A stretch of DNA of 64,000 bases, taken from the NCBI RefSeq assembly GCF_007475525.1, contig NZ_CP037899.1:1674001-1738000 (forward strand), written 5' to 3'. Under the pieces are notes generated by a model. The model saw nothing but the letters and a program-made list of their open reading frames with translations, searched no databases and was not told the DNA's origin. The DNA comes from Methylacidiphilum kamchatkense Kam1. GTDB lineage: Bacteria > Verrucomicrobiota > Verrucomicrobiia > Methylacidiphilales > Methylacidiphilaceae. How positions within the stretch are numbered: the first letter of the stretch is position 1; every line of letters starts with the position of its first letter. The translations under genes were made by a program, and so were the position numbers. Below, piece after piece: positions 1 through 64,000 of the stretch.

Positions 1-987
1 CCCAAAAAATCTTGGTAAAGCCGCCTCCGTATCGAAGAATCTTTGGATAAAAGAATATCTCATGAGAGGAATAGGTCCTTTTTTGCAGGATCATTATGCA
101 GAGCAATTTCTTTCATTTTGTCATGAAATTTGGCAAAATTTAGTACTTCAGAATTGGGATTCAGCACCAATTTTTCATCTCCTTCTTCATGGAACCGGAT
201 TAAGGATAATAAAAAAAACAAAAAGTGAGAATGGGATTGTTCTTGTGGAAATTGTAAACGCTCATCCACTTGAATTAGCGAAGCTTTTGGAAGAAGAAGA
301 TGAAAAAAGATTAAGCTTACCAAAGAAAAATCATTTATGGGCTGCAGAAAAAAAACGAATAGAAGAGATCTATGAATCAGATTTTCTGTTAGTCCCATCT
401 AATTGGGTCCTTTCCTCTTTAATTAAGTATGGAATTGACAAGAAGAAAATTTTTAAATTCCTAATGGAGTGAATCTTCAACGATTTTATCCTCCCAAAGA
501 ACATAAAAATGACATTTTTAGAATTGTCTGTGTGGCTCAGATTAATCAACGGAAAGGTCAGATTGATTTAGTACAAGCATTTAAAAAATTAAAGCTTCCC
601 CATTCAGAACTTTTATTAATTGGAGCAATGGATTTAAACTATAAAAGAATATTAAAAGATTATTCTTATCTTTTTATTCATTATCCATTTATTCCTAATC
701 ATAGACTTTTGGATTTATTCCATTCATCATCGCTATTTGTTCTTCCATCTATTGAAGATGGATTTGCAATAGCTACATTAGAAGCGATGGCTAGTGGTTT
801 ACCTGTTATAACAACAGATAACAATGGGGCTTGTGATGTTATTGAAGATGGAAAAGAAGGGTTTATAGTTCCAATACACAATCCTGATCTTATATCAGAT
901 AAAATATTATTTCTTTCTAATAATAAAGATATTCGATTGACTATGGGGCATAATGCATCATTAAAAGCTAAGATTTTTCTTGGATGA
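1..987 (+). pseudogene. GT4-family glycosyltransferase, frameshifted, 5' end outside window
   Basis: The reading frame is open from the first bases of the window, so the gene begins upstream. The first piece (to 472) and the second (469-987) are the two halves of a GT4-type glycosyltransferase. The second half carries the NGVNLQRFYP signature if one base is restored, then a donor-binding region with EDGFAIATLEAMASGLPVI. The break lies near 455-459, where an A run appears one base short. The end also looks disturbed: the protein stops at KIFLG where family members continue into a tryptophan-containing last helix, and that helix is readable in another frame just beyond (a WMK.. reading). GT4 enzymes transfer sugars from nucleotide donors onto growing surface glycans at the cytoplasmic face. 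Its neighbours are other glycan genes. It is probably non-functional as written; assembly error is the alternative. Confidence 0.75.
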
Positions 988-1049
988 AATCTCTATTTTA
1001 TACATTTATTTTTAACATATAAAAGATTATATTGTAATATGGATTTTTT

Positions 1050-2234
1050 ATGTCATTAAATTTTTTATATAAATATAACATATTTAGATTATTATACATT
1101 TTTATAATAAAATATTTTTTATATCCTTTTCGTTTTATTTATCGTTATATTTTTAGAAATTATTTTATTCCTGATAGTATATGTTCTGATATAGTTACAG
1201 AAATAAATAATAATAATAATATTGGTAAATGTCTAGATATAATAGATTTTAAAGATAATTATTTTATTTATTTATATAAATGGAAATATTATGATGATTA
1301 TAAATTTGTAAATGTTATATTATATAATGCAAGATTACTAGGTAATAGAGGAATTGTTGTAACATATAATAATAAAATTTCAGAAGAACTGTCACCTAAA
1401 AATTTTTTTATAATGTCAAAATATGGTTTATTTAGATTTTATAGATTAAATATTTGCATAAAATTTCATATTGGTCTTTCATTATTTACTCATTATGGTT
1501 TTGCAGATAATTATGGACATTGGCTTCTGGAAGTCATATCTAAAATTATATATTTTAAGAATTTTTATAAAACACTTAGCATCTTTGAAGTATTTATTGT
1601 TAATAAATTAAAATATGATTTTCAGAAAGAAACTCTAAAAGCTTTAAATATTAATTTAGATAATGTTGTTGAACTAGACAATCATATATGTTATTTTTTT
1701 GATAAACTATATATATCTTCATACCATTGGTGGGGAGGATATCTACCTCCTCGCTATCTATTGAAGGAGATGAAAAAATATTTTTCTATTAATTTTAATT
1801 TTATATCTCATAATATATACAATAATATTATTTATATTTCTAGAAAAAAATGCAAAAATAGAAGAGTATTAAATGAAGATGATTTATTAAACCGTTTAAA
1901 TGACTATAATATTAGGGTATTGTTATTAGAAGATTTATCTTTTTTACAACAAGTAGAATTATTTCAAAATATAAAAATAGTCATTGGTCCTTTTGGAGCC
2001 GGTCTTGTCAATATTATTTTTTCCCCCATTAATTCTGTGTTAATAGAAATTAGACCAATCATCATGATAAACGAATTTTACAAGAGGTTAGCATTGTTAA
2101 ATGACATGATATATTATCAGATTGATGCCACTCCTATTACTTCGCATTATGATGATATACAATATACAGATTGGATTATAGATATAAACAAAATAAGTAT
2201 TACAATAAAAAATATTATTAATCAATATATATAA
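1050..2234 (+). CDS. GT61 (DUF563) family glycosyltransferase
   Basis: An intact 394-residue protein. The family signature is visible in the middle (DNYGHWLLEVISK, about residues 151-163) and in the C-terminal part, where SRKK..NRRVLNE is followed by an acidic loop and IGPFGAGLVNIIFSP. This matches DUF563/GT61 enzymes, which transfer pentoses or GlcNAc in capsular and lipopolysaccharide synthesis. The coding sequence is extremely AT-rich, dominated by TTA, ATA, AAT and TAT codons, clearly richer in AT than the housekeeping genes further right, which suggests horizontal acquisition. Related but broken paralogues lie at 3,858 and 8,870. The start ATG follows about 60 bases after the preceding broken GT4 gene. 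The acceptor sugar cannot be read from sequence. Confidence 0.85.
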   Translation: MSLNFLYKYNIFRLLYIFIIKYFLYPFRFIYRYIFRNYFIPDSICSDIVTEINNNNNIGKCLDIIDFKDNYFIYLYKWKYYDDYKFVNVILYNARLLGNRGIVVTYNNKISEELSPKNFFIMSKYGLFRFYRLNICIKFHIGLSLFTHYGFADNYGHWLLEVISKIIYFKNFYKTLSIFEVFIVNKLKYDFQKETLKALNINLDNVVELDNHICYFFDKLYISSYHWWGGYLPPRYLLKEMKKYFSINFNFISHNIYNNIIYISRKKCKNRRVLNEDDLLNRLNDYNIRVLLLEDLSFLQQVELFQNIKIVIGPFGAGLVNIIFSPINSVLIEIRPIIMINEFYKRLALLNDMIYYQIDATPITSHYDDIQYTDWIIDINKISITIKNIINQYI

Positions 2235-2416
2235 ATTATATTATATATGTTAAATTTTTTATATTTAATTACATGTGTTTATTTTAAAATATTTTTATCC
2301 ATACTATCTTCTATTAATAATGAATAAAAAATATTGAAAAATGTACTCAAAGCATTCTTTATTCATAAATCCATTTGTTTTTTTTATCGATAGGAATTTA
2401 TTTTTTATATATTATA

Positions 2417-3586
2417 ATGAAGCCGTTTCATATAGCCTTTGTCATTCCATCGATCGACCATAAGAGCGGTGGGCCATCTGCTGCTATTGCTTTTATAGCA
2501 AAAACACTATTAGATTTAGGCCATAAAGTAACTTTACTAACTACTGATAAAAATATTGACCCAAAAGAAGGTGGAATGATAGAACTGGATCCACAAGTTG
2601 ATCTAAGGATTTTCCCACTTAAAGGAAAAATCAATCAAAAATTGATTCATTCTCCCCATTTGGTTTTCTGGCTTAAACAACATATTTCTCAGTTTAATTT
2701 ACTTGACATTCATTCAATTTGGTCTCTAATCACCTCTCAATCAGCAAAAATAGCTTTACAAAATAATATTCCCTATATTTTTACTCCTCATGGCATGACT
2801 TCTCGATGGGATTTCAATAAACATCCATTAGCAAAAAGTTTTTTCTATTTCTTCCATTTCAAAAAACAATGGGAAAAGGCTAATGCCATTCGATTTGTCA
2901 CAGAAAAAGAAAAAAATGATTGTATTTTACCAATTAATTCTTTTTGTGCGATTATCCCCTATTTTATTGAAATTCCAAAGGAGATTTTAGAAGAAAAGCC
3001 AAAAGCCATTATCAATGAAATTATCCTTCCTAAAAATGATCCTGTTCTTTTATTTTTAGGTCGTATTGACGCCCAAAAAGGGGTAATAGAAATGCTCCAA
3101 GCATTTGATTACGCTTGGAGACAAAATCCCAAAATTCACTTCTTCGTTGTTGGTCCCAGTAGTGGAATATATGGTCAAAAAGCCTATTGCATTTACCAAT
3201 CTCTTCAAAGTAAATCCCATATTCACTGGCTTGGTCCAGTGTACGGAAAAGATAAATGGTACTTATTTAAGAGAGCTGATATATTCATTACCTTATCCAA
3301 AAATGAAGGACTCCCTATAGCGGTTGTGGAAGCGCTAGGAATGGGCAAGCCTGTTATTGTTACTAGAGAATGTAATATCTTTGGGCTAGATCGATACGGA
3401 TGTGGTATTTATGTTAACGATAATCCAGAAGAAGTCGCTTCCTCTCTTCTTTTATTGATAGAAAATAATGAAAGGCTCTTAGAAATGGGAAAGAAAGCCA
3501 GACATTTTTATGAATCTCATTATTCGCAAGAAGTTGTAAGCCAAAAACTAATCGATTTTTATTTCCAGATCATTCGAAATAAATAA
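2417..3586 (+). CDS. GT4-family glycosyltransferase
   Basis: An intact GT4 enzyme of about 389 residues. I prefer the ATG at 2417 over an upstream ATG at 2375 in the same frame, because from 2417 the protein starts directly with the Rossmann strand MKPFHIAFVIPSIDHKSGG, typical of the family including the GGP acceptor-side loop. The C-terminal half has LFLGRIDAQKG, followed by a KNEGLPIAVVEALGMGKPVI donor-binding motif with the characteristic E-x7-E spacing. It probably adds a hexose during assembly of an O-antigen or exopolysaccharide. It is one of the few undamaged genes of this locus. Immediately downstream (3,610) begins the copied block derived from 8,623-9,244. Confidence 0.88.
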   Translation: MKPFHIAFVIPSIDHKSGGPSAAIAFIAKTLLDLGHKVTLLTTDKNIDPKEGGMIELDPQVDLRIFPLKGKINQKLIHSPHLVFWLKQHISQFNLLDIHSIWSLITSQSAKIALQNNIPYIFTPHGMTSRWDFNKHPLAKSFFYFFHFKKQWEKANAIRFVTEKEKNDCILPINSFCAIIPYFIEIPKEILEEKPKAIINEIILPKNDPVLLFLGRIDAQKGVIEMLQAFDYAWRQNPKIHFFVVGPSSGIYGQKAYCIYQSLQSKSHIHWLGPVYGKDKWYLFKRADIFITLSKNEGLPIAVVEALGMGKPVIVTRECNIFGLDRYGCGIYVNDNPEEVASSLLLLIENNERLLEMGKKARHFYESHYSQEVVSQKLIDFYFQIIRNK

Positions 3587-3609
3587 AAAAATGTCTGTCT
3601 TTATGCTTT

Positions 3610-4233
3610 CACAATCGTAACTAATGATTTCTCTTAAGACATATTTATCGGTTTATTAGCAGACATAGTATCAGAATAATCAAAGAAATTCCATTCTTCG
3701 TACCAAATTCTTCTGGAAAATATAGTGATCTTGCCAAACTATCCCATCAAAAGTGATTGATATATCTTAGAAGGATGCTACAAATATTGAATATTCTAAT
3801 TTTACACTTCCATGCGCGAATAGGCTTTAAATATCCATCTTTATTCATAAACAATCAATGAATATAAAAAGAAAACTCAGATTCTTGATTAATACCTATT
3901 TTCCTACAATTCGTATCATTATTTTGAGAATCTACTATAATATATTTAGATATTTATTATTAGGAATAGCCCGTATCATCCATAAATTTCCTATTAGTTC
4001 AGAGCTGTTTGGTCCACCAAAAAGGGCGGTTTTATCAACACCTATTTTTCTAAAAAATAATAATACAGATATTGGTCAGATCATTTATGACATAAGTAAT
4101 ATCTGTGATACAGATCTTTTAGATAATGTTAATAGTCAATGCTATAATAATATGTATCCCTTTTATATTGCTATACTCAATAATGCAAGAATATGTCTCG
4201 ATAAAGGAGTTGTGATCAGTTCCTCTGATGATG
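3610..4233 (+). repeat. Direct repeat, copy 1 (partner 8623-9244)
   Basis: About 624 bp nearly identical to 8,623-9,244, in the same orientation and about 5 kb apart. Identity starts at CACAATCGTAAC and ends at CTCTGATGATG, then the two loci diverge abruptly. It spans a leader without an obvious gene (3,610-3,857) plus the first part of a GT61 gene. Small indels separate the copies: a 3-bp difference in an AAT run near 4,062, and two bases (AT) present in copy 2 but absent here near 4,156. No transposase or terminal inverted repeat is visible at either edge, so a recombination-type duplication is more likely than transposition. Confidence 0.92.
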
Positions 4234-4259
4234 CAGCAAACACAAAAAAGAAACCCTAA
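3858..4259 (+). pseudogene. Truncated GT61 glycosyltransferase (N-terminal part only)
   Basis: A 133-residue frame encoding only the N-terminal part of a GT61-type protein. It is the same as the start of the gene at 8,870 and similar in layout to the intact GT61 at 1,050 (compare ILNNARICLDKGVVIS with the corresponding ILYNARLLGNRGIVVT). The last residues (NTKKKP) come from unrelated sequence after the repeat ends at 4,233. The GHW and GPFGAG regions needed for catalysis are missing, so it cannot be active. This copy keeps the correct frame through IAILNNARICLDKG, whereas the 8,870 copy has a two-base insertion there. The copy may therefore preserve an older, less damaged state of the parent gene. 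Confidence 0.85.
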
Positions 4260-4293
4260 TATACTCTATAGTATAAGTGTAAACTAATTATCA

Positions 4294-4844
4294 TCAGTCT
4301 CTAGGCAATTGTCCACCCACAGCATATTCTAACCTTGCAAGAGCCGCATTATAATTATATTTAGCTTCCGCATACCCAATTTTTGCTTTAAGCAAAGCTT
4401 GCCTAGCAAGAACAGCCTGGACCCAGTTGGTTTCCCCACTTTCAAATAATCTTCTTGCTTGATAAAAACCTTTTTCGGCATCATTGACCGCATTTTCTTG
4501 AAAAGCAAAAGATTCTTTCGATCTTTTCAGCTGTTGATACAGCTCTCTTAATTCTGCAGGAATATCCACTTTAAGCTGAGTCACTTTTACCTGTGCAATA
4601 TCTTCCAAGGCCTTTTGCGCCTTTATCTTTCCATTGTTTTCCATAATATCAAAAAAATTCCATTGCCCTTGGACTCCAGCTGTCCATCCCCATTTTGGAT
4701 AAAGAATGTATACATTGCTGATGTTTTCGTACTGAAGGAGAGCATCAAGATTAGGATAAAATAACTTGCCTGGGCTGCAGCAACAGCTGCGTGAGCGGCA
4801 TAGAGCCCATGCAGCGCTACATTGAGATCTTTCCTTTTGCAAAG
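4294..4844 (-). pseudogene. Truncated TolC-family gene, copy of the 3' part of 12168-13574
   Basis: On the minus strand, 4,301-4,844 is almost identical to 12,175-12,719. It encodes the last ~175 residues of the TolC-family outer membrane protein, from the YPNLDALLQYE segment to VGGQLPRD. At the 5' end a two-base insertion (near 4,762) and further small differences throw the copy out of frame, so the apparent start of this reading frame is not homologous to the parent. Identity ends at about 4,844 in the T-rich AAAG stretch. Without the signal peptide and first half of the protein it cannot form a channel. It sits directly behind the truncated GT61 fragment, so two copied pieces from different sources abut here. 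Confidence 0.88.
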
Positions 4845-4921
4845 TTTTTTTAGTCTCATTATATTGATTTTATAAATGTATAGTTATTTTTAATTTATAA
4901 TCATATATATTATATTATATT

Positions 4922-5773
4922 ATGAAATATCCCATTTCTGTACTTATAGCTACTAAGAACGAAGAAAAAAACATAGAGAAATGTATTAAAAGTGTTTCAT
5001 GGGCTGATCAGATCTTTGTTGTAGATTCTTTTAGTACAGACCGAACTTGCGAAATTGCAGAAAAGATGGGGGCTATTGTCGTACCCTTTAAATGGGAAAA
5101 AAAGGACTTAGAAAGTATAACTGGTCACTAAGAATGGAAATATTCTTGGGTTCTTGTTGTAGATGCAGATGAAGAAGTCAGTGAAGATTTAAAAAATGAA
5201 ATATGCTCTACCCTTTCTCGTCCTACTTCTTATTCAGGATTTTTAGTTCACTATCACTATTATTTCTTGGGAAAATTGCTTAAACATGGGGCACCTATTT
5301 GGAAATTGATTCTATTTGAACATAAAAAAACAATAATTGAAAACCGTGAAATTCCTGAAATAACAGCTCATCTTGATGTAGAGCTCCATTCCCACCCTAT
5401 TGTTGATGGAAAGATTGGGAAATTACAATCTCCCATGATACATAATGATTATGAGAACTTATCTCATTTTTTTCACAAGCATAATATTTATTCAGATGGA
5501 GAGGCATTACTTAGAACAAAATATAACATTATCCATGGGGATAGACTAAAAGCGAATTTGTTTGGTTCCACACTAGAAAGACGAAGATGGCTTAAGAACT
5601 TTTTTTTATCAATTCCTGGGAAACCTCTTATATGGTTTTTATACTCTTATATTTTAAAAGGAGGATTTTTAGATGGATATCAAGGGTTAGTTTTTAATAT
5701 TTTAAAATCGTTTTACTGGTATCAAATAAGTTTAAAAGAATATGAAATAAAATGTTTTCTTAACAAGAAATAA
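4922..5773 (+). pseudogene. GT2-family glycosyltransferase (WaaE/KdtX-like) with paired frameshifts
   Basis: Two parts in the same frame, 4,922-5,131 and about 5,132-5,773, are separated by a TAA at 5,129-5,131. Residues 1-60 give a GT2 start (VLIATKNEEKNIEKCIKSV, then VVDSFSTDRT), and after the stop WVLVVDADEEV supplies the catalytic Asp motif. The local segment 5,105-5,135 reads sensibly one frame back (GLRKYNWSLR, like the K-R-NW-L motif of WaaE/KdtX proteins). It is therefore explained by a -1 shift at the A7G run 5,097-5,104 and a compensating +1 near 5,135. WaaE-type enzymes add a hexose to the lipopolysaccharide inner core. It is either a recently damaged gene or an indel artefact; apart from this ~30-base patch the sequence is well conserved. 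Confidence 0.72.
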
Positions 5774-5830
5774 TAATGTTATAATATTCTAAAATCTATA
5801 ATTATTTATTATGGTTTTTAATATATTTTA

Positions 5831-6214
5831 ATGAAAAAAAATGAAAATTCAATGCTAGATATAATGATAAAAAAGGGAAAGAATATTTCGAGTCACATCG
5901 AAACGGTATTTTAGGTGCTGAATGGAATGCTCATTTTTTTATTCCATACATAAAAAATAATGATGCTGTTTTGGACTTTGGATGTGGAGAAGGGTTTTTG
6001 CTGTATAGTCTACCAGCAAAGAAAAAAGTTGGCATTGAAGCTAATCCGCATGCGATTGAACACGCAAGATCTTTGGGATTGAAAGTATACAGCGATATAA
6101 ACGAATTAAAAAATAAAAGGTTTAACAAAATAATTTCTTCACATGTATTAGCCGCAACCCTACATTCTAGCCTTAAGAAAAAAAGACAACTCTTGACGGT
6201 CGCAAGAATAAAGT
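5831..6214 (+). pseudogene. Class I SAM-dependent methyltransferase fragment
   Basis: The frame from about 5,855 reads YNDKKGKEYFESHRNGILGAEW, continuing into AVLDFGCGEGFLLYSLPAKK, a clear SAM-binding motif I, and then VGIEANPHAIEHA (motif II acidic region). The apparent ATG at 5,831 is in a different frame, so a shift lies between 5,831 and 5,870. After ISSHVL, where the family normally continues EH.LHP, the sequence degenerates into a lysine-rich tail and stops at 6,214, about half the usual length. It is a remnant of a sugar or O-antigen methyltransferase. It probably once preceded the next methyltransferase at 6,236. Confidence 0.7.
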
Positions 6215-6235
6215 AAAAAATATTGTCTATACGAG

Positions 6236-6872
6236 ATGGATATCAATTCTAAGATGATTTGCGTGCATTACGGTTGTGCTACCATTGCACCAACTAACTG
6301 GATAAATTTCGATTGTACTCCCACAATGTTTTTAAATAAATTTCCTTTATTTAAATTATATATTTAATACAATACAATTTCCATCAAATGTACACTATGG
6401 AGATATTGTAAAAGGTTTGCCCATTGCTGAAAATTCAGCTGATTTTGTTTATTGCTCCCACGTTCTAGAACATCTTTCCTTGGAAGACTGTAGAATGGCT
6501 CTTCGAAATACATTTAAGATTCTTAAACCCAATGGAATTTTTCGTTGTGTACTCCCAGATTTAGAATATGAAGCCAAAAATTACAGCTCAAATACTGACT
6601 CTGAAGCTTCAATTTTATTTTTAAAAAGAACGGGATTGGGGCAAGATAAAAGAAAATACGATTTGCTTTCTATGCTTAGAGAGTTTTATGGTAACTCAAA
6701 ATATCGATGGATGTGGGATTACAAGAGTTTATCCTCTGAACTTAAAGCCGTTGGCTTTAATTCTGTAAGAAGAGCATATTTTAATGATTCTTCTTATGAT
6801 ATATTTAAAACAGTAGAAACTGAGTCTCGATGGGAAAATGCACTAGGAATAGAAGCTAAAAAATGCGCATAA
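6236..6872 (+). pseudogene. SAM-dependent methyltransferase with one frameshift
   Basis: From ATG 6,236 the protein reads ICVHYGCATIAPTNWINFDC, equivalent to the HYGCG..AP.GWIN.D start of a known methyltransferase subfamily, where here GCG has become GCA. The frame runs into a TAA near 6,365. It resumes in another frame from about 6,375 with PSNVHYGDIVKGLPIAENSAD and YCSHVLEHLSLEDC, the typical motif after the SAM site. The C-terminal half to 6,872 is intact. A single indel in the AT-rich stretch 6,350-6,375 explains the break. The 3' end overlaps the next methyltransferase gene by 10 bases, so the two were translated as a unit. It is probably inactive as written. Confidence 0.75.
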
Positions 6873-7819
6873 AAACTCTTTTAAAACGATTATTTTTCTA
6901 TTTTTATAAGGCAGCCATTAAGCTCTTTCGTATTCATGTACTTCCTGCTCATTATTACTGTCCACTTCCAAATCCCATCGAATTGGAACGAACGCGCCAT
7001 ACTTGGGCACATCCATCGGAAATGCTGGGAATAGAAATTAACCTTGAAAACCAATTAAAAAACCTACAAAAAGTCTGTTCGCCTTTTCACAAAGAATACC
7101 TAGGGAACTCAACTTATCTTTATGCTGTTAAAAACAAGTTTGGCCCAGGCTATGGGTATATTGAAGCGCAAGCTCTTCATGCTATGATTCGTTTTTTACA
7201 ACCAAAACGAATTATCGAAGTAGGTTCAGGTGTTTCGACCTACTGTATGCTTAAAGCTGCTTGTAAAAACTATGACAATAATGGAATAAAAACAGAGATT
7301 ATTGCTATTGAACCAAATCCTTCGTCTATGCTTAAATCAATGTCTGAAATACAGCTTATTCCTCGCAAAGTACAAGAGATTGATTTAAAATTATTTGAAA
7401 CTCTAGAGAAAAATGATCTTCTGTTTATTGATTCTTCTCATGCTGTAAGGGCTGGTGGAGATGTCAATTTTTTAATACTCGAAGTACTACCAAGGCTTAA
7501 GAGTGGAGTATATGTTCATTTTCATGACATCTATTTTCCTTATGATTATCCAAGAGACATCTTAACAACATTTTTTCCTGCTACCGAATCTTCTCTTTTA
7601 CATGCCTTTCTTATATTTAATTATAAATTTGAGATCTTTTTTTGTCTGAGCCTTTTGCATTATATGTGTCCAAATGAACTAGCAAAAGTTTTTCCAGAGT
7701 ATCAACCACAAGGAGGTAATAACGGGCTAAATGATGAAAATTTAACTCCTTTTGGCACGCCTATTGGGCATTTTCCTTCATCTATCTATCTATTTGTCAA
7801 GAAGGACAACAAGGTATAG
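6863..7819 (+). CDS. Class I SAM-dependent methyltransferase (Methyltransf_24-like)
   Basis: An intact 318-residue protein. A basic, hydrophobic N-terminus (residues 1-25) could tether it to the membrane. The SAM domain is recognisable at RIIEVGSGVSTYCMLKA (about residues 115-131), followed by IAIEPNP and an LLFIDSSHAVRAGGDV segment, with VYVHFHDIYFP late in the fold. This pattern is that of the Methyltransf_24 group, often found among glycan biosynthesis genes. Probable role: methylation of a sugar residue or lipid-linked intermediate; the substrate is not readable. It starts inside the end of the preceding methyltransferase (10-base overlap). Confidence 0.8.
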   Translation: MRIKTLLKRLFFYFYKAAIKLFRIHVLPAHYYCPLPNPIELERTRHTWAHPSEMLGIEINLENQLKNLQKVCSPFHKEYLGNSTYLYAVKNKFGPGYGYIEAQALHAMIRFLQPKRIIEVGSGVSTYCMLKAACKNYDNNGIKTEIIAIEPNPSSMLKSMSEIQLIPRKVQEIDLKLFETLEKNDLLFIDSSHAVRAGGDVNFLILEVLPRLKSGVYVHFHDIYFPYDYPRDILTTFFPATESSLLHAFLIFNYKFEIFFCLSLLHYMCPNELAKVFPEYQPQGGNNGLNDENLTPFGTPIGHFPSSIYLFVKKDNKV

Positions 7820-7868
7820 GCGAATATTCTTTTTGAACATTTATTATTCTGCTTTTTTATAATTTTAT

Positions 7869-8622
7869 CTATTTTATTTTTTTTAGCCTAACAATGGCTA
7901 CTTCCTTTAAATTTAATCTCATATTAATGCCTTTTTCACTCAAAATATCTGAATATAAAATACCTATCTGTTTTTGTGAAATAAGTTCCGTTAGTTGATA
8001 TTTTGCATGTGGAAGAAAATGTATCTTCACTCTACCTATATCTTTCTGATTTTTATCATAAACCCATTCCATAAGCCTTCCAATGAAACAATAAAAAGTG
8101 TCCTCTGATTTTTTTTTCTTTAAAAGATTTATCCATAAATAGGGATTATCAGATTCATAATAACTCTTCACTCCACAATAAGTTGCTATATCTTTTAAAA
8201 TAGGATAAGATTCTATTCCTCCATTCATACTTACCTTGGCGGGACAATATAATCTGCCATTATAATAATATCTTTACCTTTCCAAAAAGGTTTTATACTA
8301 ATAAGAGGAACATTTTTATTGGCTACTTCAACAGCTAGCGTTTTAGAATCCTTTTGTGGCGCTGCTTTTCCAATGGAATATACTTCAAATGGCTTTTCTT
8401 CATTAAAAATATCACCTGGAACAGTAATTCCTTTTTTGTAATAATAAATGTCGTTTCCGATAGGAGGAGTAAAACCATATTTTTTAATTAAAACCCAATC
8501 TTCATCTGGGAGTTCTACACATTTTCTACCGGTGCTTTCTAGAATCACTAGCACTCCTCCTTCTTCAACATATTTTACAAGCCTAGAAATAGATTCTAAA
8601 GTTAAAAATTCCAGATCTACTA
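7869..8622 (-). pseudogene. C-terminal remnant of a glycosidase-like (GATase-type) protein
   Basis: Minus strand. An open frame enters from the repeat boundary at 8,622 with ESISRLVKYVEEGGVLVI, the pattern of a type-1 GATase-like domain in large glycoside hydrolases. It runs to a stop at 8,231. A second frame (8,228-7,869) continues the same protein with GIESYPILKDIATYCGV, equivalent to the usual R.LA..AGVH segment, and ends in a beta-sandwich-like tail (GRVKIHFLPHAKYQ). A single shift near 8,236 joins them. The 5' part of the gene is missing because the duplicated block 8,623-9,244 abuts exactly where the frame begins. The family call is from pattern memory and is tentative; that this is a truncated, shifted gene is well supported. 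Confidence 0.5.
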
Positions 8623-9244
8623 CACAATCGTAACTAATGATTTCTCTTAAGACATATTTATCGGTTTATTAGCAGACATAGTATCAGAATAATCAAAGAA
8701 ATTCCACTCTTCGTACCAAATTCTTCTGGAAAATATAGTGATCTTGCCAAACTATCCCATCAAAAGTGATTGATATATCTTAGAAGGATGCTACAAATAT
8801 TGAATATTTTATTTTACACTTCCATGCGCGAATAGGCTTTAAATATCCATCTTTATTCATAAACAATCAATGAATATAAAAAGAAAACTCAGATTCTTGA
8901 TTAATACCTATTTTCCTACAATTCGCATCATTATTTTGAGAATCTACTATAACATATTTAGATATTTATTATTAGGAATAGCCCGTGTCATCCATAAATT
9001 TCCTATTAGTTCAGAGCTGTTTTGTCCACCAAAAAGAGCGGTTTTATCTACACCTATTTTTCTAAAAAATAATACAGATATTGCTCAGATCATTTATGAC
9101 ATAAGTAATATCTGTGATACAGATCTTTTAGATAATGCTAATAGTCAATGCTATAATAATATGTATATCCCTTTTATATTGCTATACTCAATAATGCAAG
9201 AATATGTCTCGATAAAGGAGTTGTGATGAGTTCCTCTGATGATG
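8623..9244 (+). repeat. Direct repeat, copy 2 (partner 3610-4233)
   Basis: About 622 bp almost identical to 3,610-4,233. This copy is probably the parental location, because the GT61-like coding sequence continues past the repeat edge here (to about 10,086). In copy 1 it is cut off at that edge and joined to a TolC fragment. The left edge cuts the minus-strand remnant at 7,869-8,622, so this side too may be a recombination junction. Confidence 0.92.
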
Positions 9245-10086
9245 TATTAGTTGTTTTGACGCCACCATAACCTTATGTAAACAGATACGAACACAGAATA
9301 TTTCTTTATTGGAAGCTTCCAATATTAAAAATAAGATTAAGAAAAGCTATTGCTATATTTACACATCCCATTTTGGCTGAAAATTATGGGCATTGGCTTT
9401 TCGAAGTAGTTTCAAAGTTTGTATATATCAAAGAAAAATATGGATAGGAAGATTTTGTTACTATTATTATAAACAAAATTAGTCTACCATTTCTAAAGGA
9501 GACCATAACCGTAGTTAATATTACAATAGAAAAACTTTTGACCCTAACTCCATCTTTCCATGCTAAAATAGAACATTTATATATTACTCCTTATTATTGG
9601 TGGGGAGCTGAAAATACTCCTAGATGGATATGTAAAGGAATCAGGCGTTTTTTCTTGGAAGTTTCTCTATAACTAGTATAATAAAAAGGATCTATTTATC
9701 CAGGCAATATTGCAAACGTCGAAGAATAATTAATGAAAAGGATTTGTTGCCATTATTAGCAGAATTTGAAATTGAAGTCATCTCACCTGAGATATATTCA
9801 ATATCTGAACAAGCAAAGATTTTTTCTGATGTGATATTGTGATTGATGCTTTTGGAGCTGCTTTATGCAATACAGTATTTTGTTTTCCAGTGACAGCAGT
9901 TCTTAAAGTAGGACATTCTATACTATCGAATAGTTTTTTTATGAAAACTTGGCCAATCAATGTAATTTGAAATATTGGAGAATAGAAGCAGTTTCTTATC
10001 AGCCATATAAGGGAAGAAATCCACAATATGAAGATATGGATGTAAATCCACACTTTTTAAGAACAACATTAATTGAAATTATCTAA
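8870..10086 (+). pseudogene. Degenerate GT61 (DUF563) glycosyltransferase
   Basis: The N-terminal part is open from ATG 8,870 to 9,226. A two-base insertion near 9,168 then destroys the frame. Further pieces of the same protein can be followed in shifting frames: THPILAENYGHWLFEVVSK around 9,360-9,420 (the GT61 GHW motif), ITPYYWWGAENTPRWI near 9,585-9,640, and a DAFGAALCNTVF piece (the GPFGAG-equivalent) near 9,845-9,880. At least one in-frame stop and several shifts separate them. It has the same architecture as the intact gene at 1,050. The number of lesions makes true decay much more likely than assembly error. Confidence 0.82.
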
Positions 10087-10500
10087 TATGTATCTCAGAA
10101 GGAAATTAGATGATTCTTTTCAAATATGAAGGCAAAGACAATCCAAGGCCAAATGTATAAAAGTAACTAATATTTAGGTAATCGAGCATAATTCTTGCAT
10201 AATCCATGTATAGCCAATTTTTGTTGAAAATTGTCCATTTTGACGAATGCTGCAGAGTATCGAAGGAGATTGTGAGAACGATGTTTTGCTACATTGTGAA
10301 TAACTTGTTTATTTAAATAATCATTTTTCCATCGACTAATACTAAAATAAAAAGTAGTGCTATTTTATGTATCTTCTTTCCCCGCGATTACATCGTAAAG
10401 ATGGCAGAGAAGTTTGACTGCTGGCAAACAATCAAGCTCGGGTCCGTCAAATCCTCACTGCTTTGCGGTTATCGGTCCTAGAACCATGGGTTTTTACAAA
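10087..10500. other. Gene-poor stretch with a short GC-richer island
   Basis: No reading frame here can be supported. The stretch is AT-rich except for about 10,379-10,490, which is visibly richer in GC than either side. One frame of that island (RVRQILTALRLSVLEPWVF) looks protein-like but has stops before and after. It could be a scrap of an old mobile element or foreign gene; I cannot identify it. Confidence 0.4.
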
Positions 10501-10785
10501 AAAATATACCTATAGTGCTAAATTTAAAAAAACACAATCAACTTTTTCCTAAAACATGAGTTATGCAATCTGATAATATCTACTTTAAAAGAGGAATTTT
10601 CATTTGCATTTCTGAAAGAAAACATATGTTTAATTCCATAGAATTTACAAAACTGGTTCTTATTCAATTTAGAAACACCCAATTGGCCAATTATTTTTTT
10701 GGATTTTATTAGTCAAGTATTAAATCTTGATGATGAGAAAAAAAACTTAAATGCCTTTTTATTTCTGGTAAAAATAAAACAATGA
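10500..10785 (+). pseudogene. Remnant of an unidentified gene, C-terminal part
   Basis: One frame from about 10,540 reads as plausible protein (LCNLIISTLKEEFSFAFLKE, then one TAG near 10,640, then WFLFNLETPNWPIIFLDFIS and on to FLFLVKIKQ). It ends in a TGA at 10,783-10,785. That stop overlaps the ATG of the following methyltransferase as ATGA, which is the spacing of a translationally coupled pair and the main reason to believe it was a gene. An in-frame stop and a probable shift near 10,535 show it is broken. The family is unknown. Confidence 0.4.
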
Positions 10786-11512
10786 TCCAACATTTCTATC
10801 CAGAAGTTCAATTTGGTGGATTTACTCAGATTGATGGTACAATCTTATTTTACACTCGCATCCATGCCCTTATTGAACCTCATTTTATTATCGCTGACAT
10901 TGGATGTGGAAAGGGAGATAGCGCATTTGACTCTAATCCTTATAGAAAAGAGCTTTATAATCTTCGTGGGCATTGTAAGCGTGTTATTGGCTTAGATATA
11001 GATCCAGATGCTAGAGATAATCTTCTCATTGATGAATTTCGACTTATTGAAGATAACAAGCCATGGCCTCTTGAAGATAATTCTATCTTCTTGTAGCTGA
11101 CTGGGTATTAGAACATCTAGAAAACCTGACTATTTTTTTTGAAGAATGTTTTCGAGTTGTACGATCTGAAGGATATATTTGTTTTCGAACGCCCAATTTA
11201 TTGAGTTATTTTCGATTATGCTCAAACCTTATTCTCAATCGCTACCACAAAACGATTAGAAACATCGTTCATTTTAAAGAAAAGGAATTAGATAGCTATC
11301 CTACATTTTACCGAGCCAATACCATATCAAAACTCAATCATTTACTAAAAAAGTACCATTTTGAAGGGATCGTTTTGGGACATAATCCTGAACCTGCATA
11401 TCTTCTCTTCAACAAATTTCTATATCGATTAGGAATAATCTATAATAAAATATCTCCCCGTTGGTTAGCAGTTAATCTTTTTGTCTTTGCAAGGAAAAAA
11501 ACTACCACTTAA
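10782..11512 (+). pseudogene. SAM-dependent methyltransferase with one frameshift
   Basis: The first frame (10,782-11,096) has the SAM motif IIADIGCGKGDSAFDSN (about residues 38-54) and VIGLDIDPDARDN. It then stops at 11,096 just before the motif IV region. The rest continues in another frame from about 11,090: ADWVLEHLEN, FRVVRSEGYICFRTPN and a basic C-terminus ending at 11,512. One indel at about 11,088-11,093 (in ATCTTCTTGTAG) explains the split. Joined, it is a normal methyltransferase of about 240 residues, presumably acting on a glycan or lipid intermediate. It ends next to the convergent acetyltransferase gene with no gap. Confidence 0.72.
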
Positions 11513-12085
11513 TTATTCTTGTGGTTGTCTCGATCTTATTGGTTTGGCGGGGTTCCCATGACAAATCATTCCTGAAGGTAAATCCTTAAACACTGAGCTT
11601 CTTGCTCCAATAACCGTACCGCGTCCAATTCGAACTCCAGGTCCAATAAAAACATCCGTGCAGATCCATACCTCTTTTTCAATCACAATTTTTTTAGCTT
11701 CTATATCAAATGTAATCTTGTCATAACGATGATTCCCTGTGCAAAGATAAGATCGTTGAGAAATAACAACATGTTCTCCTATCTCAATTTCTCCAAGACT
11801 ATATAAAACAACATTGTCTCCTATCCAAGAATAGTCCCCAATTTTCACTTTCCAAGGATAGGTTATCTGAACAGAAGGTCTTATTAAAACACATTTACCA
11901 ATTTCTGCTCCAAACAGCTTTAATAGAAACCTTCTCCAGCCATAAAGAAATTGAGGAGATAATCTAAATAAAGTGTCTTGCACTATCCACCAAAGCTGAA
12001 CCAACCAAGCAGGCCTTCCTCTAAATCCAACTGGTAACTGGAAAAGATCAAGCCTCTGATAAGTATTACTATTCTCTTCTTCCAT
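11513..12085 (-). CDS. WcaF-like acyltransferase (left-handed beta-helix)
   Basis: An intact 190-residue protein of the colanic-acid WcaF/NodL type. An N-terminal region with an RPAWLVQLWWIVQDTLF hydrophobic segment leads into hexapeptide repeats (IGKCVLIRPSV, VKIGDYSWIGDNV, IEIGEHVVISQ, VFIGPGVRIGRGTVIGA). Together these form the left-handed helix that binds acetyl-CoA. The TGNHRYDK loop carries the catalytic His, and the chain closes with the family's HGNPAKPIR. It probably O-acetylates a sugar of a surface polysaccharide or its lipid-linked precursor. It shares a strand with the TolC-family gene upstream (82-base gap) and is one of the undamaged genes of the glycan locus. Confidence 0.88.
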   Translation of the reverse strand: MEEENSNTYQRLDLFQLPVGFRGRPAWLVQLWWIVQDTLFRLSPQFLYGWRRFLLKLFGAEIGKCVLIRPSVQITYPWKVKIGDYSWIGDNVVLYSLGEIEIGEHVVISQRSYLCTGNHRYDKITFDIEAKKIVIEKEVWICTDVFIGPGVRIGRGTVIGARSSVFKDLPSGMICHGNPAKPIRSRQPQE

Positions 12086-12167
12086 CTCTTAGTCTATGTA
12101 AAGAGAGTATTAGAAATCTTGAGATTGCTTTTCCCCTTTCTAATAATCCTCATCACTTCATCTCATT

Positions 12168-13574
12168 TTATTCCCTAGGCAATTGTCCACCCACAGCATA
12201 TTCTAACCTTGCAAGAGCCGCATTGTAATTATATTTAGCTTCCGCATACCCAATTTTTGCTTTAAGCAAAGCTTGCCTAGCAAGAACAGCCTGGACCCAG
12301 TTGGTTTCCCCACTTTCAAATAATCTTCTTGCTTGATAAAAACCTTTTTCGGCATCATTGACCGCATTTTCTTGAAAAGCAAAAGATTCTTTCGATCTTT
12401 TCAGCTGTTGATACAGCTCTCTTAATTCTGCAGGAATATCCACTTTAAGCTGGGTCACTTTTACCTGTGCAATATCTTCCAAGGCCTTTTGCGCCTTTAT
12501 CTTTCCATTGTTTTCCATAATATCAAAAAAATTCCATTGCCCTTGGACTCCAGCTGTCCATCCCCATTTTGGATAAAGAATGTATACATTGCTGATGTTT
12601 TCGTACTGAAGAAGAGCATCAAGATTAGGATAATAACTTGCCTGGGCTGCAGCAACAGCTGCGTGAGCGGCATAGAGCCCATGCAGCGCAGCATTGAGAT
12701 CTGTCCTTTTTTGTAAAGCTATTTTTAAAGCCTCCTCATAAGGGACATCAAAAGGAACGATCTTGCTTTCTCCAGAAAGATATAAAGGATCGTTCTCTGA
12801 TCCACTTGGCAAATTCAGGATCATCCGGAGCTGTTCTCGAGCCTTCACATATTGATATCTAGCTTGAGCAAGATCGCCTTGGGCAGTGGAATATTCAGCT
12901 TGTGCACTCAAAGCTTGATACTGCGGGAGTTCTCCAGCCTTGTACATTTTCATGGTATAATCGGCAATCGCTTTACTTGCCTCCGTTAATTCTTCTCGAA
13001 TATCTACCACCTCCTGGCGAAAGAGGGTTAAATAAAAAGCTTCCTTTACCTGTGCTGTAGTCTTTAGTGCCATATCCATAGCCTGCCAAATCGCTTTTTC
13101 AACAAGCTCCTTTTGTTGACGAGCCAGTTTTACCGACTCCACATTAAGAATGGTTTGCTTAATCTGTACAGCACCAAGCCAACTTGTCCTTGTTAAGGGA
13201 TAAGCCTCGATAGTAGGCAAAAACATCAGCAAAGAGCTTTGCTCCCTTTGAGCCCGGTAGACCAATCCGCCATGAGGATAAAGCTTAGCCTTAAACTGCA
13301 TCTTGATCCCTTCTTGTTGTTCTATCGCTTTACGAGCAGCTACCACTTCGGGATTCGCATCTAAGGCCCTCTGAATGACCTCTTCTAGAGTCCAAGTCTT
13401 CTGTCTGTTTACAGAAAGCTGTTTAGGATAAATGAGTTCCACTGGTTTTTTTACACTATAAAAGAGAGCCGGTGATGAACTTTGAGACAGTTGATTTGAG
13501 GTTTGCTGGGCCAATAGAGTAAGAACGAAGAAGAAAAAGAAAAATTGGGAAAAAACAAAAATCTTTCTTTTCAT
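12168..13574 (-). CDS. TolC-family outer membrane efflux protein
   Basis: An intact 468-residue protein. The start KRKIFVFSQFFFFFFVLTLL is a signal peptide. Residues about 60-470 show the two-fold long-helix pattern of outer membrane factors (LEEVIQRALDANPEV, then a second half beginning EEALKIALQKRTDLNAAL). Such proteins form the trimeric outer membrane duct of tripartite exporters. There is no adaptor or pump gene beside it, so its partner is elsewhere, or it serves export linked to the adjacent glycan genes. Its last 545 bases are duplicated at 4,301-4,844 in a broken copy. It is distinct from the second TolC-type gene at 48,406. Confidence 0.9.
   Translation of the reverse strand: MKRKIFVFSQFFFFFFVLTLLAQQTSNQLSQSSSPALFYSVKKPVELIYPKQLSVNRQKTWTLEEVIQRALDANPEVVAARKAIEQQEGIKMQFKAKLYPHGGLVYRAQREQSSLLMFLPTIEAYPLTRTSWLGAVQIKQTILNVESVKLARQQKELVEKAIWQAMDMALKTTAQVKEAFYLTLFRQEVVDIREELTEASKAIADYTMKMYKAGELPQYQALSAQAEYSTAQGDLAQARYQYVKAREQLRMILNLPSGSENDPLYLSGESKIVPFDVPYEEALKIALQKRTDLNAALHGLYAAHAAVAAAQASYYPNLDALLQYENISNVYILYPKWGWTAGVQGQWNFFDIMENNGKIKAQKALEDIAQVKVTQLKVDIPAELRELYQQLKRSKESFAFQENAVNDAEKGFYQARRLFESGETNWVQAVLARQALLKAKIGYAEAKYNYNAALARLEYAVGGQLPRE
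12175..12719 (-). repeat. Source copy of the duplicated TolC 3' segment (partner 4301-4844)
   Basis: About 545 bp inside the intact TolC-family gene, nearly identical to 4,301-4,844 and in the same orientation, about 7.9 kb apart. Differences are a few substitutions (for example TTGTAATTATA versus TTATAATTATA near the 3' end) and small indels at the 5' side of the copied part. Because the surrounding gene is whole here, this is the donor. Confidence 0.92.
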
Positions 13575-14682
13575 TTTTACCTTCGTTTTTTCTTTGTGTC
13601 TAATTCAACAATCATGCAACAGGCGAAGCTATTTTTCTCTTAAGAGATCATTCATTTAATTGAATTACAATTCGAGCATCAATCTTCTTTGAAAAATTAC
13701 CTGTCACTTTAGCCCAAAAGCCAACCGTTGCTAGTTCTAAAACAGGATCAACATTACCAATCTCATTCCTTCTATTTTCTCATAAGGACTATCAGCAGGG
13801 CATTTCCTTTTTTGATCCAATTTGCCAAATTGTTTTGAATCACACATTGGTCAACACTTGAGTTGTAAAAAAATTAATTTTCCTATCCACTAGTTTTAAT
13901 TTTTCAAAAGATTCTTCCTTATTTTCTATTTTTTTTAAACATACCCTTCGATTGGGATACGAATAATTTGCCGGTTTTTAGTTACACAAAAGACCCGTTA
14001 CTTTCTTATGTTTTTTAAATTATTCGTTTTTTTCCACTTCACTGTTTTAGTCTAACACTCATTACTTTGTAAAGATATTCAATACCTTTGGACTGGATCT
14101 AAGCTTTTTCTATTTCGGACTGGCATCTCTCCTACCAATTCTGCCTCCATACCTATGCCTTTTCTTAAGAAATCAAAAAGATAACTAAAGAAAAAATAAG
14201 AAATAACTTTATTGAGCATAAACTTTTAACAAGTCCTTTCCTCATGACTTGATATTCAATGTTCTTACTGAAATAGTAAAGAGAAGAACCAAGTCTTTGC
14301 ATTATCACTTGAAAAAAAAACAATGGATTTTAACTTAGCAAAGAATAGCTCTTTTTTCTTCCATTACTCTAGCAACATAAATGCAATGTTCTCTTTTCAA
14401 AAAGCCTTTTCCATTCTTAGTTCTTAGACCAACAATCTGTAATAGAACCCTTCCTACTTGACGAATGGAGGCCTTTCAAAGACACAGTCGAAAGAACGAT
14501 TTATAAAACTCGATTGAGCACGGATCGAATATAGCAAGGATATATATTTTCGCTGTTTTTTATATTTGGATTTCCTTTTTTTGTGGGGAGAACCAAGAAG
14601 CTAGTTTTGCTTTCATGCTTATAACAAAGCATACCACTCTTTTGTGCTAGCTTAGCTTGAGCAAAGGATGTTGTTATAACAG
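13575..14682. other. Non-coding or decayed stretch with one possible gene remnant
   Basis: There is no intact gene in 1.1 kb. On the minus strand, 13,860-13,648 gives two adjoining protein-like pieces in different frames (NNLANWIKKGNALLIVLMR, then VDPVLELATVGFWAKVTG through DARIVIQLNE and a stop). This suggests the end of a lost gene that I cannot identify. The remainder to 14,682 is AT-rich with no credible frame. A 61-codon minus frame at 14,501-14,686 overlaps the end of the oxidoreductase and has no supporting features. Confidence 0.4.
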
Positions 14683-16014
14683 TCAAAAAAGAATGTCTTT
14701 TAATCTATACCACAACCCTACCATCGGAAGGAACCATGGATGAGCCGTGTAAAAAAACTCTTTCTTAAAAGGAAGAGTTAACAATGAGCTTTGTCCTCTG
14801 GGATCGTTTAAAAGATAATACGCAGTAAGTTTGCCTAGATAGCTAGATAGGGCAACTCCATGACCGCAATACCCAAGACAATAATGGATGCCGTTTAGTA
14901 ATCTGCCATAATGAGGCAAATGATCAAAAGTAAAGCCGACTTTTCCTTCCCAAACGTTCCAAATTTTAATTTCTTTAAGTGCTGGAAATACCATAGATAT
15001 GGAACGACGAAGTTCTTTTGAAGCGTCTATGATTGAACTCTTAAAATTTAATTGTGTTCTACCGCCAAAAAGTAGCTTTCCATCATCTAAAAATCGGAAG
15101 TAATAAAGAAAGTTTTTCGTATCATAGACAGCGGATTTTGTATGAACCAGTTTTTCTAACAGATTTTTATCTATAGGTTCAGTCAATACAATTGTACTCG
15201 GTAGTGGAATAATCCGTCTTTGAATTTCAGGGAAAGAAGAACTTGTATACCCATTAGTAGCCATAAGCACTTCTCTAGCAAGGGTTCTTTTGTTCCCAGA
15301 AAAAGTGACTTCAAATTTTCCTCCTTTCTGTTCTATCTGTTGCACCTCGGTCTGCGGATGAAAATCGACTCCTTTTTTAATTGCTAGCGCTAGCACACCC
15401 TGATAATAGCGTGCGGGATTCAGTAGTGCTCCCTCAGGTAAAAAAAGTCCACCATGATAGAGGGCCGTCTCCATACAAGCCGATAGGGAAGATTTGTCCA
15501 AGAGTCTAGTTTTTAGAGAAAAGTACTTCTCCAACAGTTCCGCTGTTTTTTCTAGGTTAGCAAGATGCACTGGCTTCCATGCGACTACAAGGTGACCGGG
15601 AACAACGAAACCACAATCAATGTTTTCTTTTCGAATCGTTTCTTCAATATCTTCTCTTGCCTTCAAAGAAATATTGAAAAGTTCCACAGCCCTGTCTTTC
15701 CCAAAAATTTTAAATAGCTTGCTCACTCCCAGTTTGTATCCAGCTCCCACAAACCCAGCATTGCGTGTAGAAGCTCCATATCCAAGTTCTTTGGCTTCAA
15801 AAACATGAACATCGACTCCTTGTTCTTTTAAAATAATCGATGCCCATAAGCCCGTATAACCACTGCCAACGATCGCTACATCCATTTGGTTAGGGATCTC
15901 TTTATTGTCTACTTTTAGAGGCTCAACGGTTTCCCACCAGTACGGAGTAGTCTTAAAGGGAAGAATAAGCGATTGAAAAGGATTTTTGCTTCGAATGACA
16001 ACGGACATAAACAA
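14683..16014 (-). CDS. FAD-dependent oxidoreductase (DAO family, PuuB-like)
   Basis: An intact 443-residue protein. The dinucleotide fold VAIVGSGYTGLWASIILKE lies at about residues 46-64, ended by VHVFEAKELGYGASTRNAG, the typical FAD-binding GASxRNAG stretch of the D-amino-acid oxidase/glycine oxidase superfamily. The C-terminal part has LLFGGRTQL and HYCLGYCGHGVALSSYLGK, the FAD-closing motif. Closest in layout to gamma-glutamylputrescine oxidases and related amine oxidases: it oxidises a secondary or primary amine to an imine with H2O2 release. There is no putrescine-pathway neighbour here, so the substrate is open. It is divergently oriented to the lipase gene at 16,148. Confidence 0.82.
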   Translation of the reverse strand: MFMSVVIRSKNPFQSLILPFKTTPYWWETVEPLKVDNKEIPNQMDVAIVGSGYTGLWASIILKEQGVDVHVFEAKELGYGASTRNAGFVGAGYKLGVSKLFKIFGKDRAVELFNISLKAREDIEETIRKENIDCGFVVPGHLVVAWKPVHLANLEKTAELLEKYFSLKTRLLDKSSLSACMETALYHGGLFLPEGALLNPARYYQGVLALAIKKGVDFHPQTEVQQIEQKGGKFEVTFSGNKRTLAREVLMATNGYTSSSFPEIQRRIIPLPSTIVLTEPIDKNLLEKLVHTKSAVYDTKNFLYYFRFLDDGKLLFGGRTQLNFKSSIIDASKELRRSISMVFPALKEIKIWNVWEGKVGFTFDHLPHYGRLLNGIHYCLGYCGHGVALSSYLGKLTAYYLLNDPRGQSSLLTLPFKKEFFYTAHPWFLPMVGLWYRLKDILF

Positions 16015-16147
16015 TGACTAATGGTTGAACTCCTCTTCATCTACTTTATTGGATACTACATTCTACAATACTCATTGGAATTCTAAAAATAATTGACATT
16101 CAACTTTTCTAGACAGAGATTGTTCTTTACCAAACAGACAATCACTT

Positions 16148-17188
16148 ATGGCATTTAAGGAGGGATTTAACCTTGAAGAAGCTTTAGGGCTTGCCTCTTT
16201 ATGCGCTGAGATTGAACAGACTCCAATCCCTAATAATCTGTCAGAGTGGCAATTGATCTTTGATTCATTAGAATTTTCTCCTTTTAATGAAAGATGGAAG
16301 TTATGGAAAAAGACATCCACAGATACTTATGCCATTGTTATTCGAGGGACCATTCTAAGTTTTGGGAGCATTCTAGAGGACCTTCTTTCTTTTCTAATTC
16401 AATCAGATGCCCAACTTGATTATAAACATCAATGCATTGTCTATCAATTCGCTTCTCATCCTCAAGCTGCTGTTCATGCCGGATTTGCTATTGGAGCCCT
16501 CCTCCTGCTTCTTCATCCAGAAAAAGGCATAGTGAATCAGCTACGAAAGAGTGTTCCTTCTGGCTCTCCAATTTACATCACCGGACATAGTCAAGGAGCA
16601 GCCGTTGCAACCCTCATTCGATCCTATTTGCACTATCAGCCCACCAACCTATCCCACAAGTACAAAAGCTATGTTTTCGCTCAGCCTAAACCTGGTAATG
16701 ATTTTTATGCCTACGACTTTGATCACCTGTTCAGCAACAAGGGAATGGCTTTTCGCATGATCAATTCATTGGATTGGGTTCCTCAGCTGCCTTTCACTTT
16801 CGAGCTTTTATCTGACGTCAATAATCCAACGCCATCAGATCCTCTGCATCCCTTAGAGAAAAACAGCTTAAAATCTATGCCTCATATCGATTTTATGCTT
16901 TCACAGCTTGGGATCAAAGAGCTTGGGAACAATTACGACCGCCTTATCTCTGCTCTTTTAACTAAAATTCAAATTAAAACCCTCAATTTAATCAATACCA
17001 TTCTAAAGCCTCTAGAATCTCTTCTGCCTACCGATATTCAATTGCCGGTCGTCCAATCATTCTTTTTCACCCCCGCAGCCACTCCAATTACCCTTATTGG
17101 CTCTCCTTGTTCAGGTAAAGATTGTGAGAACCCTTTCTATCAACACAGCATCCCTATGTATTATAAGTTAATGAAAAATCAGCTTTAA
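16148..17188 (+). CDS. Lipase class 3 family protein
   Basis: An intact 346-residue alpha/beta hydrolase. The nucleophile elbow GHSQGAA (residues 146-152, Ser148) follows SPIYIT; upstream YAIVIRGT forms the oxyanion strand. A later NSLDWVPQLPF segment fits the catalytic Asp, and QHSIPMYYKLM near the C-terminus fits the catalytic His before the last helix. Together this is the class 3 (Rhizomucor-type) lipase pattern. No signal peptide is evident, so it may be cytoplasmic, acting on acylglycerols or phospholipids. No operon partner. Confidence 0.82.
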   Translation: MAFKEGFNLEEALGLASLCAEIEQTPIPNNLSEWQLIFDSLEFSPFNERWKLWKKTSTDTYAIVIRGTILSFGSILEDLLSFLIQSDAQLDYKHQCIVYQFASHPQAAVHAGFAIGALLLLLHPEKGIVNQLRKSVPSGSPIYITGHSQGAAVATLIRSYLHYQPTNLSHKYKSYVFAQPKPGNDFYAYDFDHLFSNKGMAFRMINSLDWVPQLPFTFELLSDVNNPTPSDPLHPLEKNSLKSMPHIDFMLSQLGIKELGNNYDRLISALLTKIQIKTLNLINTILKPLESLLPTDIQLPVVQSFFFTPAATPITLIGSPCSGKDCENPFYQHSIPMYYKLMKNQL

Positions 17189-17575
17189 ACCCATAAAACC
17201 TTTTGACTTTACAGAAGATTGCTGACAAGAGCTCAAAGAAAGGATAGTCCAGAGATCCTTAGATGAATCCCAAATTCTTAATCTAATCTTCCGTTAGGCC
17301 AGGATCGGATCGATCAATGGTTTTCGATAAAGAAAACTGCAAAGCTAACCATCGTTGTTAATCAATTCTCATCTCTTTCAATCCCACTGATCTCAATTTC
17401 AGATTCTCTCATTTTTATCTTTTTTTGACCTAATTTTCTAATCCCACTAAAACCTTTCCATAATCCTTCTCCTGGTCTTTTTTCCCTTTAGATTCCAGGT
17501 TTTTTGACCATCTTTTAACAGCTAAAAGGCCTTTATATAGGTTCCAGGAAGACCTTCTTGGTTCATGTTTTAAGC
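17189..17575. other. Intergenic stretch, nothing recognisable
   Basis: About 390 bases between the lipase and the TonB-type gene. It is T/C-rich in its second half, without a credible reading frame, hairpin plus T-run, or RNA-like structure that I can defend. The promoter of the TonB-type gene is presumably here. Confidence 0.4.
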
Positions 17576-18288
17576 ATGAAGACGATACTCTTTCAACAAA
17601 GCTCTTCGCAAGATACACTCTCTTCTGGCAACAAAAACTATACTTTCTTATTTTGTCTCATCCTTGCATTTGGTATCCATGGGCTTCTGCTTGATTGCAG
17701 ATTTTCACAAGAAAAAAAGAGAAACCTATTCCACAAGCATTATTAAGAAAGGATGAGGAGGTTGCCATTGCTCTTGTTGATCAACCTTCCTCTTCCCTTC
17801 CCCACTCTTTCGCAGAACAGACAAAACCACAAGATCCACCTCAACCAATTACACCCATAAAAACAGATGGGAACACCACGCATCCTTCTTCTAGCCTAGT
17901 ATCAAAAGATCTTGGAAAATACACTAGTGCTTCTCCTAAAAAGAGTAAGAAAGAAGAAAGGCTAGCTGCTCCCATTGATTTTTCGAATACCAAAGAGCTA
18001 AACGGAAGCCGTGGTCTAGTTTCTTACCATCTTCCTGTTCCTCCCTATCCTTTATTGGCTCGGTTAAATCATATGCAGGGTAAAGTGGTCCTTCGAATTA
18101 CCGTGCATAATGGAAAAGTGATTGCTTCAACGATTGTAAAATCTTCAGGTTATTCTCTTTTGGACCAGACAGCGAAATATTGGGTAGAGACCCACTGGCA
18201 ATTCCCAGAGGGACTTAAAAAAGTTTTTCTCGAAGAAATCATCTTTGAATTAGAAGAAGAAAACGACTCTCCCTCTTTAGTCTCTTAA
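17576..18288 (+). CDS. TonB-family energy transducer, split at an A AAA AAG heptamer
   Basis: The first frame starts at ATG 17,576 and encodes a short N-tail plus one membrane anchor (YTFLFCLILAFGIHGLLL). It runs on to a stop at 17,746. The rest of the protein is in the -1 frame from about 17,719: EKPIPQALLRKDEEVAIALV, a Pro/Ser-rich periplasmic spacer with PQDPPQPITPI, and a C-terminal TonB domain (LNHMQGKVVLRITVHNGKV, SSGYSLLDQTAKYWVETHW) that ends at 18,288. The exact join is the sequence A AAA AAG at 17,713-17,719 read in the zero frame as AAA AAG. TonB proteins couple the proton motive force to outer membrane transporters. The split is either an A7 indel or a functional -1 shift (see findings). 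Confidence 0.78.
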
Positions 18289-18309
18289 TTCATAGCTCAC
18301 AAACAACAG

Positions 18310-18328
18310 ATGAACTTATTATGTTCAT
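18310..18328. terminator. Possible weak convergent terminator
   Basis: ATGAAC (18,310-18,315) and GTTCAT (18,323-18,328) can form a 6-bp stem with a 7-base loop. A T-rich stretch (TCTTTATTTT) follows on the plus side. It lies between the TonB-type gene and the convergent cupin gene and overlaps the cupin stop codon. The stem is short and AT-rich, so this is only suggestive. Confidence 0.3.
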
Positions 18329-18894
18329 TCTTTATTTTCGTCTCTTTCAAGAATGTGCTTCCAAATTTCAACCAGAGGGCCATCTGCACCATAAACCGGA
18401 TCAGTCTTAGGAAGAGCTACTCGAGCTAAATTATCCAAAACAATCGGCAGTTCTTTTGGATCTCCACGACGCAGGTCCCATGACCGGCCTTCTGGATAAG
18501 CTCCAACCACAAGAAAACCCAAACTAGCCCAAAGCCGCGCATGCGCTACTCCAGCAGGAATCACCACTACGTCTCCTACACTCAATTCTATTCCCTTGCC
18601 TCTAGGACCACCCAATCTAACCTTGGCTTGTCCACTAACTACCGCAAGCACTTCGTGTGTGGTCGAATGAAAATGATCAAACGAATAAATTCCATTTACC
18701 CAAGATCCTTGCCAATGATGCGAATAGAAAAGTTCTTCAACGGCAGAAGGTTTTTTTTCAAATTCCTTTAAAACCCCTTGATAATGAAGAACTGGGAAAG
18801 GGCTATTAGGGAACCCTTCATAAGCGGTCAAGAGTATTTCATCAGGCTTTATTCTGTGCATACTTCTACTCAACTTTGAAGAAGCAAGAACCAC
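18325..18894 (-). CDS. Cupin domain protein (YjlB-like)
   Basis: A 189-residue protein with a single cupin barrel. The first metal-binding motif is HFHSTTHEVLAVVSGQAKV (His/His/Glu ligands) and the second is GDVVVIPAGVAHARL, ending with LVVGAYPEGRSWDLRRG. The YPEG..WDL ending is characteristic of the YjlB-type small cupins of unknown function. The actual start may be the ATG at codon 12 (MHRIKPDEI). No neighbours on the same strand suggest a pathway. It probably binds a divalent metal in the cytoplasm; substrate unknown. Confidence 0.78.
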   Translation of the reverse strand: MVLASSKLSRSMHRIKPDEILLTAYEGFPNSPFPVLHYQGVLKEFEKKPSAVEELFYSHHWQGSWVNGIYSFDHFHSTTHEVLAVVSGQAKVRLGGPRGKGIELSVGDVVVIPAGVAHARLWASLGFLVVGAYPEGRSWDLRRGDPKELPIVLDNLARVALPKTDPVYGADGPLVEIWKHILERDENKE

Positions 18895-19170
18895 TTGTTG
18901 CTTAATTCGGGCTTTAACCTCTATAAAAAATAAACATAACCTTGAATGCCTGAAAATTAGAGAAGTTTTTTTCTTTTCTCTATCCTCTCTTATTAATTTC
19001 CAAAAAGCAAAGCGGCTATCCTAAACCCAAAGAATATATCCCACGAAAAGAAATTCACTTTTAGAAGGCAATACGTTCTAAACAGAGAGAAAAATTATAA
19101 AGAGGAATCGAGTTTAAATGACATCTTATTTCCAAATTTGCTTTTGCTTATTTTTTTAGAAGTATTGCTT

Positions 19171-19647
19171 TTATAAGCTAGCCATTGGGCTTGTTAGGAC
19201 AACTCTTCTCCATTCTTCATCAGTAATAAAAGCAGATTGGGCTCTCAAAAGTCTTCCGTGTTGAAAATTACAAAGCAGATCTCCTTTACCCCTGAGCTGC
19301 TCCGCACCGCTTTTATCAAGAATAAGCAAGGACTCTGTATCATCAGTTACTCTAAAAGAGATTTTTCCAGGCAAACATTGTCTGATCAGTCCTGAAACGA
19401 TTTCTTTCCTAGGACTTTGAGTAGAAATGACAAGATGAATCCCAGCACTTCTTCCCTTCTGAGCAATTCGCTGAATATGACTTTCAAACTCTTTTTTAGA
19501 TTTGCTACCGCCTTTCAGTCCTGTGATCATATCTGCATACTCATCCATCACAATTATCCAATATGGAATGTTTTCTTTCCCTGCCATATACATGCTAGTA
19601 AGATCTTTAAATCCTTCCTTCTTTAATCTTTCATTCCGATCATTCAT
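19171..19647 (-). CDS. FtsK/HerA motor domain, Walker B half (second part of split protein)
   Basis: 158 residues forming the second half of an FtsK/SpoIIIE-type ATPase. They include IPYWIIVMDEYADMI (Walker B, about residues 25-39), HIQRIAQKGRSAGIHLVIST (the FtsK RAxGIHL motif), RQCLPGKISFRVTDDTESL and LDKSGAEQLRGKGDLLC, all in the order found in FtsK. It lacks its own Walker A, which sits at the end of the preceding gene. Its ATG overlaps that gene's stop as ATGAATGA (8 bases). Two readings are possible: a +1 frame error within one long protein (VQ then QMNDRNERLKK aligns best with one base skipped), or two coupled polypeptides that together make one ATPase site. The domain assignment is certain. 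Confidence 0.85.
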   Translation of the reverse strand: MNDRNERLKKEGFKDLTSMYMAGKENIPYWIIVMDEYADMITGLKGGSKSKKEFESHIQRIAQKGRSAGIHLVISTQSPRKEIVSGLIRQCLPGKISFRVTDDTESLLILDKSGAEQLRGKGDLLCNFQHGRLLRAQSAFITDEEWRRVVLTSPMASL

Positions 19648-22600
19648 TTGCTTGAACTGCCTGTTTCAACAAATTCTCAGCTTCCTCATGGCTGTTTATG
19701 CTTTTTAGGGGAAGAAAATCAGTCCCTTTAAAATCAATTAAAAAGACCCTAGCTTTTTTTGGATATTTAGAAAGAATGGCTCCGATGAGCGACTTCAAAA
19801 ATTGGCTTTTCCCGCTTCCCGTGGTTCCAGCTACTAATAGATGAGGAAAATTGCTATCAGTAAAATCACCGATAACCCATTCGGATTGTTCTAAATCAAT
19901 CGTTTTGCCAATTGGAAATGCAAGATCTCCTTTAAGTTCTTTTAATGCTTCTTTCCAAGGAACTATGCAATCTATTTGAGGGAGGGCTACATCGATCTTT
20001 ACATAATTTTTATCCGCATCGATAAATGGAGGAACATCTAGCCCAAGATGTAACTGAATGTCTTTCTTTCTATTTACGATATTCGTTAACTTTACCGTTA
20101 CATCTTTTTCAACAAAAAATCGAATGAATTGCGGAGCAGTTTTAGATTCACTCACTTTAGCATCGATTTTATTCTTAGAAAAAAATTCGTTTAATTTCTC
20201 TATGTAATTCTTGTAAGGCTCATTCCCGTTGATAGCTATTCTTTCCAGGACTGTAACTATTTTTAAATTAAAAAGCCTTTCTAGCTCATTTTTATTCAGT
20301 TCGATGACTTTTCTATTGGGATGAAAATAAGCAAGGCTTATTCGAGTCGGCTCCTGACCGGACTGTTTTAACATCCAGGAATATAGAGCAAGCTGAAGTT
20401 TATCTTTTTCATCAATATTCTCAGTAGATGGTTCATATCTTGATATTTTGTAATCAACTAACTCGATAGCATTGGCTGTCGTTTTACTTAATCGATCAAT
20501 TCTTCCAATAATTTTTATTTTTTTACTGTCTTTTTTGACATAATCGGCATAGATATCCTTTTCAATTTCCCAAAAAAGATGATCTATTCGGTTATCGCAT
20601 CGAGCCAGTTCTTCGGGCAAGCCCTTATAAAAAGCATATAAAGCTTCTTCCAAAAATCGTTTTTCTTCTTTCTTTAAATCGCCTTTGGCTCTAATATCAC
20701 CTTTTATTTTATCTTGTATTATTTCTTTAAGCCTTTTTAGCAACTCATCCGGACGAATGAAATGTGATGCTTTTGCTTCCTTGCTGATGTCAGCGATTAT
20801 CTTATGAAAATAATCACCTAGATTGGAGTCTGGTTGTTTTTCAGGCCCTAATGACTCATTGCTCGAAATCTTGTCTATAATCCAGCTTACAGTAACCTCT
20901 ATTCCATTAGTAAGAGTAGGAAGAGGTGGTTGTGGTAGTGGAGTGATTTGTGGTGGAGGAGATGATGATGCGACTAATGAATCAATCCATGAAGAAAGCT
21001 TCTTTGAGACAAATTCTTCTACTTCTTCTTTCGAATAGGTGATATCCCTAGAAATAGCATTACGATAAAGTATAGCCAGGGCATAGAATTCAGCCGTTTT
21101 ATCCTTATCAAAAGCTTCTATGCGCAAACGACCTTCTTTTTTGGCTTTATCGATTGTTTCTTTTTCTTTAGTAGCCTTCCAATTTTTCCCTGGAATTTCC
21201 TTTAATTCGGGGGATCTAAGGAATACACCCAAAAACCGTCTACGTTCGGCTTGAAAAGAATGAAATAGTTCAAGAGTCTTCTTAGCAATTGCGCCCCAGC
21301 GTTTCCAATTGTCACTTTTATCACAACCAAAATAAATAGTAATCTGATGACCTTCATTTTGCCAACAAACCGAATAGTAATCATGTTTTATCTGCTGGAC
21401 TGATTCTTTTTTCCCAAAAAGAGCTGATTGAATCGCCTCAAGAAAAAGATCAGGTTGAAATATAACCTGACCAGAAAGAAACTTCTTCTTCTCTTCATTA
21501 AAAATCTTTTCTAACTCATCGTTTCCTTTTGGTCCATCGTCTCTGTTTGGTTCATCTTTTAATCTTTGCTCAGCCCATTGAAGAAACTTTCTAATTCCTA
21601 CTTTTGTTTGGGAAGAAAAAAACGAAGGTAATTCTTCAAGAAGCTTTCTATATTTGCTTTCTTCAATAGGATATCTTCTCATCCTTTGCTTGATAAGTTC
21701 TATGGCTTGGTCTCTGTTCAAGCCTTCTAACTCTAACTGTTTTTCATAAGCAATCCTATCTAGATTGGCCTTATGAATATAATTTCTATGTCTTATCTCC
21801 CAATCATAGGAATTTGTCGTAAGAATAGTTAGATGATTCTTGCATTCATTAACAAGAGAACCAATCACAGATCCAAATTGCCTACATAACGACTCATCCT
21901 CTCCATAACGTTCAGTTTGATCAAAACAGAAAACAAAAGGGCGTGCAAAAGATGCAAGGTTACAAAATTGACAAACCCGCTGCCAGCATAAATCATTTCG
22001 ATCATCAACAGTTGAATCCAGAGATTTAATATATTTTGTTGGAAGGCCAATTTCTTTTGCATCTTCTTCCTCCAAACTTTCTCCAGTTAGCCATTCTATA
22101 CACTTCTCCCTATGGCGCTGGTCATGGTTGGCAGAATACCAGAAAAAGATCCAAAACAGAGGGATAAGCTTATATAGCTCTCCAATATCGATGCCTCTTT
22201 TGTATAAAGCATTTTCGCAACAATGAGCTAAAGAATCCCAATAGGATGCTTGCATCCATTGAATCCATTTTTCAGAAGGATTAGAAAAATCAGCCTTTTG
22301 ATTGGGTGCATTTCTTAAAGCTTCTACAACTTCGAACTCGTTGGAAACTCTTCTGACAAGACTCTTCTGAATAAGCTCCTGTGGTTCAATCAATTTATCA
22401 TTTATAAGATCAGCCAAGAGATTGCCGATAATGCGGCTAGTATAAATTTCAAATTGTGTATAGGATCGGTTATTTCCCTTATTTATAAATTCTTCAGGCC
22501 GAGAAAGCTCAGTAAGAATCCTATCGAAGATATTTATCCAAAATCGATGAGGATCAATAATCGCATAAAAATAAATGAGAGTTGCTTTGCCCTTAAGCTC

Positions 22601-22804
22601 TTGAAACAATCTTCCAATAAGATAGGTCTTGCCAAAACCAGCTTCGGGTGAAGATAACAGATAGGCTTTGGGAAGTTCTTTTTTTTGACCTAGCTCTTCG
22701 AATTTTTTGAGAAGAAATATTAAGGGTCTTTCATTTAATCCACTAAGAGGAGGATCTGGAAGAACTCTTGGATCTTTAACAATTTGTTCTTCAAAAGGAT
22801 TCAT
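19640..22804 (-). CDS. AAA ATPase - RecB/Cas4-type nuclease - FtsK Walker A fusion protein
   Basis: A 1,054-residue protein with three recognisable modules. Residues 1-430: an AAA/STAND-like ATPase with Walker A SPEAGFGKTYL (about 52-62), Walker B VFCFDQTE (291-298) and sensor ILTTNSYDWE (327-336). Residues 430-615: a region I do not recognise. A proline-rich linker follows at 617-629. Residues about 660-850: a PD-(D/E)XK nuclease of the RecB/Cas4 kind, with GRIDRLS (767-773), ELVDYK (781-786) and QLALYSWML (804-812). Residues 930-1,054: the start of an FtsK/HerA motor with HLLVAGTTGSGKSQFLKSL (Walker A 993-1,000) and VFLIDFKGTDF. The motor is completed by the overlapping downstream frame. 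It lies 14 bases behind the winged-helix gene, so both are one operon. A DNA-translocating nuclease machine, probably in anti-phage or anti-plasmid defence (inference). Confidence 0.82.
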   Translation of the reverse strand: MNPFEEQIVKDPRVLPDPPLSGLNERPLIFLLKKFEELGQKKELPKAYLLSSPEAGFGKTYLIGRLFQELKGKATLIYFYAIIDPHRFWINIFDRILTELSRPEEFINKGNNRSYTQFEIYTSRIIGNLLADLINDKLIEPQELIQKSLVRRVSNEFEVVEALRNAPNQKADFSNPSEKWIQWMQASYWDSLAHCCENALYKRGIDIGELYKLIPLFWIFFWYSANHDQRHREKCIEWLTGESLEEEDAKEIGLPTKYIKSLDSTVDDRNDLCWQRVCQFCNLASFARPFVFCFDQTERYGEDESLCRQFGSVIGSLVNECKNHLTILTTNSYDWEIRHRNYIHKANLDRIAYEKQLELEGLNRDQAIELIKQRMRRYPIEESKYRKLLEELPSFFSSQTKVGIRKFLQWAEQRLKDEPNRDDGPKGNDELEKIFNEEKKKFLSGQVIFQPDLFLEAIQSALFGKKESVQQIKHDYYSVCWQNEGHQITIYFGCDKSDNWKRWGAIAKKTLELFHSFQAERRRFLGVFLRSPELKEIPGKNWKATKEKETIDKAKKEGRLRIEAFDKDKTAEFYALAILYRNAISRDITYSKEEVEEFVSKKLSSWIDSLVASSSPPPQITPLPQPPLPTLTNGIEVTVSWIIDKISSNESLGPEKQPDSNLGDYFHKIIADISKEAKASHFIRPDELLKRLKEIIQDKIKGDIRAKGDLKKEEKRFLEEALYAFYKGLPEELARCDNRIDHLFWEIEKDIYADYVKKDSKKIKIIGRIDRLSKTTANAIELVDYKISRYEPSTENIDEKDKLQLALYSWMLKQSGQEPTRISLAYFHPNRKVIELNKNELERLFNLKIVTVLERIAINGNEPYKNYIEKLNEFFSKNKIDAKVSESKTAPQFIRFFVEKDVTVKLTNIVNRKKDIQLHLGLDVPPFIDADKNYVKIDVALPQIDCIVPWKEALKELKGDLAFPIGKTIDLEQSEWVIGDFTDSNFPHLLVAGTTGSGKSQFLKSLIGAILSKYPKKARVFLIDFKGTDFLPLKSINSHEEAENLLKQAVQANE

Positions 22805-22818
22805 CTTCTTTTTAAGTT

Positions 22819-23565
22819 TTAAGATTGCTCAAGTTTAACTCTCAAAAATCTATTGCCTGCATACTGCAACACTGCCTCTTTTTCTTCTTCAGAAGCCAAA
22901 GCCCAGTCTCCTTCAAAAAGATGGGCTAAACCCTTCCTACTCTGTTCTAGAAGCCATTCGTGAAGGCTCTTTAGATCAACACCTGATTTTTTCTGCAAAG
23001 AAGCAATAGCAACATGAGAGAAGTTATTAAACTTATTTTCCTTCAGGAGCTCCTCATAAGCTTTATAAATCTTTCTTGGATTAATAGAAGAAGTGTCCTT
23101 TTTTTCTTCTTTACAAAAAAGAGCCATAGGCAAATAATACCTTGTTTTGCCTATCCTTAAGGGAATCAGAAGACCATCGGCGATTAAACAGTCTAATGTC
23201 TCTTGAAAAAGACTTTTAGGACAATTTGAGCATTTCTTGTACAATTGGGTTGCAGAAATGGGCTTGTATTCAATAGGCTTTTCATCAGCAGGGAAAAAAG
23301 ATTCTAAGGTTTTTTCAATTTTGCCAGCGATCTTTTCCACATTAGGCGCATAGTCAGATAAATAATATCTTTCAGAAAAATTAATGACCTTATTTTCCTG
23401 GATCAGTTGGTTCAGTTGATTTTTGTAATCCTCTGAACTATCCTTTTTAGGAAGAAGCTGGCTTTTCGATAAACCACTTTCTTTTGCTTTCTCCAGACGC
23501 TTAAGTAAGCTTTCTCTTATATCAAAAGAAGTCTTTTTTTTCTTTTCTTTTGAAACTTTACCCAT
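22819..23565 (-). CDS. Putative winged-helix partner of the AAA-nuclease-FtsK protein
   Basis: A protein of about 248 residues if started at ATG 23,565 (MGKVSKEKKKKTSFDIRESL); a GTG at 23,598 would add 11. It is charged and mostly helical. The segments SLLKRLEKAKESGLSKSQLL and TQLYKKCSNCPKSLFQETL (followed by a DGLLIPLRIGKTRYYLP wing-like strand pair) look like consecutive winged-helix DNA-binding folds, but I do not recognise a named family. It is the first gene of a two-gene minus-strand unit (14-base gap to the fusion protein). A DNA-recognition, loading or regulatory role for the motor-nuclease is the natural guess; there is no direct evidence. Confidence 0.65.
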   Translation of the reverse strand: MGKVSKEKKKKTSFDIRESLLKRLEKAKESGLSKSQLLPKKDSSEDYKNQLNQLIQENKVINFSERYYLSDYAPNVEKIAGKIEKTLESFFPADEKPIEYKPISATQLYKKCSNCPKSLFQETLDCLIADGLLIPLRIGKTRYYLPMALFCKEEKKDTSSINPRKIYKAYEELLKENKFNNFSHVAIASLQKKSGVDLKSLHEWLLEQSRKGLAHLFEGDWALASEEEKEAVLQYAGNRFLRVKLEQS

Positions 23566-23598
23566 TTTTCTCAACCCTAAACTCCATATTTTGAACAC

Positions 23599-23915
23599 TA
23601 AGTTCTTTCAAAGTCGAGCATAATTTTTTTTTGTTTCAGATTTTCTAACCCCACATTTCTGGATCATTCACAAAAATTAAAAGGGAAAAGAATATTCCTT
23701 AATTTTCTTTAAATCTTCTAACCTGTTCATTTTAGTTCGAAGATCTTTTTGAAATTTTATTATATTGAGTTTATAACACTACATGTAACTTAGGCTGCTT
23801 TTATACTTTTGAACAAAATCAATAAAGGCTTTACGGAAGTCTAAGACTCATAAAAGAGTATGATTACATAAAATCCTAAGAACATTAAAAGTAGAATGGC
23901 CTAAAGATAGGAAAA
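23599..23915. other. Intergenic stretch between divergent genes
   Basis: About 317 bases, AT-rich, between the minus-strand two-gene unit and the plus-strand FkbM gene. It should hold both promoters. I see no clear inverted repeats or coding potential. Confidence 0.4.
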
Positions 23916-24804
23916 ATGAATCCAAACCCAGAGGATAAATATTTAGACAAGAATCCATCTCTTTTCAAAAGTATAGAACAAAAAATTGCCGCGGTGTTAA
24001 ATCTTTACAAGTCAAGGCCATTGCCTGGAGTTTCTAAAAGCTCTCTTTTAGTTGATTCGATTTGGTTTGGATTGACTGACGTTCAAAAGAAAAAAAAAGA
24101 AGGTATTCTAAAGCTTGGAAAATGGAAAATCCATTATCGATATGCTCCTAGTCCCTACCCCCCTAATTAGAGAAATATTTTTTAATCGTATCTACGAATT
24201 TCGGTCGACAAAGCCAAATCCACGAATCTTTGACTGTGGAGCCAATATTGGCATGGCGACTTTCTTTTTTAAGAGTCTTTATCCAGAAGCTTCAATAGAA
24301 GCCTTTGAAGCTGATCCTGAGCTTGCCTGTATTCTAAAAAGAAACATTTCTGAAAATTACCTTGCTAACGTTCAAGTGAACGATTGTGCCTTAGGAAATA
24401 AAAACGGGGTTGGAGAGTTTTACCCTAATAATAATCCAGTATTAGGCAAAATGGGAAAACCTTCAGTTGGAAGCAAGCCTTCCATACCAATTTCAATTCG
24501 GCGACTTTCTGAATGGATTGGAGAAGGGGTAGATTTCTTAAAACTAGATGTTGAGGGAGCTGAATGGGAGATTGTCAAAGATCTTTATGAATCGAATGTG
24601 TTGTGGAAAATAAAAGAAGCAGTTGTGGAATATCATGGGAATACAGATGGAGAGGAATCCCGTTTTGGCGAATTTTTGTCTTTTTAGGAAAAATCTGGAT
24701 TTCTATGTGTTTCTCCGTCCAATCCCTTGAATTTTTCAAAATTTTTTCCAACAACTCTTATACTTAGATTTAGACAACAGAAAGAACATACAATTGCATC
24801 TTGA
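23916..24804 (+). pseudogene. FkbM-family methyltransferase, frameshift plus in-frame stop
   Basis: The first frame (23,916-24,170) ends at YRYAPSPYPPN, where a C6 run at about 24,158-24,163 appears one base too long. The next frame continues with LIREIFFNRIYEF and IFDCGANIGMATFFFKSL (SAM motif I), IEAFEADPELACILKRNI and FLKLDVEGAEWEIVKDL, the FkbM hallmark. A TAG at 24,685-24,687 interrupts, yet the same frame stays open to TGA 24,804 with protein-like FSKFFPTTLILRFRQQ, the usual end of such enzymes. FkbM proteins O-methylate sugars or polyketides. With two lesions it is probably inactive; both could be sequence errors, but the TAG is not in a homopolymer longer than T5. Confidence 0.75.
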
Positions 24805-24805
24805 A

Positions 24806-25282
24806 ATGACTAATGGATTCAATGATTTTTTCAGCGCAATGATTAATAATCTTATAGCTCGTGGGATTTCTTGGGCAAAGAAAGTTGTAGAAGAACAAGC
24901 AAAAGAAGGACGCCTACTTTCTGATTCTGAGCTTATAGTGGCAAAAAAAGTGGGAGTCCGATATCCTGAAAGGATCCGGATCGTTTTTGTTGATCAGATC
25001 CCTCATCCTGAAGACCCTCAACTTTTAGAAATAGCTCAAAGCTATGGACTCTCTTTTCCTTCAATGATTGGTTTAGCCCTTGGTTATACAATTTTTATTC
25101 GTAATAATAACTTTTCAGAAAAGCTGTTAGCTCATGAATGTCGCCATGTCTATCAATTCGAACAAGCTGGCAGTATTGAATCTTATCTTCAAAATTACCT
25201 TCAATCTTTGCTCCCTAATGGTTATGCTAACTCTCCCTATGAAAAGGATGCACAAGCCTGGGAGAAAAAAGGACAATCTTAA
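24806..25282 (+). CDS. Small zincin-like protein with HExxH motif
   Basis: About 158 residues from ATG 24,806 (a TTG at 24,794 is the upstream alternative). LLAHECRHVYQFEQAG contains the HExxH zinc motif (H-E-C-R-H), followed 40 residues later by SPYEKDAQAWE, whose acidic residues could supply the third ligand. This arrangement resembles DUF4157-like or other short metallopeptidase-like proteins. No signal peptide is seen; ALGYTIFIRN precedes the motif. It starts right after the end of the FkbM remnant. It may be a protease, but several such small proteins have no proven activity. Confidence 0.6.
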   Translation: MTNGFNDFFSAMINNLIARGISWAKKVVEEQAKEGRLLSDSELIVAKKVGVRYPERIRIVFVDQIPHPEDPQLLEIAQSYGLSFPSMIGLALGYTIFIRNNNFSEKLLAHECRHVYQFEQAGSIESYLQNYLQSLLPNGYANSPYEKDAQAWEKKGQS

Positions 25283-25717
25283 GATTTCTAAAAGGAATAT
25301 ATATAAATATTTTTGAAATATTTCTGAAAAATAGGCAATAAAACGCTCGATTGATATAAAAATCCTCTCTATCATTCCTAGCTATCACAATCACAGCATC
25401 ACTAAAATCTGAACTTAGACCTTACTAAATGGTTATCCTCACATCTAATATTTAAAACTAAGAATGCTTAGCAAAAACCTTCTCCCTGCTTTTCTATATT
25501 TAGTCTTCCATCCCTCGTAAAGAAAGCAAACTAGCGGTGCAAGAGGCGATCTGTTCTATGCTCCAGTTTTCCATGAACGGTATCACTGAATAAAAAGAAG
25601 GTTTAATGACCTATGCTTTGGAAAGCGAAGTAAAGGCAAGCTACTCTTTGCTAAGTCGTAAAACGGCCTCTTTGCGAAGCGTTGATTTTTGAATATACAT
25701 TCAAAAAGGAAGAATTC
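25283..25717. other. Intergenic stretch, nothing recognisable
   Basis: About 435 bases before the amidase gene, with no credible reading frame. The end contains the amidase ribosome binding site (AAAGGAAG about 7 bases before ATG 25,718), which decides that start over an in-frame upstream codon at 25,682. Confidence 0.45.
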
Positions 25718-27148
25718 ATGAAAGAGCTTTGGAAAAAAAGTGCGACTGAGCTTAGCCAATTGATCAAGCAAAAAGAGCTCTCACCGGTTGAACTTGTCGA
25801 CACATATGCCGAAAGAATTAAGAATATCGATCCACTTATTCATGCCTTTACATGTCTATCGATAGATGCTGCCAAAGAAAAAGCAAAAGCACTCGAAAAA
25901 GAGATTCTTCATGGTGATACGCTTTCTCCTCTGTTTGGCATTCCAATAGCCATCAAAGATCATTTTGACACTGTTTCTTTGCCTTCGACCTTTGGTTCTT
26001 ATCTTTTAAAAGATTATATAGCTAAAGAAGACCATCTACTTGTTAAAAGACTAAAAGAAGCCAAAGCACTTATCCTTGGCAAAACAAACATGCCTGAATT
26101 TGGCTTTAGCGCGACAAGCCACAATCCGATTTTTCCAGCGACTCGCAATCCATGGAATTTGGAATACACTTCTGGCGGTTCTAGTTCAGGATCCGCAGCT
26201 GCTGTTGCCACCGGTCTTTGTCCACTCTCCTTAGGCAGCGACGGTGGAGGATCCATTCGTATTCCAGCTTCTTTCTGTGGAATTTTCGGTTACAAGCCCT
26301 CCAGAGGTAGACTGCCATGGCCTATCGGGAAAGGAAGAGATTTAGAGCACTGGGAATTATTTTCTCACGCTGGTCCTCTTAGTCGAACAGTAGAAGACGC
26401 TGTGCTTTTTTTGTCCGTTCTCTCTGGGCCTGATCCTTCTGATCCTTATTCACTCCCTAAAGCAGAATTTTGCTGGAATGACTGTTTAAAAGAAGATCTC
26501 AAAGGTTTAAAGGTAGCCTTCAGCCTTGATCTTGGGTATGCCCGCATAGACCCTGAAGTAAAACAAATCGTTACAAAATCAATCGAACTTTTTGAAACGG
26601 ATCTTGGATGTAAAATTGAGGAAGTGGATCCCGGCTGGCCGGATCCTTCAGAAGCTTTCTCTACTTTAGTATATTTTGGAGCAGATTTGCCAGTGCTAAA
26701 GAAAGCGGTGAGTGAAAACAGCCAGAAAATCAGTAGTCACATCACAAGATTTCTAGAACGCAGTTTTAAGCCTGAAGACTTTTCTCAAGCATTGAAAATA
26801 CGAAGAAAAGTGATTTTTGAGATGAGTAAGCTTATGGAACAGTATGATCTTTTTCTAACCCCTGTTACTGCTGTTCCTCCCTTTCCTCTCTATTTTCAGG
26901 GACCAGACATCATTGATGGGGAAAGGGCTGATCCACTCCTTTCTTGGATTCCTTTTACTTACATTATGAACATGACTGGACAGCCCGCAGCTGCTGTCCC
27001 TGCAGGTTGGACATCAAAAAACGTTCCTGTAGGTCTTCAGATTGCTGGAAGACATTTGGATGATTTCACGACACTAAGAGCAGCTTATGCCTTCCAAAAG
27101 GCTTGCCCATGGCAAGATAAATGGCCTCCAATAGCATTGTCTACGTAA
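25718..27148 (+). CDS. Amidase signature family enzyme
   Basis: 476 residues from ATG 25,718, chosen for its GGAAG ribosome binding site. All three parts of the Ser-cisSer-Lys triad are visible: IAIKDHFDT (Lys), TSGGSSSGSAAAVATG (cis-Ser) and SDGGGSIRIPASFCG (nucleophile Ser). The chain has normal length for a stand-alone amidase and ends with the GLQIAGRHLDDFTTLRAA pattern. It is not next to gatB or gatC (a true gatCAB set is at 55.6 kb), so it is probably a catabolic amidase releasing ammonia from small amides or carbamates. Cyanase lies convergently 67 bases further on, which fits a nitrogen-scavenging neighbourhood. Confidence 0.88.
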   Translation: MKELWKKSATELSQLIKQKELSPVELVDTYAERIKNIDPLIHAFTCLSIDAAKEKAKALEKEILHGDTLSPLFGIPIAIKDHFDTVSLPSTFGSYLLKDYIAKEDHLLVKRLKEAKALILGKTNMPEFGFSATSHNPIFPATRNPWNLEYTSGGSSSGSAAAVATGLCPLSLGSDGGGSIRIPASFCGIFGYKPSRGRLPWPIGKGRDLEHWELFSHAGPLSRTVEDAVLFLSVLSGPDPSDPYSLPKAEFCWNDCLKEDLKGLKVAFSLDLGYARIDPEVKQIVTKSIELFETDLGCKIEEVDPGWPDPSEAFSTLVYFGADLPVLKKAVSENSQKISSHITRFLERSFKPEDFSQALKIRRKVIFEMSKLMEQYDLFLTPVTAVPPFPLYFQGPDIIDGERADPLLSWIPFTYIMNMTGQPAAAVPAGWTSKNVPVGLQIAGRHLDDFTTLRAAYAFQKACPWQDKWPPIALST

Positions 27149-27214
27149 AAGGACGAGGTATAAAAAGCTTTTAGAAGAAATCTTCTTTTTATAAAAAACG
27201 AAAAAGGCTATTTG

Positions 27215-27655
27215 TTACCATTTCTTATAGGGAAGGAACTTTCCATTCAGTATGAGTTTTATCCGCGGTCCAGCAGAAGACTCAACTTTTTCTAAGGAAA
27301 TTTCCATGTCAACAGCACTCATGATGCCATCTCCAAATTTTTCCCAAATGAGTTCTCGAATAGCTTCACCATATACTCCAAAAGCTTCATAAAAACGATA
27401 AAGGACTGGATCATTGGGTATTTGTTTGTCCCAACTTCTATCAACTGGTTTCTGTAAGTATTCGGAAATTTCAGGCTCTAGAGCTAGAACATTGCATAAG
27501 CAATCTGCTTGTTCTTTTTTGGGAACAGCTTTCCCAAGACAAACGGCAACCAAAAACACTTCTGAGATTCCTGTTTGTTTAGAAAGTTCTTCCCACGAAA
27601 GCTTTTTTTTCTCTTTTGCTGCTAATATTTTCTCTCTGATCCAATCTCGATTCAT
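27215..27655 (-). CDS. cynS: Cyanate hydratase (cyanase)
   Basis: An intact 146-residue protein, the normal cyanase length. The N-terminal half is the helix-turn-helix-like domain (KKKLSWEELSKQTGISEVFL). The C-terminal half holds the catalytic residues: YRFYE (Arg87, Glu90) and FGDGIMSAVDMEI (Ser113), equivalent to Arg96, Glu99 and Ser122 of E. coli CynS. The end KLILNGKFLPYKKW matches the family. It converts cyanate plus bicarbonate to ammonia and CO2 as a decamer in the cytoplasm, detoxifying cyanate and supplying nitrogen. No carbonic anhydrase or cyn transporter is adjacent. Convergent to the amidase gene. Confidence 0.95.
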   Translation of the reverse strand: MNRDWIREKILAAKEKKKLSWEELSKQTGISEVFLVAVCLGKAVPKKEQADCLCNVLALEPEISEYLQKPVDRSWDKQIPNDPVLYRFYEAFGVYGEAIRELIWEKFGDGIMSAVDMEISLEKVESSAGPRIKLILNGKFLPYKKW

Positions 27656-27833
27656 AAAAAACCCTTCTTACTACTTTTTTCTGTTTTATCTTCTGTATCC
27701 ATTAGATGGTGTCAAAACCTTAAAAAAGACCTGTCCTCTTTTCAGCTACTTGAAATTAAAAATCATTTCTCTCCTTTAGAATCTCTAAAACTCCATATCC
27801 TTCAAGATCTTCCATTGCAAAGCAAAAATTAAT

Positions 27834-28817
27834 TTATTGACCAAAAGAAGAAGCGTTCTGTTCTTTGCCCTTTGGTACCAAAATAAAATGACTTTCAATA
27901 ATCTTAGTAATCAAATCATGCAATTGTTCGTCGGTCTTATGTGTAGAACCAAGCTTTTCAGCTTCCGCAAAGAGCTCTTCTGCCAGTTTTTTCCCTTCCC
28001 CTTTTCCCTTATATTTTATTTCTTGATACTTACCTAATATCTGTTCCCACACAGTTCTAACACTACTCCAAAACTTTTCTGTTTTTTTCATATAAGAAAG
28101 AGCGGCAGAGAAGTCTAACTTGTTTTCTGAACGATATGAAATTATTCCTAGTTCCTTAACAAGTGCATAATTATTCGATGGTCCCTTTATCCACTTTTCG
28201 TTATCCTCTTGAATAAGCCAGCCACCTTGAAAAACAATCTGGTGCATGACCGATTCCATCACATTATAGTCAGATCGCCTTGATAATTCTCTTCGAGGCA
28301 GCGGTCTCACCAACTTGTTTGATATCCATTCCGAATAACTCTCTGTATGGTTCCAATGGCCATAACCAGCATATCGCGGAGAATCATCAACACTCCAGAC
28401 AGTTTGCGTCCAACAATCTTTCACCTCCTGTGGATTAAGGTTTACTGTCTTCCAACTGTTACTGCCTGTATATACCCAAAAAGCCTCTCTTTCATAATCC
28501 CAATCCTGCCTCCAATGCTTAATGACTCTATGGCTAGAATCAACCAGTAAATGTTGTAGGCTAATATGCTTAGGCTTCTCTTCAATAACGATTACTTTTT
28601 CATACCCTTTGATATCGTATGGAGGATGAAGGGTATAGCCTGGATGTAATGGATAAAGCTCGTTAAATCGATAGCTGACTTTCCAATTTCCAGCCATAGA
28701 AAGTATGGCTTTTCGATCAGTAGCAAGTCTCTCCTCTGTAGAGAGTCCAAAGGCAATTACTACCGAGAAGGCCACAATGCCAAGGAGAGTAACAAGTAAA
28801 AAAAACCATTTTTGCAT
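27834..28817 (-). CDS. DUF6607-like secreted or membrane-anchored protein
   Basis: I take ATG 28,817 as start (MQKWFFLLVTLLGIVAFSV, a signal peptide or anchor) rather than a TTG at 28,835. Mature residues show the conserved pattern of DUF6607: MAGNWKVSYRFNELYP, an ISLQHLLV..HRVIKHWRQDWDYE segment, WTQTVWSVDDSPRYAGYGHW and PLPRRELSRRSDYNVME. The family is of unknown function and is usually predicted to be exported. The C-terminus is a lysine/glutamate-rich helical tail with no motif I know. Family identification is from remembered sequence pattern. Confidence 0.72.
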   Translation of the reverse strand: MQKWFFLLVTLLGIVAFSVVIAFGLSTEERLATDRKAILSMAGNWKVSYRFNELYPLHPGYTLHPPYDIKGYEKVIVIEEKPKHISLQHLLVDSSHRVIKHWRQDWDYEREAFWVYTGSNSWKTVNLNPQEVKDCWTQTVWSVDDSPRYAGYGHWNHTESYSEWISNKLVRPLPRRELSRRSDYNVMESVMHQIVFQGGWLIQEDNEKWIKGPSNNYALVKELGIISYRSENKLDFSAALSYMKKTEKFWSSVRTVWEQILGKYQEIKYKGKGEGKKLAEELFAEAEKLGSTHKTDEQLHDLITKIIESHFILVPKGKEQNASSFGQ

Positions 28818-28835
28818 AAGGAATGATAACACCAA

Positions 28836-29232
28836 ATCTTATGGATTATCCAAGGATAGAATTATCTTTAGATTTTTTACTCAATCCATTCACACTGTTA
28901 TTGTTCCTCATTCAGAATAAAAAACTCTTATTCCAAAAACTCTTTCCTAAAGGCTTGCTAGATAGAACCCGTCTTAGACTATGGATTGATCACGCATTCA
29001 CTGCATTTCTTCTCCCTTGCTAAAAACAAAGCCCTAGTGAAGCAAATCGCTCTTATTTTTTCCTTCAGCTATCCTAATACACCTTCGTTTGGACATTGGA
29101 TAAAAAGAACTTTACTGGCAATTAAGCTAAGCAAAAAACTTAATTCTTTTTTTTAATCACTTGTTCGAGTGTTTCAAAGAACAACTAAAACCCTTTTGAA
29201 AAAGTCTTTTTTGTTCAATATCTTAGAAGCAT
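28836..29232. other. Intergenic stretch, nothing recognisable
   Basis: About 400 bases between divergent genes, AT-rich. A 66-codon plus frame at 28,823-29,023 has no features of a real gene. Promoters of both neighbours are presumably here. Confidence 0.4.
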
Positions 29233-30153
29233 ATGAAGGATATTCCAACCAGTGTAATAAGGTTCTATGGAGAGCCCAAATATGCATTAGAAGTCGTAGA
29301 AAAAAAGGAGATAACCTTTATACACAACTATTTAATGAACGATCCATTTGATCCCTATTTAGTTTTTGAAACAGACTTTGAAAAAAATTACCAAGCTCTA
29401 CTCCAGCATGTCAGAGCACAACATCCTGAAGACATAGATTGGTTTTCGCGTTGTATTCTAGAAAGCAATTGGCAACGTTTTCTAAACGAAATAGATGAAT
29501 TCCTTTTATCCCTAAAAAGGCAGCTATTCCTTTTTTCTACTAGTGCAGAAAAAGATGGAGTTCGTCCAGTAGATAATTTGTACATGTGGGGACATTATGG
29601 AAGAGGCCATCGGGGTGTCGCTATCGAATTTAATACCGATCCATTAGAAAAAGACGTAAAAAAATTGCACACGCAATATACAGGTACTCCCATCAATTTA
29701 TCTTGCTGGGTTCAAATAGACTACGTAGATGATATGAGTCTCATAACCGCTGAGATGTTCTACCAGTTTTACAGACAAGAACATCAGATTAATAGTGGGT
29801 GGCAACAAGAACGACAAGAAACAGAACTAGATAGGCATTATAAGAAAATGGAAAAGGCAAAATCAAAAGTTTGGGAAAAAGAAAACGAATGGAGAATAAG
29901 GTGGAGTGGAAACGATCCAGGAACTAATTTCGCAGCAGCTGATATTGCTAGGTTAACACAAGAACAAATACAAAAATGGTTCCTTGTGAAATGTCCGATT
30001 ACCCAATCGTCTATAAAAGCTATTTATCTTGGATTAGGATTAAATCAGGATATTGCTGAACAAATAAAAGAAAGGACACGATCCAATTTCCCAGATGCAA
30101 GAATATATACGGCAAAAAAAGAACATGGAAGATTCGGTTTGGAATTTCAATAA
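29233..30153 (+). CDS. DUF2971 domain protein
   Basis: An intact 306-residue protein. The diagnostic stretch is NLYMWGHYGRGHRGVAIEFN (residues about 116-135), equivalent to the LWSHYA..H.GVCIEF core of DUF2971, preceded by LFLFSTSAEKDGVRPVD and followed by a VWEKENEWRI segment with the family's conserved Trp/Glu. The function of the family is unknown; members are frequent in accessory and defence-rich regions. The protein is charged, soluble and has no signal peptide. It is alone on its strand. Confidence 0.78.
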   Translation: MKDIPTSVIRFYGEPKYALEVVEKKEITFIHNYLMNDPFDPYLVFETDFEKNYQALLQHVRAQHPEDIDWFSRCILESNWQRFLNEIDEFLLSLKRQLFLFSTSAEKDGVRPVDNLYMWGHYGRGHRGVAIEFNTDPLEKDVKKLHTQYTGTPINLSCWVQIDYVDDMSLITAEMFYQFYRQEHQINSGWQQERQETELDRHYKKMEKAKSKVWEKENEWRIRWSGNDPGTNFAAADIARLTQEQIQKWFLVKCPITQSSIKAIYLGLGLNQDIAEQIKERTRSNFPDARIYTAKKEHGRFGLEFQ

Positions 30154-30192
30154 GTTAAAGATTAAAAAATGTTCTCTTCATAAAAGACCCAT

Positions 30193-30560
30193 TCAAGTTT
30201 TTTGGTTTCTGCACAACCAAAACTGTTGAAACCGTTTTTTTCCTTCTCCTGCTCTAAAAAGAACTGGTGCATCTAGCTTTCTATTACCAATCCTTTTCCA
30301 CTTCCCTAGAGTCCTTGGTTCGGACTTAATCCTTAAAAGGTTATGGCTTTTACTGAACCCTTCCAAAAGTTTTTGACCAACTTCGATAATCAAGAAGCTT
30401 CCTGAAGGATGTGTTTCCACACAAATATAGGTAGCAAGAAGAAGGGAACTTCTGTAAGAAGCCAGAAGAAAAAATTTCTGCTCCCTCAATATCGCACACA
30501 ACAAAGGTGTTTTCCCCAGCTAATTTGTTTAGGGTCCTATTTTTCCAGCACACAGCAAAA
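30193..30560 (-). pseudogene. Remnant of an FkbM-like methyltransferase-type protein
   Basis: Minus strand. One frame gives LNKLAGENTFVVCDIEGAEI (about 30,520-30,460), reminiscent of the DVEGAE motif of FkbM-like enzymes. The continuation is in another frame: LLATYICVETHPS, then LLEGFSKSHNLLRIKSEPRT and a basic tail ending in RNQKT at 30,193. A single indel near 30,440 joins them; no good start remains upstream. It is best seen as the C-terminal part of a dead methyltransferase-like gene. The family assignment is tentative. Confidence 0.42.
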
Positions 30561-31354
30561 CAGATTATTCAATAGATTATTCATCATACTTGGCTACCGC
30601 AATTAGAGACCATATAAACCCAATAAAAAAATAAACTACAATCACCAAAGAGAAGATTCATAGGTCATAGAAAATGAGGATAACTCATTTTATTCTCAAA
30701 CTTTAACCTCCTCTTTCTTATGATTCCTTTGATAAAACAAATCTACCCTCCTGATAAGGTAGTAAACCGGGATAAACCAGTCCGATCCAGCTGATTAATA
30801 CCCCAACTCTAGCTTTTCAATGTCTTAGTTTGCAATATATTGTTGCTGGATTGCGACACGGAGGCGCAAAATGCTTCCTTGCTTATTCCTGTACAGAGAT
30901 GGATTGAGCTTTTCTAAATTAAAAATAATTCTTCCAGACCTTTTTGATCTAAGGCTTTAAAAGATAGATATAGAATACCAAAAGACAAAATGAGCTATTG
31001 ATAAACAAATTTTTCTTTCAAATCTCGGGCTATTTAACCACTTTCATGCACCACGAAACTTTTCTAAAAGAAGAAAATAGGATCACCCAAACCTTTAACT
31101 ATCTGAAGAAACCTCCTGCTTAGTCTTAAGAGAGCCTCTCTCTAAGAGACTTTCTTAGGATATATGAGGTTTAAGTAAAGAAAAGATGATGGCTGAAGAG
31201 AAGGAACACCTCTCAAAGAGTTAAGCTTTAAAGATTCTCTCTAACGGAATAGAACCCTAAGTAGTGGTGTACTGGTAAAAACCGTTCTCTCAAAAGAAAG
31301 GTACTAGCTCTTTTCTATTTTTTTTACTATTTTTCTCTCATTTAAGTTTAAAAA
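30561..31354. other. Long gene-free stretch
   Basis: About 790 bases without a credible reading frame on either strand, and with no tRNA or recognisable riboswitch. It may contain debris of the gene whose remnant lies at 30,193-30,560, and the promoter for the operon that starts at 31,355. Confidence 0.4.
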
Positions 31355-33132
31355 ATGGAGAAATTGATTTTGCAATTGTTTGGTCGACTTCCTTTTGCCT
31401 ACTTCCTATTAGTTCTTTTCCCTTTTTTTAGCGCAGGGCATCTATCCTCCTTGTTTGCCTACGGTAGTAATCTTTTTTTTTCAACAAGCCTCCAACCCAA
31501 AACAAGTTCCTCTTCCACTCAACACTCCCCTTAGCACCAACCGAAGCAGAGGATCAGCCGCTTTTTTTGCAAGAAGAAGGCTTAACTTCGCATGGCAAAA
31601 AACACTGGTATGACTATCTCATTGAAGCTGATCCTGGTGCCTGCAAAATCCAAATTGCTCCAGACTACGAGCAGAACGCTCCTCAGACAATTGCCGTCTT
31701 GCCTTTCCTTGAAAAAGGAAGCGGGAAATTTTCTATCAATGGGGTTAAAATAGATAATAGGGATAAGGACAAATTAGAAAGCTGGAGATGGACTATTGCT
31801 CAAAGAGTAAGAAGAGTGTTTTATGGGTTTCTTGCCTCAAGGGAATTTGAGGTCGTTCCCCTATCTAAAATTGACCACGTACTTCAGACAAAAAACATTA
31901 GGACGGAAGTCTCTCTTCAATCCATCAAGCCTGAAGTCCTTGGTAAGTGGCTGGGAGCCGATGCGCTAGTCTATGGAGAAGTCTTTCCATATCAGAGATT
32001 TTATATGGTCATGGGTAGTGGCATTCGGGTTGTACTTTCCATACAGATCATTTCTTCAAAGACAGGGAAAGTCCTTTTTAGCGGCCGTGTCAATAGAAAC
32101 CTCTTAGATATTAACCCTAGGTTTGATCCTGTGGACATAGGCATCTCTTCTGTTTTGACCTTAACAAGCTTAAGAGACATCAACTTAAAAAGAGCTGAAG
32201 ATGAAGCTTGTCGAGAGCTTGTCTTAAGAATTCCCCTCTCTCCAAGAAAGGCCTATCCAGTCTTTGGAGATGCTACTGAGTCTGCTCCTAAAGCTATCCC
32301 CTCCAAAGCACCCGATACTCCTATCGAGGCCTCTCTTTCCACTAGCCTTTCAGAAAGGGATTTTATAAAACCTCCCAAAGCCTGGGCAGCCAATGAAAAA
32401 AAGCTAGAGCCTCAACGATTTTTCCTAGAGGAAAAACAATTTGTCGCTCATAGTAAGAAAAAAACCATGGATTATGTCCTTGAAATGGATCCTTCTCGGT
32501 TCCAGCGTATTGTTTCTCCCCTGCTAGCAATAGAACAACCTAAAACATTTGCGCTGCTGCCATTCGTTGAAGAGGCAACCAAAGGCAAATTCATTCTTAA
32601 TGGCATTCCCTTGTCTTTTCGATCCAAAGAAAAAAGAGAACAGCTTCGCTGGACGATCGCGAATCGTTTACGGAGGGGAGTAGCCTGTTATCTTGCCCAG
32701 AGAGACTTAGCCATTCAAAGTATTGAACTAACGGATTCTATTTTAAAAGCTCATGGATGGAAAAAGCTTTCTGATATGCTAGCAACCGATCCCATTACGA
32801 TTGGAGACTGGCTTGGAGTCGATTGTGTTATTTATGGAAAGGTTTCCTCAATGATGTCGATTTATTCTTTAATGTATGCCGCATGTAGGGTTGGGCTTTC
32901 CGTACAGTTTGTCTCTACTAAATCTTCCAAAACCTTAGTGGAGGTATCTGGAAGCCGTACGGAATCCTCTTTTGCCCCAGCATTTGATCCTCTCGACATT
33001 GCTATTTCTTCTCTTACCACAGCTCTTTTAATCAGGGATGTGACCTTTCGAAGAGCAGAAGATGAAGTATGCCGAGAAATCGCTGCTCGTCTCCCCTCCT
33101 CCATGTCACAAAAGACGGTGGGTACCAACTAA
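31355..33132 (+). CDS. Tandem GNA1162-like (DUF799-type) exported protein, frame break in a T9 run
   Basis: ATG 31,355 opens a signal-peptide-like start (MEKLILQLFGRLPFAYFLLV, then LFPFFSAGH) in one frame. The rest of the protein is in another frame, joined at the T9 run 31,473-31,481, and the main frame then runs uninterrupted to 33,132. The body has two homologous halves of about 200 residues. Numbered from codon 31,567, the first begins at TIAVLPFLEKG (~41) and the second at TFALLPFVEEA (~326). Each is followed by an RWTIA.R.RR helix, a KWLGADALVYGEV or DWLGVDCVIYGKV strand, and a DIGISSVLT or DIAISSLTT repeat. This is the layout of GNA1162/DUF799 lipoprotein-family proteins, here duplicated. 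No lipobox cysteine is seen. A TPR gene follows after 9 bases. Confidence 0.6.
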
Positions 33133-33141
33133 TTCTGAAAA

Positions 33142-33993
33142 ATGCGTCTCCTATCCAATCACTTCATGAAACTTTTGCTGAAGCGTTATTATTTATGGCT
33201 TTTGTTTTTCTTTCCTATTCTAGAAGCAAGCCATGCCCAAAACCCAAAGACACAACAAGAAAGTTATTCTCAGCAGCCCAGCGATAATACTACCCCCATT
33301 TCCTTTTCCCAAAGCAAATTAAGACCATCCGATAAACCCTTAATCCTCAAAGGCAAGGCTTTCCAAGAAAAGCAGCTTCACTTCTTTACAAATGCAATCC
33401 AGTTAGAACAGCGAAAAGACTGGAAAGGTCTCCTGGTGTTTTCAAAACAATGGATTGCAGCTTTTCCTTCTGAAGCGGCCGCCTATTTTTTCCTTGGCAT
33501 TGCCTACGAAAACCTCGGTCATTATTCTCGGGCGATCGAAGCGTATAAAAAAGCGATCCATCTTAAAAAAGACTTTGCGAAGGCATGGTGTAATCTTGGA
33601 ACTTGTTATGCCTATGTAGGACAGTATGCAGAAGCAACCGAAGCTTTCAAGCATGCCTTAGCAGGTCAACCAGATTTAGCAAAGGCTTGGTCCAATTTAG
33701 GGGCTTGCTATATTGAACTAGGCCAGTATTCCCAGGCAATCAAAGCGTTAAAAAAAGCAATCAGACTTAAGCCAGAACTCGCTGAATCCTGGTGTAATCT
33801 TGGAACCGCCTATGGAGAAAAGAAAGACTATCACAAAGCCATTGAATCTTTGCGCAAAGCTATTGAGCTTAGACCTGATTATATGGAAGCCTGGTGGAAC
33901 TTAGCAAAAATTTATGAAAAAACCAAGAACGTAGCAGAAAAGACGAAAGCTGAACAGAAAATTAAAGAAATAGCGCATCAAAAGGCAAAATAA
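33142..33993 (+). CDS. Exported TPR-repeat protein
   Basis: 283 residues from 33,142; ATG 33,166 (MKLLLKRYYLWLLFFFPILE) gives the cleaner signal peptide and may be the true start. After a Ser/Gln-rich linker come about five tetratricopeptide repeats (from about residue 110 to 270), with the typical AW.NLG..Y...G.Y..AI...KKAI.L.P consensus, for example AWSNLGACYIELGQYSQAIK. It is a protein-protein interaction scaffold in the periplasm. It starts 9 bases after the tandem GNA1162-like gene, so the two probably work together at the envelope. Confidence 0.85.
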   Translation: MRLLSNHFMKLLLKRYYLWLLFFFPILEASHAQNPKTQQESYSQQPSDNTTPISFSQSKLRPSDKPLILKGKAFQEKQLHFFTNAIQLEQRKDWKGLLVFSKQWIAAFPSEAAAYFFLGIAYENLGHYSRAIEAYKKAIHLKKDFAKAWCNLGTCYAYVGQYAEATEAFKHALAGQPDLAKAWSNLGACYIELGQYSQAIKALKKAIRLKPELAESWCNLGTAYGEKKDYHKAIESLRKAIELRPDYMEAWWNLAKIYEKTKNVAEKTKAEQKIKEIAHQKAK

Positions 33994-34046
33994 CTAAAAA
34001 ACCTTTTTACTCCTAAAACGAGACTGAGTAAGAAGCTTCACTACAA

Positions 34047-34307
34047 TTACTTTTTTGTTTTCCTAGAACGAGGTTTAGTCTTCTGAATATTTTTCTCGTT
34101 TTTACTTTTTCCATAAACGACTTCTTTGAGTTCTCCAATCGTGACTTTACCAACAGGCACATGTTGATCTTCAACTAGTTCTTGACCACCTTTAATCGGT
34201 AAGATCGTCAGTCGATACCCTTTTGGTGTCTTTACAAGTACCGCTAATGCAGCGCTAGGAATGAGGATCAGAAGAAAAAAAGTCAATAATAGCACTTTGT
34301 TGTTCAC
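34047..34307 (-). CDS. Small exported basic protein, unknown function
   Basis: 86 residues: a clear signal peptide (VLLLTFFLLILIPSAALA, about residues 5-22), a short mature region with VLVKTPKGYRLTILPIKGG and VPVGKVTIGELKEVVYGK, and a strongly basic tail (KTKPRSRKTKK). I do not recognise a family. The basic tail might bind nucleic acid or anionic envelope polymer. It is convergent to the TPR gene. Confidence 0.6.
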   Translation of the reverse strand: MNNKVLLLTFFLLILIPSAALAVLVKTPKGYRLTILPIKGGQELVEDQHVPVGKVTIGELKEVVYGKSKNEKNIQKTKPRSRKTKK

Positions 34308-34418
34308 TTATCTTTAAAATATAGTGATTAAATTGTTAAATAATAGATCCATTTTTTTTAATCGGATCATTTTTCTAAAATATCTAGACGGACCAATGTT
34401 TATCGCCTATTGGGAAGC

Positions 34419-34943
34419 TTACGTTTCTTCTTGAGCAGGATAGGTCACTATTCCATTTTTTATCTGACACCATGGAGTCAGCACATGTTTTTTTTCCTTT
34501 CCTTTTGACAAGATATGAAAAACTTCTACTCCACGAAGCATGAGAGCATCTGCAATGAGAGAACGGTGACAGCGCCATGGGAGAGTTTCTGCGCACATAA
34601 GAGCTGCGTTCTTTTCTTTTCCTAGTTCAATGATTTGATCAAGAGCAGTTGAAAAATTTTCAGTTGCCATGTAATCAGCAAACCCTCTGAAACTCTCATT
34701 TTGCCATCCTTTGTTAGGAGAATCTTTTTTCGGATGCCTCAGTCCGCCAGCCTCCGGGAGATGAACATATAGGATGCCTTCTTTAGCAAGTGCCTCCGTA
34801 ATCGTTTCTTTATTAAATTGAGGATTATGCCGAGACCGAGGAATTGATCGGACGTCAATCAAAGCCTCTACATTCGCCTCTTTGAGCATGGAAATCAACT
34901 CCTCCAAGGATTTTGTTCCATGCCCAATACTTTTGATAATCAT
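34419..34943 (-). CDS. DUF488 family protein
   Basis: An intact 174-residue protein. SIGHGTKSLEELISMLK and LIDVRSIPRSRHNPQFN at the N-terminus, LPEAGGLRH in the middle, and the conserved C-x5-W-x-CHR motif (LMCAETLPWRCHRSLIADAL) identify DUF488. Members are cytoplasmic, of unknown biochemical role; the Cys/His/Arg motif suggests a metal or nucleotide-related site. It has no operon partner and is followed at distance by the small exported protein on the same strand. Confidence 0.88.
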   Translation of the reverse strand: MIIKSIGHGTKSLEELISMLKEANVEALIDVRSIPRSRHNPQFNKETITEALAKEGILYVHLPEAGGLRHPKKDSPNKGWQNESFRGFADYMATENFSTALDQIIELGKEKNAALMCAETLPWRCHRSLIADALMLRGVEVFHILSKGKEKKHVLTPWCQIKNGIVTYPAQEET

Positions 34944-35621
34944 CCTTCATAAAAATAACCAAAATATTCCTTGATAGAAGGAAAGTATTATTTGATGGAC
35001 GAGTAGTTTTTTGGCTTGCAGCTTTCCATTGCTTGAAATACTCCTTAGTAGCAATCTAAAGACAACAAACACAAGGTGTTTTTAGTTGCCAGGGGCTGAC
35101 TTGGGAAATGGCACATATTCTCTCCCTAGGAAAAGCCAATAGCTTTTTTAGCAAGTCTAGATATAGGAGTAGTGATAAAAGGTATTGATCGATTTCTTCC
35201 CATCATGATAAGCGCCTCCTTTAAACCGAGCTGATGATAAAAGTTTTAAGCTTTAAAAGGGATAGTCAGACCTCTCCAAGGACTCTTTCAGAGGAAGACC
35301 AACCAAAATGCATAAGATTCTGTAGAATGAACGGAAAGGAGCTTGCAAGGGAGAATCCCTCAAAGCATTTGCTCTGCTCCGATAGCCAGCCTACAGTAAG
35401 GCTATGAATTTCTGGTGTTTGAAGAAACAGTCTTTTAAAGTTCTTGAAAAAATCGACCGCAACCCTTTTTACCTTTATTCTAATTGAAGGATACTATTAT
35501 CTAATCCAAAAAAAATAACAGAAAGGGCTGTGTCCTCAAATGAGTCGATAGAAAAGGCATAGGATTTGCTTCATTGAAGAAGATTCTTCTTTGAGAAAAA
35601 CGAAGATAGCTAGAAAAAAAA
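34944..35621. other. Long upstream region of the pyrimidine operon
   Basis: About 680 bases without a credible gene. The promoter of preT and the rest of the operon must lie here. I could not find a convincing operator palindrome, riboswitch or terminator by eye. Confidence 0.4.
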
Positions 35622-36905
35622 ATGGAATTTTTAAAAGAATCCCTCCCTCCTCTATCCCTAAGCGAAGCTATAGGAGAAGCAAGCCGCTGTCTTTATTGCT
35701 GGAATCCTCCTTGCGTAACAGCTTGTCCAACGAGTATTGAAATTCCTAAGTTTATCAAGCGCATTGAAACGGGAGATATTAGGGGGGCTGCCGAAGTTAT
35801 TTTAAAAGCCAATGTTCTTGGTGGCACCTGTGGCAGAGTCTGTCCAGTAGAAGAGCTATGCGAAGGAGCTTGTGTCATCACCAAATTAAACAAGCCCTCT
35901 GTAGCTATTGGCAGGCTTCAGCGTTTTGCCATTGATCATTTCTGGGCTAAGCAGCAGCCTCCTTCACAATGGCACATCCAGAAAAAGAAAAAGGTTGCCA
36001 TCGTAGGATCTGGACCTGCAGGGCTTAGCTGTGCCGCTACATTAGCTCAGTTGGGGATAGAAGCAGTCATATTTGAAAAAAATCGACTCCCAGGAGGACT
36101 TTCCACCTACGTTATCCCATCTTTTCGCGAGCCAATTGAAGTGTCGCTCAAAGAGGTCGAAGCAGTAAAAAAACTTGGCATCACAATACACACAGAAAAG
36201 GAGCTTGGGAAAGACTTTTCCTTAGAAGAGCTCAGAACTGCTTATGATGCCGTGTTTTTGGCCATTGGCCTAGGTCAGAGTCCACAACTCCAGATCCCTG
36301 GAGAAGTATACTTTCTGGACAGCCTAGAATTTCTCTCTAAAGCAAAATTAGAGCCTTGGTCTTTGCCTGATGCCAACAATATTGTGATCATTGGCCTTGG
36401 GAATACGGCTATTGATTGTGCTCTCGTAGCAAAGAAGATAGCCAAGGAACAGGTCAGCATTCTTTATAGAAAAAGGCTTGAACAGTCTCGAGCTTATCCC
36501 AAAGAAATAGAAAAAGTGCTCAAAGAAGCCGTTCCCATCCAATTTTTAACCATGGTAAAAGAGGCAGTTGTAAAAGAAAACAAATTGGTTGGACTAAAAT
36601 GCCAGCGTGTCGATCCCCACAGCAGTCTGGATTCAGCAGAAAAAAAGGAACAAAACGGAATAGAATTTTTTTTACCCGCTCAATTGGTCATTCGTGCAAC
36701 CGGTCAACAAAAGCCCTTATGGATCACGACAATGGCCATTGAACTTGACAATGGTTTTATCAAAGTCAATGAAAAATATGAAACTACCCTTCCTAGGGTA
36801 TATGCTGGAGGGGACTGCATACGGAAAAAAGGAATGTTTTCGACCGTCCATGCTGTTGAAGATGGGAAAAAAGCCGCTTTCTCTATTGCTGCCTCTTTTT
36901 CCTAA
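35622..36905 (+). CDS. preT: Dihydropyrimidine dehydrogenase, NAD(P)H-binding subunit PreT
   Basis: 427 residues. The N-terminal Fe-S domain has the cysteine sets CLYCWNPPCVTACPTSIEIP and GTCGRVCPVEELCEGAC, as in the small subunit of glutamate synthase and in PreT. Then comes an FAD site (VAIVGSGPAGLSCAATLAQL, about residues 127-146), a second Rossmann fold for NAD(P)H (IVIIGLGNTAIDCALVAKK), and a C-terminal AGGDC FAD motif. It passes electrons from NADH to PreA for reduction of uracil or thymine to the dihydro base. It is the first gene of a four-gene operon; preA starts 23 bases after it. Confidence 0.92.
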   Translation: MEFLKESLPPLSLSEAIGEASRCLYCWNPPCVTACPTSIEIPKFIKRIETGDIRGAAEVILKANVLGGTCGRVCPVEELCEGACVITKLNKPSVAIGRLQRFAIDHFWAKQQPPSQWHIQKKKKVAIVGSGPAGLSCAATLAQLGIEAVIFEKNRLPGGLSTYVIPSFREPIEVSLKEVEAVKKLGITIHTEKELGKDFSLEELRTAYDAVFLAIGLGQSPQLQIPGEVYFLDSLEFLSKAKLEPWSLPDANNIVIIGLGNTAIDCALVAKKIAKEQVSILYRKRLEQSRAYPKEIEKVLKEAVPIQFLTMVKEAVVKENKLVGLKCQRVDPHSSLDSAEKKEQNGIEFFLPAQLVIRATGQQKPLWITTMAIELDNGFIKVNEKYETTLPRVYAGGDCIRKKGMFSTVHAVEDGKKAAFSIAASFS

Positions 36906-36928
36906 AGAACCGATCGATTGGGTTAGTT

Positions 36929-38269
36929 ATGATTGAATTGTCTATAGAATTTGCTGGCATCCGTTCCATAAATCCGTTTTGGCTTGCATCTGGTCCTCCA
37001 ACCAACTCAGCAGCTCAAGTAAACGCTGCGTTTGAAGCGGGTTTTGGAGGAGCCGTCTGGAAAACCATCGGCACAGCCGTAGAAAACGTATCGAATCGCT
37101 ATAGTTCCTATAAAAAATGGGACCGAATTTTAGGTTTGAACAATCTTGAACTTATTTCTGACCGTCCCCTTGAGCTAAATCTTAAAGAAATCCAAGAAGT
37201 TAAAAAAAGATGGCCAGATCGAGCCCTGATCGTATCGATAATGGAGGAATACGATCGAGGGAAATGGGAAGAACTAGTGAAAAAAGTCGAAGCGAGCGGA
37301 GCCGATGGGATCGAACTAAATTTCGGCTGTCCTCATGGAATGCCAGAAAGAGGCACAGGCAGTAAAATAGGACAAGATCCAACCCTTTGTAGGGAAGTGA
37401 CCTCTTGGGTAAAAAGAGTCACGCGCCTGCCTCTGATTGTTAAGCTTACTCCCAATGTTACAGACATTACGCAGACAGCCCAAGCCGCCATGGAGGGTGG
37501 GGCTTCCGCCTTAAGCCTCATCAATACAATACCGTCCATCACAGGCGTGGACCTTGACACCTTTGAAGTCCTGCCAAGTATTGGAGGGAAAAGCAGTTAT
37601 AGTGGGTATTCCGGAGAAGCCATCAAACCTATTGCTCTGGGCCTCACTGCGAAGGTAGCCTCTATGCAAATAGTCCAAGAGAAAAAAGTTCCAATTTCTG
37701 CTATGGGCGGTATATCCAACTGGAGAGACAGCGTTGAATTTCTATTGCTTGGGGCTATTTCTGTTCAACTTTGTTCAGCCGTGATGCTGAATGGATTTAG
37801 GATCATTGATGATCTGCTTTCTGGGCTCAAACATTGGATGCAAGCAAAAGGTTTTAGTTCCATTGCTGATTTTAGGGGAAAATCCCTTTCTCACATAGTT
37901 CCCTTTCGTCAACTGGAGCCAACATTCAAACTGATCGCTCAAATCGATCCACAAAAATGCATTCGTTGTTTTCTTTGCTATATAGTTTGTCGGGATGCCG
38001 CCCACCGCTGCATTGATCTAACCGATGGCAAAGAACTTTACGCTGCGTTTCCCCCTTCCGGCAAGCATGAGTGGATGTTCCCAAAGGTTAGAATAGAGGA
38101 CTGTGTGGGCTGTTCGCTCTGCCAGCATGTTTGTCCAGTCGATTCTTGTATCGAAATGATAACAATAGAAGCAAAAAACCTAGCAGTGCGCCCAGACATC
38201 CAAAAGAAATTATCAGATGCAATAGGAAAGAAGGTGACCGGAGAAGTTCTTTATGGATGTAGTGATTAA
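36929..38269 (+). CDS. preA: Dihydropyrimidine dehydrogenase catalytic subunit PreA
   Basis: 446 residues: an FMN-dependent dihydroorotate-dehydrogenase-like barrel (ASGPPTNSAAQVNAAFEAGF near the start, IELNFGCPHGMPERG with the catalytic region, SAMGGISNWRD for phosphate binding). A C-terminal ferredoxin domain binds two [4Fe-4S] clusters (CIRCFLCYIVCRDAAHRC and CVGCSLCQHVCPVDSC). It reduces uracil and thymine with electrons from PreT. The 3' end overlaps the dihydropyrimidinase gene by 17 bases, indicating co-translation. Confidence 0.93.
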   Translation: MIELSIEFAGIRSINPFWLASGPPTNSAAQVNAAFEAGFGGAVWKTIGTAVENVSNRYSSYKKWDRILGLNNLELISDRPLELNLKEIQEVKKRWPDRALIVSIMEEYDRGKWEELVKKVEASGADGIELNFGCPHGMPERGTGSKIGQDPTLCREVTSWVKRVTRLPLIVKLTPNVTDITQTAQAAMEGGASALSLINTIPSITGVDLDTFEVLPSIGGKSSYSGYSGEAIKPIALGLTAKVASMQIVQEKKVPISAMGGISNWRDSVEFLLLGAISVQLCSAVMLNGFRIIDDLLSGLKHWMQAKGFSSIADFRGKSLSHIVPFRQLEPTFKLIAQIDPQKCIRCFLCYIVCRDAAHRCIDLTDGKELYAAFPPSGKHEWMFPKVRIEDCVGCSLCQHVCPVDSCIEMITIEAKNLAVRPDIQKKLSDAIGKKVTGEVLYGCSD

Positions 38270-39665
38270 GAACGGCATTTTGGTGAATGCGGATGGGAAA
38301 GCTGAAGTGGACATAGGGATAGAAGCAGGAAAAATCGCAGCATTAGGGAAAAATCTTTCTGGACGAAAAACCATTGATGCAAGCGGAAAATATCTGATTC
38401 CTGGGGGAATAGACATTCACACCCATCTTGAAACAGTTTTTGGGGGAAGCCAAACGGCCGATGATTTCCTTTCTGGCCATCTTGGAGCAATTGCAGGAGG
38501 AACAACCTCCCACATTAATTTCTGCTTTCCAGATCCTGGCCAAAGCCTTCTTGCCACGCTAGCGCATTGGCAACAGAAAGTCCGATCGAAGTCCCTCATT
38601 GATTATGGGTTTCATTTGGTGATTCGGGAAGAAAGTCATCTAGAGGAATTACCAATGCTTCTTGAGAAAGGAGTAAGCAGCATCAAATGTTTCCTCGCCT
38701 ACAAAGATACCGTGCAAATCGATGAAGAACTATTCTTTAAAACGGTTGAAAAAGCTAAGGAGCATGGTCTTTTGACCATGGTGCATGCAGAAAATGGCAA
38801 CATCATCGATTATCTTGTTAAAAAGGCCCTTGCTAACCACTTTATCTCTCCTATATTTCATGCTCGTACCAGGCCTCCAGAATTAGAATCTCAATCCATC
38901 CACTTTGCCGCCTCCGTTGCTTCTATGCTTAAAGCGCCCTTATACATCGTGCATGTAAGCTCAGAAAAGGGACTCGAAGAAATCCGAAGGGCAAAAGCAG
39001 AAGGGACCGATCTATGGGCTGAAACTTGCCCTCAATACCTCCTCTTTACTGAAAGAGATTTAGAAAGAAAGGGTCATACACCCAACTTAGAGGATTTCGA
39101 AGGAGCTAAATGGGTATGCTCACCCCCATTGAGAAAAGAAGAGGATCAACAGGCTTTATGGGAAGGGCTTCGATTGGGCCTAATCGATGTGGTATCAACC
39201 GATCACTGTTCGTTTCATTTCTTATCCCAGAAGACACGAGGCTTATCCGATTTTTCAAAAATTCCCAATGGCGTTCCGGGAATAGAAGAAAGAATGGCCT
39301 TATTATTTCATTATGGCTGCAAACAAAGAAACCTCCCAATGGAAAGGTTTGTTAGCCTTACGGCTGAGACCCCTGCCTTCCTTTTTGGTTTAGAGGGACA
39401 AAAAGGCAGGCTAGCTGAAGGATATGATGCGGATGTTGTCTTATGGGATCCGAACAAAAGGCAAGTCCTGTCAGTGGATTCCCATCACATTCAGCTAGAT
39501 TATAATCTCTACGAAGGCTTTGCAATTGAAGGTGGACCAGACATGGTCATGCTCAGAGGCAAAATTATTTATGCAAACGGCCAATTTTTCGTCGAACAAG
39601 GAAACGGCAACTATCTTTTCCGATCTTCCTATAAGCATTCTTTAAACCATGGCACTAAATCCTAA
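38253..39665 (+). CDS. hydA: Dihydropyrimidinase (D-hydantoinase)
   Basis: 470 residues of the amidohydrolase superfamily. Metal ligands are visible: GGIDIHTHLET (HxH, about residues 54-64), SIKCFLAYK (the carboxylated Lys), MVHAENGN and YIVHVSS (His), and VVSTDHCSFH (catalytic Asp). The pattern SIKCFLAYK and the SDHC-type ending are those of dihydropyrimidinases rather than allantoinases. It opens dihydrouracil to N-carbamoyl-beta-alanine in the cytoplasm. It overlaps preA (17 bases) and the following amidohydrolase gene (17 bases), so the three are tightly coupled. Confidence 0.92.
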   Translation: MDVVIKNGILVNADGKAEVDIGIEAGKIAALGKNLSGRKTIDASGKYLIPGGIDIHTHLETVFGGSQTADDFLSGHLGAIAGGTTSHINFCFPDPGQSLLATLAHWQQKVRSKSLIDYGFHLVIREESHLEELPMLLEKGVSSIKCFLAYKDTVQIDEELFFKTVEKAKEHGLLTMVHAENGNIIDYLVKKALANHFISPIFHARTRPPELESQSIHFAASVASMLKAPLYIVHVSSEKGLEEIRRAKAEGTDLWAETCPQYLLFTERDLERKGHTPNLEDFEGAKWVCSPPLRKEEDQQALWEGLRLGLIDVVSTDHCSFHFLSQKTRGLSDFSKIPNGVPGIEERMALLFHYGCKQRNLPMERFVSLTAETPAFLFGLEGQKGRLAEGYDADVVLWDPNKRQVLSVDSHHIQLDYNLYEGFAIEGGPDMVMLRGKIIYANGQFFVEQGNGNYLFRSSYKHSLNHGTKS

Positions 39666-40893
39666 AAGAACCATTACGGAACTATTGGAATTAAAAGCAC
39701 TGAGCGATAATGGCTTGGGGGCTCAAAGGGTGGCTTTTAGTCCCGGTTGGCAAAAGGCTAGAAAATGGTTTCTCGACAAAGTCCAAGAGTTTCCATTTCA
39801 CACTGAAATGGACACCGCCGGAAATCTCTGGGTAAAAATTCAGGGCCAAAGACCAGAAGAACTTTGGATTGGTGGGCATTTGGATTCCGTTCCCTCTGGC
39901 GGATGGCTCGATGGAGCGTTTGACGTGCTGGCCGGATTAGAAGTCCTAAGAACCTATACTTCGGTCAAGCCACCGATTACGCTTTGTTTAGTAGATTGGG
40001 CAGATGAAGAAGGAAGTCGATTTGGCAGAAGCCTGTTTGGTTCCAGTGCTGTCTCAGGCAGTTTAAAAACAGAAGAGATCTTTTCATTAAAAGATGCCTC
40101 TGGTCTTTCGCTTGTTGAGGTCTTAGAGGCTAACGGGTTATCAGCCGACAAAGTGAGTGAAGCGGCTAAGCTTAAAAACAAAGCCGTAGCGTATCTAGAA
40201 GTCCATATCGAACAGGGGCCCATCTTAGAAAAGTTGTCTGTACCCCTTGGAGTAGTTCTTGGGACCGCTGGAGTAGAACGGCATAGGTTCATTTTTAGGG
40301 GTCAAACAAATCATAGTGGCTCTACCCCAATGTGGCTTAGAAAAGATGCATTCGTAGGAGCGGCTCGTCTGGTCCATTTTTTACGCTCCGTTGCGAATCG
40401 ATATGAAGGGGTAGCAACGGCTGGCTGTTGTGAACTCGAACCAGGGATTCCAACAGCCATTCCAGGCGTTTGTCGGCTGACCATAGAGGAACGCAACCTA
40501 GATAAAACGAACTTAGAGAAAATGTGGGAAGAGACGCTCAAAGAAGCCCAAAAGATTGCTAATGAAGAAAATCTGGAGCTTGAGGCAGAGCCACTGCTAA
40601 GAATTGACCCCGTTAGGTTTCATCCTCAACTTGTGGAGCTTTGCAAAGCATCGATTCTCGAAGTTTGTTCTAAAGTACACCTGCTAGGATCAGGCCCTCT
40701 TCATGATGCTTCTGAAATTGCTAAAGCAGGGATACCGACTGCGATGATGTTCGTGCAGAGTAAAGAGGGAATATCCCATAGTCCTAAAGAAGACTCAGCT
40801 ATAGAACATTTAGAAATGGCCGTTATCGCTTTTGAAAAATGGGTGAAAAAAACGATCCATTGGCTGCTTAGTAAACTACCAGAGAAAGCATAG
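39649..40893 (+). CDS. N-carbamoyl-beta-alanine / N-carbamoyl-amino-acid amidohydrolase
   Basis: 414 residues of the M20 peptidase-like Zn amidohydrolase group. Ligand regions: ELWIGGHLDSVPSGGWLDGA (His and bridging Asp), WADEEGSRFGRSLFGSSAVSG (Glu pair, typical of carbamoylases), LEVHIEQGPILEK (His/Gln) and GSGPLHDASEIAKAGIPTAM (the late His). It hydrolyses N-carbamoyl-beta-alanine to beta-alanine, CO2 and ammonia, completing reductive pyrimidine degradation started by preTA and hydA. It is the last gene of the operon. Exact specificity (beta-ureidopropionase versus L-carbamoylase) cannot be fixed from sequence; the context favours the former. Confidence 0.9.
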   Translation: MALNPKRTITELLELKALSDNGLGAQRVAFSPGWQKARKWFLDKVQEFPFHTEMDTAGNLWVKIQGQRPEELWIGGHLDSVPSGGWLDGAFDVLAGLEVLRTYTSVKPPITLCLVDWADEEGSRFGRSLFGSSAVSGSLKTEEIFSLKDASGLSLVEVLEANGLSADKVSEAAKLKNKAVAYLEVHIEQGPILEKLSVPLGVVLGTAGVERHRFIFRGQTNHSGSTPMWLRKDAFVGAARLVHFLRSVANRYEGVATAGCCELEPGIPTAIPGVCRLTIEERNLDKTNLEKMWEETLKEAQKIANEENLELEAEPLLRIDPVRFHPQLVELCKASILEVCSKVHLLGSGPLHDASEIAKAGIPTAMMFVQSKEGISHSPKEDSAIEHLEMAVIAFEKWVKKTIHWLLSKLPEKA

Positions 40894-40927
40894 CAGTTAA
40901 GACGGAAGCCTCCTCAACCCATCATGC

Positions 40928-41527
40928 CTAGCTAGAAATATCAGTAGAGTTAGCCGCCGTCTTTTTCTGATAATGCTTTAAGTGGAACTGAACAGGAATA
41001 ATAACTTTTGATTCGACAGGACGATTCCCCTTTTTTGCTGGATGTAATTTCCATCTTTTAACGGCGTTGAGAGCCATTCGATCAAGCTCGGCATCACCTG
41101 AGGACTTATAGAGAGTCGTGGATTTGACATGCCCAGTAGCCGAAACTTCAGCAAGAATATAGCACACGACTGCTTCCTTTTGAAGGTGAGAAGTTACATT
41201 TTGGGATCCTGACCTCGGTGGAGGATTGAATCTAACGCAAATGATTTTCCGGCGGATCCGGTTTGAATGACTCGTTTCTTTTGAGAATCTCCATTTTCGA
41301 GCAGACAGTAGGGCTGTTTCATCCAGCTCGGGATAGCCGGAAGACTTATATATAGTTGCGGATTTGACAACTCCATCCGGAGCAATCTCCACCATAATAT
41401 AAACTTTTCGATGCTCTCTTTTTCGGTGTCTTGTGAATTGATAGCTATCGGAATTTTGGCCTGCATTTGAATTTTCTGAGTTAGTTAGATTTTGGGGTTT
41501 GGCCACAGAAGAAAAGAAGAGTAGCAA
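40928..41527 (-). CDS. Exported protein with two TonB C-terminal domains
   Basis: About 199 residues as read from a TTG at 41,527 (LLFFSSVAKPQNL). The open frame continues upstream through a Phe-rich stretch encoded by A/T runs at 41,531-41,548 without an ATG, so the true start may be lost to an indel there. The body has two TonB-C repeats in tandem: VYIMVEIAPDGVVKSATIYK..SGYPELDETALLSARKWRF, and then VCYILAEVSATGHVKSTTLY..SGDAELDRMALNAVKRWKL. There is no Pro-rich spacer or ExbB-binding anchor, unlike classical TonB. It is probably a periplasmic protein that contacts TonB boxes or peptidoglycan. Convergent to the amidohydrolase gene. Confidence 0.7.
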   Translation of the reverse strand: MLLFFSSVAKPQNLTNSENSNAGQNSDSYQFTRHRKREHRKVYIMVEIAPDGVVKSATIYKSSGYPELDETALLSARKWRFSKETSHSNRIRRKIICVRFNPPPRSGSQNVTSHLQKEAVVCYILAEVSATGHVKSTTLYKSSGDAELDRMALNAVKRWKLHPAKKGNRPVESKVIIPVQFHLKHYQKKTAANSTDISS

Positions 41528-41790
41528 TGAAAAAAAGAAAAAAAAAGAAACTTTCGGATAGAAGTCACTTCCAATTCTTTAAAAGAAAAATAATTTTTTA
41601 GAATTACAAAGAAGCTCAATAAATTACTTTTCCAACGAAAGCAATCAAAAAAGGAACAACTTTACAGAGAAAGCTTAGCAGTCTTATCGATCATGATCCC
41701 CTACTTCCTGCTTCTTATACTGTGTCTTGAAAAAAGACATTCCTTTAGCTTTTCTGAAAATTGAATAGACTATAAAGCTTTTGAACAGTT

Positions 41791-43674
41791 ATGAAACTTC
41801 TAAGAGCCTTATTCCTCATTTTCCCTTTTTTCCTCGCCCCCTCTCTTCTTTTGGGGACGGATTCATCCTTGATTCCTTTACCGGTTCTCTTCAGTGAACC
41901 GGAAGCCGCGGCACCCAAAATTTCTCCTGATGGAGAAAAACTTGCTTACCTTTTTCCAGAGAATGGGGTTCGGAACGTTCGCGTCAGGCTCTTAGGGACA
42001 AAGAACGAATGGACTATTACTCACTTAGAAAAAAGGGGCATCAGACACTTTTTTTGGCATCCTGATAGTAATTCTATTTTCTATCTAGAAGACCAAAAAG
42101 GAAATGAGAATTTCCATCTCTTTCAAGTAGGCCTTGATGGGAAAAATCCAACGGATTTAACCCCTTTTGAGAATGCTAAGGTCCAAGTCATTGCCGTGGA
42201 GCCGTCTAACAAAAAGTTTATGCTTTTGGCTATCAATACACGAAACCCTAAATACTTTGATGTCTATAAACTAATCTTTGCTACAAAAAAACTGGAATTG
42301 ATCGAAGAAAACCCTGGAAATATCATTGATTGGGTAGCCGATCATAACTTTGAGATCCGTGCTGCACAAGCCCTAATGCCGAATGGGATAGGAGTAATTA
42401 ATGTCAGGGAAACTGTCTCTTCTCCTTGGAAACCACTTCTCCAGTGGCAGCTTGAAGAAGATAACGTCAAAATTGTGGATTTTAGTCCTGATAACAAATC
42501 TCTTTGGCTGCTATCCAGTAAAGAGGCAAATACCACAAGGCTCATATCGATGGACATCGCCTCAGCCCAAAGAAAAGTACTTTGTGAAGATCCACGGTAT
42601 GATGTAGCAGGAATTGTATCGAATCCCAAAACTTATTCTCTAGAAGCCGTTGCGATTATAAAGGATAAAACCCAGTGGCAATTCTTTGATCCACAAATGG
42701 AACATTATTTTGCCTACCTCAAAACGATTCATCCTGGCACCATTGAGATTATCAGCAGAAACTATGAGGACACTGTGTGGACTATACGATTTACTTCTGA
42801 CATAGATCCTGGAACCTATTATCTCTTTTACCCTAAACAAACGAAAGCGGAGTTTTTGTTCCACACCAATTCTCGACTTTTATCTTACCAGCTTGCTCCA
42901 GTAAAACCTATTGCCTTCAGAGCTAGAGACAATCTACTCATCGAAGGATATCTGACTTTGCCTAGAGAAAACGCAAAAAACCTCCCTTTTGTTTTATATG
43001 TGCATGGGGGGCCATGGACGCGAGATTATTGGGAATTTAGCCCTGTGGTCCAATTCCTAGCCAATAGGGGCTATGGAGTCCTTCAATTTAATTTTAGAGG
43101 GTCTACCGGCTATGGTAAGGATTTTTATAATGCAGGGAACAAGCAATGGGGCAAAAAAATGCTTGATGATATTCTTGACGCAAAAAAATGGGTGATTGAG
43201 CAGCACTACGCCAATCCTCATAAAGTTGCCATTATGGGATTTAGCTATGGGGGGTATGCTACGCTGGCAGCCCTTGCTTTTTATCCTGATGAATTTGCTT
43301 GTGGCATTGAAGCTATGGGCCCTTCTAATCTTTTTACGCTCTTCAACTCCTTTCCGCCTTACTGGGAACCATTAAAGATCTTAATCAAAAAAAGATTAGG
43401 AGACCCACAAACCGACAGTGAATATTTTAAAAGTAGTTCGCCATTATTTGCCGCTGACCGCATCAAAGCCCCATTACTTATAGGCCAAGGAGAAAACGAT
43501 GTTCGTGTTAAAAAAATGGAAAGCGACCAAATCGTTGAGGCTTTAAGAAAGAAAGGACAAACGGTAGAATATCTTCTTTTTCACGATCAAGGCCATGATT
43601 TTCTCAATCCAGTGAATAGACTGCAGTTCTTTGAAGCTGTGGAAGCTTTTCTCAATAAGTATCTAGGGAAATGA
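41791..43674 (+). CDS. S9 family prolyl oligopeptidase-like peptidase
   Basis: 627 residues. The start KLLRALFLIFPFFLAPSLLL is a signal peptide, so the enzyme is exported. Residues ~30-370 form a beta-propeller of WD-like blades (ISPDGEKLAYLF, FSPDNKSLWLL). The C-terminal alpha/beta hydrolase has YVHGGPWTRDYW (oxyanion), the nucleophile GFSYGGYATLAALAF, GENDVRVKKME (Asp) and HDQGHDF (His), the full triad of S9 acylaminoacyl-peptidase/dipeptidyl peptidase-like enzymes. It degrades short peptides in the periplasm. It has its own upstream region and no operon partner. Confidence 0.92.
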   Translation: MKLLRALFLIFPFFLAPSLLLGTDSSLIPLPVLFSEPEAAAPKISPDGEKLAYLFPENGVRNVRVRLLGTKNEWTITHLEKRGIRHFFWHPDSNSIFYLEDQKGNENFHLFQVGLDGKNPTDLTPFENAKVQVIAVEPSNKKFMLLAINTRNPKYFDVYKLIFATKKLELIEENPGNIIDWVADHNFEIRAAQALMPNGIGVINVRETVSSPWKPLLQWQLEEDNVKIVDFSPDNKSLWLLSSKEANTTRLISMDIASAQRKVLCEDPRYDVAGIVSNPKTYSLEAVAIIKDKTQWQFFDPQMEHYFAYLKTIHPGTIEIISRNYEDTVWTIRFTSDIDPGTYYLFYPKQTKAEFLFHTNSRLLSYQLAPVKPIAFRARDNLLIEGYLTLPRENAKNLPFVLYVHGGPWTRDYWEFSPVVQFLANRGYGVLQFNFRGSTGYGKDFYNAGNKQWGKKMLDDILDAKKWVIEQHYANPHKVAIMGFSYGGYATLAALAFYPDEFACGIEAMGPSNLFTLFNSFPPYWEPLKILIKKRLGDPQTDSEYFKSSSPLFAADRIKAPLLIGQGENDVRVKKMESDQIVEALRKKGQTVEYLLFHDQGHDFLNPVNRLQFFEAVEAFLNKYLGK

Positions 43675-43749
43675 CACCCATTTTTTTCTAATGGCATAGA
43701 AGGGGGAGCATCAACCCCTAAAAGCATCCCTACTTTGCCTTATCTTCTT

Positions 43750-44724
43750 TTAGAGTTGGAGGCAACAATAGGACATTTCCTTTTCCCAGTGGATTTTAGT
43801 TCCAAAAGGCCTGCATAAAGCTATCATTCTTTCGATAATTTCTTCTGCCTCTCTCCCCCTGGCTCTTTGGACTCTGAAATTGGCTATCACCACAGGGAAA
43901 AGCCGAAGAGAAACTAGTTTTTTTCCTTCTAATATTAAAAGAAAAACGAAGCTCCAATCGTTCCTAAAATAAGGATCTACCATGTAATCATCAATAAAAT
44001 CGCCACAGGAATAGAGGATTAAGGAATGATGAAAAATCTCTATGGCACGAAAAACATGAGGGGAATGGCCAAAGACAACATCAGCGCCTTGTTCTATTAA
44101 TTTATGCGCAAAATCGACATGCTCAGTAGGCACTTCAAATCCCCAATTAGAACCCCAATGCGCTGAAACGATGAGGAAATCTACTTTTGTTTTTGTTTCT
44201 TTGACAAGCTCGAAAAGCGTCTGAGCTCTTGGATCATCGAGTTGTACAGGAACATAGTGAATTCCCGCTTCTTCTGAAGCTTCCCAGGAAGGTTCGTTAT
44301 CAGTAAAAGCAAGAAAACCTATTCTTAATCGTTGAATCTGGTCGATCGCTGGAAGTCGACTTTCTTCTAGGTTGACTCCTGCCCCACTATGCAGAATGCC
44401 AGCGGCATCAAGATGATCCAGCATTTCGCACAGGGCTTTTTTGCCAAAGTCAAGCACATGGTTATTAGCAAGAGAGACTACCCGAATGCCGGCATCTTTA
44501 AGCACTTCAATGTTTTTCACTGCTGATTTAAACCGAAACACTTTTGGCGGCAGCTCATAAAACTCCGTTTGATCAGTAAAAACACATTCTAGATTGCAGC
44601 CTTTCCAATCGGCGCATCGGAAAAGAGGAAGGAGATCACCCCATGGGTAAGAAGAATCCACTACTTCTAATAGCTCATCAACGAGCCTTCCAAGCATGAC
44701 ATCACCCACCAAAATTATCCTCAT
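43750..44724 (-). CDS. CapA-family metallophosphoesterase-like protein
   Basis: An intact 324-residue protein starting MRIILVGDVMLGRLVDELLE, the Asp-containing first motif of the CapA (poly-gamma-glutamate synthesis) family. It continues with NLECVFTD, SLANNHVLDFGKKAL (Asn-His motif), VSAHWGSNWGFEV (His) and VFGHSPHVFRAIEI (GHxPH), ending in YSCGDFIDDY. These residues bind two metals. There is no signal peptide, and no capB/capC genes are nearby, so a poly-gamma-glutamate role is doubtful; many such stand-alone proteins have unknown substrates. Confidence 0.88.
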   Translation of the reverse strand: MRIILVGDVMLGRLVDELLEVVDSSYPWGDLLPLFRCADWKGCNLECVFTDQTEFYELPPKVFRFKSAVKNIEVLKDAGIRVVSLANNHVLDFGKKALCEMLDHLDAAGILHSGAGVNLEESRLPAIDQIQRLRIGFLAFTDNEPSWEASEEAGIHYVPVQLDDPRAQTLFELVKETKTKVDFLIVSAHWGSNWGFEVPTEHVDFAHKLIEQGADVVFGHSPHVFRAIEIFHHSLILYSCGDFIDDYMVDPYFRNDWSFVFLLILEGKKLVSLRLFPVVIANFRVQRARGREAEEIIERMIALCRPFGTKIHWEKEMSYCCLQL

Positions 44725-45137
44725 GCCCTTTTGCTCTGTAGGCGGTAGGGTTTCACACGATGAGGCCTCATGCAGTTCTTCTAGAAAGCCCCTCTTCCTT
44801 CTCTATTCTATGTTATTTTATCCCCACTTGTCTCCTAGCTAAGATATTGTGACATATTCCATGGAACTGATAAAGAAAGAATAGGGAAGAAAAATACAAT
44901 GAGGATGAGGCTGTTAGAGATGCGTTTGCAGGAAACTTGAGCGGGAACAGAACCGATAGCCAGATTTTTATAGATTGATTGATGTTTTTTCGTTTTATTG
45001 TTTTGAACGGAATGATCCTCCTTTGATCTAACTAAAAAACCTTTGCTGTAGAATGAACTATTAAAAGAACGGCCATTAAAGAATTGCCAGAAGAGAAAAA
45101 GAATATTATATCACATTCACTATAGAGATAGTAGAGA
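44725..45137. other. Intergenic stretch between divergent genes
   Basis: About 410 bases without credible coding potential between the minus-strand CapA-like gene and the plus-strand permease gene. Both promoters should be here; no structure stands out. Confidence 0.4.
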
Positions 45138-45884
45138 ATGAAATTTTATATTGTTGGTTTTTTTGTTGCTTTTTTAATTGGATTGACTGGAGTCGGAGGG
45201 GGAACAGTGACCGTACCTCTGCTTATCCTTATGGGGATAGAGCCTACCATAGCGATTGGAATTTCTCTTGGATTTTCTGCGTTGATTAAGATCCCAAGCT
45301 CCATGATTTACTTTTTTAAGGGGCATATTGATAAGAAAACATTAATTTATCTTTCCCTTGGTGGCATTCCCGGCGTTGTGCTTGGATCTTTGATCCTACG
45401 GAAAATTTATCAGCAGGATCATCTTAAATCCGTTATGCTTCTGCTCATTGGAGTTATTATTGTCATCTCTTCGCTCATTAACTTGTGGCATACGATAAAG
45501 GATTACAGACCAACGACAAACAAGTATACTCTATTACTGCCTGTATGTGCTTTTTTAATCGGTTTTGAAGTAGGCACTTTTTCTTCCGGAGCTGGTGCCC
45601 TTGGCACCCTACTGCTCTTAAGCTTGACGACCTTAAGTCCCAGTGATGTGGTGGGGACAGACATCGCTTTTGGACTTATTCTTTCCTTGATCGGAGGTGG
45701 TATCCATCTATTTCAAGGACTAAGCGACTCGAGTATCATCTTCAAAATGGTTATGGGAGGCATTTTTGGGGCTATCGGCGGGGCTTATGCCTGCATGATT
45801 TTCCCTAAAAAACCAGCACGCATCTTTCTCCTTATTTGGCTCATATTTATTGGGGTTATGCTCTTTTTTAGATCGCTTCGCTGA
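45138..45884 (+). CDS. TauE/SafE (DUF81) family permease
   Basis: 248 residues, almost entirely hydrophobic, with about seven or eight membrane segments. The N-terminal FLIGLTGVGGGTVTVPLLI and the repeated FEVGTFSSGAGALGTLLLL are the two halves of the family's internal duplication (G.GGG.. and G..SG.GA motifs). Family members export or import sulfonates, sulfite or other small organic anions; the substrate here is unknown. It is a single gene between intergenic stretches, with no regulator next to it. Confidence 0.88.
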   Translation: MKFYIVGFFVAFLIGLTGVGGGTVTVPLLILMGIEPTIAIGISLGFSALIKIPSSMIYFFKGHIDKKTLIYLSLGGIPGVVLGSLILRKIYQQDHLKSVMLLLIGVIIVISSLINLWHTIKDYRPTTNKYTLLLPVCAFLIGFEVGTFSSGAGALGTLLLLSLTTLSPSDVVGTDIAFGLILSLIGGGIHLFQGLSDSSIIFKMVMGGIFGAIGGAYACMIFPKKPARIFLLIWLIFIGVMLFFRSLR

Positions 45885-46113
45885 CCGCTTGCTTCTTGTT
45901 CCTAGACCTATGTGGCATGCCTTCTGGGCTAAGAGCCCGTTTTTGCTCCCCTAACCTGTAGTAGCCTCTTTATTTAATTCTTCCCGAACGATACCCGTTT
46001 AGCTTGCCTGAATGCTCTGCTAGTCAAAAGTAAGGGCAGGTTAACAATTAAGTCTGAAGCCGCTTTCTTCAAAGCAGCAAGCAAAGGCCTCCAGCAAGAT
46101 CTTCTGGATAAAG

Positions 46114-46989
46114 TTATGAACTAAGCTTTTTCCTATGCATCAGCTGCCAGATCATCGGGGTAAATATCAACTCAATGGCCAAAGGCATTTTCGATCCAGG
46201 GCATACGATCGTATTAGGTCTCGACATGAAGGAATCCTTCAGCATGGATAATAGGTAAGGGAAATCAATTCCTTTGGGGTTTCGAAATCGAATGACAAGC
46301 ATGCTTTCATCCGGAGAAGGAATGTCACGAGCAATAAAAGGATTCGAAGTATCCACAATCGGTACTCTTTGAAAATTTACAGCCGTATGAGAAAACTGTG
46401 GACAGATATAGTTCACATAATCGGGCATTCTCCGCAATATCGTATGCACGACATCTTCATGCGCATAGCCTCTTTCTTTCTTATCCCGATGCAGTTTCTG
46501 TATCCACTCCAGATTGATAATGGGCACAATCCCAATGGGAAGATCCGTATATTGGACGATATTGACTTTATCGGTTACTAGGGCTCCATGCAATCCTTCA
46601 TAGAAAAGCAAGTCCGTTCCCTCTGGAATCTCTTCCCATGGAGTAAAAGTACCTGGTTTTTGTCCATATGGTGCTGCTTCTTCTTCATTGTGTAAATACT
46701 TTCGGTATTTTCCTCTTCCCGTTTGGCCATACTCTCTAAAAAGAGCTTCTAGCTCTTCAAAGAGATTGGCCTCCGGTCCAAAATGGCTGAAATGGGGATT
46801 TCCCTTCTTTTCCATTTCTTCCATTTTGGCACGCATTTCCTGCCGGTCATACCTGTGAAAAGCATCGCCTTCAATGATAAAAGCATTAATCTTTTCCCTC
46901 CGGAAAATATGCTGAAAAGCCACTTTTACGGTAGAAGTACCTGCTCCTGAAGAGCCTGTAATGGAGATGATAGGGTGTTTAGAAGACAT
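46114..46989 (-). CDS. prk: Phosphoribulokinase
   Basis: 291 residues of the proteobacterial (class I, ~290 aa) type. P-loop ISITGSSGAGTSTVKVAF (about residues 8-25), IIEGDAFHRYDRQEM (substrate and Walker B-like Asp), LLFYEGLHGALVTD and IVPIINLEWIQKLHRD follow in the normal order. It phosphorylates ribulose-5-phosphate to ribulose-1,5-bisphosphate for Rubisco. It lies 22 bases downstream of fbp on the same strand, a typical Calvin-cycle pair. No Rubisco gene is in this window. The organism therefore probably fixes CO2 autotrophically, as Methylacidiphilum does. Confidence 0.95.
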   Translation of the reverse strand: MSSKHPIISITGSSGAGTSTVKVAFQHIFRREKINAFIIEGDAFHRYDRQEMRAKMEEMEKKGNPHFSHFGPEANLFEELEALFREYGQTGRGKYRKYLHNEEEAAPYGQKPGTFTPWEEIPEGTDLLFYEGLHGALVTDKVNIVQYTDLPIGIVPIINLEWIQKLHRDKKERGYAHEDVVHTILRRMPDYVNYICPQFSHTAVNFQRVPIVDTSNPFIARDIPSPDESMLVIRFRNPKGIDFPYLLSMLKDSFMSRPNTIVCPGSKMPLAIELIFTPMIWQLMHRKKLSS

Positions 46990-47011
46990 AGCTAATTACT
47001 ATCCATTCTGG

Positions 47012-48115
47012 TTAATCGTTTCGAAAAAGAGATCTGGCAGAAAAAAGTGGAGAATCAAATTCGGTCGGTTTACCACTATCATAATCATCGTGATACTGGT
47101 TGAGCCGCTCGACCTCTTCTTTTGATCCAAGGATGACGGGGATCCTTTGATGTAGGCTTTGAGGCACAATGTCTAGAATACACTCTCTGCCTGTAGAGAT
47201 CATTCCACCAGCTTGTTCGACAATGAAACCCATTGGATTGGCCTCATAGAGAAGACGGAGTCTGCCTGGCTTAGAAAGGTCTTTCGTATCCCTTGGATAC
47301 ATAAAAAGACCGCCGCGGATAAGGATTCTATAGACCTCGGCAACCATTGAAGCAATCCAACGCATGTTAAAATCCTTTCCTCTTGGACCAGTCTTTCCTT
47401 TAATACACTCCTCGACATATCTTTTAACGGGAGGCTCCCAGAATCTTTCATTCGAAGCATTGATGGCAAATTCCTTTGTCGATTCGGCAATACGCATGTT
47501 CGGATGCGTTAAAGTGAAAATGCCTACCTCTCGATCAAGGGTAAAGCCATGGACTCCGTTGCCAACCGTCAAAATCAGCATGACCGTTGGACCATAAAGG
47601 GTAAAGCCAGCTGCCACCTGCTCTCTACCCGGTCTTAGGAAATGATGCTCTTTCAACGGCTCATTGTCAGCTGGCCCCTTTAGAATAGAGAAAATAGAAC
47701 CAACAGTTAAATTCAAATCCAAATTAGACGAACCATCTAGTGGGTCGAAAATAAGAAGATATTTTCCTTTTTTATGTTCAGGGGGAATAATATAGGGCTG
47801 TTCCATTTCTTCAGAAACCATCCCCTGTAGCTGATCTCCCTCCTCGCATATCTTTAAAAAAATGTCGTTGGCAATGACATCCAAAGGTTTCTGCTCTTCA
47901 CCCTGGACATTGACCGATACATTGACTTCCATGGTATTGAGCCTGCCTCTAGAGACAGCCGCAGCCACATATTTGCAAGCACTTTCAATATCATTGATCA
48001 ACGAAGCTAGTTCAGGATCAATAGCGCCTTCTTTCCGCCGTTCTAACAAAAATTTACTCAACGTGACTCTGTGATAACTCATAACCAATTTGCTTCGGTT
48101 TAAAATATTTGCCAT
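47012..48115 (-). CDS. fbp: Fructose-1,6-bisphosphatase class I
   Basis: 367 residues of the class 1 enzyme. The metal site shows as [20 protein letters not shown] (Asp-Pro-Leu-Asp-Gly-Ser motif). The sugar-phosphate site includes [14 protein letters not shown] and [11 protein letters not shown], and the chain continues with [16 protein letters not shown], all characteristic. It dephosphorylates fructose-1,6-bisphosphate (and in Calvin-cycle strains often sedoheptulose-1,7-bisphosphate). It is transcribed ahead of prk with a 22-base gap. Upstream about 290 bases of AT-rich sequence separate it from the divergent efflux operon. Confidence 0.95.
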
Positions 48116-48405
48116 TATGCTTAAAAAGAAATACCCCTTTTTTCAATAAAAAAGCACTGTCCTTTTTATTAATTTTCTCTCTTTAAAACGATCTGGCTAG
48201 AAAAAATTGAATAGCAACAAATTCTTCCTATTATCTCTTGTTATTACATATTGGCATGTTTTATGATCGTACCCAAAAGAGGAGGAATTTTTCTTAGATC
48301 AGAAAGGCAAAAAGATAAAACCTATATTTTTTAGCTGTAAAATTCGCTTCAAAGAGCTCTTTATATAGAGATAATGCAATAAAATCATTGAGCTAGGACC
48401 GGAAC

Positions 48406-50013
48406 ATGGCCAAAAAATTTGTTTTTATTTTTGCTTTTCTTTTCTTCTTCTGGTTAACGGACAGGGGGATTGGCCAAGGAGAATCGGCTCATGATTTTAA
48501 AGAGACCGAAAAAAGCACTCCCTCTGCCCCCGTTTTATCTCTCATCCCATCTGCCTCACCAATTGCGCAGGCGACTACCTCTACTAGTCAAGGGTCAGCT
48601 ATCCAACCCCCTGCACCTAATAGCTCCATAGCTCCTCTAGAAGAGCAGATGGAGATGGCCTATAAGAAAAGCTCACCCATCCACTCTTCCCATACGTTTC
48701 ATGGCAAAGGTGGCAAAGCGGTGTTCATTGCCGTATGGAAGAAGATCCTTGCCCATTATCCGGAGCTGAAGAAAAAGCATGCCAAACTCTCCGAAGCGAT
48801 TGCCCAAAAGGCTCTTGCTGAATCAGGCTATTATCCACGGCTCTATGGGTGGGCTGATTCGCTTACTTCTGATAATCCAATCCTTGGTTTTATGATGCAT
48901 TTAACCGAAAGAAATTTCACTGCTCAAGATTTTAACATCCACAATTTGAATCATCCAGGCACGGTTTCTAACCAAAATGCAGGGTTGCTTGCTATTTTTC
49001 CGATATTCGATGCCATGCAAACTATCGATTCAGTGAAAGCAGCGAAGGACGCTATAAAAGCCAGAGAAGAAGAAGAAAGATACACCCGGATGGAAGCCTC
49101 CCTGCTGTCCATCGATGCCTGGATTGGTCTTTTGTTTGCCGATGCCGAATTATTCAAAGCAATGTCGCAGCTCGAAGCCTCTAAAACAGACCTCAATGAA
49201 GCATTGCAACTGATGGAACAGGGACTAGTGCTTGGAGCAGACTTTTTCATGGGAAGATCCCTTGCAGCCTCCATTGAGCAGTCCAAAAATGGCTATTTGG
49301 CCAGAAAAAAAGTAGCGCTCGTTACCCTGAACACCTTGGCAGGTACGCCAGCGGAAGCAGAAATAGCGATTCCTAAAAATCTGCCTCGACCCAAAAAAAT
49401 TTCAAAGCCCTTGAGTAGTTGGGTCCAGGAGGCCATCCTCTATAGAGGGGATCTTGCTGCCTTACGGCATCAAATCCAGGTGCAACGTACGGAAGTAAAA
49501 CGTGAAAAAGATACTATTATGCCCAACGTTAACGGCTTTGCTTCGGGCATGCTTGATAGTGACAATTTTACAACCGGTGGCCGCAGCTACACGGTGGGGG
49601 TGTTAGGGACCATGGCCCTCTTCGATCCTTCTAGAGATCCAAAAATAAAAAGAGCCAAAGCCGAAGAAGAGCAGCTGATCCATGAAGAAAGCGTGTTAAA
49701 AGACAACATTCAAACCAAATTGGCTGAAGCCATAACCGATTTAGAAACAGCTTATAGGGATTCTGAAATCCTTTATCATTCGATGCAGGATGCCATTCAG
49801 GCCATTGTTATGACAAGAGACTTATATCGGGAGGGAAGGAAAACAATTGCCGATCTTATCCAAGCCCGCACCTATGGGTTACAAGTAGAAGTCAGTTATC
49901 TTGAAAGCGTTGCCCGGTACGAGTCCTCAAAAGCCAAGCTCTTTTTTCTTTCTGGCCAACTGGATGATTACCAAGTCCAAAACTTAGCGAACGAATTGGG
50001 AGGAGAAGACTAA
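48406..50013 (+). CDS. TolC-family outer membrane efflux protein (efflux operon)
   Basis: 535 residues: a signal peptide (KKFVFIFAFLFFFWLT), a Pro/Ser-rich segment to about residue 85, then the two long-helix repeats of an outer membrane factor (HAKLSEAIAQKALAESGYYP, then EAITDLETAYRDSEI and ASLLSIDAWIGLLFADAE). It forms the exit duct of the exporter. The RND pump gene follows after one base, so they are co-transcribed. It is more diverged from the 12,168 gene than a recent duplicate would be. The ATG is preceded by AGGACCGGAAC. Confidence 0.88.
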   Translation: MAKKFVFIFAFLFFFWLTDRGIGQGESAHDFKETEKSTPSAPVLSLIPSASPIAQATTSTSQGSAIQPPAPNSSIAPLEEQMEMAYKKSSPIHSSHTFHGKGGKAVFIAVWKKILAHYPELKKKHAKLSEAIAQKALAESGYYPRLYGWADSLTSDNPILGFMMHLTERNFTAQDFNIHNLNHPGTVSNQNAGLLAIFPIFDAMQTIDSVKAAKDAIKAREEEERYTRMEASLLSIDAWIGLLFADAELFKAMSQLEASKTDLNEALQLMEQGLVLGADFFMGRSLAASIEQSKNGYLARKKVALVTLNTLAGTPAEAEIAIPKNLPRPKKISKPLSSWVQEAILYRGDLAALRHQIQVQRTEVKREKDTIMPNVNGFASGMLDSDNFTTGGRSYTVGVLGTMALFDPSRDPKIKRAKAEEEQLIHEESVLKDNIQTKLAEAITDLETAYRDSEILYHSMQDAIQAIVMTRDLYREGRKTIADLIQARTYGLQVEVSYLESVARYESSKAKLFFLSGQLDDYQVQNLANELGGED

Positions 50014-50014
50014 A

Positions 50015-53000
50015 ATGGCAGAAACGGAAATCGTTCATCATTCAGGGAATTGGGCGGGCCGATTTATTAAATTTTTTGCCCATTCGAAAATAACTCCCCT
50101 ATTAATATTAGCTTCTATCCTTTTAGGAAGTTTTGCGCTCTATCAACTACCTAGAGAAGAAGAACCGCAAATCATCGTGCCTATTTTCGACGTTTTCGTT
50201 TCAATGCCTGGAGCCAGCCCTCAGGAAGTGGAAAAAAGAATTGTTACCAATGGAGAAAGGATATTTTGGCAAATTTCTGGCGTCGAATACGTCTATTCTA
50301 CAGCGGCTCCTAACGGTGCCCTCTTCATCGTTAGGTTCAAGGTAGGCGAAGACATGGAAAAGAGTTTAATCAAACTCTATACCAAAATTTATTCTAACCT
50401 TGACTACCTACCTCCGGGTGCTTCTACTCCATTAATTAAAACAAGGTCTATAGATGACGTCCCTATCCTTGCTTTAACCTTCTATAGTCTCAAGCGTTCT
50501 CCTATTGAATTAAGAAAAATCGTAGCCAATCTTCGAGACAGCATCAATCATCTAGCCGATGTCTCCGAAACAACCATAATTGGAGGAAGGAAAAGACAAT
50601 TTCAAATCTTTTTTGATCCTGATAAAATCGCTAAAAGACTGCTTTCTCCTCAGGAAATTTTCAATCTCGTCCTTCAAACCAACATTCGAATGCCTTCAGG
50701 GCACATCGAAACCGAACCGAAGCTCATCGATGTGGAACCAAATTCCTTTATTCTCACTAAAGAAGATTTAGAAAATCTCGTTGTGGGCGTTAACCAGGGA
50801 CAAGTCGTTTATTTAAAAGATGTCGCTAACATTGTGGATGGGCCAGACCAAGAAGAAAAAGAGGTCAGTCTTGTGCCTGGTCCTGCTTGGGATGAAAAAG
50901 AGAAGCTTTCTGGAGAAGTTCCCGCAGTCACCCTTTCGCTAGCAAAAAGAAAGGGATCCAATGCTACCTTTCTGGCTAATAAAATCCTAAGCACGATCAA
51001 AGAACTACAAGGTAAAATTCTGCCTGAGGACGTCCATTTCGTCATAACAAGGAATTACGGAGAAACTGCAGCCGATAAATCCAACGAACTTCTCAAACAC
51101 ATGGGCATAGCCATTGTCGGAGTTAGTATCCTCATTTGGTTTGCCCTTGGGTTTAGAGCCGCACTGGTCGTCATCGTTGCTATTCCAACAACGCTTGCAT
51201 TAACCTTATTAACCTTTCATTTATTCGGTTTTACGATTAATCGGGTCACCCTTTTTGCCCTTATTTTTACTATCGGAATCCTCGTCGATGATCCTATCGT
51301 CGGTATCGAAAATATCGTCCGTCATATCCACTTAGCTACTAACAGAGGCAAACAACTACTCGATATTGTCATCGGTGCTATGGAAGAAATAGTCAGCCCT
51401 CTTATTTTAGCCACCATGGCAGTGATCGCAGCCATTTTACCTATGGCCTTTGTTGGTGGACTAATGGGGCCTTATATGCGACCAATCCCCATAGGAGCAA
51501 GTGCCGCAATGATCTTCTCTATGCTGGTCTCTCTTTCAGTGACGCCATGGGCAGCGCACCTTTTGCTCAAAAATATAAAAGAAGCTAAAGACAAAGGAGA
51601 AGATCTGTTGACCCGTATCTACCGTAGTATCATGAGCCCACTTATATACAATGGCTTTATTCGCTTTCTTTTTCTTCTTTTACTTCTTGCGCTCCTTCTT
51701 GGCTCCGTCGCTCTTATTCCTTTAAAAGTCGTTCGGGCTAAAATGCTTCCTTTCGATAATAAAAACGAATTTCAGATTATTCTCAACATGCCCGAAGGAA
51801 CTCCTGTAGAGAAGACAAGGGAAGTCCTCGAACAAATGGCCAAAGTTGTCTTGAAAATTAAAGAAGTCAAAAATGTAGAGATTCAGGCTGGGACCCATTC
51901 CCCGTATAATTTTAACGGTCTGGTCCGACATTATTTTCTGCGAGAAAACCCTTATCAAGGCGATCTCCAGGTCAACCTAGTCGATAAACACAAAAGAAAA
52001 AGGCAAAGTCATGACATAGCAGAAAGTATCCGCAAAGAAATTAATGCCATTGCCTGGAAAGAAAAGGCGCACGCTCAGGTTGCTGAAGTGCCTCCTGGTC
52101 CTCCTGTTTTGTCGACTCTGGTATTAGAAGTATATGGTCCAGACTTTAAAGAACGAAGGGCTTTAGCCCTCAAGCTAGAACAACTCTTTAGAGATACAGC
52201 CGGAATTATTGATATTGCCACTTATGAAGAAGCCGATCGACCTTTAGAAAAGCTAGATATAGACATCGTGAAATCTTCGCTCAACGGTATTTCTTCAGAA
52301 TTAATTGCTCAGTCCATTACGACTGCACTGCATGGCTCCAGTCCCGGATTAGCTCACTTACAGGACGAACCCGAACCAGTCGATATCATTGTCCGATTGC
52401 CGAAAGAAGACCGATCCACAGACCATCCTTTCCTTTCCATTTCCCTGCTTTCTAGGTTCATGCGCCTGATCCCAATCGACCATTTAGTCACCAAAGTAAT
52501 GGGCTATCAAAACCTTTCTATCTACCACAAAAACCTGATGCCTGTTTGTTATGTCCTTGCTGACGTCACCAACGAAGTAGGCAGCCCGGTTTATGCAATC
52601 ATCGATTTTCAAAAGAAGCTAGAAAAAATTACGGGACCGGATGGGAAACCTTTAGAAATTCTTTTTACCCATCAACCTATTAATCCCCTTTCTTGGGGAG
52701 TAAAATGGGATGGGGAATGGCAGGTAACCTATGAAGTATTTAGAGACCTTGGCACTGCTTTCGCTATTGTTTTAGTCCTCATTTTCATTCTGGTTGTGGG
52801 TTGGTTTCAGTCTTTTAAAACACCTTGGGCGGTTATGCTGCCTATTCCCCTCTCTCTTGTTGGCATCCTGCCTGCTCATTGGCTTACCGGCATGTTTTTT
52901 ACTGCTACCTCGATGATTGGTATGATTGCGGGGGCTGGAATCGTCGTGAGAAACGCCATTATCCTTGTTGACTTTATAGAACTGCGGCTGGCTCACGGTG

Positions 53001-53266
53001 ATAAGCTAGAAGAAGCAGTCATCGAAGCGGGAGCAGTGCGTTTTAGACCCATGCTTTTAACCGCTTCTTCCGTGATCGTTGGTAGCTCGGTCATCCTGTT
53101 TGATCCCATATTCCAAGGAATGGCTTTATCTTTGATGGCTGGTGAAATCGCTTCCACCCTACTCTCTAGAACAGCTGTCCCGGTATTCTATTACCTCATC
53201 ATGAAAAAGCACAAAGGCGGAGAAAAAGAAAAGCCTCTGCCCAGACCGGTCGAAGCTAAAGTCTAA
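50015..53266 (+). CDS. RND efflux transporter permease
   Basis: 1,083 residues, full length for an AcrB/MexB-like or related RND pump. The first membrane segment (ITPLLILASILLGSFALYQL) is followed by REEEPQIIVPIFDVFVSMPG, then a large periplasmic loop, the TM4 proton-relay motif FTIGILVDDPIVGIENIVRH (double Asp), the second half with its own periplasmic loop (LPFDNKNEFQIILNMPEGTP), and the last TM set with AGIVVRNAIILVDFIELRLA. It exports toxic compounds or metals using the proton gradient. It forms an operon with the TolC gene upstream and DUF2892 downstream. No membrane-fusion adaptor gene is present in this operon. Confidence 0.93.
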   Translation: MAETEIVHHSGNWAGRFIKFFAHSKITPLLILASILLGSFALYQLPREEEPQIIVPIFDVFVSMPGASPQEVEKRIVTNGERIFWQISGVEYVYSTAAPNGALFIVRFKVGEDMEKSLIKLYTKIYSNLDYLPPGASTPLIKTRSIDDVPILALTFYSLKRSPIELRKIVANLRDSINHLADVSETTIIGGRKRQFQIFFDPDKIAKRLLSPQEIFNLVLQTNIRMPSGHIETEPKLIDVEPNSFILTKEDLENLVVGVNQGQVVYLKDVANIVDGPDQEEKEVSLVPGPAWDEKEKLSGEVPAVTLSLAKRKGSNATFLANKILSTIKELQGKILPEDVHFVITRNYGETAADKSNELLKHMGIAIVGVSILIWFALGFRAALVVIVAIPTTLALTLLTFHLFGFTINRVTLFALIFTIGILVDDPIVGIENIVRHIHLATNRGKQLLDIVIGAMEEIVSPLILATMAVIAAILPMAFVGGLMGPYMRPIPIGASAAMIFSMLVSLSVTPWAAHLLLKNIKEAKDKGEDLLTRIYRSIMSPLIYNGFIRFLFLLLLLALLLGSVALIPLKVVRAKMLPFDNKNEFQIILNMPEGTPVEKTREVLEQMAKVVLKIKEVKNVEIQAGTHSPYNFNGLVRHYFLRENPYQGDLQVNLVDKHKRKRQSHDIAESIRKEINAIAWKEKAHAQVAEVPPGPPVLSTLVLEVYGPDFKERRALALKLEQLFRDTAGIIDIATYEEADRPLEKLDIDIVKSSLNGISSELIAQSITTALHGSSPGLAHLQDEPEPVDIIVRLPKEDRSTDHPFLSISLLSRFMRLIPIDHLVTKVMGYQNLSIYHKNLMPVCYVLADVTNEVGSPVYAIIDFQKKLEKITGPDGKPLEILFTHQPINPLSWGVKWDGEWQVTYEVFRDLGTAFAIVLVLIFILVVGWFQSFKTPWAVMLPIPLSLVGILPAHWLTGMFFTATSMIGMIAGAGIVVRNAIILVDFIELRLAHGDKLEEAVIEAGAVRFRPMLLTASSVIVGSSVILFDPIFQGMALSLMAGEIASTLLSRTAVPVFYYLIMKKHKGGEKEKPLPRPVEAKV

Positions 53267-53355
53267 CCAAAGCGTCATCGAATCTGTTAGTTCATGTAAT
53301 ATCCAGTTGCATTTTCTTTAGATCCTAGCTATTGTTTTTATGAAAGGAGGCTACA

Positions 53356-53571
53356 ATGAGTGTCGAAAGAAAAGTTAGAGCCTTAGCTGGAAGTCTTGTG
53401 ATTATCAGTCTATTGCTTTCTTTAGTGAGCAAGTGGTGGCTTCTGCTTACTGCTTTTGTTGGCTTGAATTTGTTTCAATCAGCTTTTAGCGGATTTTGCC
53501 CCGCAGAAATGGTCTTGAAGAAACTCGAAGAAAAGAAGGCTACCACTTCTCATAAAGAAGCACATTCTTAA
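53356..53571 (+). CDS. DUF2892 (YgaP-like) small inner membrane protein
   Basis: 71 residues with two membrane segments (LAGSLVIISLLLSLV and WWLLLTAFVGLNLFQ) and the family signature SAFSGFCPAEMVLKKL, where a Cys follows the second helix. A strong ribosome binding site AAAGGAGG (53,343-53,350) lies five bases before the ATG. Such proteins often accompany rhodanese or heavy-metal and RND efflux genes. Here it closes the TolC-RND operon, 89 bases after the pump gene, and is followed by a strong terminator. Confidence 0.88.
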   Translation: MSVERKVRALAGSLVIISLLLSLVSKWWLLLTAFVGLNLFQSAFSGFCPAEMVLKKLEEKKATTSHKEAHS

Positions 53572-53581
53572 AAAGAAAAGC

Positions 53582-53623
53582 CATGACATTTTCCCTTTTC
53601 TAAGGGAAAGTGTCATGAGTTTT
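53582..53623 (+). terminator. Rho-independent terminator of the efflux operon
   Basis: CATGACATTTTCCCTT (53,582-53,597) pairs with AAGGGAAAGTGTCATG (53,602-53,617) over 16 base pairs with one G-U, closing a 4-base TTCT loop, then TTTT at 53,620-53,623. This is the strongest hairpin I could find by eye in the window. It lies 10 bases after the DUF2892 stop codon. Confidence 0.88.
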
Positions 53624-53866
53624 ATTCGAATTCGTAGTAGAGAAGATAGGGGAATGGAGGGCGCAGGTCTTTTTCCTTTTCATTCGTAAAGGAGCTTTCC
53701 CTATTTGTTGCTTGGCTATTGAATCCTTTTCTTATCAATAACTAAACTACCAAAACTATTTCAGGTCTACTTTCTTGAGTTCTTATAGCCATTTTCAACT
53801 TTCCCTGATTTACTGAATCCTTCTGCATCAATAAGTAATGATGCTTTTTTTAAAAAGCAAAAGCTT

Positions 53867-55389
53867 CTAGTAGGCTTTTGCAAAAAGGACGCGTCCCTTG
53901 CTTGGACGCCCTGAAAACGGACAGATTCCTGGAGTGTTCTGGGGATCCCAAGGAATACATCGAATGGTAATTTTAAGATCTTCCTTGAGCTTTTCTTCTG
54001 TTTCCCTTGATCCATCCCAATGCGCATAAGCAAATCCACCGGATAGCTCGTTTCCCTTGGAATCTTTAGAAGCAAAAAATTCATAAAATTCTTCTTTGGT
54101 GTCTATGAGCCTAGTATTTTGCTTAAGAAAATTCTCAGCTCTAGAATAAATTGCCTTTTGAATTTCAGAAAGCAGTTGAGGCAGCTTTTCCAGAAACACA
54201 TGGGCTGGGAGCTGCTCCTTTTCTTTTACCCCTTTATCCCTTCTTTTTACAGTAATTAACCCAGAGGAGACTTCCTGGGAACCTATTTCTATTCGTAGGG
54301 GCACTCCTTTCTTAATCCACTCCCAGGATTTTACCCCACCGCCAATCTCTCTTTTGTCTATTTCGACTCTTATGGGTTCAGCAGCAAAACTCAATTTTTT
54401 TATTTCCTCTGCAAGGAAGTTAACAACATCCAAAACCTTTGTCTTTTCCTCTTCTTTTTTAAACAGTGGCAGAATAATCACTTGAATGGGAGAAACAGTT
54501 GGTGGGAGCACCAACCCATTATCGTCTCCATGCGCCATAATCAATGTCCCAATGAGCCTAGTGCTTACTCCCCAGCTTGACGTCCAGGCAAACTCCATTT
54601 TCCCCTGACTATCAAGAAACCGAATGTTGTTAGCTTTCGAAAAGTTTTGCCCAAGAAAATGGGAAGTGCCGACTTGTACCGCCTTTCTGTCTTGTACTAA
54701 AGCTTCTAGAGTAAAAGTATTGTCAGCTCCAGGAAATCTTTCACTTTCTGGTTTCTCTCCTGTGATCACAGGTAAAGCTAAAAAAGCTCGCATAAACTCT
54801 TCATAGAGCTTCAGAATAAAAAGGGCTTCTTCTTTTGCTTCTTCTTTAGTCGCATGCGCCGTATGTCCTTCTTGCCAAAGAAATTCAGTGGTTCTTAAAA
54901 AAAGCCTCGGCCGCATCTCCCACCGAACCACATTAGCCCATTGGTTGATTAGTAAGGGAAGATCCCGGTAGGATTGAATCCATCTTGAAAAGGCAGCCCC
55001 TATAATAGTCTCTGAAGTCGGCCTAATGACCAATGGCTCCGTCAGGGGGAAGCAGGATGAAGTTTGCCATCTGGGCCTTTCTCTAACCGGTGATGGGTCA
55101 CTACAGCGCATTCTTTTGCAAAGCCTTCTACATGTTCAGCTTCTCTTTGAAGGTATTCCAGTGGAATAAAAAGAGGGAAATACACATTTTTATGACCCGT
55201 CGCTTTGATCCGCTGATCTAACTCTTTTTGAATTCTCTCCCATAAGGCATAACCCCATGGTTTTATAATCATGCATCCACGCACTTCAGAATTTTCTGCA
55301 AGCTCAGCTGCCGTAACAACCTGTTGGTACCACTCAGGAAAATCCTCGTTTCGCGTAGGAGAAATGGCAAACTCTTTTCTTAAATTCAT
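53867..55389 (-). CDS. proS: Prolyl-tRNA synthetase (type 3), broken by one indel as given
   Basis: The first part (55,389-55,042) has [20 protein letters not shown] and [19 protein letters not shown] (class II motif 1 region), then [13 protein letters not shown] and a stop. The rest (from about 55,050 to 53,867) continues [19 protein letters not shown] (motif 2), [19 protein letters not shown], and a C-terminal zinc-binding-like end. Joined, it is a normal archaeal/eukaryal-type ProRS of about 505 residues. The break is a G5 run on the plus strand (55,045-55,049): one more base restores the frame exactly. Since proline charging is essential and no other proS is seen here, an assembly error is the likeliest cause; otherwise a second copy must exist. 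Confidence 0.88.
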
Positions 55390-55571
55390 CTTTGATCTAT
55401 GTTATTTGTTTTTCAATAGCTTTCTATTATCCACCCCAGCTTCCTTTAGCAAAGGGAAAGATGGAATCAAAAGATGAAGGAAACTTATGCGAAAGCAAAG
55501 GAAGGATCAAGAATAGGATAGTAAATTTTTCCTACTTGCATCTGCGCCCTTTATTCTTTACTTCATAGAAA

Positions 55572-55859
55572 ATGGAAAAGCCATCGATCGATATTCAGTA
55601 TGTTGCTGACCTAGCAAGAATATCGCTTAATGAGGAAGAAAAGAAAATGTTTGGCGAGCAATTTGCTTCCATTCTGAGCTATATTGAAAAGCTCAAAGAG
55701 GTAAAAATTGACGATGTGGTATTGAAAGGAGAAGAAGAAGGTTTTAAAAATAATCTTCGAGAGGATCTTCCTCAAGAAGGATTAGCCATAGAGGATGTCT
55801 TACGCAATGCTCCGCATCATGCGAATAACCTTTTTATTGTACCTAAGATAATCGAGTGA
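55572..55859 (+). CDS. gatC: Asp-tRNA(Asn)/Glu-tRNA(Gln) amidotransferase subunit C
   Basis: 95 residues, the normal length. VADLARISLNEEEKKMFGEQ and SILSYIEKLKEVKIDDV give the family's helical start, and LREDLPQEGLAIEDVLRNAP the conserved R.D end. It stabilises GatA and the amidotransferase complex. Its stop overlaps the GTG start of gatA as GTGA (4 bases), a coupled pair. Confidence 0.93.
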   Translation: MEKPSIDIQYVADLARISLNEEEKKMFGEQFASILSYIEKLKEVKIDDVVLKGEEEGFKNNLREDLPQEGLAIEDVLRNAPHHANNLFIVPKIIE

Positions 55860-57316
55860 ACTTATTCGAATACACAATCTCAGAACTCCGCAGGCTGCTT
55901 CGTCGCAAAGAACTCAGTCCAACCGAAGTCACCGAAGCGCTATTCTCAAGAATAGCTGAGGTGGAACCTAAGATCAATGCCTACAATTATCTAAACCATG
56001 AAAGAGCCATTGAAAGAGCAAAAACCGTCCACGTCGATCTCCCATTAGGTGGCATTCCTATTGCCATCAAAGATAATATCAACGTAAGAGCTGAACCCTG
56101 CCGGTGTGCCTCTAAAATTTTGGAAGGCTACCTTGCGCCTTATAATGCAACCGTCATCGAGAAACTCACAAAAGCGGGTGCTATCCTAGTGGGCAGAACG
56201 AACATGGACGAATTTGCCATGGGCTCTTCCACTGAAAATTCTGCTACGGGGCTAACCAAAAATCCTTGGGATTTGCAAAGGGTGCCTGGAGGTAGCAGTG
56301 GCGGTTCTGCAGCAGCCGTAGCTTCGCACGAAGCTTTTTGTGCCCTAGGAAGTGACACGGGAGGATCGATACGTCAACCCGCCTCTTTTTGCGGCTGCGT
56401 GGGACTAAAACCCACCTATGGCCGAGTCTCACGCTATGGGCTAACTGCCTTTGCTTCTAGTTTAGACCAGATTGGCCCCTTAACCAAAACGGTCGAAGAC
56501 GCAGCTCTTTTACTAGAAGTAATCTCAGGCTTTGATCCGAATGATAACACTTCAGAAAAGATGCCGGTACCTCGTTTTTCTGAGCTCCTAGAGACACTCT
56601 CTCTTAAAAATATGGTTTTAGGGGTCCCTAAAGAATACTTTATTGAAGGCATAGATGGGGAAGTTCGAGAGGCTATCAATAAAGCCATCGCGCATTTTGA
56701 ATCTCTTGGGGCAAAAATCGAAGAAGTTTCCCTGCCACACACACCGTATGCCGTAGCTACTTATTATATTCTGGCTACTGCTGAAGCCTCCGCTAATCTT
56801 GCGAGATTCGATGGCATCCGTTACGGGAGACGAGCAAAGCACTATGAAGACCTTCTTGATTACTATGGGAAAACACGAGATGAGGGGTTTGGCTCGGAAG
56901 TCAAAAGAAGAATTTTGCTTGGAACCTACGTGCTAAGCTCTGGCTATTACGATGCGTATTATCTGCGTGCCCTAAAAGTCAAAGAAAAGATCAAGCAGGA
57001 CTTTTCGTCTGTTTTCAAAAAATGCCAAGCCCTTTTAACGCCTACCTCTCCTTTTTGTGCTTTTCGAATCGGAGAAAAATCTAACGATCCTTTGCAAATG
57101 TATCTAGCTGATATATTTACTATTGCTGTGAATCTGGCTGGGATCTGTGGACTTTCCATTCCCTGTGGTCAATCCACAGAGGGGCTACCGATTGGATTGC
57201 AAATCATTGGCCCAGCTTGGAAAGAGGAAGTTATTCTTGCCATTGGCCATCTGTATCAAAAATCTACTGGATGGAAGCCACCCATCCCGCCCTTGGGGAA
57301 AAACGTAATTGAATGA
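55856..57316 (+). CDS. gatA: Asp/Glu-tRNA amidotransferase subunit A
   Basis: 486 residues from GTG 55,856. The amidase signature is complete: GIPIAIKDNINV (Lys), VPGGSSGGSAAAVASHEAF (cis-Ser) and LGSDTGGSIRQPASFCG (nucleophile Ser). It has KPTYGRVSRYGLTAFASSLD, the GatA-specific stretch, unlike the catabolic amidase at 25,718. It releases ammonia from glutamine for transfer to misacylated tRNA, through GatB. Second gene of gatC-gatA-gatB. Confidence 0.94.
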   Translation: MNLFEYTISELRRLLRRKELSPTEVTEALFSRIAEVEPKINAYNYLNHERAIERAKTVHVDLPLGGIPIAIKDNINVRAEPCRCASKILEGYLAPYNATVIEKLTKAGAILVGRTNMDEFAMGSSTENSATGLTKNPWDLQRVPGGSSGGSAAAVASHEAFCALGSDTGGSIRQPASFCGCVGLKPTYGRVSRYGLTAFASSLDQIGPLTKTVEDAALLLEVISGFDPNDNTSEKMPVPRFSELLETLSLKNMVLGVPKEYFIEGIDGEVREAINKAIAHFESLGAKIEEVSLPHTPYAVATYYILATAEASANLARFDGIRYGRRAKHYEDLLDYYGKTRDEGFGSEVKRRILLGTYVLSSGYYDAYYLRALKVKEKIKQDFSSVFKKCQALLTPTSPFCAFRIGEKSNDPLQMYLADIFTIAVNLAGICGLSIPCGQSTEGLPIGLQIIGPAWKEEVILAIGHLYQKSTGWKPPIPPLGKNVIE

Positions 57317-57372
57317 ATACTCTATAGAAAGCATTTTATTTTCAAACGAATCGAAGAAAAAACTATTACGTT

Positions 57373-58830
57373 ATGGAATACGAAGCAATCATCGGACTTG
57401 AAGTCCACGTCCAGTTAAAAACGCAGACAAAACTTTTTTGTGGCTGCCCCATAGAATATGGAGCCTTACCCAACAGCCGAGTTTGTCCTATCTGCTTGGG
57501 ACTGCCCGGTGCCCTCCCTTCTCCGAATAAGCAAGCCATCATTCTTACGATCCAAACTGGGCTTATGCTTGGATCCGAAATCGCTTCCAGAGGGAAATTC
57601 GACAGAAAAAATTACTTTTATCCCGACATGCCCAAAAATTATCAGATTTCGCAATATGATCAGCCTTTATGTAAGGGTGGAGCTGTCCAGTTATATCCAC
57701 TTGCTTTTCCTAAAGACGCACAAAAAGATCCCCAGGCTCAGTCCCGGAAAAAAATCAGGCTGGTAAGGATTCATCTTGAGGAAGACGTTGGAAAATCTTT
57801 CCATTTTGAAGACTATAGCGGCATTGATTTTAACCGAGCAGGAACCCCATTGATGGAAATCGTATCGGAAGCGGATATAAGAAGCCCTGAAGAAGCTTTC
57901 GCCTATCTAACAGCCCTTCGCCAAATATTGAGATACGGGAACGTGAGCGACTGTGATATGGAAAAAGGCCAGCTTCGCTGCGACGTGAACGTCAGCGTCA
58001 AGCCAATCGGAGAGGAAAAATGGGGAACCAAATGCGAGATCAAAAATCTCAATAGCATCAGTGCGGTTCGAAAGGCTTTAAAGTATGAAATCCAAAGACA
58101 AATCCATACCTTACAACTCGGGGGCGAAATATCACAGGAAACTCTGCGTTGGGATGATCTGAAAGGGCAAACCTTCCCTATGCGAACTAAAGAATATGCC
58201 CATGATTATAGATATTTTCCAGATCCAGATCTGTTGACTATACTGACTGAAGGAGAACTCATCGAGGAAGCTCAAAAACGAATCCCTGAATTACCAGAAG
58301 AAAAAAAACAAAGGCTTTCTCAAAGCTATGGCCTCACAGAGTATCAAGCCAGTGTATTGGCGGCGGATCCTCAGCTAGCTGACTATTTCGAAAAAGCAGC
58401 TGCTCAATCCGCAAATAAAGTCTCAGTAGCCAATTTTCTAATTAACGATTATCTAGCTGTAGCCTCAGAATCAGAAACAACTATTCCCATTCCACCGGAA
58501 TATTTTTCGGAGCTATCCAACCTCGTCGATCAAGGCAAGCTTCACATGAAGCAAGCTAAAGAAATTGTTAAACTAATGGTTACTGAAAAGAAAAGCCCGA
58601 CCCTTATCGTTCAGGAAAAAGGGTTAGGTCAAATCACCAGTCTGGATACCCTCGATGCGATCTGCCAAGAGGCCATCGAAGCAAATCCTAAAAGTGTAGC
58701 TGATTACCGCTCTGGGAAAACCGCAGCCATTAATGCCATCAAAGGCTACGTCATGAAAAAGACAAAAGGACAAGCCAATCCGCAAATTGTCCATGAGCTT
58801 TTGGAAAAGAAATTAAACGCATTAGGCTGA
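57373..58830 (+). CDS. gatB: Asp/Glu-tRNA amidotransferase subunit B
   Basis: 485 residues. YEAIIGLEVHVQLKTQTKLF begins the kinase-like domain, CGCPIEYGALPNSRVCPICLG carries the zinc-binding cysteines, and RKNYFYPDMPKNYQISQYDQ and DFNRAGTPLMEIVSE are hallmark motifs. The C-terminal YqeY-like tail ends with VGxVMK-like GYVMKKTKGQANP. It binds misacylated tRNA and amidates the Asp or Glu using ammonia from GatA. It lies 56 bases after gatA. Confidence 0.95.
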   Translation: MEYEAIIGLEVHVQLKTQTKLFCGCPIEYGALPNSRVCPICLGLPGALPSPNKQAIILTIQTGLMLGSEIASRGKFDRKNYFYPDMPKNYQISQYDQPLCKGGAVQLYPLAFPKDAQKDPQAQSRKKIRLVRIHLEEDVGKSFHFEDYSGIDFNRAGTPLMEIVSEADIRSPEEAFAYLTALRQILRYGNVSDCDMEKGQLRCDVNVSVKPIGEEKWGTKCEIKNLNSISAVRKALKYEIQRQIHTLQLGGEISQETLRWDDLKGQTFPMRTKEYAHDYRYFPDPDLLTILTEGELIEEAQKRIPELPEEKKQRLSQSYGLTEYQASVLAADPQLADYFEKAAAQSANKVSVANFLINDYLAVASESETTIPIPPEYFSELSNLVDQGKLHMKQAKEIVKLMVTEKKSPTLIVQEKGLGQITSLDTLDAICQEAIEANPKSVADYRSGKTAAINAIKGYVMKKTKGQANPQIVHELLEKKLNALG

Positions 58831-58880
58831 TTGCTTAGATTAAGATTGGGTTTTTGAAAAAGATTAAGAAGATGTGTCCC

Positions 58881-60659
58881 TTAGCCTAACCGCGCTTTTC
58901 CTGATTCTAATTCAGAGATGACGGCAGCAAGTAACCATCCTTTTTTTTCTAATAAGGCAATAGCGGTCGATTCGTCCAATCCATAAAGATGCATTAGAAT
59001 GCGGAGCGAACGATACCGCAATTTCATGCTTTTAGGTTGCAGATTGATCATCAAATTATCTTTAACCTTGCCGGTACGGATCATGGCAATCGTGCTTAAC
59101 ATATTCAAGACGATTTTCGTGGCTGTCCCCGCCTTCAGTCTGGTGGATCCAGCAATAATCTCAGGTCCCGTTGGCAGATCGATCGCTAAGTCAGCGAAAG
59201 GACAAGGCGGCCGAGAGGGATTGCAGCTTAATAGTAAGGTTTTAGCCCCAATTGTTTTAGCAGCTTGTAGTGCAGAAAGGACAAAAGGGGTCCTCCCACT
59301 GGCCGTTATCCCACAAACCATGTCCTTACTGCTAACCCCACGGTTCAAAACGCTCTTAAAACCCTCCGTACTACTGTCTTCTATGCCTTCCATACTGCGC
59401 CAAAGGGCATCGGCCCCACCAGCCATGATCGCTTGGACCAGTTCAGGGGAAACGTTGAATGTCGGGGGCATTTCGCTAGCATCCAAGGCGCCCAGTCTGC
59501 CGCTTGTTCCTGCACCCACATAAAAGAGCCGGCCTCCTTTTTCTAGTATCGAGCTGGTGGCGGCTGCAGCCTCAGCAATCTCGCGGCGGCATTTTTCCAA
59601 AGCCTGCTGGACAAAGGTCTCTTCAGATATAAACAGATCCACAAGTTCTGGAATCGATTTTTTCTCCAAAGCAGCAGAACGAGGATTTCTTTCTTCGGTC
59701 ATAGACCGGTCTAAGGCTTCTCGCTGCGTTTTATCCGGAAGAACATTTTCCATACTCCTTTGGTAAACAGGAGCAGCGTACCCCAGGAGGCGTATGGCTC
59801 CCAAAGGTCCAGGAGTCGTGCATACGAAACACTCCGAAAAAGAAAGCAATTTTTTCAGTTGGCTTTGGAAAAGAGTAGTATAAAAAGAAGAATTTTCAAA
59901 AAGCCCTCCTACCAGAGCGATCCTTGGATTGTTTAAGCCCAACCTTCTGGCAACTATCTGCACCCTTAAGCCAAGCATAGAGGCTTCTCTATTAACTATT
60001 TCAAAGGAGCTCTCCTCTCCATTTTCTGCCATGCTCAGCACAATGGGAGCAAAAGAGGCTATAAAATCCTTTTTTCCAAAAGAAGGCAACACATAGGAAA
60101 GGAAATCATCCAGATCATTCCTACAACTATGCCTAAGGAAAGCCTGCCCCAGAGCTGAAACGTTTTTAGTAAGATCATACTCTAAATAGATTCTTTCTAG
60201 TCCTTCCCTTCCTATTCTATAACCACTTCCTGGATCCCCAAGCTGTCCCCAGCCTCCAGCCTTTTCCCATATCCCAGCCTTATAGCCGATAACATTGGAG
60301 CCCGTTCCAGCGATTACTAATATCCCTTCTTGCCCCGGTTCAAAAGCTCTCGCATAGGCTGTACGGGTATCTTCAGCGACTATGACTTTTATGGACTCAG
60401 GCCAAACCGATCTAATACTTTCCTCGAGGATTTGTTTTTCTTTTTCCGAATGGCAGCCAGCAAATCCAGCACCTATTTGCTCAATCTCGACTCGAGCTTT
60501 TTCTTTTATGGATTGGAAAAGAGAAACCAACTCTCTTGTCGTCAATAGATGTACATTGCCCACTCCCTCGCTTCCCTTGGCTACAATTTCTCCTTGCTCC
60601 TCCAGGACCATCCATCGAGTATGGGTGCCTCCACCCTCTATGCCTAACAATCTGCCCAT
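58881..60659 (-). CDS. murQ: Sugar kinase - MurNAc-6-phosphate etherase fusion
   Basis: A 592-residue two-domain protein. Residues 1 to ~300: a BadF/BcrA-type ASKHA kinase (LLGIEGGGTHTRWMVLEEQG at the start, ILVIAGTGSNVIGYKAG in the middle, RIALVGGLFENS), as in GlcNAc kinases and MurK. Residues about 316-592: a SIS-domain MurNAc-6-P etherase (RNPRSAALEKKSIPELV, GGRLFYVGAGTSGRLGALDA, SEMPPTFNVSPE, GIEDSSTEG, IAGSTRLKAGTATKIVLNML), with both catalytic Glu-containing motifs present. Together it could phosphorylate MurNAc (or GlcNAc) and convert MurNAc-6-P to GlcNAc-6-P in peptidoglycan recycling. Divergent from ligA with a 19-base gap. Confidence 0.92.
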   Translation of the reverse strand: MGRLLGIEGGGTHTRWMVLEEQGEIVAKGSEGVGNVHLLTTRELVSLFQSIKEKARVEIEQIGAGFAGCHSEKEKQILEESIRSVWPESIKVIVAEDTRTAYARAFEPGQEGILVIAGTGSNVIGYKAGIWEKAGGWGQLGDPGSGYRIGREGLERIYLEYDLTKNVSALGQAFLRHSCRNDLDDFLSYVLPSFGKKDFIASFAPIVLSMAENGEESSFEIVNREASMLGLRVQIVARRLGLNNPRIALVGGLFENSSFYTTLFQSQLKKLLSFSECFVCTTPGPLGAIRLLGYAAPVYQRSMENVLPDKTQREALDRSMTEERNPRSAALEKKSIPELVDLFISEETFVQQALEKCRREIAEAAAATSSILEKGGRLFYVGAGTSGRLGALDASEMPPTFNVSPELVQAIMAGGADALWRSMEGIEDSSTEGFKSVLNRGVSSKDMVCGITASGRTPFVLSALQAAKTIGAKTLLLSCNPSRPPCPFADLAIDLPTGPEIIAGSTRLKAGTATKIVLNMLSTIAMIRTGKVKDNLMINLQPKSMKLRYRSLRILMHLYGLDESTAIALLEKKGWLLAAVISELESGKARLG

Positions 60660-60678
60660 TCTTTCTATTTTATATTGA

Positions 60679-62862
<2,184 letters not shown>

Positions 62863-62879
62863 ATAGTCAAAATGAAAAG

Positions 62880-63557
62880 ATGACAATGATATTCTTTGAT
62901 TCTTATTTTGATTGGACCAAAAAATTCAACCGAAGATGGAGGCTTGTCCCTCTTTTTTTCTTTCTACTTTTCCTCCTTCTTTTTTTCTTTTCTTCGGCTC
63001 CTCTTTTTTCTCAAGACGATCAGAATGCAGAGACTCCAACGATTGCAAAAAAACTGGAAGGTGAAGAAGAAAGGAAAAAGCTGCTAAGAGCAGCCGATAT
63101 CCTCGATCAATTAGAGCAAAATGTTGAAGCAAATTCCTTCAATATCCAAGCCATTAAAGAGGAAATACGGAAATTAAAAGAGCAAGTCAACTCTTTGGAA
63201 AAGGATATTGAAAAAATAAAAATTGCTACATCAAAAGAGCGTTTATCCCCTTCCAATCCTAAAAAAAACAATGCGATAGGCTCAGAAAAGACCCATAGAG
63301 GGGCAACGACTCAACTGGTAGAAAAAGGATACTATTATGTGGTGAAAAAAAATGACACGCTCGAGAGCATTGCCGATGCCTATCGGAAAAGTGGGGTGAA
63401 TGTAACAGTAGAGGATATACGTAAATCCAATAATCTCTCCTCTCACTCTCCGCTTGAAGTTGGAAGCAAACTGTTCATTCCCAAAAAAGAAACAAAACCA
63501 GTCCAATCCGCCACTCCCTCTTCCCCCACTCCCAAAGAGGGGACCACTATCGAATAA
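62880..63557 (+). CDS. LysM-domain protein with membrane anchor and coiled coil
   Basis: About 225 residues from ATG 62,880 (an overlapping TTG at 62,859 is possible). A basic start and one strongly hydrophobic segment (LVPLFFFLLFLLLFFFSSA) form an anchor or signal. A charged coiled coil (DILDQLEQNVEANSFNIQAI, then KLKEQVNSLEKDIEKIK) follows. A LysM domain near residues 160-205 (YYVVKKNDTLESIADAY, with IRKSNNLSSHSPLEVGSKLF) binds peptidoglycan, and a Ser/Pro-rich tail ends it. A cell-wall-binding envelope protein. It starts at the end of ligA, so it is probably co-transcribed. Confidence 0.85.
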   Translation: MTMIFFDSYFDWTKKFNRRWRLVPLFFFLLFLLLFFFSSAPLFSQDDQNAETPTIAKKLEGEEERKKLLRAADILDQLEQNVEANSFNIQAIKEEIRKLKEQVNSLEKDIEKIKIATSKERLSPSNPKKNNAIGSEKTHRGATTQLVEKGYYYVVKKNDTLESIADAYRKSGVNVTVEDIRKSNNLSSHSPLEVGSKLFIPKKETKPVQSATPSSPTPKEGTTIE

Positions 63558-63639
63558 ATCTAGTCTGCTTGCAAAAAATGTCGCTTAGACAAGGCAAAGC
63601 ATTTCACCTATGACTTTAAAATGCCGGGAAGAGATCCTC

Positions 63640-64000
63640 TCATATCGTCTTTTGAATCCATTTAGAGGCTTTACGAACGGCTTTTTTCCAATAACGAAGC
63701 TCCTTTTGTCTTTCCAAAGAAGATAGGGTCGGTACCCATTCTTTCTTTTTTTTCCACCATTGGCCTAGTTGCTCAAAATCATTAAACAGGCCTCCAGCTA
63801 AGCCGGTGATAAATGCCGCTCCCATTGCCGTTGTTTCACTATTTTCAGGAGCTAAAATTTTTCTATTCAATATATCCGCTTGGAACTGCATAAACCGTTC
63901 ATTTTTTACCATACCCCCATCTACTTTCAGTTCCTGCATCTTCCTGCCGCATGCCTTTTGCATCCCCTCAAAAAGGTCTCTCACTTGAAAAGCGGTTGCC
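63640..64000 (-). CDS. glpK: Glycerol kinase, C-terminal part (runs off window)
   Basis: The frame is open to the window edge and reads ATAFQVRDLFEGMQKACGRK, then MQELKVDGGMVKNERFMQFQ, ADILNRKILAPENSETTAMG and AAFITGLAGGLFNDFEQLGQ. This is the C-terminal FGGY domain of glycerol kinase, with the VDGGM motif contacting ADP. The tail ends KKAVRKASKWIQKTI. It phosphorylates glycerol to glycerol-3-phosphate. Only about 120 residues are visible; the N-terminal three quarters are outside. Confidence 0.88.
   Translation of the reverse strand, partial: ATAFQVRDLFEGMQKACGRKMQELKVDGGMVKNERFMQFQADILNRKILAPENSETTAMGAAFITGLAGGLFNDFEQLGQWWKKKKEWVPTLSSLERQKELRYWKKAVRKASKWIQKTI

Follow-up and report, generated by a model that had tools for sequence, protein, structure and literature searches.

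The block at positions 3610–4844 of a 64-kb window of the Methylacidiphilum kamchatkense Kam1 genome (the whole stretch of DNA analysed; C1:1674001–1738000 of the 2,202,032-bp chromosome) is a copy, and reads as a patchwork drawn from three templates nearby: one is the beginning of a GT61 glycosyltransferase gene now in decay, another a former 3' flank of tolC, and the last the 3' end of tolC itself. The two longer pieces keep the order of their sources, all three are in one orientation, and they overlap where they join. As to how the block arose, we lean towards a single replicative template-switching event, or something like it (microhomology-mediated break-induced replication).

Composition of the block and its surroundings

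An earlier note, made from the DNA letters alone, had described two copied segments in direct orientation, the product of a local duplication that kept source order. Self-BLAST of the 64-kb window bears this out, recovering one direct pair between 3610–4233 and 8623–9244 (97.3% over 626 columns, E = 0) and a second between 4298–4851 and 12172–12725 (97.5% over 556 columns, E = 0). The only other repeat pair listed in the 64 kb at a threshold of E 1e-5, 33514–33602 / 33718–33806 (73%), is an 89-bp direct repeat spaced 204 bp. The pieces of the block, their sources within the window and the genes around them are:

2375–3586, + strand: left neighbour, a GT4-type glycosyltransferase gene (PF00534, E 2.8e-27)
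3610–4233, + strand: piece Z, copy of 8623–9244, holding the start of a GT61-type gene and ~250 bp upstream of the gene
4234–4300, + strand: piece S, the 67-base spacer, probably an old tolC 3' flank (identity to an upstream stub spans 4232–4311; likeness to the SolV flank)
4301–4838, − strand: piece T, frameshifted copy of the tolC 3' end (BLAST runs to 4851, the last bases poor)
4922–5770, + strand: right neighbour, a frameshifted gene in two frames (4901–5128 and 5132–5770)
8623–9244, + strand: source of Z by its identity to the block, in a decayed GT61 glycosyltransferase gene with start codon at 8870
11513–12085, − strand: hexapeptide acyltransferase gene (PF00132), now adjoining the tolC 3' end
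12168–13574, − strand: intact tolC-family outer-membrane efflux gene (PF02321, E 5.1e-44), of which 12172–12725 is the source of T

The match of the first pair ends exactly at 4233/9244; that of the second is exact from 4301/12175 and breaks down as an alignment after ~4838. Small differences have accumulated, as the note had said, with substitutions and separate indels in both pairs: 11 mismatches and three gap openings in the first, and, within 4301–4838 of the second, six substitutions together with a frameshifting 2-bp insertion in the block. Pieces Z and T have diverged to a similar degree (Fisher p 0.82 with 11/626 and 8/545, the second count being 6 if taken strictly inside 4301–4838). 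Judged by its sequence, the block is apparently non-functional and decaying, with no sign of function.

The right neighbour looks glycosyltransferase-like from a reading of its translation; its longer part (5132–5770) has no Pfam match and shares 33–36% identity with cluster genes in four relatives. An intact GT61 protein encoded at 1050–2231 (PF04577) matches 9166–9946 in three frames and, weakly, the block (E 0.003); the protein of 1050–2234 found no match in the plasmid collection. Of 20 regional ORFs searched against Pfam, 14 gained a family at E <= 0.01, two of these only with scores short of the curated threshold, the families being glycosyltransferases, methyltransferases, a MurJ-like flippase, an O-antigen-ligase fragment, two acyltransferases and tolC. 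Neither a transposase nor an integrase is present among these 20 ORFs, in line with the note's remark that the block has no transposase (the region holds many more frames of at least 55 aa), and scans of the window with Rfam (gathering thresholds) and for tRNAs gave no matches. Upstream of tolC, ~130 bp (13814–13944) have a 69% match at C1:634223–634352 on the other strand.

The spacer, the upstream stub and their relative ages

The ~67 bases between the two main pieces, which the note had taken for unrelated sequence, prove to have relatives. A third copy of 4232–4324, comprising the spacer and the last tolC bases, lies outside the window at C1:1667485–1667577 (98%), in a stub that precedes the spacer of the block by 10.7 kb and the left edge of the window by 6.5 kb. 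Over 4232–4311 the block agrees with the stub at 80/80 bp; past 4311 it departs from the stub, at 4312 and 4315, and matches the intact tolC both there and beyond the stub's end. The 11 bp at 4301–4311 are common to block, stub and tolC, and are preceded at 4300 by a T common to block and stub that is absent from both SolV copies and from the Kam1 tolC gene. The stub runs directly into an O-antigen-ligase-like frame that is truncated (Wzy_C at 19 bits, below its cut-off).

The 67-bp spacer was aligned locally with three tolC flanks, and each score was compared with those of 1000 dinucleotide shuffles. For the M. fumariolicum SolV tolC 3' flank, 2/1000 shuffles scored as high; for the sequence beside the tolC fragment displaced in SolV (the SolV stub) the figure was 12/1000, a modest result, and the present Kam1 tolC flank shows no likeness (545/1000). 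Since the spacer resembles the SolV flank and not the present Kam1 one, the most fitting reading is that it once flanked tolC on the 3' side and that the Kam1 gene has probably lost it.

The stretch from FkbM to the stub is homologous between Kam1 and SolV (0/1000 shuffles), and this arrangement therefore predates the split between the two. The block is younger than the stub arrangement, as it differs less from its sources than from SolV tolC (7.4% over 567 bp). The absence of any difference in 80 bp has a chance of 0.20 at 2% divergence, 0.017 at 5% and 0.002 at 7.4%, and fits a recent copying of the stub. When the six substitutions in 4301–4838 are polarised by SolV, three fall to the block, one to the intact gene and two are unassignable; together with the frameshifting insertion, these upheld the direction proposed in the note, with the 3.6–4.8 kb block as the copy.

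Formation of the block

In the template-switching account that we favour, synthesis would have copied ~620 bp at 8623–9244, then switched with a 2-bp overlap (TG) to the old tolC 3' flank in the stub, and so entered the 11 bp CTAGGCAATTG common to the stub and the intact tolC; at these shared bases it would have switched to tolC, copied ~540 bp, and finally rejoined between two adjacent genes of the polysaccharide locus. Three templates in the same orientation, overlaps at the joins, similar divergence of Z and T, and the finding of no mobile element are the traces expected of template switching, and the inserted pieces do trace to several nearby templates (8623–9244, C1:1667485–1667577 and 12172–12725). 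The overlaps amount to 2 bp at the Z/S junction and 11 bp at S/T, with, by eye, none at the outer left junction and ~3 bp at the outer right; those of 2–3 bp could be chance, the 2-bp overlap is weak, and as evidence the microhomology is not strong. The case for the switch into tolC consists of two letters and the shortness of the stub, and piece S need not have come from the stub if tolC had kept its flank until then. Compared across Kam1 and SolV, the final letters of the tolC tails show no clean division between ‘stub’ and ‘gene’, so that the true counterparts among these tails are ambiguous. We infer one replicative event rather than several separate ones, a reading drawn from one genome of the species, with no intermediate; one event and several would look alike in the present sequence. 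A published precedent is an E. coli amplification in the form of a partially deleted duplication, explained by two direct template switches (PMC3161906). The block resembles that case in being direct and local, with its middle missing and with short overlaps, in part perhaps chance, where that case has microhomology at the junctions; it differs in that its join comes from a third template, that it lies apart from its source, that it is old and decayed, and that no amplification is seen.

The note had proposed instead a duplication of 8623–12719 followed by deletion of its middle; the local, direct and order-preserving part of this proposal stands, but the whole is not the simplest account. In its workable form—a duplication from 8623 to past 12725 that carried the old flank, with the copy's middle then lost down to 67 bp, and a later loss of the source flank and separation of the copies—it is possible, if doubtful. 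The preserved order and orientation and the similar divergence of both pieces agree with it, as does a SolV tolC that still has such a flank; it works, however, only if the Kam1 tolC then had the old flank, it calls for later flank loss and separation, and three further steps are required in all. It also predicts a spacer that dates back to the divergence of stub and gene, yet 80 bp are identical to the stub; the copies do not abut, the spacer is itself a third copied piece, the switch to tolC falls inside 11 shared bases, and the present tolC is without the flank. A plain tandem duplication was rejected: the copies are not adjacent, being held apart by the 3.8 kb between 4851 and 8623, which is not itself duplicated in the window. 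An origin of the block in another lineage, followed by its import within the 18.6 kb from stub to tolC, strikes us as unlikely; recombination in tolC on one side and illegitimate joining at the stub on the other would have brought it in. Past the stub the DNA does begin inside the O-antigen-ligase-like frame, and the cluster genes of Kam1 share ~70% identity with those of SolV or Yel, below most of the flanking DNA (92–74%); the spacer's identity to the resident stub nevertheless fits a local origin, and none of the other four Methylacidiphilum genomes yielded a donor. Homology-facilitated illegitimate recombination after DNA uptake combines one homologous with one illegitimate join; it could explain the stub, the foreign DNA after the stub and the complete tolC, but alone it makes no three-source mosaic such as the block.

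Very improbable, in our judgement, is that an integrative element uses the tolC 3' ends as attachment sites and pushed the old gene ends aside on integrating. All displaced ends contain the tolC stop side and flank, but they are unequal (about 27, 115–130 and 540–554 bp), where such an element should be flanked by equal direct repeats of the gene end, and no integrase occurs among the 20 ORFs scanned; we dropped this reading on account of the unequal ends. Transposition is likewise disfavoured, with no transposase among the same ORFs and no element ends visible by eye at the block: a composite transposon or IS-borne duplication would similarly copy DNA to a new place, but the block has no transposase that we found and, by eye, neither a target duplication nor a terminal inverted repeat. 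An assembly artefact, finally, is scarcely credible. Repeats and small close-range duplications caused misassemblies in the SolV draft, according to the published account (PMC4210602); here the copies differ from their sources, each with its own indels, and so are not one sequence assembled twice, and the published Kam1 assembly, described in the genome paper as PacBio/HGAP3 at 489x with a mean read length of 14,734 bp (PMC6688271), makes misassembly unlikely. 

Displaced tolC ends and the polysaccharide locus

Five Methylacidiphilum genomes were compared: Kam1, SolV, M. infernorum V4, Yel (a draft of about 90 contigs) and G002, the first three being 2,202,032, 2,476,671 and 2,287,145 bp long according to the Kam1 paper (PMC6688271). 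A displaced or truncated tolC 3' end is present in three of the five (Kam1, SolV and Yel), and searches of V4 and G002 returned none. The search of genome contigs with tolC confirmed two relatives; V4 has a second tolC relative, 65% identical, and the Kam1 TolC protein is 94% identical to that of SolV.

Over the stretch compared, collinearity of SolV with Kam1 extends to window position −26,192, at 92%, then 85%, and 74% near the end, and 73 bases past that point the SolV sequence is within the tolC flank; 38 kb of mainly polysaccharide genes at the Kam1 site are therefore missing from the same site in SolV. At the SolV join (C1:1903546–1903800), an N-acetyltransferase gene that is intact in Kam1 is cut short at the tolC 3' flank, with 57 residues matching. 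SolV has cluster genes at 465–510 kb, with a tolC 3' fragment at C1:505667–505796; this fragment is 1.4 Mb from the intact tolC and, on a reading of the ORF list, sits beside repeated transposase-like ORFs. The distance between cluster and tolC is ~18 kb in V4 and large in G002; in Yel the two share a contig. The Yel tolC matches only up to its last 377 bp, after which comes DNA without a match to the Kam1 stretch compared. At Yel C45:43816–47156 the 3' end of the tolC frame is replaced by DNA with a 777-aa ORF. The ~70% identity of the cluster genes suggests exchange with other lineages.

Two genomic islands, 17 and 4.8 kb in size, are described in the Kam1 genome paper, and the word ‘polysaccharide’ is absent from the parts of it examined (PMC6688271). 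Among the listed Methylacidiphilum papers on polysaccharide, genomic island, glycosyltransferase, exopolysaccharide and gene cluster, judged by titles and the starts of abstracts, we found no description of the locus.

The block is a genuine mosaic duplication in decay; it adds a further case to a known type of rearrangement and is no new system. More speculatively, the tolC 3' end may be a standing breakpoint at which surface-polysaccharide segments of Methylacidiphilum are broken, swapped and rejoined; the tails would then record successive exchanges, and the block would be a second-order product templated on one such tail. For the biology of this methane-eating bacterium, the block offers a readable natural case of a complex local duplication in an acidophilic Verrucomicrobium, lying in a much-rearranged region of sugar-coat genes with no mobile element found nearby. 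It also marks the tolC 3' end as a site of repeated breaking and rejoining of the polysaccharide locus; of all these findings, the repeated occurrence of displaced tolC tails most deserves to be followed.
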